Source: Candidatus Methanoperedentaceae archaeon
Lineage (GTDB): Archaea; Halobacteriota; Methanosarcinia; Methanosarcinales; Methanoperedenaceae
DNA length: 51,712 nucleotides
Direction of reading: 5' to 3'
Assembly (NCBI GenBank): GCA_003104905.1
Contig: PQAS01000020.1
Location: forward strand, 1 to 51,712
This document shows positions 1 through 51,712 of the stretch, in pieces (position 1 is the first letter of the stretch; each line of letters starts with the position of its first letter). Position numbers and translations under genes: made by a program. Under the pieces are notes generated by a model, which worked only from the letters and a program-made list of their open reading frames with translations, was not told where the DNA came from and searched no databases.

Positions 1-130
1 GAATTATGTAACTGTGCCCATTTTGTATAATATTATATATATCTCACGGGAACATTACGGAAATGGATTCAAATGGAGAAGAAAGCTCTTCAAACGGAAA
101 TCTTTATAACGTGGCTTGCAGGTTGGTAGT

Positions 131-607
131 TCATGGAAAAGCACTTTTAATCCGGCTTACCATTTCTTCATATTTTTTATCATCTATTTTTTTCCAGGCA
201 CGAACACCTTCAATCATAAGGTTAAGTTCTCCAGGGGTGAGCATATTATCTTCTGGTTTTTGTTTAACTCCTTCACATTGCCTATTTTTCTGTTTGATAT
301 TTTCAATTTTCTTAATTAGATCAAAAAATCGGTCCATACTGGCATATTCCTTCCCTGTTAAATCTTTAAGGTCGTATCTGTCTGTAATTATATTCAAAAC
401 TTCTATAATCCAGCCAAGCTGTCTACCGTAGCCTGCTACATCATCTATTATCTCTTTCTCTATTTTTGGATCATCACCGGTATTAACAATATTAATGTTT
501 ATAAATCCCATATCATGCATAAATTGCTGCGAAATAGTGGTCGCTCCAGATAATGGAAAATTCATATATTTTGCCCAAACGTCACCAGGATTTAAGTTTG
601 TGCTCAT
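131..607 (-). CDS. Hypothetical protein, 158 aa
   Basis: I do not recognise this protein. It is soluble, mixed-charge and probably mostly helical, with no signal peptide, membrane segment or Cys pair. The middle has a Lys/Glu/Gln-rich stretch and the C-terminal third is helical and charged. Start ATG at 607 is chosen because a TATA-like box (TTATATAAAGG on the minus strand, 623-633) lies about 20 bp upstream, giving a very short leader or none. It diverges from the U32 gene. Nothing in the first 130 bases looks like a gene. That it is a real gene rests on the long open frame and the promoter. Confidence 0.6.
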   Translation of the reverse strand: MSTNLNPGDVWAKYMNFPLSGATTISQQFMHDMGFININIVNTGDDPKIEKEIIDDVAGYGRQLGWIIEVLNIITDRYDLKDLTGKEYASMDRFFDLIKKIENIKQKNRQCEGVKQKPEDNMLTPGELNLMIEGVRAWKKIDDKKYEEMVSRIKSAFP

Positions 608-744
608 ATTAAGTATATGCCCCCTTTATATAATTCCGCTTTTTTATACATATAGTTATTCTGTTACCATTATCTTACAAAGACAATCCTATCCGCAAAA
701 TTCCTGCAAAACATTTATCATAATGGGAACTAACAGGGAAAATC

Positions 745-1779
745 ATGAAGCTCTTCGTTCCATCACCGGGACATATCGACAGTCTTAAGGAATTATTAAA
801 GCAGAAGGAAAAGATATATTCTATTTTCATGGCAGGGTCCCCTGATTATATAGGCACGGGAAGAAGTAATCTTGCGTCTCCCCAGCTTGAAGATATAAAG
901 GAACAGACGGAATTTGCACATAAGAACGGTGTCAAGATGGAACTTGTACTTAATTCAAGCTGCATGGGAGGACGACAGCTTACGCCCGAAGGATTCAGGA
1001 TAAACCACTGGTATATTGAAAAACTGGTGGATATCGGAATTGATTCAATTGTTGTCGCCGATCCTTATCTTGTCGAGACCATTTCAAGGGAATTTGACGT
1101 GGATGTAGTTGTTTCGGTCCTTGCTTTTGTGGACTCGCCGCAAAAGGCTGAATTCTTCGAAAACCTCGGAGCAAAATCAATAGTCATCGATTCAAATGTA
1201 AACAGGCATTTCGATGTCCTTCATGCGATCAGGGATTCTGTGGATTGCGAATTAAAGCTCCTTATAAACGAAGGCTGTCTTTACCGGTGTCCTTTCAGGT
1301 ATGCGCATTTCAATTTCTTTTCTCATGCTTTCGGGCCTGAACCAAGACCCAATGTACTGGACGATTATTATTACCTGAAATGCCTCGAATTGCGGATTGA
1401 AAATCCTGAACTAATCATTAAGTCCCCCTGGATAAGACCTGAGGATATCAAGCTCTACAAGGATATAACTGATGTTTATAAGATCGGCGGAAGGACCCAT
1501 TTTGTAGACTGGATCCTTAATTGTGTTAATGCATACTATAATGAAAGCTATGATGGGAATCTCATGGACCTGCTTGACTGCCCGAAGGATCTGAAAGACC
1601 TGTATAATATTCCCAATAAAAGCCTTGATGGCATCCTTGAAAAACAATGGATGAACTGCAAGAAAGTATGCAATAAATGCGGCTATTGCAGGACGCTTAC
1701 AAAGAAAGTCACACAGGTCTATTCAAACGGCGGAACAGGATTAGAGAAGTGTTTGCCATGGGAAGCGGTGAAAACATGA
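745..1779 (+). CDS. Peptidase U32 family protein (UbiU/UbiV-like fold)
   Basis: 344 aa, alpha/beta-barrel protein of the U32 collagenase-like family. The family hallmark INEGCLYRCPFRYAH lies at residues 175-188, with Cys178 and Cys182. A C-terminal cluster C305-x3-C309-x2-C312-x2-C315 and Cys73 could supply ligands for an iron-sulfur cluster, as in bacterial UbiU/UbiV and related RNA or cofactor hydroxylases; that use is inference. Several archaeal and bacterial U32 members act in O2-independent hydroxylation rather than proteolysis, so 'peptidase' is a name only. SD-like AGGGAAAA precedes ATG 745. The stop overlaps the ATG of the next gene (ATGA), so the two are translationally coupled. Confidence 0.85.
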   Translation: MKLFVPSPGHIDSLKELLKQKEKIYSIFMAGSPDYIGTGRSNLASPQLEDIKEQTEFAHKNGVKMELVLNSSCMGGRQLTPEGFRINHWYIEKLVDIGIDSIVVADPYLVETISREFDVDVVVSVLAFVDSPQKAEFFENLGAKSIVIDSNVNRHFDVLHAIRDSVDCELKLLINEGCLYRCPFRYAHFNFFSHAFGPEPRPNVLDDYYYLKCLELRIENPELIIKSPWIRPEDIKLYKDITDVYKIGGRTHFVDWILNCVNAYYNESYDGNLMDLLDCPKDLKDLYNIPNKSLDGILEKQWMNCKKVCNKCGYCRTLTKKVTQVYSNGGTGLEKCLPWEAVKT

Positions 1780-2159
1780 TAACAGAAGAAATTTTGAAAA
1801 ACAGGGCTGAATTTGAAGAGAAGACAAGAAAACTGATAGGCAGGCCCGTACTCTTGATAGAGCTTGATCTATTCGCCCTGCCCTGCGGATGCTCTGGCAT
1901 TACAGCGAATATGAGGGGTCTTGAGGTTGATGATCTTGAAGTTTTTGAACCGCAAATTTTGCAGCTTGTCAAAGAAATGGCTGCAAGATTTGAGATTAAA
2001 CCCACCGTGACATTTGCACGTCTTGTTCCCGGAAGTTCGATCGTGGCGTCGCTTAACTGGCGCACTCTATGCATGCGCTGTTATCCTGAATTCGCAAGAA
2101 GCGAGGGGAAAATGCCAAGGCCGGATCTGTATATGCTGCACTTTGAAAGACGAAAATAG
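1776..2159 (+). CDS. Hypothetical Cys-containing partner of the U32 protein, 127 aa
   Basis: I do not recognise the family. The start is ATG 1776, which overlaps the U32 stop as ATGA; an in-frame ATG at 1758 is an alternative. Visible features are a short CGC motif in the first half (sequence FALPCGCSG) and a C-x2-C motif late in the protein (TLCMRCYPEF). Together they give four Cys that could hold a metal or an FeS cluster. There is no signal peptide or membrane segment. Tight coupling to a U32-family gene that itself has FeS-type cysteines suggests a common complex or pathway. That is inference from context only. Confidence 0.7.
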   Translation: MITEEILKNRAEFEEKTRKLIGRPVLLIELDLFALPCGCSGITANMRGLEVDDLEVFEPQILQLVKEMAARFEIKPTVTFARLVPGSSIVASLNWRTLCMRCYPEFARSEGKMPRPDLYMLHFERRK

Positions 2160-2182
2160 TTTTTTCGGTTCCTGATATTAAT

Positions 2183-2425
2183 CTAATTATTCTTTGGACT
2201 GGAATATTCCCTTACTACTTTTATTGATGTTTGGAACGATATTTCAGATGATAATCTCGCTACAATAAATGTGAGAACCGACATGACAATTCCAAGCGAT
2301 GTATCGTCCTTTCCGAAAGATACGCCCACAAGAACTAATAAAATGTTATAGGTTCCGCCAACGATATGCTGGATATTCTGTAGTCCTCTCGAGTCATCAG
2401 GTAACTTTGGTTTTTTTGCATTCAT
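2183..2425 (-). CDS. Small membrane protein, 80 aa
   Basis: Unrecognised small protein with a basic N-terminus (MNAKKPKLPDDSRG), two hydrophobic segments (about residues 20-40 and 46-63) and a short polar tail. ATG 2425 is preferred over the upstream ATG 2470, because the extra residues are only a run of Lys/Glu that overlaps the spacer after the zinc-ribbon gene. It lies between convergent and co-directional neighbours with no functional hint. Confidence 0.5.
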   Translation of the reverse strand: MNAKKPKLPDDSRGLQNIQHIVGGTYNILLVLVGVSFGKDDTSLGIVMSVLTFIVARLSSEISFQTSIKVVREYSSPKNN

Positions 2426-2476
2426 TTTGATCTTTTCTTCTTTGCTTTTAATTTTGATGACAGATAACAAGGACTG

Positions 2477-2611
2477 CTATTGCTTTAACAGGAGAGTTGC
2501 AACAGGTGCATAGATTCCATTTCCACATTCAGAACACATTTTTCTTTTAGTAGAATCACTCTTAATATGGTGCCCGCATACCAGACACTCATATTCGATC
2601 ATTTTTTTCAT
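2477..2611 (-). CDS. Mini zinc-ribbon protein, 44 aa
   Basis: A very short ORF reading MKKMIEYECLVCGHHIKSDS and continuing to LLLKQ. Two CxxC pairs (C9-x2-C12 and C26-x2-C29) are the spacing of a rubredoxin-like or FmdB-like zinc ribbon. A further in-frame ATG at 2626 would add five residues. It ends about 50 bases before the small membrane protein on the same strand, so the two may be cotranscribed. The function is unknown; the zinc-ribbon assignment follows from the two knuckles. Confidence 0.6.
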   Translation of the reverse strand: MKKMIEYECLVCGHHIKSDSTKRKMCSECGNGIYAPVATLLLKQ

Positions 2612-2760
2612 AATAATAATAACCATAATGATGTCTATGGATATAAGGATTATTATTCGCGCACTAAACCAAAGCAGGCAAAAATATTTGTTTGTTCACT
2701 GCGAATAGCAGAAGAAGTCTAAAAAAAATCGGATCGAAAACGTATTTACAAGAGATATAT

Positions 2761-3321
2761 ATGGAACTAACGCCCATTTTTACAACATTTGGCCTTATTG
2801 CGCTTGCTGAGCTTGGCGACAAAACACAACTCACTGTGATAGCGCTGTCTGCAAGATATGACCGGAAAAAGGTCTTTTCAGGAGTGGTACTTGCCTTTAT
2901 TGTTGTGACAGGGCTTGGCGTTCTTGTCGGGGAAGGACTATTACGATTGATCCCGGAAAATATTATCAAAATAATTGCGGGTCTTATGTTTATTATTTTC
3001 GGGATCCTGATGCTTAGATCCAAAGAAGATGGCGAAGAAAATAATGGTTCGCAGATTATGAATCCGTTCATTTCGACGTTCAGTATGATAGCTCTTGCAG
3101 AGATGGGTGACAAAACACAACTTTCTGCCATAACACTCGCGGCAAAATATAATTCGCCTTACCTGGTCTTTACAGGTGCTGTTCTAGCCCTTGCGGCAAT
3201 AAGTCTTATTGGGATACTTGCCGGTAAGAAATTATGTGATATGGTGCCTCTGTCTAAGATCAAGCTGGGAGCAGGAGGGTTGTTTATCCTGTTCGGAATT
3301 TTATTCATAGCAGGATTCTAA
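2761..3321 (+). CDS. GDT1/TMEM165 (UPF0016) family cation transporter
   Basis: 186 aa membrane protein made of two homologous halves. Each half carries the signature E-x-G-D-K-T-Q, ELGDKTQ at residues 17-23 and EMGDKTQ at 114-120. About six hydrophobic helices flank a short acidic loop (residues 87-97). The family exports Mn2+ or Ca2+ (bacterial MneA/Mnx, yeast Gdt1); which ion here is unknown. ATG 2761 is chosen because both family halves then start normally; an upstream ATG at 2692 would add 23 basic residues not typical of the family. It is monocistronic. Confidence 0.92.
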   Translation: MELTPIFTTFGLIALAELGDKTQLTVIALSARYDRKKVFSGVVLAFIVVTGLGVLVGEGLLRLIPENIIKIIAGLMFIIFGILMLRSKEDGEENNGSQIMNPFISTFSMIALAEMGDKTQLSAITLAAKYNSPYLVFTGAVLALAAISLIGILAGKKLCDMVPLSKIKLGAGGLFILFGILFIAGF

Positions 3322-3357
3322 GCTAAAAAAAAGCAAAAATAAATAAATGAAACCGGA

Positions 3358-3972
3358 TCAGAAACCCAGTTTTTCATTTACGAAAATGAGATTTATCTTT
3401 CTGTTTTCGTTTATTTCCCTTTCAAAGATCAGATATTTTCCAATTGTCGTACCCGCATAACCGATACTTTTCATTCGTTTATCTTCAAGCGGGACACAGT
3501 GCTCACGAATGCGTTTGAATCCTTCTTCCAATGTTGAAACAATCTTTTGGGCACCCACTATCCAGATAACATTATCAGATGAGAAAGCGCAGGAAGGAAT
3601 CGAGCTTCCAGTTGCATTTACTATTAATATTTCTCCCGTTAGGGCAACAGCATGGACACTTCCAAGGAAGTATTCTGATGTAATGCTTTTCTTACGAAGT
3701 TCCATCTGTTTTGCAGGATCTTTTTCCGCAAGGATCTGGTCTTTCAGGTTTTTCCAGGGATGTTTCCCGGATTTAAGCATGTCCGTGAAACCGATTTGAT
3801 CCAGTGTTGTCGAGCCTCCTGTCATCACTTCTTTCCCTGCAGGTATCAGTTTAATTATTTTACCGAGAGCGTCTTCTTTGGTGTTTACCAGTTCGACAGT
3901 GACATTGCGTGTTTTCAATGCTTCCATTGCTCTTTTGATTACATCTTTTGATGCTAATGTATCATAGTTCAT
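3358..3972 (-). CDS. LUD domain protein (LutC/YkgG-like)
   Basis: 204 aa, one LUD domain with the typical motifs MTGGSTTLDQIG, SSDNVIWIVGAQK and VGAQKIVSTLEEGFKR. LUD proteins are linked to lactate utilisation (LutB/LutC) and to other redox enzymes. No lutA or lutB gene lies beside it, so the substrate cannot be named. It diverges from mch. The start ATG 3972 is preceded by a GGGAGG-like sequence on the minus strand (TTGGGAGGAAC, ending just before ATG), a strong ribosome-binding site. Confidence 0.85.
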   Translation of the reverse strand: MNYDTLASKDVIKRAMEALKTRNVTVELVNTKEDALGKIIKLIPAGKEVMTGGSTTLDQIGFTDMLKSGKHPWKNLKDQILAEKDPAKQMELRKKSITSEYFLGSVHAVALTGEILIVNATGSSIPSCAFSSDNVIWIVGAQKIVSTLEEGFKRIREHCVPLEDKRMKSIGYAGTTIGKYLIFEREINENRKINLIFVNEKLGF

Positions 3973-4068
3973 TATGTTCCTCCCAAATAATTAATAGAAT
4001 TCATTATGTATAAATAGATAATACAATCCCAACAATACATTAATAATTGCCTGATATGGGTAAGTCAA

Positions 4069-4120
4069 AAACCTTATAAACTTGTTTTTCCTACTAACTA
4101 CACGTACTACAAGGTGGTGA
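4069..4120 (+). promoter_or_regulatory. mch promoter and ribosome-binding site
   Basis: A TATA-like box CCTTATAAAC (about 4071-4080) lies so that transcription would start near 4100-4105. The near-perfect archaeal SD AGGTGGTGA (4112-4120) lies seven bases before the TTG start at 4127. The strong SD is what makes TTG 4127 the credible start. Confidence 0.65.
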
Positions 4121-4126
4121 ATTATT

Positions 4127-5077
4127 TTGCTAAGTGTTAACGAAAAAGCAATGGAAATTGCAGAAGAAATGATGGATTGGTCGGAAGAATTAAAAATAAA
4201 AGCTTTAGAATTGAAAAATGGCGGAAAAGTCATAGATTGCGGGATAAACGTGCCGGGGGGGTATGAAGCCGGTCTTTTATTCACTGAGATCTGTATGGGG
4301 GGGTTCGGAGGCTGTTCAGTATCAGTGCATAAAATAAGTGATATACCAGTTGGGTTCATCGATGTTACAACGGATCATCCTGCAATATCATGCCTTGGAG
4401 CGCAGAAAGCGGGGTGGAGGATAAGTGTGGATAAATATTTCGCCATGGGTTCAGGCCCTGCAAGGGCGCTTGCGCTAAAACCCAAGAAAACTTATGAGCG
4501 AATTAAATATGAAGATGATTATGAGTATGCTGTTATCGCCCTTGAATCGAACCAGCTTCCTGATGATAAAGTAATTGACACAATAGCAGAAGCATGCCAT
4601 GTTGAATCGGAAAATGTAATAGCCCTTGTAGCGCCCACAGCCAGTATAGTTGGCTCGGTACAGGTTTCAGGACGCGTGGTTGAGACAGCAATATTTAAAC
4701 TCAATGAACTTGGATACGATACTACAAAAATAATAAGCGGCACAGGATGCGCCCCAATCGCCCCGGTCGTCAAAGATGATCTGAAGGCCATGGGAAGCAC
4801 CAATGACAGCGTGATATATTACGGCTCCGTATTCCTTACTGTGAGGGGATTTGAAGAAGATAAATTCAAGATGGTACCTTCCAGCACTTCAAAGGATTAT
4901 GGTAAACCATTCTATAAAACATTCAAGGATGCCGGATATGATTTCTTCAAGATCGACGCCAATGTGTTCGCGCCGGCCGAAGTTACCGTAAATGACCTTG
5001 AAACGGGTAAGACATATCATGCAGGCCACCTGAATAGTGAAGTAATTCTGGAATCTTATGGCATAAACGGGATATAA
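4127..5077 (+). CDS. mch: Methenyl-tetrahydromethanopterin cyclohydrolase
   Basis: 316 aa, usual length for Mch. It interconverts methenyl-H4MPT and formyl-H4MPT in the cytoplasmic C1 pathway; in methane oxidisers it runs in the hydrolytic direction. Family motifs include [14 protein letters not shown] near residue 55, the [11 protein letters not shown] segment near 108, and [12 protein letters not shown] in the second half. The start codon is TTG 4127, fixed by a strong SD. The gene stands alone, divergent from the LUD gene and convergent with the helical-repeat protein. It is the clearest sign of a methanogen-type C1 pathway in the window. Confidence 0.97.
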
Positions 5078-5098
5078 TTCTCGTAAATTTTCCCGTTT
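5065..5098. terminator. Inverted repeat at the mch 3' end
   Basis: AAACGGGA (5065-5072) pairs with TCCCGTTT (5091-5098) across an 18-base loop that contains the mch stop codon. It sits between convergent genes. It could be a weak terminator or a 3'-end processing hairpin. The stem is only eight pairs. Confidence 0.35.
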
Positions 5099-5107
5099 CT
5101 ATTCGGG

Positions 5108-6136
5108 TTAATCCGTTTTCCTTATTTTGATCTCCATATAACCCGCATCATCCCCTGAACTCAAAACGACATTCTGCGACCCGCAATTCCCGCATACAGC
5201 GCAGTTGATTAATCCTTTTCCGCTCCCCAGGATATCCATCTCAACACAAAAATGCAAGACCCCATATTGCGTTTTCATAAGATTATCAAGCTTTTCTTCA
5301 TCTTCTTTAGTTTCAGGGCATTTTGAAACTTCAAAATATCTTTCTTTTATGTTAATCCTGTTTTCACAATCCGAACAATGCTTTTGCCCAAAACCTTTCA
5401 AGGAGCTTGAGTTTTTCAATTCCTCATAAGATATTTCCCTGACATCCAGTGTTTTTGCCTCTTCTACTTTCTGCGCTGCCACAAAAGCTTTTCTTGCATC
5501 ATCGGTGCGTTTTTCCAGGAGACATGCCTCACCGCATGTACGAAGAATTTCTTTTGTAGGAGTCTTATTTGCCAATTTGTAAGCCTCAAGGCCGGGGGTG
5601 ATCTGTCCTTTATTGAAACACATGTTGCCGCAAATCATCAGCTCGTCTGCAGGCAGGGCCTTATTTGCCAATTTGTATGCCTCCAGGCCATCCGAAAGCC
5701 GGCCGTCTTTGAAACACATGTTTCCGCAAATAATGAGTTCTTCTTCGGGTAGTTTTTCTTTAATTATCTTGTAGGCTTCAAGACCCGATGAGATCTTTCC
5801 TTTGCGAAGGCACTCTTTTCCGATAAAGGCTATTTTCTCCCTGGGAAGAGGCATTCCGACTATTCTGGAAGCATCAACTGCCGAGTAAATTTTTTCATCT
5901 TCAAGATATTTGTTAACATATTTTATGAGTACATCTTTAGGAAGTTCAATTCCGGCGGCTTTTGAGCCGTCAATTGCCTTCTGCATCCACCCATTATCGA
6001 GATATTTCCGAATATACACATTTAGTTCTTCGTTTGAAAGCGGCGCTCCCGTTACTTTTGCAGTATCTATAGCTTCTGCCATCCTTCCTTCATCAAGGCA
6101 TTTTTTTATGTAAGCTGTTACTTTCTCATCGGTCAT
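5108..6136 (-). CDS. Helical-repeat protein with C-terminal zinc ribbon, 342 aa
   Basis: The first ~230 residues are seven tandem units of about 32-33 aa with a common pattern (Y/C-x3-C/Y-L/F-x3-G-x4-G/A-L/I-E/D-A-x-K ... L-P-x-E-E-L). They are TPR-like helix pairs but not standard TPRs. Units 4-6 share near-identical strings such as GLEAYKLANK, and units 5 and 6 begin CGNMCF. After a linker, the C-terminal part has Cys pairs (CSDC, and INCAVCGNCGSQN) of zinc-ribbon type. It is soluble and probably a scaffold or adaptor. I cannot name a family. It is monocistronic, facing mch. Confidence 0.75.
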   Translation of the reverse strand: MTDEKVTAYIKKCLDEGRMAEAIDTAKVTGAPLSNEELNVYIRKYLDNGWMQKAIDGSKAAGIELPKDVLIKYVNKYLEDEKIYSAVDASRIVGMPLPREKIAFIGKECLRKGKISSGLEAYKIIKEKLPEEELIICGNMCFKDGRLSDGLEAYKLANKALPADELMICGNMCFNKGQITPGLEAYKLANKTPTKEILRTCGEACLLEKRTDDARKAFVAAQKVEEAKTLDVREISYEELKNSSSLKGFGQKHCSDCENRINIKERYFEVSKCPETKEDEEKLDNLMKTQYGVLHFCVEMDILGSGKGLINCAVCGNCGSQNVVLSSGDDAGYMEIKIRKTD

Positions 6137-6256
6137 TTTCTTTTTTCCATTTACGTTTATTAATTAATAAATTTCTTCTTAAATGTATCTATCCTCACTG
6201 TTCCACTGTCTTGATCATTGGTTTCAATCATACCATAATAAGATTTTTGATACAGA

Positions 6257-6320
6257 TTTATTTTATATAGGACTTAGATTAATAGATAATTAACTGCATT
6301 TAAAAAAATGTGGCAAGGAG
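6257..6320 (+). promoter_or_regulatory. Promoter and SD of the multicopper oxidase gene
   Basis: A TATA-like sequence TTTATTTTATATAG (6257-6270) would place the transcript start near 6290. The SD AAGGAG (6315-6320) lies eight bases before ATG 6329. This decides against the earlier in-frame ATG at 6308, which has no SD. Confidence 0.55.
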
Positions 6321-6328
6321 TAGGAAAT

Positions 6329-9300
6329 ATGGGATTAAAACAAATCAGGGATGAATACATTCCAGACAAAAAAAAACATATATCAAAGAAAATGAATAAA
6401 GCTAGTTTTGGAATGATATTACTTATCGCAGGAATACTGTTTTCAATATTTTTATTGAATAGCAGCGCTGCTGTCACGAGTATTATACCAGCATCAGAAG
6501 GCAGTTCCGTTACATCGGCGCAAAACCAGTCATTAAGCGAAAATACCGGGAATAATGCCCAGTCCAATGCCGTCGACAAGATCAAACCCATAAAGAAGAG
6601 AAAGACAAAAGAGGAAAGAGCTGCCGCAGCAAAAAATAAGAAAGCGCTTCTTGATGCCACGGCCAATGCTATCATCAATCCTGCGCTTGTCGGGCCAGCG
6701 CCTGGAAGTTCACTCCTTACACCTGACTATTGGGGATTTGCTCCCAACTATGCAAACAGCCCTTTGCCGCCAGTTGTAAACATTATGGGTGGGAACGGTA
6801 CTAACGCTACCGGGTTGGCTACAGTACAGAAAGGTGTGGTTACCGATATCATGATTATGAATGGGGGAAGCGGTTACAACTCTACTCCCAATGTCACCGT
6901 AACAGGAATAGATGGTTCAGGAGCCACGGCATCAGCGACAATAACCGGTCCTGTTACTGCTCTTACACTTATCGACGGAGGCTCAGGATATACATTGGCT
7001 CCCAATGTCACCATATCTGCGCCAACGAGTATTGGAGGAATCACAGCTACTGCTGATGCAATAATTTCCGGCGCTGTAAGCAGTTTAATGTTGGTGAATG
7101 GTGCCGGATATACTTCTCCGAATGTCAGCATATCGGGTGGCGGAGGTGCCGGGGCTAATGCTACCGCTTACGGATCAGTGGACAATATTATGATAACTAA
7201 TACAGGTTCAGGCTATATCGCACCTGTCGTCGTGATTTCCGCGCCAACATTACCCGGGGGAATAAACGCAGCAGCTACGGTAAATGGATCGGTGGATAAT
7301 ATTACGGTGCTTGACCCGGGATCCGGCTATATTGCCCCCGTCGTCGTCATTTCCGCGCCAACATTACCCGGAGGGATCAACGCTGCAGCTACGGCAATTA
7401 TTGATATAAATGGCAACATAACTGGCATAACGCTTGACAACGGAGGCTCAGGTTATACAACTGCGCCAGTTGTGAGCATTACTGGCGCTAATACCACAGG
7501 CGCTATCGCCTTTTCTACGATCAATGTTTCCGGCATTACGCTTGATAGCGGTGGTTCAAACTATACAACTGCACCTGCTGTCAGCATTACTGGCGCTAAT
7601 ACTTCAGGCACTATCGTCTCTTCTACGATTAATGTTTCAGGCATTATGCTTGATAACGGAGGTTCGGGTTATACGTCTGCGCCTGTTGTCACTATTTCTG
7701 ATCTTATAGGATTCCCAACCACTTTTGCAACTGCAACAGCATCTATAAGCACTTCTGTTACCGGCCTCATTATCACGAATCAGGGCAGCGGCTATACATC
7801 TGCTCCTGCGGTCACTATTGATGCGCCAGCAAGCGGAATTACAGCTTCGGCATATGCAACCATAACAGGTCCTGTTACCGCTATCACATTAACGAATGGA
7901 GGCAGTGGCTACGGCGGTATGCGAAAATTTGTTGATTCCCTGCCCGGTCTGAACATCGCGGGTGCAAATAACATTGGTCAGTATCTTCCCGTCGCTGTTC
8001 CTGATATCACAACATATCCGGACACTGATTATTACGAGATAGAGCTGGGAGAGTATACGGAGCAGATGCATTCGGACCTGGCTCCAACAAAACTGCGAGG
8101 CTACAGACAGACCAATACGAATGATCCCAATATTAGCAGGTTCAGTTATCTGGGTCCGGTCATAGTAGCCCATAAGGACCGACCTGTACGTATCAAGTTC
8201 ACCAACAATCTATCAGCGAACGCGGGAGGTAATCTTTTTCTGCCTGTTGATCCAACCGTCATGGGAGCGGGTATGTTCGACATTAACTGGGATCCCAATA
8301 CAAAGCTGCCTCTGGCAGGACCAAACCTGGTCGGGAACTTCAGCCAGAACCGCGCTACTCTTCATCTCCATGGCGGCAATACTCCATGGATCAGTGACGG
8401 GACGCAGCACCAATGGATCACACCAGCAGGTGAATCGACTTCATATCCCAGAGGCGTGAGTGTGGCGTATGTTCCTGATATGTGGTATGACCCGATTAAA
8501 CATGCAACAGTTCCCGCAGGGACGGCAAATGCAACAAATGATCCTGGCAGTGGTTCGCAGACGTTCTATTATACCAATCAGCAGAGTGCAAGGTTGATGT
8601 TTTATCACGACCACGCTTACGGGATCACGCGTCTTAACGTCTATGCGGGAGAAGCTGCGGGTTACCTTGAACAGGATCCTGAAGAGCAGGCTATGGTAAA
8701 CGCAGGGATTATCCCGGCAGCGCAAATCCCCCTGATAATCCAGGACAAGACCTTTGTACCGGGTCCGAACCAGCTGTATGCCCAGGATCCCACATGGGAT
8801 ACGGCCAAATTTGGCGGCTTCAGTAATCTCTGGCTGCCTCATGTCTATATGCCTAACCAGAATCCATGGGACACAAGCGGAGCGAACGCCATGGGACGGT
8901 GGGACTATGGCCCATGGTTCTGGCCTGTGTTCCCAACGACCTTCGGCCAGGTCCTAAATCCGTACTATGATCCAGTCAATGCGCCGTGGGAGCCACAATA
9001 TATCCCTGGGACACCTAATCCGTCCATTGTACCTGAAGCTTTCATGGATACAGTTGTTGTCAACGGAGCTGTCTACCCATATATTACCGTGGAACCAAAG
9101 GCATATCGGCTGCGGATATTGAATGCAGCAAATGACAGGTTCCTCAACCTGCAGCTGTATCAGGCCAAGTCAGGTAATCCTATGTGGGATGCAAATGGCA
9201 ATATTTCAGACCCGAATGCTGGCGAGGTCAACATGGTTCCATTTAATTCGAACCAGAATTTGATCACGCCATTCCCTGCCTGGTGGTATACGCCCGGACT

Positions 9301-11620
9301 TAACTTTGTTTTCGATGATCGCGCCGGCGGCGTTCCGGATCCGAGAACAAGAGGGCCGGCCATGATCCAGATCGGCACAGAAGGAGGATTACTGCCGATG
9401 CCGACTGTTGTAAGAAATCAACCTGTGAATTATGTCTATAATAGAAGGGACATTGTTGTATTGAATGTTTTAGAGAAAGCGCTTTTCCTGGGGCCTGCGG
9501 AGAGAGCGGACGTTATCGTGGACTTCTCCAATTTTGCCAATAAGACGCTCATTCTCTATAACGACGCACCTGCACCGGTTCCGGCGGCTGATTCACGAGT
9601 TGACTACTACACAGGGGATATGAATCAGACGGATACAGGAGGCGCGCCAACGACCCTGCCGGGTTATGCTCCCAATACGCGTACTATCATGCAGATCAGG
9701 GTATCGGGAAGTGGAGGAAGCGCACCCGTCGATGATGTAAACCAGACCATGCTGGCAGATTTGCAAAATGCATTGCCGATAGCCTATAATAGGACACAGG
9801 ACAAACCTCTTGTGCCGCAGGCAGCCTACAATACTGCCTTTAACGCAAATTATCCTACCGATGCGTATGCAAGGATACAATCTACAAACATGACCTTCCA
9901 GAACGGGGCACTTACAAATATAACTATAACCAACAATGGTTCCGGATTTACCCTTCCTCCAAATGTGAGTTTCATAGGAGGCGGCGGCACAGGCGCAACA
10001 GCTGCAACAACATTAGCCGCAAGGAATGTTTCCAGCCTCACACTTAATTTCGGTGGTTCAGGCTATACTTCTGCTCCTGCCGTCAGCATCACAGGCGGAG
10101 GCGGAACCAATGCAACAGCCACAGCAACATTAGCCGCAAGGAATGTTTCCAGCATCACCGTTACTAATGGAGGCTCTGGTTACACCACTCGTCCTAATGT
10201 CACTATCTCAGCACCGACAACTCCGGGTGGCGTAACGGCTACGGCCAATGCAACGGTACAAGCAAACGGTCAGCATCGCGTAATCAGTATAACCGTTACG
10301 AACCCCGGCTCCGGTTATACCTCTGTTCCCACAGTCAATATATCGGGTGGCGGCGGCACAGGCGCTACTGCTACAGCAGCTCTGGGAACTGCAGCAGTTG
10401 CCAGCCTTAACCTTACAGCCAATGGCTCTGGTTTTACCTCTGTTCCCACTGTCAGCTTCAGCGGTGGCGGTGGTTCAGGCGCTAATGCAACAGCAATTCT
10501 AGGAACCGCAGCAGTTGCCAGTGCAACGCTCACAAAGGGGGGCTCTGGTTATACCTCAGTTCCGGCTGTGAGCATCCTGCCAGTCGATGGGAACGGTGCG
10601 GGCGCAACTGCAACAGTAACGCTTGAATCTATAACAATGAATACCGAACCAAAGACTATTCAGGAACTCTTCGATCCCGATTATGGAAGAATGAATTCCT
10701 TGTTGGGAGTGGAGATGCCGTTTACGACTGCGTTTGTCCAGACTACGATCCCCTATACGGACATAAATCCGCCTACTGAGATATTCAGGAACTCTGATCA
10801 TGCAGTTTCCCTCGGAACACTGTCAGATGGAACCCAGATATGGAAGATCACGCATAATGGCGTTGATACGCATGCCCTACACTGGCACATGTTCAATGTG
10901 CAGTTAATCAACCGTGTTGGCTGGGATGGGGCAATCAGGCCGCCGGATGATAACGAACTGGGGTGGAAGGAAACAGTCCGTATGAACCCGCTGGAGGATA
11001 TCATAGTTGCAATGCGGCCGATCATACCCAATGTTCCCTTCGATTTACCCAACAGCATCCGGCCATTGGATGTCACAGAGGCATTTGGAACGACCCAGCA
11101 ATTCGGGGCTCTGAACGGGGGCCAGGCTGTCGACCCGACAAACCAGCCTGCCACTGTCACCAACAGTCTTGTAAACTTCGGCTGGGAATATGTCTGGCAC
11201 TGCCATCTGCTGGGACATGAGGAAAACATCATGATGCGGTCAATGATAGTAACGCTGACACCAAAGGATCCATCCAACCTGACAGCTGTATCCAGCGGGA
11301 CAAAGAAGAACCCGGCTGTGAACCTCACCTGGATGGACAATTCCGCTAATGAGATCAGCTTTACCATCCAGAGAGCCACATCTGTCAATGGCCCGTGGAT
11401 CAATGTAACAACATTGTCGTCTTCATCCATAACAGGGCCTGGAACCGGCATGCGGACATATACCGACACATCGGTTGCAAAAGCGACGACATACTATTAC
11501 AGAGTGATAGCCAATAACGTGGTCGGCTATACCCAGACGTATGCACCCCCGGCAGTCGGATATCCGAGCATGAGGGCAGATTCGCTGCCATCCGGAACTG
11601 CAACCGTTGCTATCCCATAA
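6329..11620 (+). CDS. Giant exported multicopper oxidase with two GSGY-repeat blocks and a fibronectin-III-like tail
   Basis: 1763 aa. Order: basic N-terminus, signal/anchor helix (about residues 28-48), Lys/Ala-rich linker, GSGY repeat block 1 (~155-530), cupredoxin domains 1-2 (~545-1185), repeat block 2 (~1187-1427), last cupredoxin domain (~1430-1640), fibronectin-III-like domain (~1645-1745). All four copper motifs are intact: HLHGG (~677), HDHAYG (~758), HALHWH (~1513), and HCH-x3-H-x4-M ([13 protein letters not shown], ~1622). So the trinuclear centre and the type 1 site with axial Met should form. The family oxidises metals, phenols or Cu(I) with O2. In an anaerobe the substrate and acceptor are unclear; Mn/Fe oxidation, O2 removal or copper defence are possible. 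The protein acts outside the cell. It is monocistronic with its own promoter and terminator. Confidence 0.92.
6790..7920 (+). repeat. GSGY repeat block 1, about ten units
   Basis: Each unit is about 36-42 aa (roughly 110-125 bp) and follows V-x-x-I-x-L-x-N-G-G-S-G-Y-T-x-A-P-x-V-x-I. Nine full units and one partial unit are visible. Two neighbouring units encode the identical string [19 protein letters not shown] (about 7216-7272 and 7336-7392), with only scattered base changes, which points to recent duplication. It is coding, in frame, and lies before the first cupredoxin domain. Confidence 0.9.
9900..10625 (+). repeat. GSGY repeat block 2, six units, between cupredoxin domains
   Basis: Six units of the same repeat, richer in GGGGTGATATA strings than block 1. 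The block sits in the linker before the cupredoxin domain that carries HALHWH. Units 1-2 and 4-5 share near-identical coding sequence (TLAARNVSS and LGTAAVAS junctions). Confidence 0.9.
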
Positions 11621-11628
11621 CGAAACAC

Positions 11629-11668
11629 AAAATATTTGGGGGATTATTCCCTCCAATATTTTCTTTTT
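11629..11668 (+). terminator. Terminator of the multicopper oxidase gene
   Basis: AAAATATT (11629-11636) pairs with AATATTTT (11655-11662). The stem continues through a GC-rich inner part (TGGGGGA with TCCCTCC, one mismatch and one wobble), then CTTTTT follows. It starts nine bases after the stop codon. Confidence 0.7.
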
Positions 11669-11742
11669 GGAAACGTGGAAAGGTTTATGAATAAACGGAA
11701 GTATTCTGAAGCCAAACCAAATAATTGGAGGATATAAATTAC

Positions 11743-11922
11743 ATGGGAAAAACAGGTATAACAAAATGGGGCAGAGTAAAAGGACGAAAAGGGAATGTAA
11801 TAATGGTCCCTGAAGCCGAACTCAGTCACAAACGCCCCGGCCCGATGCAGCGATATACTTCTACAGGCGCAAAACGCAAGAAGATAGCCCGCTCACCAAA
11901 AGCTATTGTTAAAGGATCATAA
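11743..11922 (+). CDS. DUF5350-like small basic protein, 59 aa
   Basis: MGKTGITKWGRVKGRKGNVI at the start, a KRPGPMQRYTS motif in the middle and an Arg/Lys-rich C-terminus (AKRKKIARSPK). This matches my memory of DUF5350, a short conserved euryarchaeal protein of unknown function. Size and charge suggest binding to RNA or the ribosome, which is inference. SD GGAGG (11727-11731) lies 11 bases before ATG 11743, excluding the in-frame ATG at 11725. Confidence 0.75.
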   Translation: MGKTGITKWGRVKGRKGNVIMVPEAELSHKRPGPMQRYTSTGAKRKKIARSPKAIVKGS

Positions 11923-11998
11923 ATAATCGGCAGACCACAGGCTCAATCTGTGTTTATCTGCTTTTATTTGCGGTTAAGGGATTGATACTAGGTAGAAC

Positions 11999-12904
11999 AT
12001 GGCGTTTCAATTCCTTTTCAACGAAAATATCAATATATTTTTTCGGAATATCGGAACTCCTCTACTGGATACGTTATTCAAGGCTTTAACCGATGCTGGC
12101 AGCGAACCTGCCTATATACTTCTTGCGTCGGTTATTTTCTGGTGCCTTAACAAAAAAACGGGCATAAGAGCGATGTATGTAATTTTATTTTCTGCATACC
12201 TCGCAATTCTTGCCAAGAATCTTTTCGGTATGCCAAGACCTCCCGCTTATCTTCATAAAGTCAATGAAAATGGATTTGGGTTCCCCAGCGGTCATGCACA
12301 GGTATCCTCAGGTTTTTATGGTTACCTGGGAGTGCGAAATAAAAGAACACAGATCATAACAGTGGGAACCATTGCGATTTTCCTGATCTCATTATCGCGG
12401 ATCTATCTGGGTGTACATTATACGGGTGATGTTGTCGGCGGGATCATTTTCGGTCTTATGATCGCATTTATTTCATATAAAAGTGAAATCGGGATCCTTA
12501 ATGTAATAAACAGGCAGGGTCGAACCACAAAATATCTAATTGCATTGTGTCTGCCAATAATACTTGTTTTGATAGCTTCATTGCAGAGAAATCTTTTTAA
12601 GGAACAGATCGAAATGGGCCTTGTGATGGGGTCTGTGGGTTTTGGTTATCTATTGGAGGAAGAAAAAATCAGTTTTTCCGATGTGAAAAGTAAGAAATAT
12701 GCATTTGTAAGGGCATTTATCGGCATATTATTTTTAGGCTTGATCTACTTAATTTCAGGTATGTTGTCTTTGATAAATCCTATTTTTATTTATGTCAGGT
12801 ATGCAGCGCTTGGATTTTCCTCAGTGTTCGTAGTCCCGTGGATATTTACAAAGATAGAAGAAAAATTAAATATGGATTCAAATATGAGAAAATGGGGGCT
12901 ATAA
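11999..12904 (+). CDS. PAP2-family membrane phosphatase
   Basis: 301 aa integral membrane protein with about seven helices. The three phosphatase motifs are present: K-x6-RP (KNLFGMPRP, near residue 75), PSGH (near 98) and SR-x5-H-x3-D (SRIYLGVHYTGD, near 137). The family dephosphorylates lipid phosphates or polyprenyl pyrophosphates at the membrane. The C-terminal half has additional helices beyond the catalytic core. It abuts the DUF1638 gene with no spacer (TAA then ATG), so the two form an operon. Confidence 0.88.
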   Translation: MAFQFLFNENINIFFRNIGTPLLDTLFKALTDAGSEPAYILLASVIFWCLNKKTGIRAMYVILFSAYLAILAKNLFGMPRPPAYLHKVNENGFGFPSGHAQVSSGFYGYLGVRNKRTQIITVGTIAIFLISLSRIYLGVHYTGDVVGGIIFGLMIAFISYKSEIGILNVINRQGRTTKYLIALCLPIILVLIASLQRNLFKEQIEMGLVMGSVGFGYLLEEEKISFSDVKSKKYAFVRAFIGILFLGLIYLISGMLSLINPIFIYVRYAALGFSSVFVVPWIFTKIEEKLNMDSNMRKWGL

Positions 12905-13732
12905 ATGGCGATTTTAAGTATAATTGCTTGCCGTATGCTCGAAGATGAACTTGCGTATGTACTTTCCAGGGATACTGACCTGCATGAAATGATAGTGGTT
13001 GATAACAGGGAATGTCTCGGTTTATTAAGGAAATTAAGAATGCAAGGATGTATTCCCAGAATGTTACCCCTGGATAGAATCTCTAAAATACTGGAAGATG
13101 AAAAAAAACAGTTACTTCCTGAGATATTAAATTCATTTTTCAAAATTCATTTCTTTGAAAAACAGCATCAAAAAGTAACGGTTATCGTCAATGTATTGAA
13201 AAGAGGGTTACATGCTGATAATGACCTGCTTAAATCGGAAGTATATAAAAATATCAAAGAAATGTCGGGTTTTTCAGATGGGATTCTTATTTTTTATGGC
13301 ACATGCGGACATTCTCTTAAAAACCTGGAAAATGAGTTTAAAGGATGCACTTTTTACTTCCTGAAAGATAACAGAGGAGAAACCGTGGAAGATTGCATCA
13401 GCGTTGCTCTTGGCGGGAATGATGAATATGCCAGGACACTTATGAACTGTAAAGACGTGGGCACGATATTTCTAACTCCAATGTGGGCTTCAGGCTGGAA
13501 GGAAATTTTTCATGAAAATAGTTTTTCTTCATCAGCTGTTGATAAGGATGATCTAAAGCGGTATGGGCGGGCTGCAAAAATCAATATAGGGCTTTCTTTT
13601 GATCCGGATTTCACTGATAATGTAAGAAGATTCGCAGATTTTTTCAATATGAAGATCATCGAACTGCATGGCAGTTTAAAAATAGCGGATCAAAGTTATA
13701 AGGACAGCAAAAAAGGTGTAGTGAAAAAATAA
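12905..13732 (+). CDS. DUF1638 domain protein
   Basis: 275 aa soluble protein. The N-terminal ACRMLEDEL and the central LIFYGTCGHSLKNLE segment are typical of DUF1638, found in methanogens often near corrinoid or methyltransferase genes. The biochemical role is unknown. No corrinoid protein is nearby here; the partner is a PAP2 phosphatase, whose stop directly precedes this ATG. Cys/His in TCGH and the conserved Trp motif PMWASGW may form a metal site (inference). Confidence 0.8.
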   Translation: MAILSIIACRMLEDELAYVLSRDTDLHEMIVVDNRECLGLLRKLRMQGCIPRMLPLDRISKILEDEKKQLLPEILNSFFKIHFFEKQHQKVTVIVNVLKRGLHADNDLLKSEVYKNIKEMSGFSDGILIFYGTCGHSLKNLENEFKGCTFYFLKDNRGETVEDCISVALGGNDEYARTLMNCKDVGTIFLTPMWASGWKEIFHENSFSSSAVDKDDLKRYGRAAKINIGLSFDPDFTDNVRRFADFFNMKIIELHGSLKIADQSYKDSKKGVVKK

Positions 13733-13748
13733 AAAGCAGCTTTTTAAC
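13732..13748. terminator. Short bidirectional terminator
   Basis: AAAAAG-CAG-CTTTTT between the convergent DUF1638 and tusA genes, followed by CCTTTTT. It is a six-pair stem with T runs on both strands, overlapping the tusA stop codon. Confidence 0.45.
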
Positions 13749-13998
13749 CTTTTTGTATTAAGAAATGAAACTCTTCTCCTTCTTTAAAGAGTTTCAACAA
13801 CTTATGTCCGGCTCTTTTTGCCCACCTCGGAATATCCTGCACCGCGGCCGGATCTCCGGTTACCATTTCCAAGACTTCCCCGGTTTCGATCTTTTCCATT
13901 TCAGTCGTGGTATTAAAAATCGGTATCGGACAATAGAGCCCCACACAGTCTACGAGCAATTTCGGTTTGATCTTATCATTTTCGTCCATGGTGATCAA
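13744..13998 (-). CDS. TusA-family sulfur carrier protein
   Basis: 84 aa with the family signature around Cys23 (VGLYCPIPI, Cys-Pro-x-Pro) and the C-terminal GEEFHFLIQK strand. TusA-like proteins carry persulfide sulfur for tRNA thiolation, cofactor synthesis or sulfur redox. ATG 13998 and ATG 13989 are both possible; neither has a clear SD. It follows dapB by four bases on the same strand, so it is cotranscribed with the rps17e-dapA-dapB genes. Confidence 0.88.
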   Translation of the reverse strand: MITMDENDKIKPKLLVDCVGLYCPIPIFNTTTEMEKIETGEVLEMVTGDPAAVQDIPRWAKRAGHKLLKLFKEGEEFHFLIQKG

Positions 13999-14002
13999 CG
14001 TG

Positions 14003-14800
14003 TTATTTTATTTCCAGTACATCTGCCATTTCATAGATGCCAGGTTTTGCCGCGCAAATCCAGACAGCTGCCCTCACGGCCCCTTTTGCGAATGCCTGCC
14101 TGCTGTGGGCCTGGTGTTTGATCTCAATTCTCTCACCATCACCTGCGAAAAGGACAGTATGATCTCCCACGATGTCCCCTCCGCGTACTGCATGAATGCC
14201 GATTTCCTTATGCCTGGGAGCAAGCCCGTATCTTCCATAAACAAGCTCCTTCCCGCCAAGCGTATCTGAGATGACTTTAGCGGCCTTCACTGCAGTACCG
14301 CTTGGCGCATCTTTTTTCTGGTTATGGTGTGCTTCAATTATTTCTATATCATAATCATCACCGAGGCGCTTTGCCGCTTCTGCAAGCAAACCCCAGAAAA
14401 CATTCACGCCAATAGAGAAATTGGGTGAGATGACCGCACTTATACTATTTTCCGATATTTCTTTATCCATTAAGGATCTCATGTCTTTTGTGAAACCGGT
14501 CGTCCCCACGACCAGATTTACCTTATTCCTGGCGCAGGCAGTCACATTTTTCACGGCAGCCTGGGCTATCGTGAAATCAATAAGAACATCGGGTTTTGAT
14601 ATCTTCAGGACATTTTCAATATCATTAGCATCCGAAACAGGAACACCTAATTTTCCTGTCTTCATTACCTCGCCTATGTCTTTTCCTATATTCGTGACAT
14701 CAATGGCGCAGACAAGCTTCAGTTCCGCTGATTTTTGCACATTTTCGATAATAAGGCCGCCCATTTTTCCACAGGCACCTGTAACAGCTACTTTTATCAT
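14003..14800 (-). CDS. dapB: 4-hydroxy-tetrahydrodipicolinate reductase
   Basis: 265 aa, the usual DapB length. The nucleotide-binding motif GACGKMG is at residues 8-14 and the catalytic motif EAHHNQKKDAPSG at about 156-168 (His158/159, Lys163). It reduces the DapA product with NAD(P)H in lysine/diaminopimelate synthesis. It lies between dapA (six-base gap) and tusA (four-base gap) in one operon. Confidence 0.97.
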   Translation of the reverse strand: MIKVAVTGACGKMGGLIIENVQKSAELKLVCAIDVTNIGKDIGEVMKTGKLGVPVSDANDIENVLKISKPDVLIDFTIAQAAVKNVTACARNKVNLVVGTTGFTKDMRSLMDKEISENSISAVISPNFSIGVNVFWGLLAEAAKRLGDDYDIEIIEAHHNQKKDAPSGTAVKAAKVISDTLGGKELVYGRYGLAPRHKEIGIHAVRGGDIVGDHTVLFAGDGERIEIKHQAHSRQAFAKGAVRAAVWICAAKPGIYEMADVLEIK

Positions 14801-14806
14801 AGGATA

Positions 14807-15682
14807 TCACTTCAAAAGACGAAGGTCATTCAAGGCAGTTTTTAACTTTCGTTCGTTATCATCGCTCATGCCTGCAAGAGGAAGTCTTAGACCACCCGCC
14901 GGAAGTCCCATTAGTTCTACAGCCCTCTTGATCGGGATGGGATTTGTTTCTAAAAATACAGCTCGTATGAGCGGGGCAAGCTTAAGGTGTAATTTTCTGG
15001 CCTCTTCCATATTTCCATTTCCGGAGGCCTCAACAAGTGAAACCATAAGTTTCGGGGCAATGTTCGCCACTACCGAAATTACACCGGCACCACCAAGCGC
15101 CATAATGGGAAGTGTTAGTCCATCATCCCCGGAAAGAACCACAAAATCATCATCCTGTGTGAGTTCCAGGATCTTTGTGACCTGATCAAGATTACCGCTG
15201 GCTTCTTTTACCCCAATTATATTACACTCTTTTGCAAGTTCTGCCACAACCTCAGGTTTGAGATTTACGCCTGTTCGTGAAGGCACATTGTATAGTATTA
15301 TCGGAATGTCGACTTCATTTGCTATCTTCTTAAAGTGTGCAAGCATTCCCCGGTCATTTGGTTTGTTATAATATGGGGTAATTAAAAGGGCTGCATCGGC
15401 TCCTGCATCTCTGGCAGAACGTGTCAACTCCAATGCTTCAGTCGTATTATTTGAACCTGTTCCCGCTACGACAGGAACTGTGGAGCATTCAACTGCTATT
15501 TCAATGACCTTTTCATGTTCTTCAATGGAAAGAGTCGCAGATTCGCCTGTGGTCCCGCAGGGAACTATTCCGGAAACACCATTCTCAATAAGGAATCTGA
15601 TATTCTGCTTCAGACCTTCTTCATCAATCTTATTATCCTTTGTGAAAGGAGTTATGAGAGCAGGCAGAACACCGCGTATCAT
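14807..15682 (-). CDS. dapA: 4-hydroxy-tetrahydrodipicolinate synthase
   Basis: 291 aa TIM-barrel aldolase. Key residues are visible: GTTGES at 43-48, Tyr131 in LYNVPSRTG, Arg136, and the Schiff-base Lys159 in IGVKEASG. It condenses pyruvate with aspartate semialdehyde, the first step of the lysine branch. It starts six bases after the stop of rps17e and precedes dapB. I recall the pairing of S17e with dapA/dapB in other euryarchaea. Confidence 0.97.
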   Translation of the reverse strand: MIRGVLPALITPFTKDNKIDEEGLKQNIRFLIENGVSGIVPCGTTGESATLSIEEHEKVIEIAVECSTVPVVAGTGSNNTTEALELTRSARDAGADAALLITPYYNKPNDRGMLAHFKKIANEVDIPIILYNVPSRTGVNLKPEVVAELAKECNIIGVKEASGNLDQVTKILELTQDDDFVVLSGDDGLTLPIMALGGAGVISVVANIAPKLMVSLVEASGNGNMEEARKLHLKLAPLIRAVFLETNPIPIKRAVELMGLPAGGLRLPLAGMSDDNERKLKTALNDLRLLK

Positions 15683-15688
15683 AATTTT

Positions 15689-15889
15689 TTATCTCTTTCT
15701 TGTAGCTTTAACTCTCAACTGCCTTACAACATATCCGGCAACTCTATTTCTAATAACTTTACTTTCGATGTCCGTGAATTTGGTGACGTTTTCCTTGTTC
15801 GCATTAAAATCCAGGCTGAAAGCATCACTGTGTTTCTCAAGTAATTGGGCAGTTAATGATTTTACATATCCTTGTCTAATATTTCCCAT
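15689..15889 (-). CDS. rps17e: 30S ribosomal protein S17e
   Basis: 66 aa, complete. MGNIRQGYVKSLTAQLLEKH opens the protein and it contains the family motif NRVAGYVVRQ near the C-terminus, followed by a basic tail. This protein exists only in archaea and eukaryotes. SD GGAGAT on the minus strand lies about ten bases before ATG. It heads the operon rps17e-dapA-dapB-tusA. Confidence 0.96.
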   Translation of the reverse strand: MGNIRQGYVKSLTAQLLEKHSDAFSLDFNANKENVTKFTDIESKVIRNRVAGYVVRQLRVKATRKR

Positions 15890-16009
15890 AATTGTTTATC
15901 TCCATTTTCCTTCGCATACCACTCCATTATTCATATAGATTTCTGGAGGTGAAAAATCTAGAATCCGGAAAACCACAGATTTATTTGATATTCCACCCAT
16001 CTTCTACTA

Positions 16010-16795
16010 ATGAAAAATATCCTTTTGACCAATGATGATGGTGTGTATTCGACCGGGCTTAAAGCAGCGTATGATAGCGTGTGTGATCTTGGAGAAGTTA
16101 CGGTCGTTGCGCCCTCGACCCAGAAAAGCGGTGTAGGACGCGGCATATCCATATTTGAACCGCTAAGAGTATCAATTGCCAATGTGAACGGTTTCAGGGC
16201 ATATGCAGTTGCTGGAACGCCAACTGATTCTGTCATTATAGGTTTATTCTCTATATTGAAGAAGCAGCCTGACCTGGTTCTTTCAGGTTTCAATGTGGGT
16301 GAGAACATCAGCACGGATACGGTAACGACAAGCGGCACCATAGGAGCAGCCCTTGAAGCTGCAAGCTACGGTATTCCGGCGCTGGCTGCTTCTATACAGG
16401 TGCTTGACGAGGGAGATAAGTTTGATGACCACCGCACATATGATTATGACTTTGAGGTGGGAATAAAAATCGTTAACAGGATTGCACGAAAAGTATTGAG
16501 CAAGGGCCTTCCGGAAGGTGTGGATCTGCTGAATATCAATATACCAAAACATGTGAATATAGATACGCAGATAGATGTTACACGACTTGCAAGGAAGATA
16601 TTTATTACAGGAGTGGAAGAGCGTTTTGATCCAAGGGGCAGGCCGTATTACTGGATAAATGGGGATCTTATCAGGGATGCTGAAGAAGGAACTGATGTAA
16701 AAGCAGTCATGAAAAACGGGCACATTTCGGTAACACCGCTTACACTTGATTCGACTGCAAAAGTAGATTTAAAGGAGATAGAAGTTCTTCTGTAG
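16010..16795 (+). CDS. surE: 5'/3'-nucleotidase SurE
   Basis: 261 aa. The metal-binding start MKNILLTNDDGVYSTG (Asp9, Asp10), then APSTQKSGVGRGIS and the SGFNVGENISTDT motif are diagnostic of SurE. It hydrolyses nucleoside 5'- or 3'-monophosphates with a divalent metal. A TATA-like TTTATTTGATA (about 15979-15989) lies so close to ATG 16010 that the message is probably leaderless; no SD is seen. Confidence 0.95.
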   Translation: MKNILLTNDDGVYSTGLKAAYDSVCDLGEVTVVAPSTQKSGVGRGISIFEPLRVSIANVNGFRAYAVAGTPTDSVIIGLFSILKKQPDLVLSGFNVGENISTDTVTTSGTIGAALEAASYGIPALAASIQVLDEGDKFDDHRTYDYDFEVGIKIVNRIARKVLSKGLPEGVDLLNINIPKHVNIDTQIDVTRLARKIFITGVEERFDPRGRPYYWINGDLIRDAEEGTDVKAVMKNGHISVTPLTLDSTAKVDLKEIEVLL

Positions 16796-16850
16796 GAGGG
16801 TATGATTTTATCAGATAGGCAAAAATACTTCCTTCATCCTTAATACCCTC

Positions 16851-17708
16851 GTGATCTCAGGAGAACTCTACGCTCTATCCGCTGCAATTTGTTGGTCTGT
16901 AGCGGCTGTATTCTATAAAAAAGGAATCGGGGCAGGAGCAATACCTGCCGTTTTGATCCGCACTTTTTTTGCCATGCTCTTCCTGGCAGTATTTTTTTTG
17001 ATCATCAGGGGAGGACATTTTGATTTTACACTTTTGGGTTTCTTATTCCTGAACATCGGGGGCCTCTTCAGGCTGATCCTCGGAGGAGCGGCATATATGA
17101 AAGGACTTGAGAACATATCGGTATCCAGGTTTATTCCCATCCTTTTTACTTTCCCCTTGCTGACCATCCTTTTAAGCGCTCTCCTATTGAATGAAACGAT
17201 CCGCGAAGAAGTTGTTATCGGCACAATTCTGATAGTGAGCGGGATATGGATACTTAGCAGGGGTAAAAGTACAATAGGTGAAAAGAACATCAAACTTGGC
17301 GTATCAGTAGCAGTACTTGCCGCATTTTTATATTCTTTTTCCATTGTTGCGACAAAGACGGGTTTAAAGGATGTTGATCCGTTCCAGTCGGCACTTATCA
17401 GTATGCCTGTGCCGTTATTGTTATTATATCTTTATTATTCAATAAATAAAGGCGCCATGACCATATTCAAATTCAAGAAAGAAGCATACATTTTACTCGG
17501 ACTTGGCGGAATTCTGGGCATGGGTTTTGGCAGTTACTTTTTCTTCGTAAGCCTTACCAAGATCGGTGCGGCAAAAGCCACAGGCCTTGCGGCAATAACT
17601 CCTGTTCTCTCAAGCCTGATCGCACTTTTTACTTTGAAAGAAAAATTGAATACTGCACTGGTGCTTGGAACATGCGCAACGATAGCGGGTATATGGATAA
17701 TACTATAG
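16851..17708 (+). CDS. EamA/DMT-family transporter
   Basis: 285 aa, about ten membrane helices in two homologous EamA halves, each ending in a glycine-rich helix (GTILIVSGIWIL; GTCATIAGIWII). The GTG start at 16851 gives ISGELYALSAAICWS, the standard first helix. Substrates of this family are diverse metabolites; none can be named. It lies 55 bases after surE on the same strand and may be cotranscribed. Confidence 0.88.
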   Translation: MISGELYALSAAICWSVAAVFYKKGIGAGAIPAVLIRTFFAMLFLAVFFLIIRGGHFDFTLLGFLFLNIGGLFRLILGGAAYMKGLENISVSRFIPILFTFPLLTILLSALLLNETIREEVVIGTILIVSGIWILSRGKSTIGEKNIKLGVSVAVLAAFLYSFSIVATKTGLKDVDPFQSALISMPVPLLLLYLYYSINKGAMTIFKFKKEAYILLGLGGILGMGFGSYFFFVSLTKIGAAKATGLAAITPVLSSLIALFTLKEKLNTALVLGTCATIAGIWIIL

Positions 17709-17809
17709 GATTATCCCATCCCAAATCAAAATATTTTAGTAGTTAAATTCTGGTCTTCACACCCTTGTATATATTGATGTGAAATCTAATATTAGCAGTA
17801 ATAGATACT

Positions 17810-18232
17810 ATGAAACCTCAAATCCTTATTGTTGATGATGATCCTGTAAATATCGAACTTTTAGAGGGTTACCTATCGAAAGATTATGATATTTTGAAAG
17901 CTTTCGATGGGAATGAAGCATTAAGCATTGTGGAGGAAAATCCTCCTGATATCATATTGCTTGACTTGATTATGCCGGGGATAAATGGGTATCAAGTCTG
18001 CAAAAAACTTAAAGATGACCCCAAAACCAATCATATACCTATTGTTATAGTAACATCTTTACATGAAACAGAGGATAGGAATAAAGCAATCGAAGCGGGA
18101 GCAGATGATTTTATAACTAAACCATTTGACATTATGGAATTGTCTGTGAGAGTGAAATCCCATCTCAGGACAAAACTATATTATGATACTATGCTGGGTA
18201 ACACCAGTTTTACTCTTCGCATTAATCCCTGA
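17810..18232 (+). CDS. Single-domain response regulator
   Basis: 140 aa receiver domain. Acidic pocket Asp9-Asp11 (LIVDDDP), phosphoacceptor Asp52 (LLDLIMPG), Thr82 and Lys104 (ITKPFD) are all intact. The domain continues about 25 residues past the receiver (VKSHLRTKLYYD) and stops, where relatives usually join a PAS or kinase domain. So it may be a trimmed version of a longer regulator or a stand-alone CheY-like protein. No kinase gene is adjacent. Confidence 0.92.
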   Translation: MKPQILIVDDDPVNIELLEGYLSKDYDILKAFDGNEALSIVEENPPDIILLDLIMPGINGYQVCKKLKDDPKTNHIPIVIVTSLHETEDRNKAIEAGADDFITKPFDIMELSVRVKSHLRTKLYYDTMLGNTSFTLRINP

Positions 18233-18253
18233 GTTTGCCTGATTTAAAAAAAC

Positions 18254-18688
18254 TTAAAAAATATACCAGATACTCTTCAAACCGTATTCAGTGACCATTG
18301 TTAACCCGATGCTGCACACTATTATTCCCATACACATCCAGAAAAACATCCGGGCGGCTGGCAGACCCATAGTTATTCCAAGCACTGTTCCAAGGGGAGC
18401 CCCAATAAGTAATGGCGCCAGTAAACCCAGACCTGCAACCCCATAACGGTCACATATCCTGTGCATATATTTATTTCGCTTATCTTCACCTGTGACCCGT
18501 TTTAACAGCCTGTTCCTTATTTTTTCACCAATGTTCAATATTATAAACGAACCAAGCACTGCACCCGATGCTGCAGTGATAGCGGTCACTGAAGGGGGAA
18601 GTCTCATTGCAAAACCGGCTGGTATAGCTACCCATAATTCGACTGCGCCAAGACCAAACACTGTCAGTAGTTCTACCAATAGTTCCAT
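18254..18688 (-). CDS. Small multidrug export (Sm_multidrug_ex) family membrane protein
   Basis: 144 aa with about four hydrophobic helices, a Glu in the first helix (FGLGAVELWVAIPAG) and the GLAPLLIGAPLGTVLG-like helix of this family (here LGLLAPLLIGAPLGTVLGI). The family name is historical and no substrate is proven. It is the last gene of a tight operon: three bases after pspAA, itself overlapping pspA. That placement suggests a role in membrane stress. Confidence 0.8.
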   Translation of the reverse strand: MELLVELLTVFGLGAVELWVAIPAGFAMRLPPSVTAITAASGAVLGSFIILNIGEKIRNRLLKRVTGEDKRNKYMHRICDRYGVAGLGLLAPLLIGAPLGTVLGITMGLPAARMFFWMCMGIIVCSIGLTMVTEYGLKSIWYIF

Positions 18689-18691
18689 CGA

Positions 18692-18970
18692 TCAATCAGG
18701 AAATAGCCCCTCGCCTGCAAAGATCTTCTTTGCTTCTTCAAGCGTCAGGTCAGAGGGCGGAATGATGATCCCGCTTGGCTTGATTACGTCATCCGGTATC
18801 TTTTTACCATTGTTTCTGACATAATCTGAAAGTTTCTTGAATTCGCTCTTGAAATCTTTCTCATTTCCTTTGTTTACTATTTTCACAATATTATTGTCGA
18901 TCCTGTTGACTTCATCCACATGCTTTTTATCAAGTTCGTATTGGCCTTCTCCCATCAATCTCACGATCAT
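18692..18970 (-). CDS. PspA-associated protein (PspAA-like)
   Basis: 92 aa. The start MIVRLMGEGQYELDKKHVDE is the PspAA signature; the second half (PPSDLTLEEAKKIFAGEGLFPD) matches the usual acidic end. PspAA domains accompany PspA in many bacteria and archaea as regulators or adaptors. Its ATG overlaps the pspA stop by four bases, giving translational coupling. Confidence 0.85.
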   Translation of the reverse strand: MIVRLMGEGQYELDKKHVDEVNRIDNNIVKIVNKGNEKDFKSEFKKLSDYVRNNGKKIPDDVIKPSGIIIPPSDLTLEEAKKIFAGEGLFPD

Positions 18971-19668
18971 TTTCCCATCTCCTTCTTCAGGGCTTCGAGC
19001 TGCATGTCAACTTCTCCCTTTGATTTTATCTTTGAAAGTTCCCGGTCAATATCATCCTGTGATCCACCTGTCACGTCTTCGAGCGTCCCTGAATCCACAA
19101 GTTCATCAAGAGCAGAGGCCCGTGCCTTCATATTCTCGGTCTTATCTCTTGCCCGCTGGACCGCCATTCCTACATCGCTCATTTCCTCACTGATACCGCT
19201 CACGGATTCGGTTACCTTGACCTGCGCTTCGGCAGCGCTGTACTGTGCTTTTATTGTTTCCTTTGTTGAGCGGAAGGATTCTATCTTTGCTGACAGGCGT
19301 TTTTCAGTTGCTACCAGCTTATCCTGCTGATTCTTGATATCCGCTATCTGCAGCGTGAGACTGCCAATTTCGGCCTGGGATGCGCTCTTTCTCTCAAGCG
19401 CTATTTTTGCAAGATCTTCCCGTCCGGCTTTTATGGCTTCGCGTGCCTGTTCATCAAGTTTCTTGATATTCTCTTCCAGTTTTAGCTTCTGCAGCTCAAG
19501 TCTCTTTTTCGAGGTCGTAACCTCTGCAACACCGCGCTTCACGTTTTGTAAAAGTTCAACCTGCTTTTCATAGGAAAAATCAAGAGTCTCTCTTGGATCT
19601 TCAAATTTTCCTAACATTTTATTGATCTTTGCCTGAATTATTGTACTTGTTCTATCTATTAGCCCCAT
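18967..19668 (-). CDS. pspA: PspA/IM30 (Vipp1) family membrane-stress protein
   Basis: 233 aa, almost entirely coiled coil, starting MGLIDRTSTIIQAKINKMLG, the amphipathic N-terminal helix of the PspA/IM30 family, followed by the DPRETLDFSYEKQ motif. It assembles into rods or rings on damaged membranes (ESCRT-III superfamily). The order is pspA-pspAA-Sm_multidrug_ex with overlaps or three-base gaps. SD AAGGAGAGGT lies directly upstream of the ATG on the minus strand. Confidence 0.95.
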   Translation of the reverse strand: MGLIDRTSTIIQAKINKMLGKFEDPRETLDFSYEKQVELLQNVKRGVAEVTTSKKRLELQKLKLEENIKKLDEQAREAIKAGREDLAKIALERKSASQAEIGSLTLQIADIKNQQDKLVATEKRLSAKIESFRSTKETIKAQYSAAEAQVKVTESVSGISEEMSDVGMAVQRARDKTENMKARASALDELVDSGTLEDVTGGSQDDIDRELSKIKSKGEVDMQLEALKKEMGK

Positions 19669-19702
19669 ATTGTTACCTCTCCTTTCATACTATTTCTCAC
19701 CC

Positions 19703-19975
19703 CTAAATAGTTTGTTCCTTAACAAAATCGTATCCACAGGGTTCATGCGCTTTTTCCCATTCAGTCCTTGGATATTTCCTGCACTGGGGAGGTCTTAAAC
19801 CATGGATAGTGCACATAGATTTATTTGAACCATGATTTTCAAATTTAAGAAAAGGACATTTAAATAGAAACATACAACAAGCTCCGCATCTCTTGCATTC
19901 CCCGACGCGTTTTTCATCCACTGGAAGCATCAGGCTTGAGGCTGCTCTTATGATTTTTCCAGATAATCCCTTCAT
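19703..19975 (-). CDS. YkgJ-family cysteine cluster protein
   Basis: 90 aa with the diagnostic Cys pattern: C-x2-C-G-x-C-C (ECKRCGACCMF), then a Cys in FKCPFL, CTIH, and PPQCRKYP. The family binds zinc or an iron-sulfur cluster; the function is unknown. It lies 34 bases upstream of pspA on the same strand. Whether it belongs to the stress operon is unclear. Confidence 0.88.
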   Translation of the reverse strand: MKGLSGKIIRAASSLMLPVDEKRVGECKRCGACCMFLFKCPFLKFENHGSNKSMCTIHGLRPPQCRKYPRTEWEKAHEPCGYDFVKEQTI

Positions 19976-20082
19976 TATTGCCTTTTATTTTCCTCAAACC
20001 ATATAAATATATTCATTTTTCGGATAATGTGTTTTTCCCGATTTCATAATCCTTATCACATATTAAAGATATCATATCTGCT

Positions 20083-20745
20083 ATGTCGTTCCCCTGTAAT
20101 CGATCAGTTGTGGCATCAATTGGGAAAAATCCCGTAAATACATCGATCAAAGCAAAAGAACTGGGTGCTGATATACTTGAGTTGAGGATAGACCTGATCA
20201 GTGAAGATCCCCAAAAAATACTTAAGGATCTTAAAGAACTCGGCCTGCCAGTTATTATTACGAATCGAATGAAAAAGGAAGGCGGGGCATGGACAGGAAG
20301 TGAAAACCTGCGCATCCGGGAGTTGGTCTCCTTAATACCGTATGCAGATGCCGTTGATATTGAGCTATACGCCCCGGACAGGGATGTGGTAGTAAAAAAA
20401 GCAAAGAATTCCGGAAAGAAGATCATAATTTCCACACATAATTTTGAAAACACACCCGATGTTAAGACAATGGCGGAATCAATCAGGGATTCATTCGATG
20501 CGGGAGCTGATATTGCCAAGCTTGCTGTAATGCCCCATTCGCTTAACGATGTTCTGCATTTGCTTGAAGTTACATTACATTCATGCGGAGCAGTCTGTAC
20601 AATCGCAATGGGTGAGATTGGAAAGCACTCGCGTGCCATATCCCCCATATACGGTTCTGTCATGACCTATGGATATGTGGATATTCCTGTAGCTCCGGGG
20701 CAGCTAAGAGTGGATGAACTCAAATACATGCTTAAGCTCCTCTGA
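20083..20745 (+). CDS. aroD: 3-dehydroquinate dehydratase, type I
   Basis: 220 aa, typical for archaeal AroD. Catalytic residues are Glu33 (ELRIDLI), His119 (IISTHNFENTP) and the Schiff-base Lys146 (IAKLAVMP). It dehydrates 3-dehydroquinate in the shikimate pathway. A TATA-like CATATTAAAG about 25 bases upstream and no SD suggest a leaderless message. Its 3' end faces the wHTH regulator with only 14 bases between the stops. Confidence 0.96.
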   Translation: MSFPCNRSVVASIGKNPVNTSIKAKELGADILELRIDLISEDPQKILKDLKELGLPVIITNRMKKEGGAWTGSENLRIRELVSLIPYADAVDIELYAPDRDVVVKKAKNSGKKIIISTHNFENTPDVKTMAESIRDSFDAGADIAKLAVMPHSLNDVLHLLEVTLHSCGAVCTIAMGEIGKHSRAISPIYGSVMTYGYVDIPVAPGQLRVDELKYMLKLL

Positions 20746-20759
20746 TCCGTTGAACGTTG

Positions 20760-21674
20760 TCAGATCATACGAATCAGGTTTTCCCGTCCTTTCTTTATCT
20801 TCTGGATCAGGTTCTTTTCATGTAGTTGATTCAATGCCGAGCTGACAGTTGATTTCGGAAGACTGAGCTGTCTTCCTATCTCGGACTGGTAGAGTGCGCC
20901 CCCATTTTCTTTCAGGAGTTTCAGGATCCTGTCTTCCAGATCCATCATTTCATTTTCAGGAATCATGATATTGGATTCAAGAACTTCATGGTCGGAGTTA
21001 ATATCTGTTTCTTTCTTGCGAATCATCAAGAAAATCCCTATGGTAATTAACAATATGGTTATAATTGCTGCAACCGCTATTATCCATGGAAATGATGGTT
21101 TAGTAAGTATTATCTGGGGCTCTCCTTTCCCAAATGAACGAAGACCGTACCACACCAATTCATCCCTGCTCTTGTCAGGTTGGGGAATGACCTGTTGCAC
21201 AGTATAATCCTCCGGGTATTGAATTATCAGCGTATTGTCATTTGAAAGATATAATCCTCCTACAAATGCATCTCCTATACTGAAATTTTGATCAATCCTG
21301 GCAAAGTTGTTCCATGTAAAAATGTAGTGAACCACACCAAATTTACCTGTAGGAGTCGATTGTATAGTCGCCTCTCCCATGAAATCCGTCGCATCCATTT
21401 TCCTTGATGTACCGTTGGATGCTTCCTGAGCTGATCTTTCCATCAATTCCTTAAACTCGACAAGATACTTTGAGTTCAATTGCGAAGTATAATTCTCAAA
21501 GGAATTAATTTCATCCTGGGTGGAAAGGAGTGTACGATATTCCACATTCCATATAGCTGAACCATTCTCCTTAACATCTATCGTATAAATCACTTTATAA
21601 TTATCAGGCGCAGCATTTGCTATTGAAATCCAGATAGTAAAAAGTATAGCCAGATGCAGGATCTTCCATTTCAT
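20760..21674 (-). CDS. Membrane-anchored winged-helix transcriptional regulator
   Basis: 304 aa. A signal peptide (1-21) leads to an external domain of about 170 residues, one membrane helix (PWIIAVAAIITILLITIGIF, about 196-216), then a cytoplasmic linker and a C-terminal winged helix (LEDRILKLLKENGG ... QSEIGRQLSLPKSTVSSALN). Such receptor-like MarR/ArsR-type regulators are common in Methanosarcinales and halophiles. The external part probably senses a surface signal and the wHTH acts at the membrane. The nearby exported DUF5667-like protein is a candidate partner (inference), though a terminator separates them. Confidence 0.85.
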   Translation of the reverse strand: MKWKILHLAILFTIWISIANAAPDNYKVIYTIDVKENGSAIWNVEYRTLLSTQDEINSFENYTSQLNSKYLVEFKELMERSAQEASNGTSRKMDATDFMGEATIQSTPTGKFGVVHYIFTWNNFARIDQNFSIGDAFVGGLYLSNDNTLIIQYPEDYTVQQVIPQPDKSRDELVWYGLRSFGKGEPQIILTKPSFPWIIAVAAIITILLITIGIFLMIRKKETDINSDHEVLESNIMIPENEMMDLEDRILKLLKENGGALYQSEIGRQLSLPKSTVSSALNQLHEKNLIQKIKKGRENLIRMI

Positions 21675-21746
21675 AAGATTCCCTCAGTTGAACTGATATA
21701 TTGTTGTTCCGGCAATAATAATCTATTTGCGGTTAATCCGTCCAGA

Positions 21747-21772
21747 AAAAGATGGGTAAGAACCCATCTTTT
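21747..21772. terminator. Strong bidirectional terminator hairpin
   Basis: AAAAGATGGGT (21747-21757), loop AAGA, ACCCATCTTTT (21762-21772): a perfect eleven-pair stem with T-rich flanks on both strands. It lies 37 bases past the stop of the DUF5667-like gene and before the wHTH gene, so the two genes probably have separate transcripts. Confidence 0.75.
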
Positions 21773-21808
21773 CTTTTCTCCTTCTGATCTTGCGTTCCGG
21801 AGATCCCT

Positions 21809-22999
21809 TCAGTCATCTCTCTTATTGTCTTCTTCTTGTCTTGTTTTTCCATACTTATCATCATCCATTTTATCATTTCTATCGGACCCCTGTTCAGGCA
21901 CATTATCGCTGTCGTTTCCCTGTAATTCACTATCGTTTTCCTGTACTTTGCTATCGTTTTCATCCAATCCGTTATTATTTTCTTCAGATCTTATCTCCTC
22001 TTGAAGTGTTTTTATTTCCAGGACACTAAGAATTTGTTTTGGGGTTAGATCTGATAGCTTATTGTGGATACTATCGATCATTTCTGTCCTGTTTGTTTCA
22101 TTGAGGAGGAAATTGTATTCAACTTTGATATTGGATATATTTGAACCGACACTGGCCTGTGCTTCAAGGATCGAGTTGAGCTCATTATCGTATGAATCAT
22201 CGATTTCGATAGCACTTGAGATGTTTTCTTTGCTCAACCTGAGCTCTTTTATTATCTCGTCTGCAATAGAATCATTATCCGTTTTATTGGACATGAATTT
22301 CAACTCGATCTTTACCTGTGTATTGTTATCGATCGGACTTGCTTCCAATTTCAATTCATATTTAAATTCTTGAAGGTCGTTGTCTTCCCTATCTTCTCTA
22401 ACATCTCTATCTTCTCGATTCTCCTTTTTTACTGCCTTCAAATAATGTCTTCCTTCTTTTGTCAGTATCCGTTCAAGTTTTCTATCCGTCTTTTCCTCAA
22501 AAATGTTTTCGAGCTCGATGCTGTTATTATATGCATTCAATAGCCCGGAATTATTCGGATGTAATTCCAGAAGTCTTTCAAGAATATATTGATGTTTTGT
22601 GATCATTTTCTGTGCATTGAGCATCCCTGAATCATTGTCCCTTTCTTCTGCAATTGAATCCTCAGTCTCCTTTATTTTCTCTTCGTAGTTTTCAAATGCC
22701 TTTTTTGCTCCTTCATCGTTTTTCTTTTTCAATTCGGTCTTTGCTTCAGATATCCGAAGTCTTGAATGGTATATCTTTTTCTCAAGTTTTTCAGTAGTAT
22801 TTAATGTGAAACTTTCATCCAGTCCCTCAAATGCAAGTTTCAGTCCATACAGGGCGTTATCCGGACCTATTGATCCATTATATTCTTCTATATCATCGAC
22901 AAGCTCATCGGGAGATCTGTCTTCCTGGGCTGAACCGATTATGTTCAGGGTGAATGCAAGAAGGATTATTCCTGTCACCGTTAACCTTATAGTATTCAT
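21809..22999 (-). CDS. DUF5667-like exported protein with acidic tail
   Basis: 396 aa. The signal peptide ends near GSAQ (about residue 25). The motif GPDNALYGLKLAFEGLDESF matches the DUF5667 signature (PDsPLYgLKlafE) in archaeal and bacterial surface proteins. The middle is strongly helical and charged. The last ~55 residues are a low-complexity acidic tail with repeated NDS. It is probably secreted or surface-bound with no known enzyme activity. SD AAGGTGA directly precedes ATG, and a TATA box (about 23046-23057) lies upstream. Confidence 0.78.
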   Translation of the reverse strand: MNTIRLTVTGIILLAFTLNIIGSAQEDRSPDELVDDIEEYNGSIGPDNALYGLKLAFEGLDESFTLNTTEKLEKKIYHSRLRISEAKTELKKKNDEGAKKAFENYEEKIKETEDSIAEERDNDSGMLNAQKMITKHQYILERLLELHPNNSGLLNAYNNSIELENIFEEKTDRKLERILTKEGRHYLKAVKKENREDRDVREDREDNDLQEFKYELKLEASPIDNNTQVKIELKFMSNKTDNDSIADEIIKELRLSKENISSAIEIDDSYDNELNSILEAQASVGSNISNIKVEYNFLLNETNRTEMIDSIHNKLSDLTPKQILSVLEIKTLQEEIRSEENNNGLDENDSKVQENDSELQGNDSDNVPEQGSDRNDKMDDDKYGKTRQEEDNKRDD

Positions 23000-23108
23000 A
23001 TTTTCACCTTATTGCATCCGGTTTGATGCAAAATTTAGATAAACCTGTTAGAATATATACATTTTTACAGTATAAATTGAATTTTAAAGTACACATTAAT
23101 TCATAACT

Positions 23109-23147
23109 GTCCTAAAAGGTTCAATAAAGCTTTATTTTGTCCTAAAT
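23109..23147. promoter_or_regulatory. Direct repeats TGTCCTAAA around a 14-bp palindrome
   Basis: TGTCCTAAA occurs at 23109-23117 and 23139-23147, on either side of the perfect palindrome AATAAAGCTTTATT (23124-23137). It lies in the divergent region between the DUF5667-like gene and AMP phosphorylase, upstream of both promoters. It is a likely binding site for one or two regulators; which one is unknown. Confidence 0.45.
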
Positions 23148-23278
23148 CCATTAATATTACTGGGATTTAACCATATATAAGGATTTTATTTCCTATATTA
23201 CATTATATTCAGCGATAATGCTAAGTATTGCAACTACTAAATTGATTGAATAAAATAAAATTACGAAGGTACAATAAA

Positions 23279-24796
23279 ATGGAACTTAAAGTGCAGTCAC
23301 TTCAGATCAAAGCAGGCAAGTATAAAGTAGTAATCAATTCCCAGGATGCAATAGAACTTGGTGTCAGGGGCGGAGACCGCGTCCAGTTGAGAGACCACAG
23401 TTATCTGACTGCCATTGTTGAAACGGGCGATATGATCCCAAAAGGCACCGTGGGAGTTTATCAGGAATGCTGTGAAAAACTCGGGAAAGTCTGTCCTCTT
23501 ACCATAGATCTTATCCCCACATCAAGACCGAATTCTGTTGGTTTTATAAAGAAAATGATGGATCTCCAGAAGCTGACGCAGGAGGAGATACACCAGATAG
23601 TGCAGGACATAGTAAGAGAAAATCTTACGGAAATCGAGATGTCGGCATTTGTGACAAGCTCGTATATCCATGGGATGACATCCGATGAAGTGGAATGGCT
23701 TACCAGGGCTATGATAAGTACCGGAGAAAAAATTGAATTCGACACTCACCCCATCATGGATAAACACAGTATAGGGGGAGTTCCGGGAAATAAGATATCC
23801 CTCCTTGTGGTCCCGATCATTGCAGCAAACGGCCTTCTCATACCCAAGACCAGCTCACGTGCAATAACTGGAGCTGCAGGAACGGCTGACCTGATGGAAG
23901 TACTTGCTCCTGTTGCCTTCACGGCAGAAGAGATCAAGACCATGACTGAGAAAGTAGGAGGTGTTATTGTATGGGGAGGGGCTACCAATATAGCGCCAGC
24001 CGATGATAAGCTCATACGAGCAGAATATCCCCTTTCAATAGATCCGCGCTGTCAGCTTCTTGCTTCAATAATGGCTAAAAAAGGCGCAGTCGGGGCAGAT
24101 TGTGTTGTAATCGATATTCCCGTGGGAAGCGGGACAAAAGTACATTCTATGGAAGAAGGAAAGAAACTTGCAAGGGATTTGATCGACCTTGGAGAGCGCC
24201 TTGGTATGAAAGTGGAATGCGCTATGACATACGGCGCATCGCCGGTCGGAAGGACTATCGGTCCTGCCATTGAAGTAAGAGAAGCATTGAAAGTGCTTGA
24301 AACAATGCAGGGTCCTAACAGCCTAATTGAAAAGAGCACAGGGCTTGCAGGTATTCTTCTTGAAATGGGAGGTGCGGCGGCAAGAGGCCGCGGTAAGGAG
24401 ATGGCTATGGAAACATTGCGTTCCGGGAAAGCATTTGAAAAACTCAAACAGATCATTGAAATCCAGGGTGGGAATCCGAATATTGTTCATACGGATATTA
24501 AACCGGGGGATCAAAGGGGAGAACTTACAGCTCCAGCTGACGGCTATGTTATTGAGTTCGATAACAAGCGCATCGTGGAACTGGCAAGGATCGCAGGCGC
24601 CCCGGTTGATAATGGGGCAGGTGTCTGGATACACAGGAAAAAAGGTGAAATGGTCAAGAAAGGCGAACCATTGATAACGATCTTTGCGGATAAAAGCTGG
24701 AAATTGACAAATGCATTAAAATCAGCAGAAAAGGATTATCCGATAATAGTTGAAGGCATGCTTCTTGAAAGGGTGCAGACCTTTAAGGTATTTTAA
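23279..24796 (+). CDS. deoA: AMP phosphorylase (archaeal DeoA type)
   Basis: 505 aa, the exact length range of archaeal AMP phosphorylase, longer at the N-terminus than bacterial thymidine phosphorylase. The core motif KHSIGGVPGNKIS, the KTSSRAITGAAGTADLMEVL segment and the C-terminal GDQRGELTAPADG region are present. It splits NMPs to base and ribose 1,5-bisphosphate, feeding the archaeal NMP-degradation pathway with R15P isomerase and type III RuBisCO, neither in this window. ATG 23279 is chosen from SD GAAGGT and family length over the upstream ATG at 23246. Confidence 0.95.
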   Translation: MELKVQSLQIKAGKYKVVINSQDAIELGVRGGDRVQLRDHSYLTAIVETGDMIPKGTVGVYQECCEKLGKVCPLTIDLIPTSRPNSVGFIKKMMDLQKLTQEEIHQIVQDIVRENLTEIEMSAFVTSSYIHGMTSDEVEWLTRAMISTGEKIEFDTHPIMDKHSIGGVPGNKISLLVVPIIAANGLLIPKTSSRAITGAAGTADLMEVLAPVAFTAEEIKTMTEKVGGVIVWGGATNIAPADDKLIRAEYPLSIDPRCQLLASIMAKKGAVGADCVVIDIPVGSGTKVHSMEEGKKLARDLIDLGERLGMKVECAMTYGASPVGRTIGPAIEVREALKVLETMQGPNSLIEKSTGLAGILLEMGGAAARGRGKEMAMETLRSGKAFEKLKQIIEIQGGNPNIVHTDIKPGDQRGELTAPADGYVIEFDNKRIVELARIAGAPVDNGAGVWIHRKKGEMVKKGEPLITIFADKSWKLTNALKSAEKDYPIIVEGMLLERVQTFKVF

Positions 24797-24963
24797 ATCC
24801 GCAAATGTGAAACATTGTAATTATTTTCTTAAGTATATTTACAATAATTATTTTTTCGGGTTGTACCGACAGGAATGATTCCAACAGCATTGACAATCCA
24901 AAAAGGAAATGTCCAGGATAAAACACATTTCGATCATATTTTCAAAAATAAAAATGGAGGGAG

Positions 24964-25902
24964 TTATTTCTCCATCTTATCTTTCATGTCTTGGGCCGGC
25001 ATATGTACTATATGACATTTGATACAGATATCTGCTCCTAGCTGTTCTCGAATTCTCTCTGCATCAGCAAGTTTGCCAGCGCGAATATCTGTTCCCATTA
25101 GGGTCACATTTGCTAAGACATCATCGCTGACGTAGTAATATCTTGGAGTTTTATGGCAATCGTTGCACGCCTGTTTGAAATTCAGTAACGTCGAATTAAA
25201 CAAGTCAGAGCTGTTGATTGCATCCTTCTGTTTGCCTTCTCTTATATTAGATCCAATTCCAGAATATCCTGCATCGAGGTATTTAGTCATTGCATCTGTG
25301 AATGATAGGTTTCCTTCAGGGGTGCTAACATTTACTGTATCAAAATCCTTCCAATAATATTTTGCCCAGACCTGAGGCATTTCATTTGCATGGCATTTAC
25401 TGCAACCCTTGCCGATCTTTCCTACATCCTGGAATACTGCAGGCACATTTTTATTTTTGAGATCATTTCCAAGCTGATTTACAAGACCAATATCCCAATA
25501 ACCCTGCCATCGAGGTACCATCTTTGACACTTTTTGATATTGCGATTTAAATTGATTGAAATTGGCCGTAGCATTTACCATATCTCCTTCCTGTATATCT
25601 GTCGTAATTCCTATCATAGGGTCTGCCATTTTGAACATTTCATCTATATATTGACTGCCTGGAGTTTCCGGGGTAGATCCTTTATAGAATTTATCGAGAG
25701 ATTTCGGCAGGGAAATATGCATAAATAGACGGTATACCTGTTCAAATACATCAATAAATCCATTCATTCCTTTTTCGAAAGCTTGATGAGATATTTGTTC
25801 GGCATTTTGTATACTTTCATTCAAATTGTCCATATTTATCTTGGCTGAAGTTATTCCAGTCAAAAATATTAACAAGAATAATACATATATCGTTTTTTTC
25901 AT
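24964..25902 (-). CDS. Exported triheme c-type cytochrome
   Basis: 312 aa. A clear signal peptide (1-20) and three CxxCH haem sites: CSKCH 167-171, CNDCH 246-250, CIKCH 293-297. The long helical N-terminal part and the spacing (about 80 then 47 residues) suggest repeated cytochrome-c'-like helical bundles, each ending in a CxxCH. It should lie outside the membrane and carry electrons. No haem lyase or partner is adjacent. SD AAGGTGGT lies before the ATG. A near-perfect palindrome sits just upstream (see separate entry). This protein supports a Methanoperedens-like respiratory lifestyle. Confidence 0.9.
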   Translation of the reverse strand: MKKTIYVLFLLIFLTGITSAKINMDNLNESIQNAEQISHQAFEKGMNGFIDVFEQVYRLFMHISLPKSLDKFYKGSTPETPGSQYIDEMFKMADPMIGITTDIQEGDMVNATANFNQFKSQYQKVSKMVPRWQGYWDIGLVNQLGNDLKNKNVPAVFQDVGKIGKGCSKCHANEMPQVWAKYYWKDFDTVNVSTPEGNLSFTDAMTKYLDAGYSGIGSNIREGKQKDAINSSDLFNSTLLNFKQACNDCHKTPRYYYVSDDVLANVTLMGTDIRAGKLADAERIREQLGADICIKCHIVHMPAQDMKDKMEK

Positions 25903-25927
25903 AAATAACCACCTTTTTCTTTCATTA

Positions 25928-25950
25928 ATCAGGCAAAAATTTTGTCTGAT
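25928..25950 (-). promoter_or_regulatory. Near-perfect 23-bp palindrome upstream of the cytochrome gene
   Basis: ATCAGGCAAAA (25928-25938) and TTTTGTCTGAT (25940-25950) form inverted arms around one central base with a single mismatch. It lies 26-48 bases upstream of the ATG, about where transcription should start, so repressor binding would block it. The candidate regulator is unknown. Confidence 0.5.
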
Positions 25951-25995
25951 ATTGGTTTATTTGTAAATATTATAGTTATACTTTTCGACTGTATA

Positions 25996-26172
25996 GGCTG
26001 TGGGACAGAATTAACCGGGGTACAGGTTTATCAAATTATGCCAGACACCCGTACATGTTAAAGAAGTGTCATAATCGATGTGTTCAGCAGGAAGTGTATT
26101 GGATGGAAATTATGAAGGGATATTGATGCAAAACTCGCATTTGAAAAGTCAGAGGAGGTTTTAAATGGATAA
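25996..26172 (+). pseudogene. Decayed transposase fragment (rve/DDE integrase core)
   Basis: Reading one frame gives CGTELTGVQVYQ, a stop, then VIIDVFSRKCIGWKL, a stop, then DIDAKLAFEKSEEV. This is the classical rve pattern W-G-T-D-x-T ... VIDxFSRKIVGW ... DAKLAxxA of IS3/IS481-type transposases. The loop around the first Asp is broken, two in-frame stops interrupt it, and about 60 codons remain. It lies in the 352-base gap between the cytochrome and the PAPS-reductase-like gene. No intact IS ends were found. Confidence 0.65.
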
Positions 26173-26254
26173 GTTGCTTAATTGGTTGTACACTTTATAG
26201 ACATTGGATGGTCTTTGTACCTCTAATATGTAAAAAACGATTCTGCTCCATATT

Positions 26255-28183
26255 ATGATAAACAATTCAATAAAAAATAATCCCTTTGAAGGAAAATTTG
26301 ACTCAAGTTTTTTCTGGTGCAGGAAATGCAATCTTCCCTTACTTGAGGAAATGTGCGCAATATGCAGGGAAAAAGGAATAAAGTTAAACCTATCCCCGCC
26401 GGGAGATGTTCGTTTTGCTTCACCGCATGAAAAGAAAATAATGGATGACCTTATCCTGGAATTTTTTGGCGAAAATCCCATAGCTGACAAACTTATCCTT
26501 TTAAATAAGATCCCGGGGGAAGATAAAACTGATGAAATAATCGTGGACGGGTTCCATTTCGGGATATTGAGATTTGATATGTCAGAACTTGCCTTCAAAC
26601 TTGACCTGATGGTGGAAGGGGCCTGCGCGCTTATTGATTCAGGTATCAATAAAAAGATCATTCGGATCTCGTCCGGGGGGCGGCATCTTAGCGGGAAGAA
26701 CATAGATGGAAATGAAGTAATAGAATGCTCTGATGATATTGTAAAAGGGGACACCGTACTTGTAACAGGCAAGAACCTGTGCGGTTTCGGGATAGCATAC
26801 AGGGACAGCAGCGAGCTTAAGTATCCCGGGCAATCATTAAAGATAAGGAAGATTGGATCAGGAAAAGTAACTTTACTGCCTGGAAAACCAGTAATTGAAG
26901 ATGTCATCCGCGCCAATGCACCCCACATGAAACAACTTGTGAAAGATGCGGTCAATACCATAAGGGGAATTGCCAACCAGGCGGACTTCCGGGATACTCC
27001 GGTCTATGTTTCGTTTTCGGGAGGAAAAGACAGTCTGGTCACGCTCGACCTGACGCGCAGCGCCGTGAAAAAGCCCATAAAGGTATTCTTTGCAAATACC
27101 GGTATCGAGTTCCCTGAGACCGTTGATTTTGCACGAAGGTTCTGCAGAGAAAACGATATTGAACTTATTGAGGTCAAGGTAAATGAAGCATTCTGGGAGA
27201 ATCTCCCCAGTTTCGGGCCCCCGGCAAAGGATTTCAGGTGGTGCTGCAAAGTCTGCAAACTTGCGCCGATCAATTCGGTTTTAGAAGAGTGCACCAGTAG
27301 AGGAAAAAAGTGCCTTACAATTGATGGAAAAAGGAGATTTGAATCCTTCACGCGCTCAAGGATCGCCCCAAAGGAGGAAAATCCGTTCATCCCGGGCCAG
27401 ATATCGGTATTTCCAATCCGCAACTGGCGCGCTATCGAAGTGTGGCTTTATATTTTTTACGGGAAACTTGAATATAATCCCCTGTACGACGAAGGTTTTG
27501 AACGTGTAGGATGCTGGTTATGCCCTGCTGAACTCAGCGCGGAATATTACAGGTTCAGCCAGCTGCATCCTCTGCTTTTTACGCGCTGGAATGAGTATCT
27601 TTTGAAATGGGGAAAAGAACACGGACTTGATGAAGCCTTCATCAAGCATGGATTCTGGCGCTGGAAAACTCTTCCTCCAAAGATGCTCCGGCTTGCAGAT
27701 GAACTTAAGATAAGTACAAAATCCCGGACTCCCGAAGAAGAATTTGGTATCACAGTAACAGGGGGGGTCTCACCATGCAGGACCGGAGGATATACCATGG
27801 AAGGAAAGATCACCGGGCTCTTATCCCGGGAAGTGCAAAATATTGCAAATATCCTTGGTGAAAACACTTTTTCAGAAGACCTTGGGGTGGTGCTAATCCA
27901 TACAAAAGGTGGAAATGTCAAGATATTTTCATCCGGGCACATTTCCGTTAATGCCCCGGGAAAAGAAGATGCAGGGTCTATTTTTGAAAACACAGCAAAG
28001 CAGTTGATTCGAGTGAAAAAGTGCACAAAATGCAGGGTGTGTTTGAAAGTCTGTCCGGTAAATGCCATTGTTCTTGAGCCTGATCTGAAAATCGGGAAAG
28101 TTTGCACGCGGTGCGGGAAATGCACTGAGTCATGCGTGGTTGTGAAATACTTTGACAGGATACTGCCGGATTTTAAGTATTAG
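26255..28183 (+). CDS. PAPS-reductase-like PP-loop protein fused to zinc ribbon, PUA-like domain and ferredoxin
   Basis: 642 aa. Order: N-terminal zinc ribbon (CRKC ... CAIC, residues ~23-43), a PUA-like RNA-binding region (~140-210), PP-loop domain with SGGKDS (~257), Cys pairs in RWCCKVCK (~330) and VGCWLCPAELS (~420), and a C-terminal 2[4Fe-4S] ferredoxin (C-x2-C-x2-C-x3-CP, then C-x2-CGKC-x3-C, ~590-635). It is called a phosphoadenosine phosphosulfate reductase family protein. However, the PUA-like and FeS parts suggest a tRNA- or cofactor-modifying enzyme more than sulfate assimilation. ATG 26255 has no clear SD. Confidence 0.85.
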   Translation: MINNSIKNNPFEGKFDSSFFWCRKCNLPLLEEMCAICREKGIKLNLSPPGDVRFASPHEKKIMDDLILEFFGENPIADKLILLNKIPGEDKTDEIIVDGFHFGILRFDMSELAFKLDLMVEGACALIDSGINKKIIRISSGGRHLSGKNIDGNEVIECSDDIVKGDTVLVTGKNLCGFGIAYRDSSELKYPGQSLKIRKIGSGKVTLLPGKPVIEDVIRANAPHMKQLVKDAVNTIRGIANQADFRDTPVYVSFSGGKDSLVTLDLTRSAVKKPIKVFFANTGIEFPETVDFARRFCRENDIELIEVKVNEAFWENLPSFGPPAKDFRWCCKVCKLAPINSVLEECTSRGKKCLTIDGKRRFESFTRSRIAPKEENPFIPGQISVFPIRNWRAIEVWLYIFYGKLEYNPLYDEGFERVGCWLCPAELSAEYYRFSQLHPLLFTRWNEYLLKWGKEHGLDEAFIKHGFWRWKTLPPKMLRLADELKISTKSRTPEEEFGITVTGGVSPCRTGGYTMEGKITGLLSREVQNIANILGENTFSEDLGVVLIHTKGGNVKIFSSGHISVNAPGKEDAGSIFENTAKQLIRVKKCTKCRVCLKVCPVNAIVLEPDLKIGKVCTRCGKCTESCVVVKYFDRILPDFKY

Positions 28184-28217
28184 AGTAACTAACACCTCTC
28201 TCATCAAGATCCTTCCA

Positions 28218-30053
28218 TCACGATCTATATTTTTTTAAATTGCCGATTTCTTTTTCATATTCCGCAATTTTTTTCTCATATTCGGCAATTATTTTCTTAA
28301 GTTCGATCATGCGCATTTCCCTTCCAACAAAGACCCTGTTGAAATGCTCAAGTTCTTCATTCTTCTTGTTCAACTCCGCTGTGCGCTCATTGATAAGTTC
28401 TTCTAGATGAACGCGGTGTTTTCTTAGTTCCTCTTCCGCCAGCTTGCGCTCGGTTATGTCGATAGTGTATCCTGCAAGATAACGCGGGTTACCATCAATA
28501 AAGATCGGGAACTTGGTTGTCGAATAGAATCGGCCATTGAGCTCTTCTTCAATAGTGTTTTGTTTTCCTTCTTTCATAATTCTCATATCATCTGCTACCA
28601 TGCTTTTGGCAAGCTCTGATGGAAATATGTCCTCCATGCTTTTGCCAAGCAATTCTTTTAATGGTTTCCCCAACCACGTTTCAAAGTTCTTACTCAGCCG
28701 TATTGCCCTGAAATTCTCATCTTTAAAGAAGACATAAATAGGGCTGTAATCCAATAAACATCTGAAGATTTCTTCGTTTTCCTGTAATGAGGCCAGGTTT
28801 TCCCTGAGTTTAACAGACATTTTGTTGAAGGCGTCAGTTAGTTCGCCTACTTCATCTTCACGTTTTATCTCCAACTTTTGGTCATAATCCCCCTGCGCCA
28901 TTGCTTTTGCGGACCGGGATAGATCTGAAATAGGGCGAGTTAGACGGCGGGCCAGGATGACTGAAACGATTATGGAAAGGAGTAACGAAAAGATTATGAG
29001 CACAATTGTGTTTCGGTTGTTGAGGGAGATTTGGGCCATAAAGTCCGACTCGGGAACAACTATCACGATCCTCCAATCCAATCCTCGTGAATCGACGTAT
29101 GGATTTACATTTATAAAATAGCGTTCTCCCTTGATATCAAACCTTGATTGGTAAGGGGTGGGTATTTTGCCGGGATCAGGGAACTTCTCCATGAGATATC
29201 GTGCTGCAGAAGCGATCAAAGGCTGAGAACTGGAAGATGCGTTTAATCTTTCGATCTTATCACCTTTAATGAGGTAAGGCTGTTCATGGGTGGAAGAGGC
29301 AACGATGAACCCATTTGCCTCCATGATGAATATCTGTCCGCGATTACTGATGTTTATGTTATTGAGATACTGATTTATCTGTAAAAGGGGAACGTCGTCG
29401 TAAAATACGCCCACAAGCTTCCCATCCTGTCCATAATATGGCGTCACAGCCGTCATAGCAAGCCAGGGTCCTGCCAGGGCTGGACTGATGGAAGTCCATG
29501 CTGGTTGTTTAGCCTTAACGGCGATTTGATACCAATCCCGGGTGCGAGCATCGTAGTTTTTCACTTCACTCAGTATTTTATCAGTTCGTTTCCCATCATC
29601 TCCAATAGCATAGCGGCGAAGGACTATGTTGGCTGGGGAAAGGTTAGCAATGACAATTATTTTTCCCACATCATTGGATCCGGCGATTTCACCTCTGTCA
29701 TTTCCAAAACCCATCGTTCCAAAACCCGGAAAAAGTTGTCCTCGATCCCATAAATATTGACCCAAATCATTCAGATCACTGCCATTTATTCGTCCGGACA
29801 GCATTGAATTCAGGTTTATCTCGTTGATCATGAAGGCTGTGCCCATGTAATTGTCCAGGTGCTGCTCAACAAGCATAGTAATTTCAGAAAAAAGGAGCAT
29901 CACCATATCATCCACTGCCTTCTGGCCATTTTCAAAAGCCAGATAGCCTGTGAGCCCGACAGTCGCAATAATGAGAATCAGGAATGGGATGGCCAAAGCA
30001 AGACTGAGCGGATGCTTTACCATAGATTCATTAGATCCTGGCTTATTATCCAA
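28218..30053 (-). CDS. Cache-HAMP-PAS sensor without an output domain
   Basis: 611 aa. Membrane helix (~17-38), extracellular double-Cache domain (~45-335), second helix (~345-365), HAMP (to ~420), PAS (~430-540), then a coiled coil ending in the heptads IAEYEKKIAEYEKEI. The segment FNRVFVGREMRMIELKK, common at the end of PAS-chain proteins, is present. No histidine-kinase, cyclase or methyl-accepting domain follows. It may signal by contact with a kinase encoded elsewhere or pair with the chemoreceptor next to it on the same strand. It is the last of this pair, 122 bases downstream of the chemoreceptor stop. Confidence 0.88.
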   Translation of the reverse strand: MDNKPGSNESMVKHPLSLALAIPFLILIIATVGLTGYLAFENGQKAVDDMVMLLFSEITMLVEQHLDNYMGTAFMINEINLNSMLSGRINGSDLNDLGQYLWDRGQLFPGFGTMGFGNDRGEIAGSNDVGKIIVIANLSPANIVLRRYAIGDDGKRTDKILSEVKNYDARTRDWYQIAVKAKQPAWTSISPALAGPWLAMTAVTPYYGQDGKLVGVFYDDVPLLQINQYLNNINISNRGQIFIMEANGFIVASSTHEQPYLIKGDKIERLNASSSSQPLIASAARYLMEKFPDPGKIPTPYQSRFDIKGERYFINVNPYVDSRGLDWRIVIVVPESDFMAQISLNNRNTIVLIIFSLLLSIIVSVILARRLTRPISDLSRSAKAMAQGDYDQKLEIKREDEVGELTDAFNKMSVKLRENLASLQENEEIFRCLLDYSPIYVFFKDENFRAIRLSKNFETWLGKPLKELLGKSMEDIFPSELAKSMVADDMRIMKEGKQNTIEEELNGRFYSTTKFPIFIDGNPRYLAGYTIDITERKLAEEELRKHRVHLEELINERTAELNKKNEELEHFNRVFVGREMRMIELKKIIAEYEKKIAEYEKEIGNLKKYRS

Positions 30054-30175
30054 ATTTATCTTATACCCCTATAGTTTCTCTTTTTATTTGCAGGCGCAAT
30101 TGTCTCTTTAATTTATTTAGTATTCCCCAAAATATTCATTATGATATTACAATCCTTACATCATAAATATTATCC

Positions 30176-32368
30176 TCAATTATTATCCCCGGTATTTTTC
30201 TTGAATGTTTCACAGTTCATGCAGTTGTGGATTTTCGCTCTGGCATCGCCCTGCTTTATACCGCCGCACCAGGTTCCTTCTATCAGCCAGCACCGGGTTT
30301 CTTTGGAATCGTATGCTGGGCACTTCTTTTGAACTTCGTTGCTGCATTTTTTAATATCCCAACAGCGAATAAAATCATCCGCAGATTTAGTCACAAAGCG
30401 TGATGAGGTCATTTGAAGTTCCTCTGACAGACTCGCAAGTTCCTTCGCAGTTGTCACGAGCTGCTCCATCGACGATGTGATTTCTTCAGTAGCGGATGAG
30501 GCTTCTTCTATACCAGCAGCAGATTCTTCGCTTATGGCTGAGACATCAGTAACCGAAGCTGAGATTTTTTCTACTGATGCTGACTGTTCTTGTGCTGAAG
30601 CCGCAATCTCCTGTATCATACTGGCAACTTCTCGGGCGGCAGTGACAATATGATTAATCGATGTTGTTGCATTTTCAATAGTTACAGATCCTTCGCTTAC
30701 AGTCTTCGTGCCATTTTCCATGCTGTCAACGGCTTTCTTTGTTTCCAGCTGGATCTCTTTTATTATCAGAGTTATCTGGTTCGCTGCAGTTCTTGACTCC
30801 TCCGCGAGTTTTCGGACTTCATCAGCCACAACCGCAAATCCTTTTCCATGCTCCCCGGCCCTTGCCGCTTCAATGGCTGCATTAAGAGCAAGCAGGTTTG
30901 TCTGGTCTGCGATATTAGTTATCACTTCTATGATTTCACCTATCTTCTGGGATTTACCTTCAAGCTCCTTTATTACAATAGAAGAGCCGCCAACACTTGT
31001 CTTTATTTCAGTCATCTTCTGTGCAATATTATTGGAAATCCTCCCTACTTCCTGGGCGGTATTATTGGCTTCATCAGCTTTCATCGCTGCTTTCTGGGAA
31101 CTTGCCGCGATTTGCTGCACGGTATGGTTCATATCCTGCATAGTTTCTGCAATCCCTGTCATATCCGTAGCCTGCTGGCTTACACCTTTAGCTATCTCCT
31201 GTGTTGTGTTGGCCACCTGGTCTGTGGAAGCTTTCATTTGCATGCTTGAATCTGAAAGGGTCTGGGATGTCTTTGCAACTTTCATTGCAGTTTTTTGTAC
31301 ATTTTCAATAATGTTCTTCAAGTTCTCTGTCATGTCCTGGATAGCCGTGGAGAGCTGCCCCACCTCATCCCCGTGGCCGCTATGCACCTGCACGGTAAGG
31401 TCGCCCCGGGCGACTTTTTTTGATGCCTTGAGCATATCATCCACAGGCATTGTTATGGAACGGGATATGTAGATACCTGCGCCAAGAGCCATTGCAGTTG
31501 CAATGATCGCCAGAATAATAACTGTCATCTTCGAGGTCCTGTTGGAAGTATTCATTGCCTCCATTTGAGTGTCCATGTCAGCCTTAGAAGCTGTTACTAT
31601 ATCGGCAAGAAGGATATCAATTTGGCGTGCATTGCCTACGAGTTCCTCTTGTTTCCTGTCTCTTTGAACGGAAATACTTACAAATTTATCAAACGTGGCT
31701 ATGTAAAGATCAAGTTTTGAGTTGACCTTTGTTTTTTCATAATCAGTTGAGGCAGATATACTCTTTTTCGCCTTATCGATCGCATCATGCACTTTTATCT
31801 GGTAGGCTACATCCTTTCGGATCACATAGTTTTTTTCATGTCTTCTTGCTTCAAGTAATGATGCAAGCGCATCAGTGTTGCTGACATTTTTTATTTCCGC
31901 CTCTGCATCTCGTGCCTGGTTTATTAAATCCCCGTTTAAACCTTCCATCTCTAACAAACCAATCTGTTTTTGCAGATCGACGATTTCAATGAACGTATTT
32001 TCATAGCCATTGATCAGATTTAAAATATTACTGGCATTTTCTTTTTCTTTCAGGCCAATATCCAGTTTCGAGATATCAACAATATCATTTTTAATCACAT
32101 TGACTGAAGACTTCACCTTATCCACATACGCAAGGTCATTTAGCATCAGGAAATTCATCTCGTCACGTCTTGTTTGAAGAAGATTGATGTTTATATCATC
32201 TGCTTTTTTTCCAAGGGTCACCTCATTATCAAACAGACTTTTTGTTCCTGTTTCCACTGAACTTAATTTTATCACACTCAATGCGGCGACTATGATTAGA
32301 AGTACAATTATGATTCCGAAACCGCCCATAAGCTTTCTGCTTAAAGAAATATTTTTAAGATTGATCAT
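30176..32368 (-). CDS. Methyl-accepting chemotaxis protein with C-terminal two-CW domain
   Basis: 730 aa. First membrane helix (~10-30), a long helical sensor domain with a HBM-like look (~35-275), second helix (~280-300), HAMP, and a full MCP signalling domain with the hairpin tip [21 protein letters not shown]. The last ~60 residues are cysteine-rich (CWDIKKC ... CPAY ... [11 protein letters not shown] ... CMNC), the two-CW type seen in redox or metal-binding signal proteins. ATG 32368 is preferred over TTG 32389 because of the GATGAAAC context. No CheA/CheW gene is nearby. Confidence 0.92.
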
Positions 32369-32487
32369 GGTTTCATCTTTATTTTTCAATATTGATAATC
32401 TGAATATTACTTCAATATAAGCAGAATTGTGAAAAAAGTGTGAAGAAAGGCCAATCGGATTGTGCGGATAACACGGATTCGCACTTA

Positions 32488-32628
32488 TTAATATTTTTTT
32501 TTAATCAATCCGGCAAGAATTCCGCCGGCTAACACTTCAAAATATGGTACAATGAACCAATAGGAATAATCAGAAATAACATTGAGGTCGTTTTGCCTGT
32601 CGCCTGATAAGAAATTACGATTACAGAC
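32488..32628 (-). pseudogene. Possible remnant of a small membrane protein
   Basis: In the same frame as the PHP gene and directly after its stop, 46 sense codons run to a new stop. They end in SYWFIVPYFEVLAGGIL, then AGLIKKKY, which looks like a real C-terminal membrane helix with a positive end. There is no ATG before the helix, and no TTG or GTG in a useful place. It could be a decayed gene or chance. The rest of the 260-base gap to the chemoreceptor shows nothing else. Confidence 0.25.
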
Positions 32629-33273
32629 TTAGAGATTTCCTATCAACTTCATCGGATTCGTAACTGTCGCCTTTCTTGCTCCTTTCTCATCAAGACCCGC
32701 TCCCATAGCTATCTTAAATGCTGTCTCATCATTTATCAGGTCATACGGGGAATGTGAATCCGTATCAACGATAAGGTCCGCGCCAGCTTCATTCGCGATC
32801 CTTGCCACATGGCCATTCGTCCTGTTGTGGCCGTTTCGGGATGTAATCTCAAGACAAATACCGTTTTCCTCTGCAGTCAGGGCATCTTCAAGAGTAATAA
32901 AACCCGGATGTGCGAGGATATCAATATCAAGACTGACAGCAGAATGATTTGTTCCCTGCGGGACAGGCTCAACAGATGTTTCCCCATGAACTACTATGAC
33001 CTCAGCGCCCAGCTTCCTGGCCATCTTGACCAGCAATGGCATTTTTGCAGGAGGGACATGGGTTATTTCAACCCCTGAAAATATCCTGATGTCATAATCA
33101 TCTTCAAGGCTCTTTACATTGCAAACGCATGAAAGAATATGCTCTATGTTCGTATAATCCACATGATCCGTTACTGCTATTGCCTTATATCCAAGTACAA
33201 CGGCGCGGCGCACAAGTTCACTCGGTATGAGCTCCCCATCACTGAAGGAGGAATGTGTATGGAGGTCTATCAT
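32629..33273 (-). CDS. PHP-domain metal-dependent phosphoesterase
   Basis: 214 aa. The motif HTHSSFSDGE at the start, VTDHVD, EITHVPP, VVHGE, ILAHPGF and VDTDSHSP supply the PHP metal ligands. It resembles archaeal histidinol-phosphatase-like PHP proteins; the substrate is unproven. The ATG overlaps the SRP19 stop by four bases, so the two are cotranscribed. Confidence 0.9.
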   Translation of the reverse strand: MIDLHTHSSFSDGELIPSELVRRAVVLGYKAIAVTDHVDYTNIEHILSCVCNVKSLEDDYDIRIFSGVEITHVPPAKMPLLVKMARKLGAEVIVVHGETSVEPVPQGTNHSAVSLDIDILAHPGFITLEDALTAEENGICLEITSRNGHNRTNGHVARIANEAGADLIVDTDSHSPYDLINDETAFKIAMGAGLDEKGARKATVTNPMKLIGNL

Positions 33274-33563
33274 TTTTGTCCTCGTGTCTTGCTTATATGT
33301 GCAGCAATTTGTTTTGCCATGACTGATTTTGGTCCTTTCTTATCTATAAGCACTCTTCCGCTTATGATCCACCATGATTTTGGGTGGGCCTTATCAGATT
33401 CAACAACAGGAGCAAGATTCAATTCGAGGGCCGCTTTTTCGATCTCTCTTAAGACGGGGGATCTTATTGAATCTTTCATGGAAAGAATCCGTCCTTCTCC
33501 CCTGGATTTCGTGGCATCAAGATATACAGGCCAGATGACTTGCTTGGTTTTATCTTTTAACAT
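33270..33563 (-). CDS. srp19: Signal recognition particle 19 kDa protein
   Basis: 97 aa, the usual archaeal SRP19 size. The motif VIWPVYLDATKSRGEGR at the N-terminus and the central HPKSWWIISGRVLID stretch are diagnostic. It binds SRP RNA helices 6 and 8 and enables SRP54 binding. It is the first gene of a two-gene operon with the PHP protein. Confidence 0.95.
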   Translation of the reverse strand: MLKDKTKQVIWPVYLDATKSRGEGRILSMKDSIRSPVLREIEKAALELNLAPVVESDKAHPKSWWIISGRVLIDKKGPKSVMAKQIAAHISKTRGQK

Positions 33564-33609
33564 TATATACCTTTTATCTTTTTAAAAAGTAATAATACTT
33601 TTCCAATGA

Positions 33610-34620
33610 TCAGGACACAGCTTTTATGGTTAAAAATACTATTGCTGAAATCAATGCGGTCATTGGAATGGTTAGAATCCAGGCACCCACGATCTTTCGC
33701 GCAATCCCCCATCTCACAGCTGAAAGCTTATCGGTTGCCCCTACTCCCATTATGGATGAAGATATCACATGCGTGGTACTGACTGGAATTCCGAATGCTG
33801 CCATGCTTGCAAGCACTATTCCCCCTGAGGTCTCAGCGCAGAATCCCTGGTAAGGTCTTAGCTTTGTGATCTTTTGTGCCATTGTTTTTACGATCCTCCA
33901 TCCACCGAGGAATGTGCCAAGAGAAATGGAAATGTGGGCTGCAAGTATTACCCATAAGGGCACATTGAAAGTCTCAAGAGAACCATACGCTACAAGAAGG
34001 ACAGTGATTATGCCCATAGTTTTTTGTGCATCGTTAGTGCCGTGCGTTACCGAATAAAAAAAAGCTGAAAAGAGTTGAAGTCGCTTGAAATATATATTGA
34101 TCTTCGAAGGAGCGACCCTGTAAAATATCCTGATGACTATTGTAGTCAGGATGAAAGCAGCGACCAAACCGATAATCGGTGATATTACCATGAATGCAAC
34201 CACCTTTTCGATTCCTGCCGGATTGATGGAAGTTGTTCCGATAGCCACCAATCCTGCGCCAGTAAGACCGCCTACCAGCGCATGGCTGCTTGAAGTGGGA
34301 AGCCCGAAATACCAGGTAATAAGGTCCCATACTATAGCTCCGACAAGGGCTGCAAATATCATCATGACAAGGATCTCTTTGTCCTGGACAAGTTCGATCT
34401 TTATTATCCCTTTGCCTATGGTAGCTGCTATGGCTGTTGAAAAGAAAAGAGGCCCTATGAGGTTTCCCACGGCGGCCATTCCAACTGCTCTTATCGGTGA
34501 CAATACCTTGGTGGCGACAACTGTTGATATTGCATTTGCCGAATCATGGAAACCATTTATGAAATCAAAGAACAAACCCAGCACTATGGTAAATATTATG
34601 AATTCCTGTAAAAATAGCAA
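33610..34620 (-). CDS. pit: PiT-family inorganic phosphate transporter
   Basis: 336 aa, about ten helices. The two PiT signatures are present: GFHDSANAIST near the N-terminus and VTHGTNDAQKTMG in the second half. It carries metal-phosphate or phosphate driven by H+ or Na+. It starts 11 bases after the stop of the DUF47 gene, its usual partner in bacteria and archaea. This unit gives low-affinity uptake next to the high-affinity Pst system. Confidence 0.95.
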   Translation of the reverse strand: MLFLQEFIIFTIVLGLFFDFINGFHDSANAISTVVATKVLSPIRAVGMAAVGNLIGPLFFSTAIAATIGKGIIKIELVQDKEILVMMIFAALVGAIVWDLITWYFGLPTSSSHALVGGLTGAGLVAIGTTSINPAGIEKVVAFMVISPIIGLVAAFILTTIVIRIFYRVAPSKINIYFKRLQLFSAFFYSVTHGTNDAQKTMGIITVLLVAYGSLETFNVPLWVILAAHISISLGTFLGGWRIVKTMAQKITKLRPYQGFCAETSGGIVLASMAAFGIPVSTTHVISSSIMGVGATDKLSAVRWGIARKIVGAWILTIPMTALISAIVFLTIKAVS

Positions 34621-34631
34621 AATACCACCTT

Positions 34632-35261
34632 TTAACTATTCTTAACTACTATGTCACTTATAACGTTCGCAGCATCCTCACATTTGTCAGTCGCAAATTC
34701 AAGCCGTTCATATATCTCTTTTAATTTCATTATCTCAACTGCGTCTTTTTGCTTAAAAAGCTGGGCTACCGAGGATTTATAAATATCATCTGCGACATTT
34801 TCAAGCCTGTTTACTTCGATACACCTCTTTTCTATATCTTTGGGATTCTTGATATTTCGAAGCCCGCAGATGGCAAGATTTAATTCAGCTGTTTGCTTCA
34901 GGACAACTTCGCCCAATTTTATCATGTTCTCTTCCGGTTTTTTTATCTCATAAAGGACAAGGCGAGTAGCCGTGCCATCTATATAATCAAGCACATCATC
35001 AAAAGCCGAAGCAAGCGCCGATATATCTTCATGATCGATAGGAGTTATGAATGTTTTATTCAGTTCCTCAAAGATCTCATGGACAAAATCATCCCCCTGG
35101 TGCTCAATATCTTTTATTTTTTGCTGTTTTTCCTTGATATTTTCATAATTATTAAGCATCTCAAGAAATGCTTTCGAGCCATCCAGAACATTATTTGATT
35201 CGTTCTCAAGCATGCTAAAAAAGTGTTTATCCTGCGGGATTAGCCATTCTTTAAGTCCCAT
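34632..35261 (-). CDS. DUF47 (PhoU-like) regulator of PiT
   Basis: 209 aa, wholly helical, starting MGLKEWLIPQDKHFF with the family motif HQGDDFVHEIF. It is TIGR00153/DUF47, a PhoU relative that accompanies PiT transporters. ATG 35261 follows an AGGAG SD by seven bases; the TTG at 35267 is less likely. Its operon with pit is compact. There is no palindromic Pho box upstream, unlike the high-affinity genes. Confidence 0.93.
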   Translation of the reverse strand: MGLKEWLIPQDKHFFSMLENESNNVLDGSKAFLEMLNNYENIKEKQQKIKDIEHQGDDFVHEIFEELNKTFITPIDHEDISALASAFDDVLDYIDGTATRLVLYEIKKPEENMIKLGEVVLKQTAELNLAICGLRNIKNPKDIEKRCIEVNRLENVADDIYKSSVAQLFKQKDAVEIMKLKEIYERLEFATDKCEDAANVISDIVVKNS

Positions 35262-35348
35262 AATCAAACTCCTATATTAGTTTCGTTTTGTTAATCCTTA
35301 ATCTTATTGTTTTCTATTTTGTTCACACTGCCAAAATTTTATTATATT

Positions 35349-36002
35349 CTAGTTCAACTCCACCCTCTCACCTGTTACCATGAAGACAACATTTTCAGAG
35401 AGGTTAGTTATGTGATCTCCTATCCTTTCAAGATACCTTGCTACAAAAGTAAGATGCTGTGCGCCCGTTATCTTTTTTGGATCCTCGATCATATAAGAGA
35501 TCAGTTCTCTTCTTACCTGGTCAAAGAGCATATCGATCTCATCATCCCTTTTTGCAACAGCCTTTGCCAGCTCAATATCCTTATTTTCAAAGGCATTCAT
35601 TAAATTTTTGAGCATATCCTGGCATATATCTGACATTCGTGGTATATCTACAAGGGGCTTTATGGGCGGTGAACCGGCCGTAATTTTTGTGATAACCGCA
35701 ATTTCAAGGGCAAGGTCTCCCATTCTCTCAAGATCAATGGACATTTTCAATACGGATATAATGAGCCTCAAGTCCCTTGCCATAGGCTGCTGCAGCGCAA
35801 GAAGACGCATGCAGTTATCCTCTATACTGTAATCCAGAGCATCAATATCATGATCCATTTCTATGACCTTTTGAGCCAATCCGGCATCGCGATTCTTAAG
35901 GGATAGCACCGAATCTCCTATTGCCGTACCTACAAGGCTTCCCATGCTGACTATTTCTTCCTTCAACTTGTGAAGATCTTTGTGATATAACTCTCGAACC
36001 AT
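35349..36002 (-). CDS. phoU: Phosphate transport regulator PhoU
   Basis: 217 aa, two PhoU helical-bundle repeats with the metal-binding motifs (D-x2-E-R-x-G-D-L near the middle, and LERIGDHITNLSE near the C-terminus). PhoU restrains Pst transport and signalling. ATG 36002 is chosen because GGAAGGTTT, the last codons of pstB, serves as SD; TTG 36011 would overlap pstB by eight bases. It is the last gene of pstS-C-A-B-phoU. Confidence 0.95.
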   Translation of the reverse strand: MVRELYHKDLHKLKEEIVSMGSLVGTAIGDSVLSLKNRDAGLAQKVIEMDHDIDALDYSIEDNCMRLLALQQPMARDLRLIISVLKMSIDLERMGDLALEIAVITKITAGSPPIKPLVDIPRMSDICQDMLKNLMNAFENKDIELAKAVAKRDDEIDMLFDQVRRELISYMIEDPKKITGAQHLTFVARYLERIGDHITNLSENVVFMVTGERVELN

Positions 36003-36003
36003 A

Positions 36004-36762
36004 TTAACCAAACCTTCCTACAATATAATCTTCCGTACTCTTCTCACCGGGTTTCTTGAATATCTGATCTGTTTCTCCAAATTCTATCAGCTTTCCATAT
36101 AGAAAGAAAGCAGTATGATCACTTACTCTTGCCGCCTGCTGCATATTATGTGTTACTATGACAAGAGTATATTTTTCTTTAAGTTCTATCATTAAGTCTT
36201 CAATTTTACTAGTAGATATGGGATCCAGGGCTGAACAGGGTTCATCGAACAGTATAACTTCCGGTTCAACCGCCAGTGCCCTTGCAATGCAGAGGCGCTG
36301 CTGCTGGCCGCCCGATAAACTTACGCCGGATTTATTAAGATCATTCTTAACTTCATCCCAGAGGGCTGCTTTCCTGAGACTTTCTTCAACTGTCCTGTCA
36401 AGTATCTTCTTATCCTTCACGCCATTGAGTCTCAATCCAGCTACAACATTGTCATATATGGACATGGTAGGGAAAGGATTTGGCTTCTGGAAAACCATAC
36501 CTATCCGTCTCCTTATAGTCACAGAATCCACATCCCTGTCGTAAATATCCTTGCTGTCGATCAGCACTTTTCCCGAAACCCTGGCTCCGTCTACAACTTC
36601 ATGCATTCTATTGATGCATCGGATAAATGTGGATTTTCCACATCCTGAAGGACCTATGATGGCAGTAATCCTGTTTTCCTGGATTTTAAGATTAATTTCA
36701 TGAAGCACCTGTTTATTTCCAAACATTGCATTGAGATTTTCTACAGTGATTTTATTCAGCAT
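36004..36762 (-). CDS. pstB: Phosphate ABC transporter ATP-binding protein
   Basis: 252 aa. Walker [11 protein letters not shown]-loop [10 protein letters not shown], signature LSGGQQQR, Walker [13 protein letters not shown] and switch His in VTHNMQQ are all intact. It drives PstCA. It lies 12 bases after pstA and ahead of phoU in one operon. Confidence 0.97.
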
Positions 36763-36774
36763 GATATTACTCCT

Positions 36775-37608
36775 TTAACCGAATTTCTTTCGGGCTGCGA
36801 ACCTCACTCCAATATTTAGAATAAGGATCATGACGATCAATATGAGAGCTCCCGCCCACGCTTTGGCATGCCAGTCAGGAAATGGTGTTATTGCGTAGGT
36901 ATATATTTGAACAGGGAGGGTTGATATTGGTTTGTCTATACCTCCTGACCAGAACATATTGCCAAAAGAAGTGAACAAAAGAGGCGCGGTCTCGCCTGAT
37001 ATCCTTGCGATCGCTAATAAAGCCCCTGTGATTATGGCACTTTTTCCTGTGCCAAGAACGATATATAATGTTGTCTTCCACCCCGGTATTCCAAGCGCCA
37101 GGGATGCCTCTTTGATAGAAGATGGCACAAGCTTGAGCGATTCCTCAGTAGTTCGGGTAACAATCGGTATCATTAATACCGACAATGCCACTCCGCCTGC
37201 GATTGCCGAGAAGCTTTTGAAATAAAGAACAACTAATGTATAGCCAAACATCCCTGCCACTATCGATGGGGTACCTGTCAGGACATCAGCCATGAAACTT
37301 ACAAAATGTCCGAATTTGTTCTCTCCGTATTCTGAAAGATAGATACCCGCAAGAATACCTATCGGAAGCCCGATCAAGCAGGCTATTCCCACGACGATGA
37401 AGGTCCCTTCTATGGCATTTCCCAGTCCTCCTCCCGGTTCGCCCACAGGTCTGGGAAGCTTTGTAATAAAATCCAGATCTATGGCAGGTAATCCGTTGAT
37501 GATCACGGTATAGAGGATGCTCAAAAGCGGGATTATGGCGATAATTACGCAGGCAGCAGCCAGGAAGGACATGATCCTGTCGACCAATTTTCTTTTATTC
37601 CATTTCAT
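36775..37608 (-). CDS. pstA: Phosphate ABC transporter permease
   Basis: 277 aa, about six helices. The EAA-type loop for coupling to PstB is visible (SIKEASLALGIPGWKTTLYIVLG). The ATG overlaps the pstC stop by four bases, so pstC and pstA are translated together and form the permease dimer. Confidence 0.95.
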   Translation of the reverse strand: MKWNKRKLVDRIMSFLAAACVIIAIIPLLSILYTVIINGLPAIDLDFITKLPRPVGEPGGGLGNAIEGTFIVVGIACLIGLPIGILAGIYLSEYGENKFGHFVSFMADVLTGTPSIVAGMFGYTLVVLYFKSFSAIAGGVALSVLMIPIVTRTTEESLKLVPSSIKEASLALGIPGWKTTLYIVLGTGKSAIITGALLAIARISGETAPLLFTSFGNMFWSGGIDKPISTLPVQIYTYAITPFPDWHAKAWAGALILIVMILILNIGVRFAARKKFG

Positions 37609-38564
37609 GCCCTTCCACCCCCTTCAACTCTCCGCAGCTTCCAGACCAGCACCCTGGCTGCAATATTGATTATAATGGATACCACCAGGAGCAAAAGCCC
37701 GATCTCAATAAGAGAAGAGACATATAGCCCTGAGGTAGCTTCCACGAACTCATTTGCGATAACGGAAGCCATAGTATATGATGGCGCAAAAAGCGATTCG
37801 GATATCTTGGGACTGTTCCCTATGACCATGGTCACTGCCATGGTTTCGCCTATCGCCCGCCCGAATCCGAGAATTACCGCCCCGAATATACCAGACCTGG
37901 CATAGGGTAAAACAGCTATCCTTGTAGTTTCCCAGCCTGTCGCACCAAGAGCCAGGGCAGCTTCTCGCTGCTGTACTGGCACTGTCATTATAACTTCTCT
38001 GGATACCGATGAAGTTATTGGAATTATCATTATGGCAAGTATCACGCCGCCCGTGAGCATGGATAGGCCGTACATGGGTCCCTGGAAAAGAGGCAGAAAA
38101 CCAAGGTAAGTAGAAAGCGGCGGCGCGAGATAATCGCGGGTGAATGGGGCCAGGATGAAAATGCCCCATAATCCTATAATAACACTGGGGATCGCCGCCA
38201 GCAATTCTATGATAAAAGAAAGAGGTGTTTTTAGTCCAGAAGGGGCGAGCTCTGAAAGATATATAGCTATCCCGATGCTGAATGGAATGGCTATGACCAG
38301 TGCGAGGAACGATGAAACAATAGTTCCAAAGATAAAAGGAAGAGCCCCGAATACCTCATTTACGGGGTCCCAGGTCGTTGTGGCAAGGAAGCTTAAGCCA
38401 AAAGTATTCCTTGAAAGTTCTGATCCGATAAAAAGCTCCCTGAATAAATAAAATGAAAGGATCAATATGCAAAGAGCAAATAATCCGACAACTGCCTCAA
38501 AAATATTATCGCCGGAAAACTTTCTCCGGCTAAAACGGAAAAAAGACATTTTTGGTCGATCCAT
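37605..38564 (-). CDS. pstC: Phosphate ABC transporter permease
   Basis: 319 aa, six helices, with the loop VQQREAALALGATGWETTRI that contacts PstB. It starts directly after the pstS stop, with no spacer (38564/38565), and overlaps pstA by four bases. With PstA it forms the membrane channel. Confidence 0.95.
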   Translation of the reverse strand: MDRPKMSFFRFSRRKFSGDNIFEAVVGLFALCILILSFYLFRELFIGSELSRNTFGLSFLATTTWDPVNEVFGALPFIFGTIVSSFLALVIAIPFSIGIAIYLSELAPSGLKTPLSFIIELLAAIPSVIIGLWGIFILAPFTRDYLAPPLSTYLGFLPLFQGPMYGLSMLTGGVILAIMIIPITSSVSREVIMTVPVQQREAALALGATGWETTRIAVLPYARSGIFGAVILGFGRAIGETMAVTMVIGNSPKISESLFAPSYTMASVIANEFVEATSGLYVSSLIEIGLLLLVVSIIINIAARVLVWKLRRVEGGGRA

Positions 38565-39677
38565 CTAAATTAGTGGTTGTCCATTGTAGTTAATAAGTCT
38601 TATGGTTTTTTCATTAATGCTCACGACTTCATCAGGCAATGGTACATATAGCAGTTCGGAGGAATATTTCTGTCCATCGTGAACTGCCCACCAGAGGAAT
38701 TCAGCAAGTGCTTTACCATTTGTATTATCCGCCTGGTCCTTGTAGACAAGAAGATATGTAAAGCTGCCTATCGGATATGAATTGTCTCCAGGTGCATCCA
38801 CAATACTTACAGAGGACCAGCTGGCATCACCGGCAGGCAGGTTTGGCACGGCGCCTGCTGCTGCACTTGCAGTTGTTTCAAGCGTGGGCTCAATGAATTT
38901 TCCGGCTTTGTTCTTGATATATGCATAGGGGATATTCTGGAGTTTGGCAAAAGCCAGCTCAACATAACCTATGGAATAAGGGTTCTGGCTTAAGAGACCT
39001 GAAACACCTTCGTTTCCTTTCCCGCCAAGACCAACCGGCCAGTTTACTGATTTACCTTTTCCCACATTTGATGTCCAGTCGGGGCTGACTGCTGAAAGAT
39101 AATCCGTGAATACAAATGTAGTTCCGCTTCCGTCGCTCCTGTGGGCCACGATAATATCTTTATCAGGGAACTGGATGTCAGGATTTGGCGAAGTTATTCT
39201 GGGATCATTCCATTTTTTGATCTTTCCGAGGAAAATATCTGCAACAACATCACCGCTTAATTTAACTCCCTTCTGGATGCCGGGCAGGTTGTAGGCTACA
39301 ACAACTGCGCCTATGGTTTCAGGTATCTGGAGTATCCCGGAAACATTTGAAAATTCTTTCTCCGTAAGCGGCGCATCGGTGGCTCCGAAACCCACTGTTT
39401 TTGCAGTTATCTGCTGTATTCCGGCCCCGCTTCCAACGCTCTGGTAATTGATCTGGACATTCGGGTTTATCTTATTATATTCCGAACTCCATTTGGACAG
39501 CAGAGGGTATGGGAATGTTGCGCCTGCTCCGTTTAAGGTTACGGTCAGGGAGGTTTTTGCTGGCTGCACAGTTGTTATTGTTTGTCCTGTAGGCTGTACT
39601 TCGGAAGGCTTACTTACGCATCCAGCTAACAGTACGCCTGCCAGAATCAAAATTATCATTATTTTTAATCGATTCAT
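38565..39677 (-). CDS. pstS: Phosphate-binding lipoprotein
   Basis: 370 aa. The lipobox LAGC (Cys20) marks a lipoprotein. The phosphate-binding fold shows NGAGATFPYPL, the HRSDGSGTTFVFTDYLS motif and GNEGVSGLLSQNPYSIGYVE. It delivers phosphate to PstCA. SD GGTGAT precedes ATG, and a TATA box (about 39713-39722) plus Pho box A lie upstream. It is the first gene of the operon. Confidence 0.96.
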   Translation of the reverse strand: MNRLKIMIILILAGVLLAGCVSKPSEVQPTGQTITTVQPAKTSLTVTLNGAGATFPYPLLSKWSSEYNKINPNVQINYQSVGSGAGIQQITAKTVGFGATDAPLTEKEFSNVSGILQIPETIGAVVVAYNLPGIQKGVKLSGDVVADIFLGKIKKWNDPRITSPNPDIQFPDKDIIVAHRSDGSGTTFVFTDYLSAVSPDWTSNVGKGKSVNWPVGLGGKGNEGVSGLLSQNPYSIGYVELAFAKLQNIPYAYIKNKAGKFIEPTLETTASAAAGAVPNLPAGDASWSSVSIVDAPGDNSYPIGSFTYLLVYKDQADNTNGKALAEFLWWAVHDGQKYSSELLYVPLPDEVVSINEKTIRLINYNGQPLI

Positions 39678-39726
39678 TTTGCTTTATCACCATGAGGAAT
39701 TATAACATCGAATAATATATAGTTTC

Positions 39727-39764
39727 TCCCAAGAATCTATAGATACTATAGATAATCAGTAAAT
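39727..39764 (-). promoter_or_regulatory. Pho box A, upstream of pstS
   Basis: Contains the perfect inverted repeat ATCTATA-GATAC-TATAGAT (39735-39753). On the minus strand the order is ACTGAT, palindrome, TTCTTGGGA, then a TATA box at 39713-39722, about 12 bases from the palindrome. The element overlaps the psiE stop codon (39756-39758). Confidence 0.75.
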
Positions 39765-40172
39765 CAAAGTTTTTTCCGGAGAGTATTTGACAGCCAGCAG
39801 TCTTATCACTCCAAGCACCAGAAGCAGCGCTGAGAGGGCAAAAATAGTTTCATACCCAAATGATTTGGAATAAAGCCCCACCGTGACTTCACGCATAGCT
39901 ATTAAGATAGTTACATCGGTTATGTCAGTGAGCTTAATTCTTTCGAGCCGGGAATAGTCCGCAAAGGTTTTGAAGAACTCGATCACAATAAAAAGCGTGA
40001 GAACGTTAGTGACGATCTTGTTAAAACCACCATCCACTGAATCTATCACTACATAGCGAATATCCAGTAAAATCCGAAGTGTACCCGCAATAAGAGTCAA
40101 CAACAATACATATAAGATGATAATGACAATGGAGTCAGTAATTTTTTTGAAAATTTTTGAATTGTCTATCAT
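39756..40172 (-). CDS. psiE: PsiE-family (phosphate-starvation-inducible) membrane protein
   Basis: 138 aa with four membrane helices and the central motif REVTVGLYSKSFG typical of PsiE-like proteins. The family is induced by phosphate shortage in bacteria; its activity is unknown. The ATG follows the stop of a 23-codon ORF with no spacer, and it has only a weak SD of its own (GATGG), so translation probably depends on the upstream ORF. It lies in the phosphate region, just upstream of pstS. Confidence 0.85.
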   Translation of the reverse strand: MIDNSKIFKKITDSIVIIILYVLLLTLIAGTLRILLDIRYVVIDSVDGGFNKIVTNVLTLFIVIEFFKTFADYSRLERIKLTDITDVTILIAMREVTVGLYSKSFGYETIFALSALLLVLGVIRLLAVKYSPEKTLIY

Positions 40173-40244
40173 TTAATTACCATCATAAAAGCAAATAAGA
40201 AAAGAAGGATAATCAGAAACATTTCGATCTTATTCAAACTCATT
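40173..40244 (-). CDS. Membrane micropeptide, 23 aa, coupled to psiE
   Basis: MSLNKIEMFLIILLFLICFY with a short tail DGN: one membrane helix with a charged start. The SD AGGGG lies six bases upstream, overlapping the stop of the preceding ORF. Its TAA is directly followed by the psiE ATG. It may be a real small membrane protein or a device that loads ribosomes onto psiE. Confidence 0.45.
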
Positions 40245-40251
40245 TTTTCCC

Positions 40252-40437
40252 CTATGGTTTAATATTGGTTTGATTGTAGTTCATGATTTTATTTCTAAAC
40301 GATCGATAAACAAACAGCTTGACCATAATTAATATTTGAATGATATTATATATAAATATAAAATGATTTTTAGGCATGTAACCGCCTTTGATTCTCCTGA
40401 AATCTTCAAGCTCCGGATATTTGAGATAATAGTTCAT
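40252..40437 (-). CDS. Putative small membrane protein, 61 aa
   Basis: MNYYLKYPELEDFRRIKGGY, then a hydrophobic part (HFIFIYNIIQILIMV) and a basic end. ATG 40437 has a GTGA SD seven bases upstream. Its stop overlaps the SD of the 23-aa ORF, so the packing looks like an operon. The DNA is very AT-rich and could instead be a promoter region. Function unknown. Confidence 0.4.
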   Translation of the reverse strand: MNYYLKYPELEDFRRIKGGYMPKNHFIFIYNIIQILIMVKLFVYRSFRNKIMNYNQTNIKP

Positions 40438-40452
40438 AAGATTCACGTGTTA

Positions 40453-40611
40453 TCAAGGTGCAACCAATTTGGTTATTGAAGCAGAGCATATGTGATATTC
40501 TTCAGCAACTGCATGCTTTGCTCTTCTAAAGGCATCTTGAGCGTCCAATCCCATTGCTTCAAATTCTTCTCTTTTTTCGCTGATATATATCAGAATATCA
40601 AGTGTGTTCAT
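40453..40611 (-). CDS. Small soluble protein, 52 aa, in the phosphate region
   Basis: MNTLDILIYISEKREEFEAM then GLDAQDAFRRAKHAVAEEYH: helical, acidic, with a Cys-Ser patch near the end. ATG 40611 lies four bases after the stop of an 18-codon ORF and follows GGTTGAG. The normal codon use and compact fold suggest a real gene; I believe similar ORFs occur in related genomes but cannot check. It is first in the set behind Pho box B. Confidence 0.6.
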   Translation of the reverse strand: MNTLDILIYISEKREEFEAMGLDAQDAFRRAKHAVAEEYHICSASITKLVAP

Positions 40612-40615
40612 CTTC

Positions 40616-40672
40616 TCAACCCTGATTACCTGGCAGATCCCCTGCAAAGGAATGTATACAACTTTTTTTCAT
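40616..40672 (-). other. Possible 18-codon leader ORF
   Basis: ATG 40672 follows TTGTGATAGAA, the same sequence that precedes the 46-aa ORF behind Pho box E. It reads MKKSCIHSFAGDLPGNQG and stops four bases before the 52-aa gene. It could be a translated leader or a remnant. Confidence 0.35.
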
Positions 40673-40714
40673 TTCTATCACAATTGAAAATACACCCTCA
40701 AATCTATATAATTA

Positions 40715-40753
40715 ATCACAATAATCTATATATTGTATGTAAAATCAGTAAAT
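40715..40753 (-). promoter_or_regulatory. Pho box B, upstream of the small-gene operon and psiE
   Basis: Palindrome ATCTATA-TATTG-TATGTAA (40724-40742), with the conserved ACTGAT on one side and TTATTGTGAT on the other (minus-strand reading). A TATA box TTATATAG (40704-40712) follows at the same distance as in the other copies. Confidence 0.65.
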
Positions 40754-40801
40754 TTAAATTTTAAAAAATAATGAAGAATTTATCTTAATATATATGTATA
40801 C

Positions 40802-41857
40802 TTATATACTGAAAAATCCTTCCTTCCGCACAACTTTCTGTCCTTCAGGGGTCATAATCCAATTCAGATAAACTTTCATTGCACCTCCGGGTATGCCCTT
40901 GTTGTAGTAGAAGAGGTCTCTTGCAAGTCCTTTCCCTGTATGTGTCAGGCTGGTGCTTGCGTTATCATATGCCATTCCTACACCCTTGGTAGTGGCATTG
41001 GCTGCTGTATCGTTCATTCTTGCTGCCAATACATTCCTGGCGCCATTGACACGACCCTTAGTAAAACCAATATCCACGAAGCCAATGGTGTTTGGTGTGG
41101 AATTGATATAATTTCTTACTCCCTTGTTGCCAATTTCTCCCGTGACGTTTGATATTAGTTGTCCTGTTACCGGATCCGCCAACCCGATCCATTTGGCAAA
41201 AGTTTCCTCTGTTCCTGAAGCATCTGTGCGCTGTATTACTTCTTTGCCTTCAAAGGAAACTGGTGGTTTGCCGTCATAAGCGTCCTTTAAGTCATTGAAG
41301 CATATTGTTGCAGTTGGAGCAGAAAAGTTCGATATGCATTCCGGAGTAGTATTGACGATGTTTATCGACGTTATATTCCTGCCAAGGTTTGCCGCTATAA
41401 CGATCATCCCTGTCCCGAATTTTGTCTCAAAGACTGAGGCATTCTCATCCCCTTCCTGGATGATGGATTTTGTCCTTTGCGGTACAAGTGTTCCATTAAA
41501 TAGCTGGTCCGAATCCGGCCAAATGGATGAGCTTGCTCCAATATCTCTTGATTTTTTCTTTGTGGTATATGCTACCATTCTGCCGTAATCTGAACCCCCG
41601 CCTGATGTATTGATTACCACGCCGGGATATATCTTAATGAATTCCATTTTAGCTGCCTCAGTTACGGGTAATATGGTGGTACTGCCCGTGATATTGAGTT
41701 TTCCTTTTAAGGTCATGTTTGGATTCATTGGATACTGTGCATTCTCCTGCGACACGGCACCTGCTGCTGCAACCGTGATCAAAATTAATATCACTATTGC
41801 TACCCTGGCAGCTGCATCATGCAGGAATGTCTTTATTCCTTTTCTATTTTTTTCCAT
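40802..41857 (-). CDS. Second PstS-like phosphate-binding protein
   Basis: 351 aa. N-terminal signal (AAARVAIVILILITVAAAGA) without a lipobox Cys. The binding fold shows ITGSTTILPVTEAAK, SGGGSDYGRM, IQRTDASGTEETF and NTIGFVDIGF, so it is a PBP of the PstS class, clearly different from pstS. ATG 41857 follows SD AGAGGATA; ATG 41893 has no SD. No permease is adjacent, so it may feed PstCA or serve as a sensor. Pho box C lies upstream. Confidence 0.88.
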   Translation of the reverse strand: MEKNRKGIKTFLHDAAARVAIVILILITVAAAGAVSQENAQYPMNPNMTLKGKLNITGSTTILPVTEAAKMEFIKIYPGVVINTSGGGSDYGRMVAYTTKKKSRDIGASSSIWPDSDQLFNGTLVPQRTKSIIQEGDENASVFETKFGTGMIVIAANLGRNITSINIVNTTPECISNFSAPTATICFNDLKDAYDGKPPVSFEGKEVIQRTDASGTEETFAKWIGLADPVTGQLISNVTGEIGNKGVRNYINSTPNTIGFVDIGFTKGRVNGARNVLAARMNDTAANATTKGVGMAYDNASTSLTHTGKGLARDLFYYNKGIPGGAMKVYLNWIMTPEGQKVVRKEGFFSI

Positions 41858-41982
41858 AATATATCCTCTAATTTCTTTATTTAGTGATGCCAACCGGAAT
41901 TGCTCTATTTTGGTCTTTCAATGCCTGGCAGACCGGTTTTAGGCATCATTGTGCTATAATTTCGTAAAACTATTTTATGATA

Positions 41983-42020
41983 AGCATTATAATCTATAGG
42001 CTTCTATATGATCTATATAC
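41983..42020 (-). promoter_or_regulatory. Pho box C, upstream of the second phosphate-binding protein
   Basis: Half site ATCTATA (41992-41998) with a degenerate partner TATATGA (42005-42011). A TATA-like ATAAAATAG (about 41971-41980) lies 12 bases beyond the conserved half, as in the other copies. It overlaps the stop codon of the first AbrB-PhoU gene. It is the least conserved copy. Confidence 0.5.
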
Positions 42021-43011
42021 TTTTAGAAAAGTCAATGGCTAATTCAGCGATGTTAGCGGCATAATCTGCTATTCTTTTCACGCTATCTGTCATTAACCCT
42101 ATGGACATGACAGCCTCAGGATTCAGCGCTGTGGCCTGGTTTCTGATCTGGTGCAGTTCTTCACCTATTTTTTTATGTTCTTCAATGACCCTGTTCGCAA
42201 GGTCTACATTACATTTTGTAAAGGAACTTACCGAGTCATTGACAAGTTTATAAGAGATGGAACCAATTTTGACGAGCTCATCCAGCATAAGCTGAATGAT
42301 TTTTTCGCGTGATTCCAGTATTATGCCCGCGATCTTACCTGCATGGTCTGAAACACGCTCCAATTGGTCGCTTGCCATCCTGTAGTAAAAGGCACCAGCC
42401 AATCCCAGTTCACTCTTTTCTGTTATCCTTGAATGCAGCAGAATATCCATGAACTGTTTTGATATCAATAGATGGAGACGATCTATCTCATCATCCTGCC
42501 TTACGACTTCAGATGCTAATGAAATATCTTTTGTATTCATTGCCTTGAAAGTATTGTCAAGTATCCATTGCACTTTTATGTGCATGCGCCGAAAGCTCAA
42601 ATCGATAGGCATATCTCCTGAATTCGAGATATCCTGAATTTTCACTCTGCTGTGCGTCTCTTCGATAATCTCAATACCTATCAATTTCCTGACTATGGCC
42701 GTTATGTCATTTCTCTGCCCTGGCGTGATGTTTTTGGCTTTAAGTTCAATCACGCGATATCCGGCAACGTAGGTGGCTATTATATCCCTTACCAGCGGCT
42801 CACCTGACTTGGCATCTATATTTAGGGTCTTTGGACCCTGATCCGTAAAACCGCCGTTTGAAGTTAAAAGAAGACTCCCATCCTCCATGGGATTCATATG
42901 AATAAGGGAACCTGATGTTATTCCTGCATTAACAGCCCATCTTTTTGGCAGAGAAACAATGAATGTTGATTTACCCGTTACCTGAATTTTTCTTATTTCT
43001 GGATTGATCAT
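42013..43011 (-). CDS. AbrB (SpoVT-type) / PhoU fusion regulator 1
   Basis: 332 aa. An N-terminal swapped-hairpin DNA-binding domain (RKIQVTGKSTFIVSLPKRWA) followed by two PhoU-type helical bundles with LERVSDHAGKIAG and VKRIADYAANIAELA. This 'phosphate uptake regulator' type is common in archaea. It should bind DNA and sense Pst state. Pho box D and a TATA box (43035-43044) place the transcript start at or just before the ATG, giving a leaderless message. Confidence 0.9.
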   Translation of the reverse strand: MINPEIRKIQVTGKSTFIVSLPKRWAVNAGITSGSLIHMNPMEDGSLLLTSNGGFTDQGPKTLNIDAKSGEPLVRDIIATYVAGYRVIELKAKNITPGQRNDITAIVRKLIGIEIIEETHSRVKIQDISNSGDMPIDLSFRRMHIKVQWILDNTFKAMNTKDISLASEVVRQDDEIDRLHLLISKQFMDILLHSRITEKSELGLAGAFYYRMASDQLERVSDHAGKIAGIILESREKIIQLMLDELVKIGSISYKLVNDSVSSFTKCNVDLANRVIEEHKKIGEELHQIRNQATALNPEAVMSIGLMTDSVKRIADYAANIAELAIDFSKSI

Positions 43012-43048
43012 TTTAAGTTTCTTGAGGACAGTAGATAATATATGCTTT

Positions 43049-43088
43049 TTCCCAAGAATATATAGATTATATATAAAATCAGTATAAA
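43049..43088 (-). promoter_or_regulatory. Pho box D, upstream of AbrB-PhoU regulator 1
   Basis: Palindrome ATATATA-GATTA-TATATAA (43058-43076). On the minus strand ACTGAT precedes it and TTCTTGGGAAAAA follows, matching box A nearly base for base over about 38 positions. A TATA box at 43035-43044 follows. Confidence 0.7.
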
Positions 43089-43126
43089 TGATTTGATTTT
43101 GTTTTTATAAAAAAGAAACAGGAATA

Positions 43127-43192
43127 TTAATTCATAAGTGTATATATTAATAATAAAGTCATCACTGTAAACAAGATTTGGTCTCTATTCAT
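43127..43192 (-). CDS. Membrane micropeptide, 21 aa
   Basis: MNRDQILFTVMTLLLIYTLM plus Asn: one hydrophobic helix with polar ends. GAGTG lies eight bases before the ATG and the ORF starts 14 bases after the stop of the 46-aa gene. The arrangement is like the 23-aa peptide before psiE. Confidence 0.4.
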   Translation of the reverse strand: MNRDQILFTVMTLLLIYTLMN

Positions 43193-43206
43193 TCTATCGA
43201 CACTCT

Positions 43207-43347
43207 TTATTTGGCACTAAAACCGCCCCGCATGAACAGGTAGAGTTCTCTATCAATCATCTCAAATTCCATGAGTTCATCTCCCATCGAATTAGCTTTT
43301 CTATTATCTGATGGCTTTTTCATCAAATTTTGTTTTTTGTTTTTCAT
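43207..43347 (-). CDS. Small basic-acidic protein, 46 aa
   Basis: MKNKKQNLMKKPSDNRKANS, then an acidic part (GDELMEFEMIDREL) and the end YLFMRGGFSAK. The sequence TTGTGATAGAAATG at the start is the same as before the leader ORF behind box B. The TATA box AAATATATAA (43379-43388) fits a leader of about ten bases. Unrecognised family; reality is supported by promoter, SD-like GTGAT and the following micropeptide. Confidence 0.5.
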   Translation of the reverse strand: MKNKKQNLMKKPSDNRKANSMGDELMEFEMIDRELYLFMRGGFSAK

Positions 43348-43390
43348 TTCTATCACAAATTAATATTTCTCATGAAAAGTTATATATTTT

Positions 43391-43430
43391 ATCACAATAA
43401 TCTATATATACTATAGAATATCAGTATAAA
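43391..43430. promoter_or_regulatory. Pho box E, in the divergent promoter of AbrB-PhoU regulator 2 and the 46-aa gene
   Basis: Palindrome ATCTATA-TATAC-TATAGAA (43400-43418). For the minus-strand 46-aa gene it lies upstream of the TATA box at the conserved distance. For the plus-strand regulator gene (ATG 43441) the same palindrome sits near the expected transcript start, so binding could activate one side and block the other. Confidence 0.65.
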
Positions 43431-43440
43431 ACAGGATATC

Positions 43441-44442
43441 ATGGAAACACGAAAAGTTTACGTAAGTGGCGGCTCTACCTTTGTAATATCACTGCCAAAG
43501 AAGTGGGTCAAGCAGGTGAATCTGAAAGCAGGAGACTCGCTGGTGGTCACAGAACATGGCAGTTCGTTGCAGATCGAGTCAAGTATAATTGAAAAAGAAT
43601 CAAGGACTAAAGAAATCAGGATATCGCAGGTGAAATCGAGCGAGACCCTTGAACGTCTATTGATCGCTTTTTACCTGGTTGGTTACGATACGATTACTAT
43701 AAAACTGGACAGAAAGGATCATCTTGCATATCGGGAGAGTATACGCAAAATCCTTGACTATTTGATCGGTGTTGAAATAGTGGAGGATACTAACGAGATA
43801 ATGACCCTTGAGATAATGCTGGAATACAAACGTTTGAATACCCGCCAGATACTCCAGAGAATGTTTTCCATAGACAAGTCAATGCTTCTTGATCTTGGCA
43901 GGGCTATGAAAACTTCGGACACATTGCTGGCAAAAGATGTGACTGCAAGAGAAAAGGAAATCGACAGGCTTTATTTCTTAGTTGTGAGGCAGCTTAAGAG
44001 CGCTGTGGAATACCAGCAGATAGCTGAAAAACTCGGAATAGAATCCCAGAGGGATTGCCTCGGATACCGAATTGTGGTAAAAGTTCTTGAGAGAATTGCA
44101 GATCACATAGAAAACATGGCAAAAAGTTATATTCAGTTATCTGAGATCCCAAACCAAATAAAGATGGATGAATTAATTAATCTCATCAATAATGTGGCTC
44201 CAACATTCGATAAATCCATCCAGGCATTATTTAATAGGAATGATGAAACGGCTGAACTGGTTTTTCAGGAATTAAAAAAAATTGAAAAAATTTATTCCGA
44301 TATTTCAAAAGAATTGTTTAATATAGAAGATATCCAAATTGCGATTTTAGAGAAAACAATGCTTGACAGCCTTGGAAGAATAGCAAACTATAGCGGGGAT
44401 ATCGCAGAGGTAGCTATCAATATGTCTAAAGAAGTATATTGA
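43441..44442 (+). CDS. AbrB (SpoVT-type) / PhoU fusion regulator 2
   Basis: 333 aa paralogue of regulator 1, with the same order: DNA-binding hairpin (RKVYVSGGSTFVISLPKKWV), then two PhoU bundles (VLERIADHIENMAK; LGRIANYSGDIAEVA). It is transcribed away from regulator 1. The upstream Pho box E covers the likely start of transcription, which suggests autorepression. The gene ends in a strong terminator. Confidence 0.9.
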   Translation: METRKVYVSGGSTFVISLPKKWVKQVNLKAGDSLVVTEHGSSLQIESSIIEKESRTKEIRISQVKSSETLERLLIAFYLVGYDTITIKLDRKDHLAYRESIRKILDYLIGVEIVEDTNEIMTLEIMLEYKRLNTRQILQRMFSIDKSMLLDLGRAMKTSDTLLAKDVTAREKEIDRLYFLVVRQLKSAVEYQQIAEKLGIESQRDCLGYRIVVKVLERIADHIENMAKSYIQLSEIPNQIKMDELINLINNVAPTFDKSIQALFNRNDETAELVFQELKKIEKIYSDISKELFNIEDIQIAILEKTMLDSLGRIANYSGDIAEVAINMSKEVY

Positions 44443-44512
44443 ATCGCCGAAAAAAAATCCGATGGGGCAAATCCTGAAATCTTATCGGAAAATAAATTTG
44501 GAAAAGATAATC

Positions 44513-44550
44513 AACCACAGAGTTATTCTCTGGGTGCTCTGTGGTTTTTT
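44513..44550 (+). terminator. Terminator after AbrB-PhoU regulator 2
   Basis: AACCACAGAG (44513-44522) pairs with CTCTGTGGTT (44537-44546), a perfect ten-pair stem with a 14-base loop, followed by a T run. It lies between convergent genes. Confidence 0.8.
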
Positions 44551-44588
44551 CCTAAAAAAAAATGAAAAGTCTCATAACCGGCCAGGTA

Positions 44589-46604
44589 TCAATATGTGGG
44601 CAGCAGCATTGGATTTTCAGGATTAATGAGTTCTTCAGGACGGATCAAGATTCCCTCAATATCTTTTGCATTTTCTTTTGCATTAGAATTATCAGATATA
44701 CTCGATATATTTGAACTCAAACCCAATTTTTCCCTTGCTTTCCCAATATGCAAAAGGAGCAGCTTCGATGCTTTTATCGGGTCATCTTCAACAATGAACT
44801 TTGCTCCAAAGAGTTCCTCTGATTTCCGGGTCAGTAAATCTACAACTTCAGGCCCTCCGAGGATAGGCGGCGCTCTGCCCAGGTGGACTGTAATACCAAG
44901 GGCGACGGCGCCTGTTCCTATTGCAACGGCCTTTTCCGCTATCCAGTCGGGAGCAGAAGCAGCTATAGGCATATCCTTTAATGGCAGACCCATTTTCTTT
45001 GCAAGCTCGATTGCCAGAAGTATCACTCTCGAGTTATCAACGCAGCTTCCGAAATGCCATACCGGAGGAAGCGAGCCAAGAGCATTTAATACTCCTTTTA
45101 ATTTATCTCCTGCATATTCCATAGTGGCTTCAGGAGTAAGAAGTCCCCCTCTTGCACATGATTGCGCGGAACATCCCGTTGAGAAGACAAGAACATTTTG
45201 TTTCAATAATTCTTTTGCAATGATTACCTGGCTGGATTCGGTCATTTCCGGGCTTATGCAGCCTGCCAGCAGGACAATTCCATATATATCTCCTGATTTT
45301 ATGCTGTCAATTAATGGTTTGAAGGGGTCTTGCGGATTCAATTTGGCAAGTACATCAAGAATATTCTCAACCGAAAAACCTGCCATCAGGTCATGAGGCT
45401 TTTCTTCAGGCAGGAAAATATTGTTTCCCCTGTTCGGAAAATTCTCAATAGCGCAATCCAGGATCCTTTTTGCAGCTTCATCCGCATTCTCTTCATGAAA
45501 AGGTATATGTTCGGCACTCTTGAATCTTGCTTCTTTCATGGTGGATATGATCTTTGTATGAAAATGCTTTGCAACATTCTCAATATTGGGATAAATGCAC
45601 TGGACATCTACTACTATGGCTTCGGCAAGTCCTGTGGCAATTATCAGTTCCTGGTGAATATTGCTTCCGGCAACAGGGATGCCATGTCTCATCAATGCAT
45701 CATTCCCGGTGCAGCAGCAGCCTACAACATTTATTCCATTAGCTCCAAACGCTCTTGCTTTTTCCAGGAGCTGCGCATCCTCGGAAAATTCAATGATCTT
45801 CTCGGAAAGGAGAGGAACATGGCCATGAATTACTATATTCACCTTATCTTTTTCGAGCACATTGAACCCGATCCTTGAAGAGAAAAGTTTTGGGAGCCCA
45901 AAAAGTACATCCTGTAATTCCGCACTGATTATAAGGGATGAAATATCAGCAACCCCAAGCCTTGCTGCATGGATTACGAACTCTTTTGGATCAGCCATCG
46001 TACCCATGGATGTTTCATGCCCCGAATCCATCAATTCCCGGCCTGCAGATGCCGGCATTACTCCAGGATTTGAAAGATTCCTTACAACATCAGCAGGATA
46101 ATATGATTCGGCAAATATCATGTGGTCTTCATCCCCCAGCATATCGGATATCGCCACTGATGCAATAGCATAGGCCATATCTTCAATTCCATCTTCTTTG
46201 TCAATATTGATCTTACGGGCAATTGATGTCAATTTTAGAGGTTCTTTTATTTTATATGATGTTTTTCTCCCGGCTGTTTTTAGCAGCGTTTGTGCCACAT
46301 GCAGGGCATGGGAAGCATGCGCTGCCGTCCCTCTGCCAGTCATCATGAGAAGATTTCTTGCCGCAATAGTATCAGCGCTTGCACCGCATGTTCCTTTCAG
46401 GGAACGGCCTGAAATCCTGCAGGGTCCCAGGGCGCATTGCTTGCAGCATATCCCTTTAGAGCCAAAATTACATTTGGCTTTCTTGCATTCTCCGGTACTG
46501 TAATTTCCATTCCTATCGAAAATGGTTTCTATTCCAAGCATATGTGCATGCCTGATCATTTCATTGGTTGCATTATCCATTTTTTGGGTCTCTTCTTTTG
46601 GCAT
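44589..46604 (-). CDS. cooS: Ni-dependent carbon monoxide dehydrogenase catalytic subunit (CooS type)
   Basis: 671 aa. D- and B-cluster cysteines are at 45, 53, 54, 57, 62 and 73 (KCNFGSKGICCKQC-x4-C), spaced as in bacterial CooSII. The C-cluster ligands are all present: His in VHGHVPLLS, VGCCCTGN, QCIYPN, LAGCIS, STGCSAQ and FGSCVDNSR. It oxidises CO or reduces CO2 in the cytoplasm. ATG 46604 has SD GGAGG. The TATA box at 46667-46678 predicts a start near 46647, so the longer frames from 46649 or 46700 are unlikely. No acs, cooF or cooC gene is next to it. Confidence 0.95.
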   Translation of the reverse strand: MPKEETQKMDNATNEMIRHAHMLGIETIFDRNGNYSTGECKKAKCNFGSKGICCKQCALGPCRISGRSLKGTCGASADTIAARNLLMMTGRGTAAHASHALHVAQTLLKTAGRKTSYKIKEPLKLTSIARKINIDKEDGIEDMAYAIASVAISDMLGDEDHMIFAESYYPADVVRNLSNPGVMPASAGRELMDSGHETSMGTMADPKEFVIHAARLGVADISSLIISAELQDVLFGLPKLFSSRIGFNVLEKDKVNIVIHGHVPLLSEKIIEFSEDAQLLEKARAFGANGINVVGCCCTGNDALMRHGIPVAGSNIHQELIIATGLAEAIVVDVQCIYPNIENVAKHFHTKIISTMKEARFKSAEHIPFHEENADEAAKRILDCAIENFPNRGNNIFLPEEKPHDLMAGFSVENILDVLAKLNPQDPFKPLIDSIKSGDIYGIVLLAGCISPEMTESSQVIIAKELLKQNVLVFSTGCSAQSCARGGLLTPEATMEYAGDKLKGVLNALGSLPPVWHFGSCVDNSRVILLAIELAKKMGLPLKDMPIAASAPDWIAEKAVAIGTGAVALGITVHLGRAPPILGGPEVVDLLTRKSEELFGAKFIVEDDPIKASKLLLLHIGKAREKLGLSSNISSISDNSNAKENAKDIEGILIRPEELINPENPMLLPTY

Positions 46605-46666
46605 AGAGCCTCCATGATAATGCCTCTTCAGTGTGTTTTCGCCTTCCATAGTAAAATAGCACTCCT

Positions 46667-46678
46667 GTTTATATATTT
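46667..46678 (-). promoter_or_regulatory. TATA box of the CODH gene
   Basis: Minus-strand AAATATATAAAC. Transcription about 20-25 bases downstream would start near 46647-46655 and give a leader of about 45 bases containing GGAGG four bases before ATG 46604. Confidence 0.55.
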
Positions 46679-46819
46679 CAAACCATGTTGAAATCCGCAC
46701 TGGGGTTGAAATGTTTTAATGGTATTATAATGTATAAAATTATTTAGATTAAAGGGGTGTCTGTCTGCGCATTTCACTGATTTCCGAATTAGTAAAAAGA
46801 CAATACTGCGAAAGATTTA

Positions 46820-46831
46820 TTTTTATAAAAA
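46820..46831 (+). promoter_or_regulatory. Palindromic TATA box of the surface-protein gene
   Basis: TTTTTATAAAAA, a perfect 12-base palindrome inside AAAGATTTA...ATCTAG. The transcript would start near 46850, with SD GGTGAG (46862-46867) before ATG 46875. Confidence 0.5.
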
Positions 46832-46874
46832 TCTAGTAAGGCTTTTAAGAATGGGAAAAATGGTGAGAAAAAGA

Positions 46875-48227
46875 ATGAACAAGATTGAAATATTTTTAAA
46901 GATATTTATTATTTTAATATTATTTACAGGCATACAGGCAGTATCTATGTCAGCAATGGCAATTGAAGGAGATTTAAAATCAAAGGAAGCCATTCGTTCT
47001 TTGAGTTCTGATGTAGTCGTCTTGAATAATTCATACATAGAAATAGCGGTATCACAAATTGGAAGGTTCACAATAGGAACAACAGGAGGTGATCCGGCCA
47101 CGCACCAGGATGATAATAAAATCCTCCTTTTTGGACATCCGGTTCCAGGTACTTCTTTTACGACAATCAGGATAGATGATTCAAATTTTGAATATGGCAG
47201 TTCTGGTATTTTGGTCGAACCACCAATTATTTCAGATAATTCAATAGTTTCAAAATGGAGAATAAAAGATATTGACGTCACACAAAGACTTTCACCTGTA
47301 AAAAGCAGTTCAGGGTATGAAGATACTGTAAGGATTTCCTATATAGTTAAGAATAACGGGAACAGAACACAAAGAGTCGGAACCAGGATAATGATGGATA
47401 CGATGCTTGGCAATAATGATGCAGCACCTTTTAGAATACCCGGATACGGCGCTGTCACTAAAGAAACTCAGTTCAATGGAAGCCGCATTCCGCCAGAATG
47501 GATAGCATACGACTCATTGAGCAATCCGGCAGTCACATCCCGGGGTATTCTGAAAGTGCCAGAGAGGTTAGCTCCGGATAAATTTATTCTCATGAACTGG
47601 GCCAGAATTTATGGTACAAAATGGAATATTACAACAATTCCTGAAGAAAATGGTGATAGCTCTGTTGGAATATGGTGGTATCCGGATAATCTTGAAGCCG
47701 GGCAATCCAGAACATATACGACATATTATGGGATCGCCTATATCCAGATAACTCCAAAAGTATTGACAGTTGGCCTGAATAGCCGTCCTTCTGTTCATCA
47801 GGGAGATACATTCACAATAACATCCTTCATTGAAAATACAGGGGATTTGAAAGCTGAAAATGTAAAAGTTATGATATCTCTTCCTTCAGGGCTGGAACTG
47901 GTGTCCGGAGAGACTCAGGTAAGATCAATTGGTAATTTGAAAAAACATGATTCCGGCCAGGCAAGCTGGAACGTAAAAGCAAAAAGCCCCGGAACTCTTG
48001 TTTATCAGGTAACTGCGGCTTCAACAACAACCGGCATATATCAAACGATTGCATACAAGCAGGTTAATGTTATTCCGGGACCCATTCCACCTGTACCGGA
48101 GCTTTCCACGGCATTACTCATTTCAGGAGGCCTTATGGGGCTCTTCGGACTTAGCAGGTTGAAGAGAAAAACCTTAATTATTGAAAATGCGATCAGGCAG
48201 AAAATCCGCTTTCATTTCAAGCCTTGA
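46875..48227 (+). CDS. Secreted surface protein with C-terminal PEF-CTERM-like sorting signal
   Basis: 450 aa. N-terminal signal helix (FLKIFIILILFTGIQAV), a large beta-rich domain (~30-310), a CARDB/DUF11-like domain (LTVGLNSRPSVHQGDTFT to about residue 400), and a C-terminal tripartite signal: VPELSTA, hydrophobic helix LLISGGLMGLFGLS, then RLKRK. That is the PEF-CTERM pattern for archaeosortase processing, with a 20-residue extension after the basic cluster. ATG 46875 has SD GGTGAG; ATGs at 46851 and 46860 lack one. Function unknown, probably cell-surface. Confidence 0.8.
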   Translation: MNKIEIFLKIFIILILFTGIQAVSMSAMAIEGDLKSKEAIRSLSSDVVVLNNSYIEIAVSQIGRFTIGTTGGDPATHQDDNKILLFGHPVPGTSFTTIRIDDSNFEYGSSGILVEPPIISDNSIVSKWRIKDIDVTQRLSPVKSSSGYEDTVRISYIVKNNGNRTQRVGTRIMMDTMLGNNDAAPFRIPGYGAVTKETQFNGSRIPPEWIAYDSLSNPAVTSRGILKVPERLAPDKFILMNWARIYGTKWNITTIPEENGDSSVGIWWYPDNLEAGQSRTYTTYYGIAYIQITPKVLTVGLNSRPSVHQGDTFTITSFIENTGDLKAENVKVMISLPSGLELVSGETQVRSIGNLKKHDSGQASWNVKAKSPGTLVYQVTAASTTTGIYQTIAYKQVNVIPGPIPPVPELSTALLISGGLMGLFGLSRLKRKTLIIENAIRQKIRFHFKP

Positions 48228-48261
48228 TAAAGCGGACTGCCGGTATGAGAATTATTGAAGC

Positions 48262-48981
48262 TCATGATACAAGCTTCATTATAAGTTTCCGACCATCCTC
48301 ATTCTTGAAAATAGGAGTATTCCAATCCTGTTTAATTTTTTTTCGTTGCGTTTTGACTTCCTTTTGTTTTATGGGGTCATAACCTGTTTTTTCATGCGAT
48401 TCCCTGTAAACAAGTATTCCGCATCTTTGCCATACAGGTGTTTCAGCAAGATTTATTCCATTCCGGAATACAAGCTCATGTATGTCTTTTGCCTTCATAT
48501 TCTTGAGACGCATTGCGGCCTCATTTTCGTTCAATCCTGATTTCAGCAGCGTGTAATATCCATAGGAACTCACATGATTTCTCCAGGTCTCGGCCTGTCT
48601 CCATAAAAGATATTTATAAATATCCTCTTTTCCCAGGAGGACGATCCTTGAATCAAAGGAAACCGGCTTTTCAAGCTTCAGCCGGATGGTCAGCGCAGAC
48701 GATACAAATCCAGGGATAATTGAATCGATTTTCTCGACCCTGTTATTGTAGGGGATTTCATAGAAAAAGAAAGAAATCTCATCCGAGAATGTAAAAGCGA
48801 AGAGGGGAGCCAGGCCGCTTTCCTTGAAAAATAATTCTATAGAATCCGCCATTGCATGGGCAAATCTTTCATCATATGGTTTTTGAAGCCCTGCAAGCGT
48901 GCGGCGAAAACTCCGGCCATCAATCCTTACGGCAAAAGGAGGGAATACCCTGAGGTGGGAATATATTTCCCTGTCTTTCAT
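48262..48981 (-). CDS. Thg1-like tRNA 3'-5' polymerase
   Basis: 239 aa. The polymerase palm motifs are present: VRIDGRSFRR (metal Asp21) and FTFSDEISFFF (Ser-Asp-Glu near 66-68). The eukaryotic HINxxYN motif for tRNA-His recognition is replaced by NHVSSYGYY, as in archaeal Thg1-like proteins. So it probably repairs or extends tRNA 5' ends with normal base pairing. ATG 48981 (MKDREIYSHLR) matches the family start; a TTG at 49008 would add nine residues. The PRC-barrel gene lies upstream on the same strand. Confidence 0.9.
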   Translation of the reverse strand: MKDREIYSHLRVFPPFAVRIDGRSFRRTLAGLQKPYDERFAHAMADSIELFFKESGLAPLFAFTFSDEISFFFYEIPYNNRVEKIDSIIPGFVSSALTIRLKLEKPVSFDSRIVLLGKEDIYKYLLWRQAETWRNHVSSYGYYTLLKSGLNENEAAMRLKNMKAKDIHELVFRNGINLAETPVWQRCGILVYRESHEKTGYDPIKQKEVKTQRKKIKQDWNTPIFKNEDGRKLIMKLVS

Positions 48982-49014
48982 TTCATTTTCTGAAAAATCA
49001 TCATCCAAGGTTTA

Positions 49015-49308
49015 TTATTGATCCTCTTCTTCAGGAATATCATACTCTTCCGCGATCTCTTCGGGTTTCTTGAACTGGTCTTTGACATGTCTTATCAGGA
49101 CAACATCGGCAATTGCCGTTACCCACCTGAAAGGTACAACCACTCCTTTACTGCTTGTATCGAACATATTGGGATTCAATTTTGTTGTAGCAAGACCTGT
49201 TGCTTTCTTTTCGCCTACTTCGAGTACGACATCATTTACTTTTCCGATATAGACTCCTTTTTCAGTGTAAATATTTAATCCAAATAGTGTTGAAACCTCA
49301 GCCTGCAT
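49015..49308 (-). CDS. PRC-barrel domain protein
   Basis: 97 aa. The PRC-barrel beta fold is visible from LFGLNIYTEKGVYIGKVNDVVLEV to the VVPFRWVTAIADVVLI strand, followed by an acidic tail. Small archaeal PRC proteins bind ribosome- or division-related partners; here the partner is unknown. The near-perfect SD GGAGGTGAT (about 49314-49322) fixes ATG 49308 over the upstream frame start at 49341. A TATA box (GTTTATATTGAT) lies upstream. Confidence 0.9.
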   Translation of the reverse strand: MQAEVSTLFGLNIYTEKGVYIGKVNDVVLEVGEKKATGLATTKLNPNMFDTSSKGVVVPFRWVTAIADVVLIRHVKDQFKKPEEIAEEYDIPEEEDQ

Positions 49309-49398
49309 AATATCACCTCCACTAAATATGAATGATATCAATATAAACTTAATTGATTCGCAGAAGGTTAATATTCCTATATGATGATTTAGGCTCCA

Positions 49399-51099
49399 AT
49401 GTTAACAACCGATGATATCAAAATACTTATAAAAAAATATGCACTGCAAAATGCGGTAAAATATAATAAGCTGCCGCAGGCCGGTTCGGTCATGGGCAAG
49501 GTCATGGCATCTGCGGAACTCCGTTCAAAGGCCAGAGAAATAAATTCGCTCATAGGAGAAGTGCTGGAAGAGATAAACGAGATGCCTCCTGCTTCGTGGG
49601 AACAGGAATTGGAGCGGCTTGCGCCCGAACTTATTGCAGAACTTAAGGAAAAGAAAGAGCCTGATAAAGGTCTTCCTCCGCTTAATATAAAGGGCCGTCT
49701 TGTGATGAGGTTCGCGCCAAATCCCAATGGCCCGCCCACTATAGGTAGTTCACGTGGTATTATTGTGAACTCGGAATATACGAAAAAATATGGTGGCAAA
49801 TTCATTATCCGCTTCGATGATACCGACCCTGCCACAAAACGCCCTATGCTGGAAGCGTATGACTGGTATCTGGACGACTGCGAATGGCTTGGCGCAAAAC
49901 CGGATGAGGTGGTCATAGCCTCGGACAGGATCCTGAAATATTATGAGGTTGCCCGGCAGCTCATTGAGAAAGGCTCAGCATACGTCTGCTTCTGTGAACA
50001 GGAAGAATTCAAGGCGCTAAAGGATGTAAAAAAAGCCTGTCTGCACAGGGATGAGGAGATAGGAAAGAACCTTGAATCCTGGAAAAAGATGATTTCAGGG
50101 GAGTTTAAAGAGCAGGAAGCTGTGCTTCGGATCAAGACCGATATAGCTCATAAGGACCCTGCCATAAGGGACTGGGTAGCATTCCGGATTATTAAAACGC
50201 CGCATCCAAGGCATGAAGTTGGCGGTAAATACAATGTCTGGCCGCTTCTTGATTTTGAAGGGGCTGTCGAAGACCATCTCCTGGGCACGACGCTTATTAT
50301 ACGGGGCAAGGACCTTGCAGACAGCGAGATCCGCCAGAGATATGTCTATAAGTATATGGATTGGAAGTATCCTGAAACCATGCACTGGGGACGTGTGCAG
50401 ATACATGAATTCGGGAAATTAAGCACGAGCGGCCTTAAAAAAGCGATATCAGAAGGGACATACACGGGGTGGGATGACCCGCGCTTACCCACTATCCGGG
50501 CGCTTCGTCGGCGCGGCATACGATCAGAGGCTCTTCGCAAATTCATGGTAGAACTCGGCCTTGGCGAGACCGATATTAGTCTCAGTCTTGACACTCTCTA
50601 TGCCGAGAACCGGAAAATCGTTGATCCTGTAGCAAACAGGTATTTTTTTGTCTGGGCTCCTGTTGAACTTGAGGTAGAGGGCGCAGAACCAAAAGTAGCA
50701 AAGGCGCCGTTTCATCCTTCCAGGGGAGAGATGAGAGAAATCCCTGTGGGAACAAAAGTGCTAATCTGCCAGAGCGATGTGGATAACCTGAAAGAAGGGG
50801 AGCGTCTGCGTCTGAAGGACCTTTATAATATCCAGGTAACTGGGATCTCGCCTTTAACTGCCAGATTCATCGGAACTGATATGGATATAGTCAAGAAGGA
50901 AAAAGGGCGCATCATCCACTGGGCTCCCCCGGATGGACAAAAAGTGCGGGTTCTTTCACCCGATGGCGAATATTCGGGAATTGGCGAGCGCGGGTTAGAA
51001 AAGGAGCTGGATAAAGTTGTGCAATTTGAGAGGTTCGGTTTTGTGAGAATTGACAGCGTCAGGGATGATGAAGTCCTGGCGTATTTTACGCATAAGTAA
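49399..51099 (+). CDS. gltX: Glutamyl-tRNA synthetase (archaeal type)
   Basis: 566 aa. The archaeal GluRS N-terminal extension (~1-100), the HIGH-like NPNGPPTIGSS (residues 110-118), the catalytic RFDDTDPATKRP segment, KLSTS for the KMSKS loop (~336), and the beta-barrel anticodon domain at the end are present. HIGH is TIGS here, as I recall for other Methanosarcinales. It charges tRNA-Glu, and in archaea is used with GatDE for Gln. It is monocistronic and starts close to the divergent PRC gene. Confidence 0.96.
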   Translation: MLTTDDIKILIKKYALQNAVKYNKLPQAGSVMGKVMASAELRSKAREINSLIGEVLEEINEMPPASWEQELERLAPELIAELKEKKEPDKGLPPLNIKGRLVMRFAPNPNGPPTIGSSRGIIVNSEYTKKYGGKFIIRFDDTDPATKRPMLEAYDWYLDDCEWLGAKPDEVVIASDRILKYYEVARQLIEKGSAYVCFCEQEEFKALKDVKKACLHRDEEIGKNLESWKKMISGEFKEQEAVLRIKTDIAHKDPAIRDWVAFRIIKTPHPRHEVGGKYNVWPLLDFEGAVEDHLLGTTLIIRGKDLADSEIRQRYVYKYMDWKYPETMHWGRVQIHEFGKLSTSGLKKAISEGTYTGWDDPRLPTIRALRRRGIRSEALRKFMVELGLGETDISLSLDTLYAENRKIVDPVANRYFFVWAPVELEVEGAEPKVAKAPFHPSRGEMREIPVGTKVLICQSDVDNLKEGERLRLKDLYNIQVTGISPLTARFIGTDMDIVKKEKGRIIHWAPPDGQKVRVLSPDGEYSGIGERGLEKELDKVVQFERFGFVRIDSVRDDEVLAYFTHK

Positions 51100-51220
51100 T
51101 ATTGATATTTATAAGCTGCAAACATGGCATTTGATAGCGTTTGTGGTATTAAGATACGGCAAGAAGAGAAGAAATATTTCCCCATCTGTTTACAGCAACC
51201 GTAAACCTTAAATACTATCG

Positions 51221-51236
51221 TTCGTATATATACGAA
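51221..51236 (+). promoter_or_regulatory. Perfect 16-bp palindrome TTCGTATATATACGAA
   Basis: It lies just downstream of a TATA-like CTTAAATAC (about 51208-51216) and just before the likely start near 51240. That is a typical site for a repressor in archaea. It is immediately followed by a ten-pair hairpin. Confidence 0.55.
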
Positions 51237-51239
51237 TTG

Positions 51240-51287
51240 TAGTGGGCAGAGAATTTTTTAAACCATCCCCCTCCTTACTGCCCACTA
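51240..51287 (+). promoter_or_regulatory. Ten-pair hairpin in the leader of the small membrane gene
   Basis: TAGTGGGCAG (51240-51249) and CTGCCCACTA (51278-51287) are exact inverted copies with a 28-base loop, at the likely 5' end of the transcript. ACTGCCCAC occurs again near 51536, close to the end of the gene. Confidence 0.5.
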
Positions 51288-51325
51288 GTATATATGAAAA
51301 AAGAATAAAAAATGTGGTGAAAAAA

Positions 51326-51556
51326 ATGAAATACGGAAAAATGATTCTGATTGCAGGACTTGCCGGATTGGCCCTGGGTTTATACATTTCAGCTTCGATT
51401 ACTTTCCTGGTTTTGCTGATAGGGCTTCTGATTGTACCGCCTATCGCAGCTATAGTGTCAACAATTAAGGAAGGAGTACCTATCCTTTTAAAAGAATCTG
51501 CCAGACATTCACAAGATAAAGAAAATTCTCAATCACTGCCCACCTGTCAGGGATGA
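51326..51556 (+). CDS. Small membrane protein, 76 aa
   Basis: A long hydrophobic stretch (ILIAGLAGLALGLYIS and TFLVLLIGLLIVPPIAAIV, about residues 6-48), probably two helices, then a polar tail. SD GGTGA five bases before ATG 51326 favours this start. A GTG at 51242, almost at the predicted transcript start, would add 28 residues and cannot be excluded as a leaderless start. Unrecognised. The gene ends close to the left edge of an IS21-like element; the polar C-terminus may have been changed by the insertion. Confidence 0.6.
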   Translation: MKYGKMILIAGLAGLALGLYISASITFLVLLIGLLIVPPIAAIVSTIKEGVPILLKESARHSQDKENSQSLPTCQG

Positions 51557-51572
51557 TGGTCAAATCTTTTTT

Positions 51573-51712
51573 GAGCGTGAAGATTCCCACCTAAAATTGA
51601 CCCACTTTTCCCATCGAAAATTGACCCACCTAAATTACTAAAATACTCCTGATTAATTGCAGGAGGTTTTGAGGTGATCTCAATGGAAGATTGGATAACA
51701 ATAAGAAACTTG
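51573..51712 (+). mobile_element. Left end of an IS21-like insertion sequence (cut by the window)
   Basis: AAAATTGACCCAC appears twice in direct orientation (51593-51605 and 51617-51629), as in the multiple terminal repeats of IS21-family ends. It is followed by an SD (AGGAGG, 51661-51666) and the start of a transposase frame. The exact left boundary and target duplication cannot be set. The right end is outside the window. Confidence 0.65.
51674..51712 (+). CDS. istA: IstA-type transposase, first 13 codons
   Basis: GTG 51674, seven bases after AGGAGG, reads MISMEDWITIRNL and runs off the end of the window. MEDWITIRNL is the usual start of IS21-family IstA transposases before their helix-turn-helix. 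ATG 51683 is the alternative start. Confidence 0.6.
   Translation, partial: MISMEDWITIRNL

What the first reader, a model, noticed from the sequence alone, without database searches (positions are those of the whole stretch)
6329..11620. Multicopper oxidase interrupted twice by GSGY repeats in a probable anaerobe
All copper ligands are intact, yet about 620 residues are GSGY repeats: about ten before the first cupredoxin domain and six between cupredoxin domains. Neighbouring units are nearly identical at base level, so the array is still changing. A repeat block inside the linker next to the trinuclear site may form a surface shield, a filament or a mineral-binding patch. Multicopper oxidases need O2 in known cases, so the role in a methane-oxidising anaerobe is open; extracellular Mn or Fe oxidation is one possibility.
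Basis: partly seen in the sequence, partly recalled or inferred. Interest (0 to 1): 0.7.

Follow-up and report, generated by a model that had tools for sequence, protein, structure and literature searches.

The report
Surface copper oxidase with paired repeats
A methane-oxidising archaeon carries a large cell-surface copper enzyme, of a family spread across bacteria and archaea, into which long strings of a small repeated protein module have been plugged at fixed places, nearly always in even numbers, suggesting that two repeats make one structural building block.

Summary
One open frame (6308-11620, 1770 aa) encodes a three-domain, CotA-like multicopper oxidase with all copper-ligand motifs, ten GSGY units before domain 1 and six at the domain 2-3 junction. 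"Nearly identical" units is overstated: neighbours average 64% at base level, 78% at best. The protein is not unique. Relatives occur in many phyla (475 stretches; Neobacillus about 64% identical), and some Geobacterales relatives sit in mof-type operons, so the core looks like the OmpB/MofA group linked to Fe(III)/Mn chemistry. Most relatives have an ordinary loop where block two sits. Arrays recur at the same sites (A, B, C). New here: array counts are almost always even (36 arrays of four or more units, one odd), although neighbouring units look singly duplicated; AlphaFold suggests three strands per unit. The same repeat, also mostly in even counts, occurs in cyanophage baseplate proteins. 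I infer that two units form one six-strand module whose ends meet, so it can be plugged into a hairpin as a surface spacer, here probably N-glycosylated (28 sequons against 12 expected). Metal-binding by the arrays is unlikely. The substrate is unresolved; the genome also encodes a cbb3-type oxidase.

The parts
6308..11620 (+). multicopper oxidase gene, 1770 aa; alternative start Met8 at 6329
   Evidence: single open frame
6407..6475 (+). N-terminal hydrophobic stretch (residues 34-56), probable signal or membrane anchor after a basic N-terminus
   Evidence: sequence read directly; the same pattern is seen in Methanoperedens homologues
6770..7912 (+). block A: ten GSGY units, residues 155-535, site A, upstream of cupredoxin domain 1
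7913..8767 (+). cupredoxin domain 1 (approximate ends) with HLHG (8363-8374) and HDH (8606-8614)
   Evidence: ligands invariant in 30 homologues
9158..9226 (+). site B in domain 2 (short here, no array); holds 2-16 GSGY units in some relatives
9902..10618 (+). block C: six GSGY units, residues 1199-1437, site C, between flanking strands at the start of domain 3
   Evidence: a short segment in most homologues
10619..11305 (+). cupredoxin domain 3 with HALHWH (10871-10888) and [12 protein letters not shown] (11198-11233)
   Evidence: Pfam Cu-oxidase_2 above cut-off
11306..11617 (+). C-terminal FN3-like tail (about 104 aa)
   Evidence: sequence resemblance only; no Pfam FN3 match

Best explanation
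This is a secreted or membrane-anchored, catalytically intact CotA-type multicopper oxidase of an OmpB/MofA-like family that moves between lineages. The GSGY arrays are not part of the catalytic fold. Each ~39-residue unit supplies three short beta strands; two units together make one six-strand module whose ends lie close together, so any whole number of pairs can be plugged into a permissive hairpin (sites B, C) or between the N-terminal stem and domain 1 (site A) without disturbing the copper core. The arrays act as rigid, neutral, surface-exposed spacer or adhesion modules, in this species probably N-glycosylated, holding the oxidase in or beyond the cell-surface layer. The enzyme most likely oxidises metal ions or small reductants outside the cell. 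Shown: domain order, intact ligands, site-specific insertion, even counts, kinship of the repeat with phage virion proteins, sequon enrichment. Inferred: the pair module and its fold, glycosylation, spacer role, substrate.
For: Ligands and fold: (CotA best match). Distribution and sites: (arrays at sites A/B/C; a few (L062, L097, L120) near the D2-D3 linker). Even counts at C: 2,2,2,4,4,4,4,4,6,6,6,6,6,6,8,8,8,10,12,12; at B mostly 2, also 4 and 16; at A 2,4,6,8,10,14,38 and one 9. Of 36 arrays of 4 or more units one is odd. The sister gene G002 differs from the window by exactly two units at both sites (10/6 against 8/8). Units next to each other are more alike than units two apart, so evenness is not just copying by pairs. 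Three strands per unit in the AlphaFold output. The same repeat in T4-like cyanophage gp7-type proteins, in 8, 6 and 2 units. Sequons 28 against 12.4 expected, bacterial arrays 0.95 of expectation. Array state changes at least 9-11 times on the core tree. OmpB/MofA-like operons next to some relatives.
Against: AlphaFold confidence in the arrays is low (mean pLDDT 47 and about 40), so strand count and pairing are weak evidence. Even counts come from related proteins and some counts needed reading by eye: G023 site B was 5 by HMM and 4 by eye, three Methanoperedens B sites were 3 by HMM and 2 by motif, phage first arrays 7 or 8, and P-HM1 has a 5-unit hit. G012 site A has 9. The sister gene G002 has no sequons in its arrays, so glycosylation is not general. 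Window neighbours are not a mof operon. No expression or localisation data.
Confidence: 0.5

Rival explanations
1. The arrays form an open-ended beta-solenoid or filament; even counts are accidental or inherited, and the arrays simply lengthen the protein as a stalk.
For: Regular ~39-residue period, strand-rich prediction, long arrays of up to 38 units at site A.
Against: Insertion into a hairpin needs both ends at one place, which an open rod does not give unless it folds back. Even counts hold across many lineages and both B and C, with counts changing between relatives.
Confidence: 0.2
2. The arrays are selectively near-neutral passengers: slippage at a tolerated loop inserts and trims units, with no role of their own.
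For: Counts change between close relatives; presence is patchy (4 of 350, 3 of 343 and 4 of 193 genomes with strong matches); many homologues lack arrays.
Against: Frame, even counts and the GSGY motif are kept although units have diverged to about 58-64% at base level. Sequons are enriched or purged in a species-specific way. Independent appearance at the same sites.
Confidence: 0.15
3. The enzyme works as in Geobacter OmpB: an outer-surface multicopper protein needed for reduction of insoluble Fe(III)/Mn(IV) oxides, with the arrays contacting the mineral.
For: Core relatives are widespread in Geobacterales (50 of 77 genomes) and some lie next to FKBP isomerase, SCO1 and MofC-like genes, as described for mof/ompB clusters (PMC5566968). 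The genome has many multihaem cytochrome-like genes.
Against: The named OmpB and MofA sequences were not in hand. The arrays lack acidic, His, Cys and Met residues, and Geobacterales relatives mostly lack arrays. The window has no mof-type neighbours.
Confidence: 0.3
4. The oxidase uses O2 or an N-oxide to detoxify Cu(I)/Fe(II) or scavenge oxidant at the oxic edge.
For: A cbb3-type oxidase is encoded in this genome and conserved in about a third of the genus sampled. An archaeal multicopper oxidase is reported to reduce N2O (PMID 20597980, cited).
Against: Presence of the cbb3-type gene and of this oxidase are not associated in 30 genomes (Fisher p 0.70). No copper-resistance genes were identified next to it (window annotation was partial).
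Confidence: 0.25

Closest known systems
CotA laccase / spore coat protein A and PhsA-type three-domain multicopper oxidases
   Same: best solved-structure matches by sequence (1gsk and others, E 7e-34) and by fold (1w6l, E 2e-17); same copper motifs
   Different: about 500 residues without arrays; the window protein falls far below the NCBIfam equivalog cut-offs for PhsA, CueO and FtsP
OmpB (Geobacter) / MofA (Leptothrix) extracellular multicopper proteins
   Same: large extracellular multicopper proteins; the window core is 50-62% identical to Geobacterales proteins, some with mofB/mofC/SCO1-like neighbours
   Different: the window gene has no such operon; GSGY arrays absent or short in Geobacterales; OmpB and MofA themselves not compared
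Neobacillus multicopper oxidases (L056-L058)
   Same: same architecture: GSGY arrays at sites A (2-4) and C (6), core about 64% identical in the best segment
   Different: bacterial, facultative or aerobic host; shorter block A; sequons at about chance
T4-like cyanophage gp7-type structural proteins with GSGY arrays (PHROG 701, 708, 460)
   Same: homologous repeat (E down to 5e-48), mostly even counts
   Different: virion proteins without cupredoxin domains

Membership tests
three-domain (CotA-type) multicopper oxidase | four copper-ligand motifs with ten His, one Cys and axial Met | tested here: met
three-domain (CotA-type) multicopper oxidase | cupredoxin fold matching CotA across the whole core | tested here: met
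   1w6l, E 2.3e-17, alignment spans the core around the inserts; TM-score on the target only about 0.5 because the model is partly of low confidence
OmpB/MofA | sequence kinship with named OmpB (GSU1394) or MofA | not testable with these tools
   named sequences not retrievable; unnamed Geobacterales relatives up to 62% identical
OmpB/MofA | operon with mofB (FKBP), mofC (cytochrome c) and SCO1 | tested here: not met
   absent next to the window gene (neighbours Mch, TPR-like, PAP2, DUF1638), though present next to Geobacterales relatives
OmpB/MofA | C-terminal fibronectin type III domain | tested here: inconclusive
   FN3-like sequence by eye, no Pfam match
PhsA, CueO, FtsP equivalogs | NCBIfam score above the curated cut-off | tested here: not met
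   112.7 of 950, 45.6 of 525, 29 of 581 bits
GSGY repeat of cyanophage virion proteins | significant profile match of both blocks | tested here: met

The most novel reading that the evidence does not exclude
GSGY repeats are two-unit, six-strand plug-in modules of an undescribed fold, used as interchangeable surface building blocks in both phage virions and secreted enzymes. An even-number rule is enforced by structure, and in some Methanoperedens they serve as a glycosylated scaffold carrying a copper oxidase beyond the surface layer.
Probability: 0.35. Interest if true: 0.75.

Novelty: new variant of a known kind. Interest (0 to 1): 0.58.

Why it matters
If the even-number rule is structural, it defines a simple, testable building block that nature inserts into enzyme hairpins and phage baseplates without breaking them. 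It also points to a surface-exposed copper enzyme in Methanoperedens, archaea that respire methane with nitrate or metal oxides and whose extracellular electron chemistry is usually credited to cytochromes alone.

Tried and rejected
Whole-protein Pfam scan gave nothing; cutting the protein into parts recovered Cu-oxidase_2. One Pfam call failed on frame. A PDB sequence search with block A gave no match. AlphaFold models of both blocks were of low confidence, so no fold search was made with block A. Mineral-binding by acidic or His residues was rejected on composition. Pairwise unit duplication as the cause of even counts is not supported: units one apart are more alike than units two apart. 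Association of the oxidase with cbb3 presence: none. Conserved gene neighbourhood around the window gene: none found in relatives. OmpB/MofA named sequences could not be reached. Literature searches found no paper in the held library joining Methanoperedens with OmpB.

Full report
What is there. A single open frame, 6308-11620 on the + strand, encodes 1770 residues. A basic N-terminus and a hydrophobic stretch precede a stem, then ten GSGY units (block A, residues 155-535), cupredoxin domains 1 and 2, six GSGY units (block C, residues about 1199-1437), cupredoxin domain 3 and an FN3-like tail. All four copper motifs are present, and the ligands are invariant in 30 homologues. The closest solved structures are CotA laccases by sequence and by predicted fold. 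The genome is a Methanoperedens-type MAG: its nearest named relative in the collection is a Methanoperedens sp. MAG, and the methenyl-H4MPT cyclohydrolase-like gene at 4127 fits (own recognition of the sequence, not a database hit).

Adjacent units share 64% of bases on average (51-78%), against 58% for non-adjacent ones; the longest exact repeat is 29 bp. The array is therefore old and diverged, with only patches of recent similarity, and a collapse in assembly is unlikely. An independent genome (G002) shows 8 and 8 units, and Neobacillus isolates show 2-4 and 6.

Family and distribution. A pattern search of 84,980 species genomes found 475 stretches encoding relatives; the best 80 span Bacillota, Actinomycetota, Chloroflexota, Planctomycetota, Thermodesulfobacteriota, Thermoplasmatota and others. 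In a tree of 127 cores the window protein groups with six other Methanoperedens genes plus G020, near Neobacillus, an actinomycetote and a phycisphaerian; other Methanoperedens copies fall in at least two distant places. This indicates transfer between lineages. G008 and G012 even carry members of different clades in the same chromosomal slot. Of 77 Geobacterales genomes 50 have a relative, and some of these lie beside FKBP isomerase, SCO1 and MofC-like cytochrome genes, the arrangement described for mof/ompB clusters (PMC5566968). I therefore place the core near the OmpB/MofA group, while noting that the named sequences were not compared and that the window gene has no such operon.

Insertion sites. 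Relative to the core, arrays are found at three main sites: A before domain 1, B in domain 2 between 'NLQLY' and 'EVxMVP', and C between 'IQSTNMTF' and 'MNxEPKAIQ'. A few proteins (L062, L097, L120) have units slightly upstream of C, in the linker. Without arrays the C segment is typically 28-33 residues. Array presence at C changes at least 9-11 times on the tree, so the site has been filled or emptied repeatedly. In Methanoperedens alone the combinations are A+C (window, G002), A (G007), A+B+C (G012), B+C (G019, G023), B (G020, G027) and none (G008, G018, G021).

Even counts. Read unit by unit, site C holds 2, 4, 6, 8, 10 or 12 units and never an odd number in this sample. Site B holds 2, 4 or 16. 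Site A is also even apart from one case of nine, G012, in which units three and four look like a single-unit duplication (79% identical over 105 bases). Over 36 arrays of four or more units one is odd; if independent this would have a probability of about 5e-10, but the proteins are related and the figure is only indicative. HMM counts differed from reading by eye in a few arrays (G023 B: 5 against 4; three B sites in Methanoperedens: 3 against 2, because the array starts with a half unit). Units one apart are more alike than units two apart, so pairs are not simply copied as pairs. The AlphaFold output for block A shows three strands per unit, at low confidence. The simplest reading is that two units, six strands, make one closed module whose ends are close together, which is what a hairpin insertion needs. 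This is an inference.

Kinship with phage repeats. Both blocks match PHROG families of virion structural proteins (E down to 5e-48), and tblastn finds the repeat in 88 cyanophage records. In the gp7-type proteins of eight phages the arrays have 8, 6 and 2 units, with two first arrays counted as 7 and one P-HM1 array as 5 by HMM. The direction of transfer is unknown.

Surface chemistry. The arrays contain no Glu or Cys, 2.3% Asp, 0.2% His and 1% Met, which argues against metal or mineral binding through side chains. N-X-S/T sequons number 28 against 12.4 expected by shuffling, and 13.7 when only polar positions are shuffled. Bacterial arrays are near expectation (0.95). The sister gene in G002 has none against 8.4 expected although two other secreted proteins of that genome are enriched. 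I infer N-glycosylated arrays in the window's species, with an unexplained contrast in its sister.

Oxidant. The statement that multicopper oxidases need O2 in known cases is too strong: the Pyrobaculum aerophilum enzyme is reported to reduce N2O (Fernandes et al. 2010, PMID 20597980, seen as a reference in PMC11408285). The genome also encodes a fused CcoN-FixO-CcoP cbb3-type oxidase, conserved in about a third of the genus sampled, so transient O2 use is possible. A 2017 review noted multicopper oxidase domains in ANME-2d (PMC5244752).

Verdict. The finding is real, partly misdescribed, and not unique to this archaeon. The enzyme is a new variant of a known kind. The even-number rule of the repeat is the part I find surprising; it was not found described, but the literature search was limited to a held open-access library.

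Noticed in passing
G000:C30:33591-36242 (locus L254/L264): Fused CcoN-FixO-CcoP cbb3-type cytochrome oxidase of 884 aa in the window's genome, 78-88% identical in several other Methanoperedens genomes (11 of 30 sampled with a match); suggests possible O2 reduction in a supposed anaerobe.
   Followed up: partly
window 6770-7912 and 9902-10618; G002 locus L034: N-X-S/T sequons are enriched in the window's arrays (28 against 12.4) but absent from the arrays of the sister gene (0 against 8.4), although other secreted proteins of that genome are enriched.
   Followed up: partly
L037 (G008) and L040 (G012): Multicopper oxidases of two different clades occupy the same chromosomal slot with the same flanking genes in two Methanoperedens genomes.
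   Followed up: no
L059 (Dehalococcoidia, 4057 aa): A relative with about 38 GSGY units at site A plus four at site C and a long C-terminal repeat region with a membrane-anchor-like end.
   Followed up: no
L134 and L135 (viral contigs): Two IMG/VR contigs encode relatives of this oxidase with four GSGY units at site B; may be host DNA or a virus-borne copy.
   Followed up: no
window 21906-21961, 28246-28305, 51584-51629: Short tandem repeats of 21-24 bp, the last one at the contig end.
   Followed up: no
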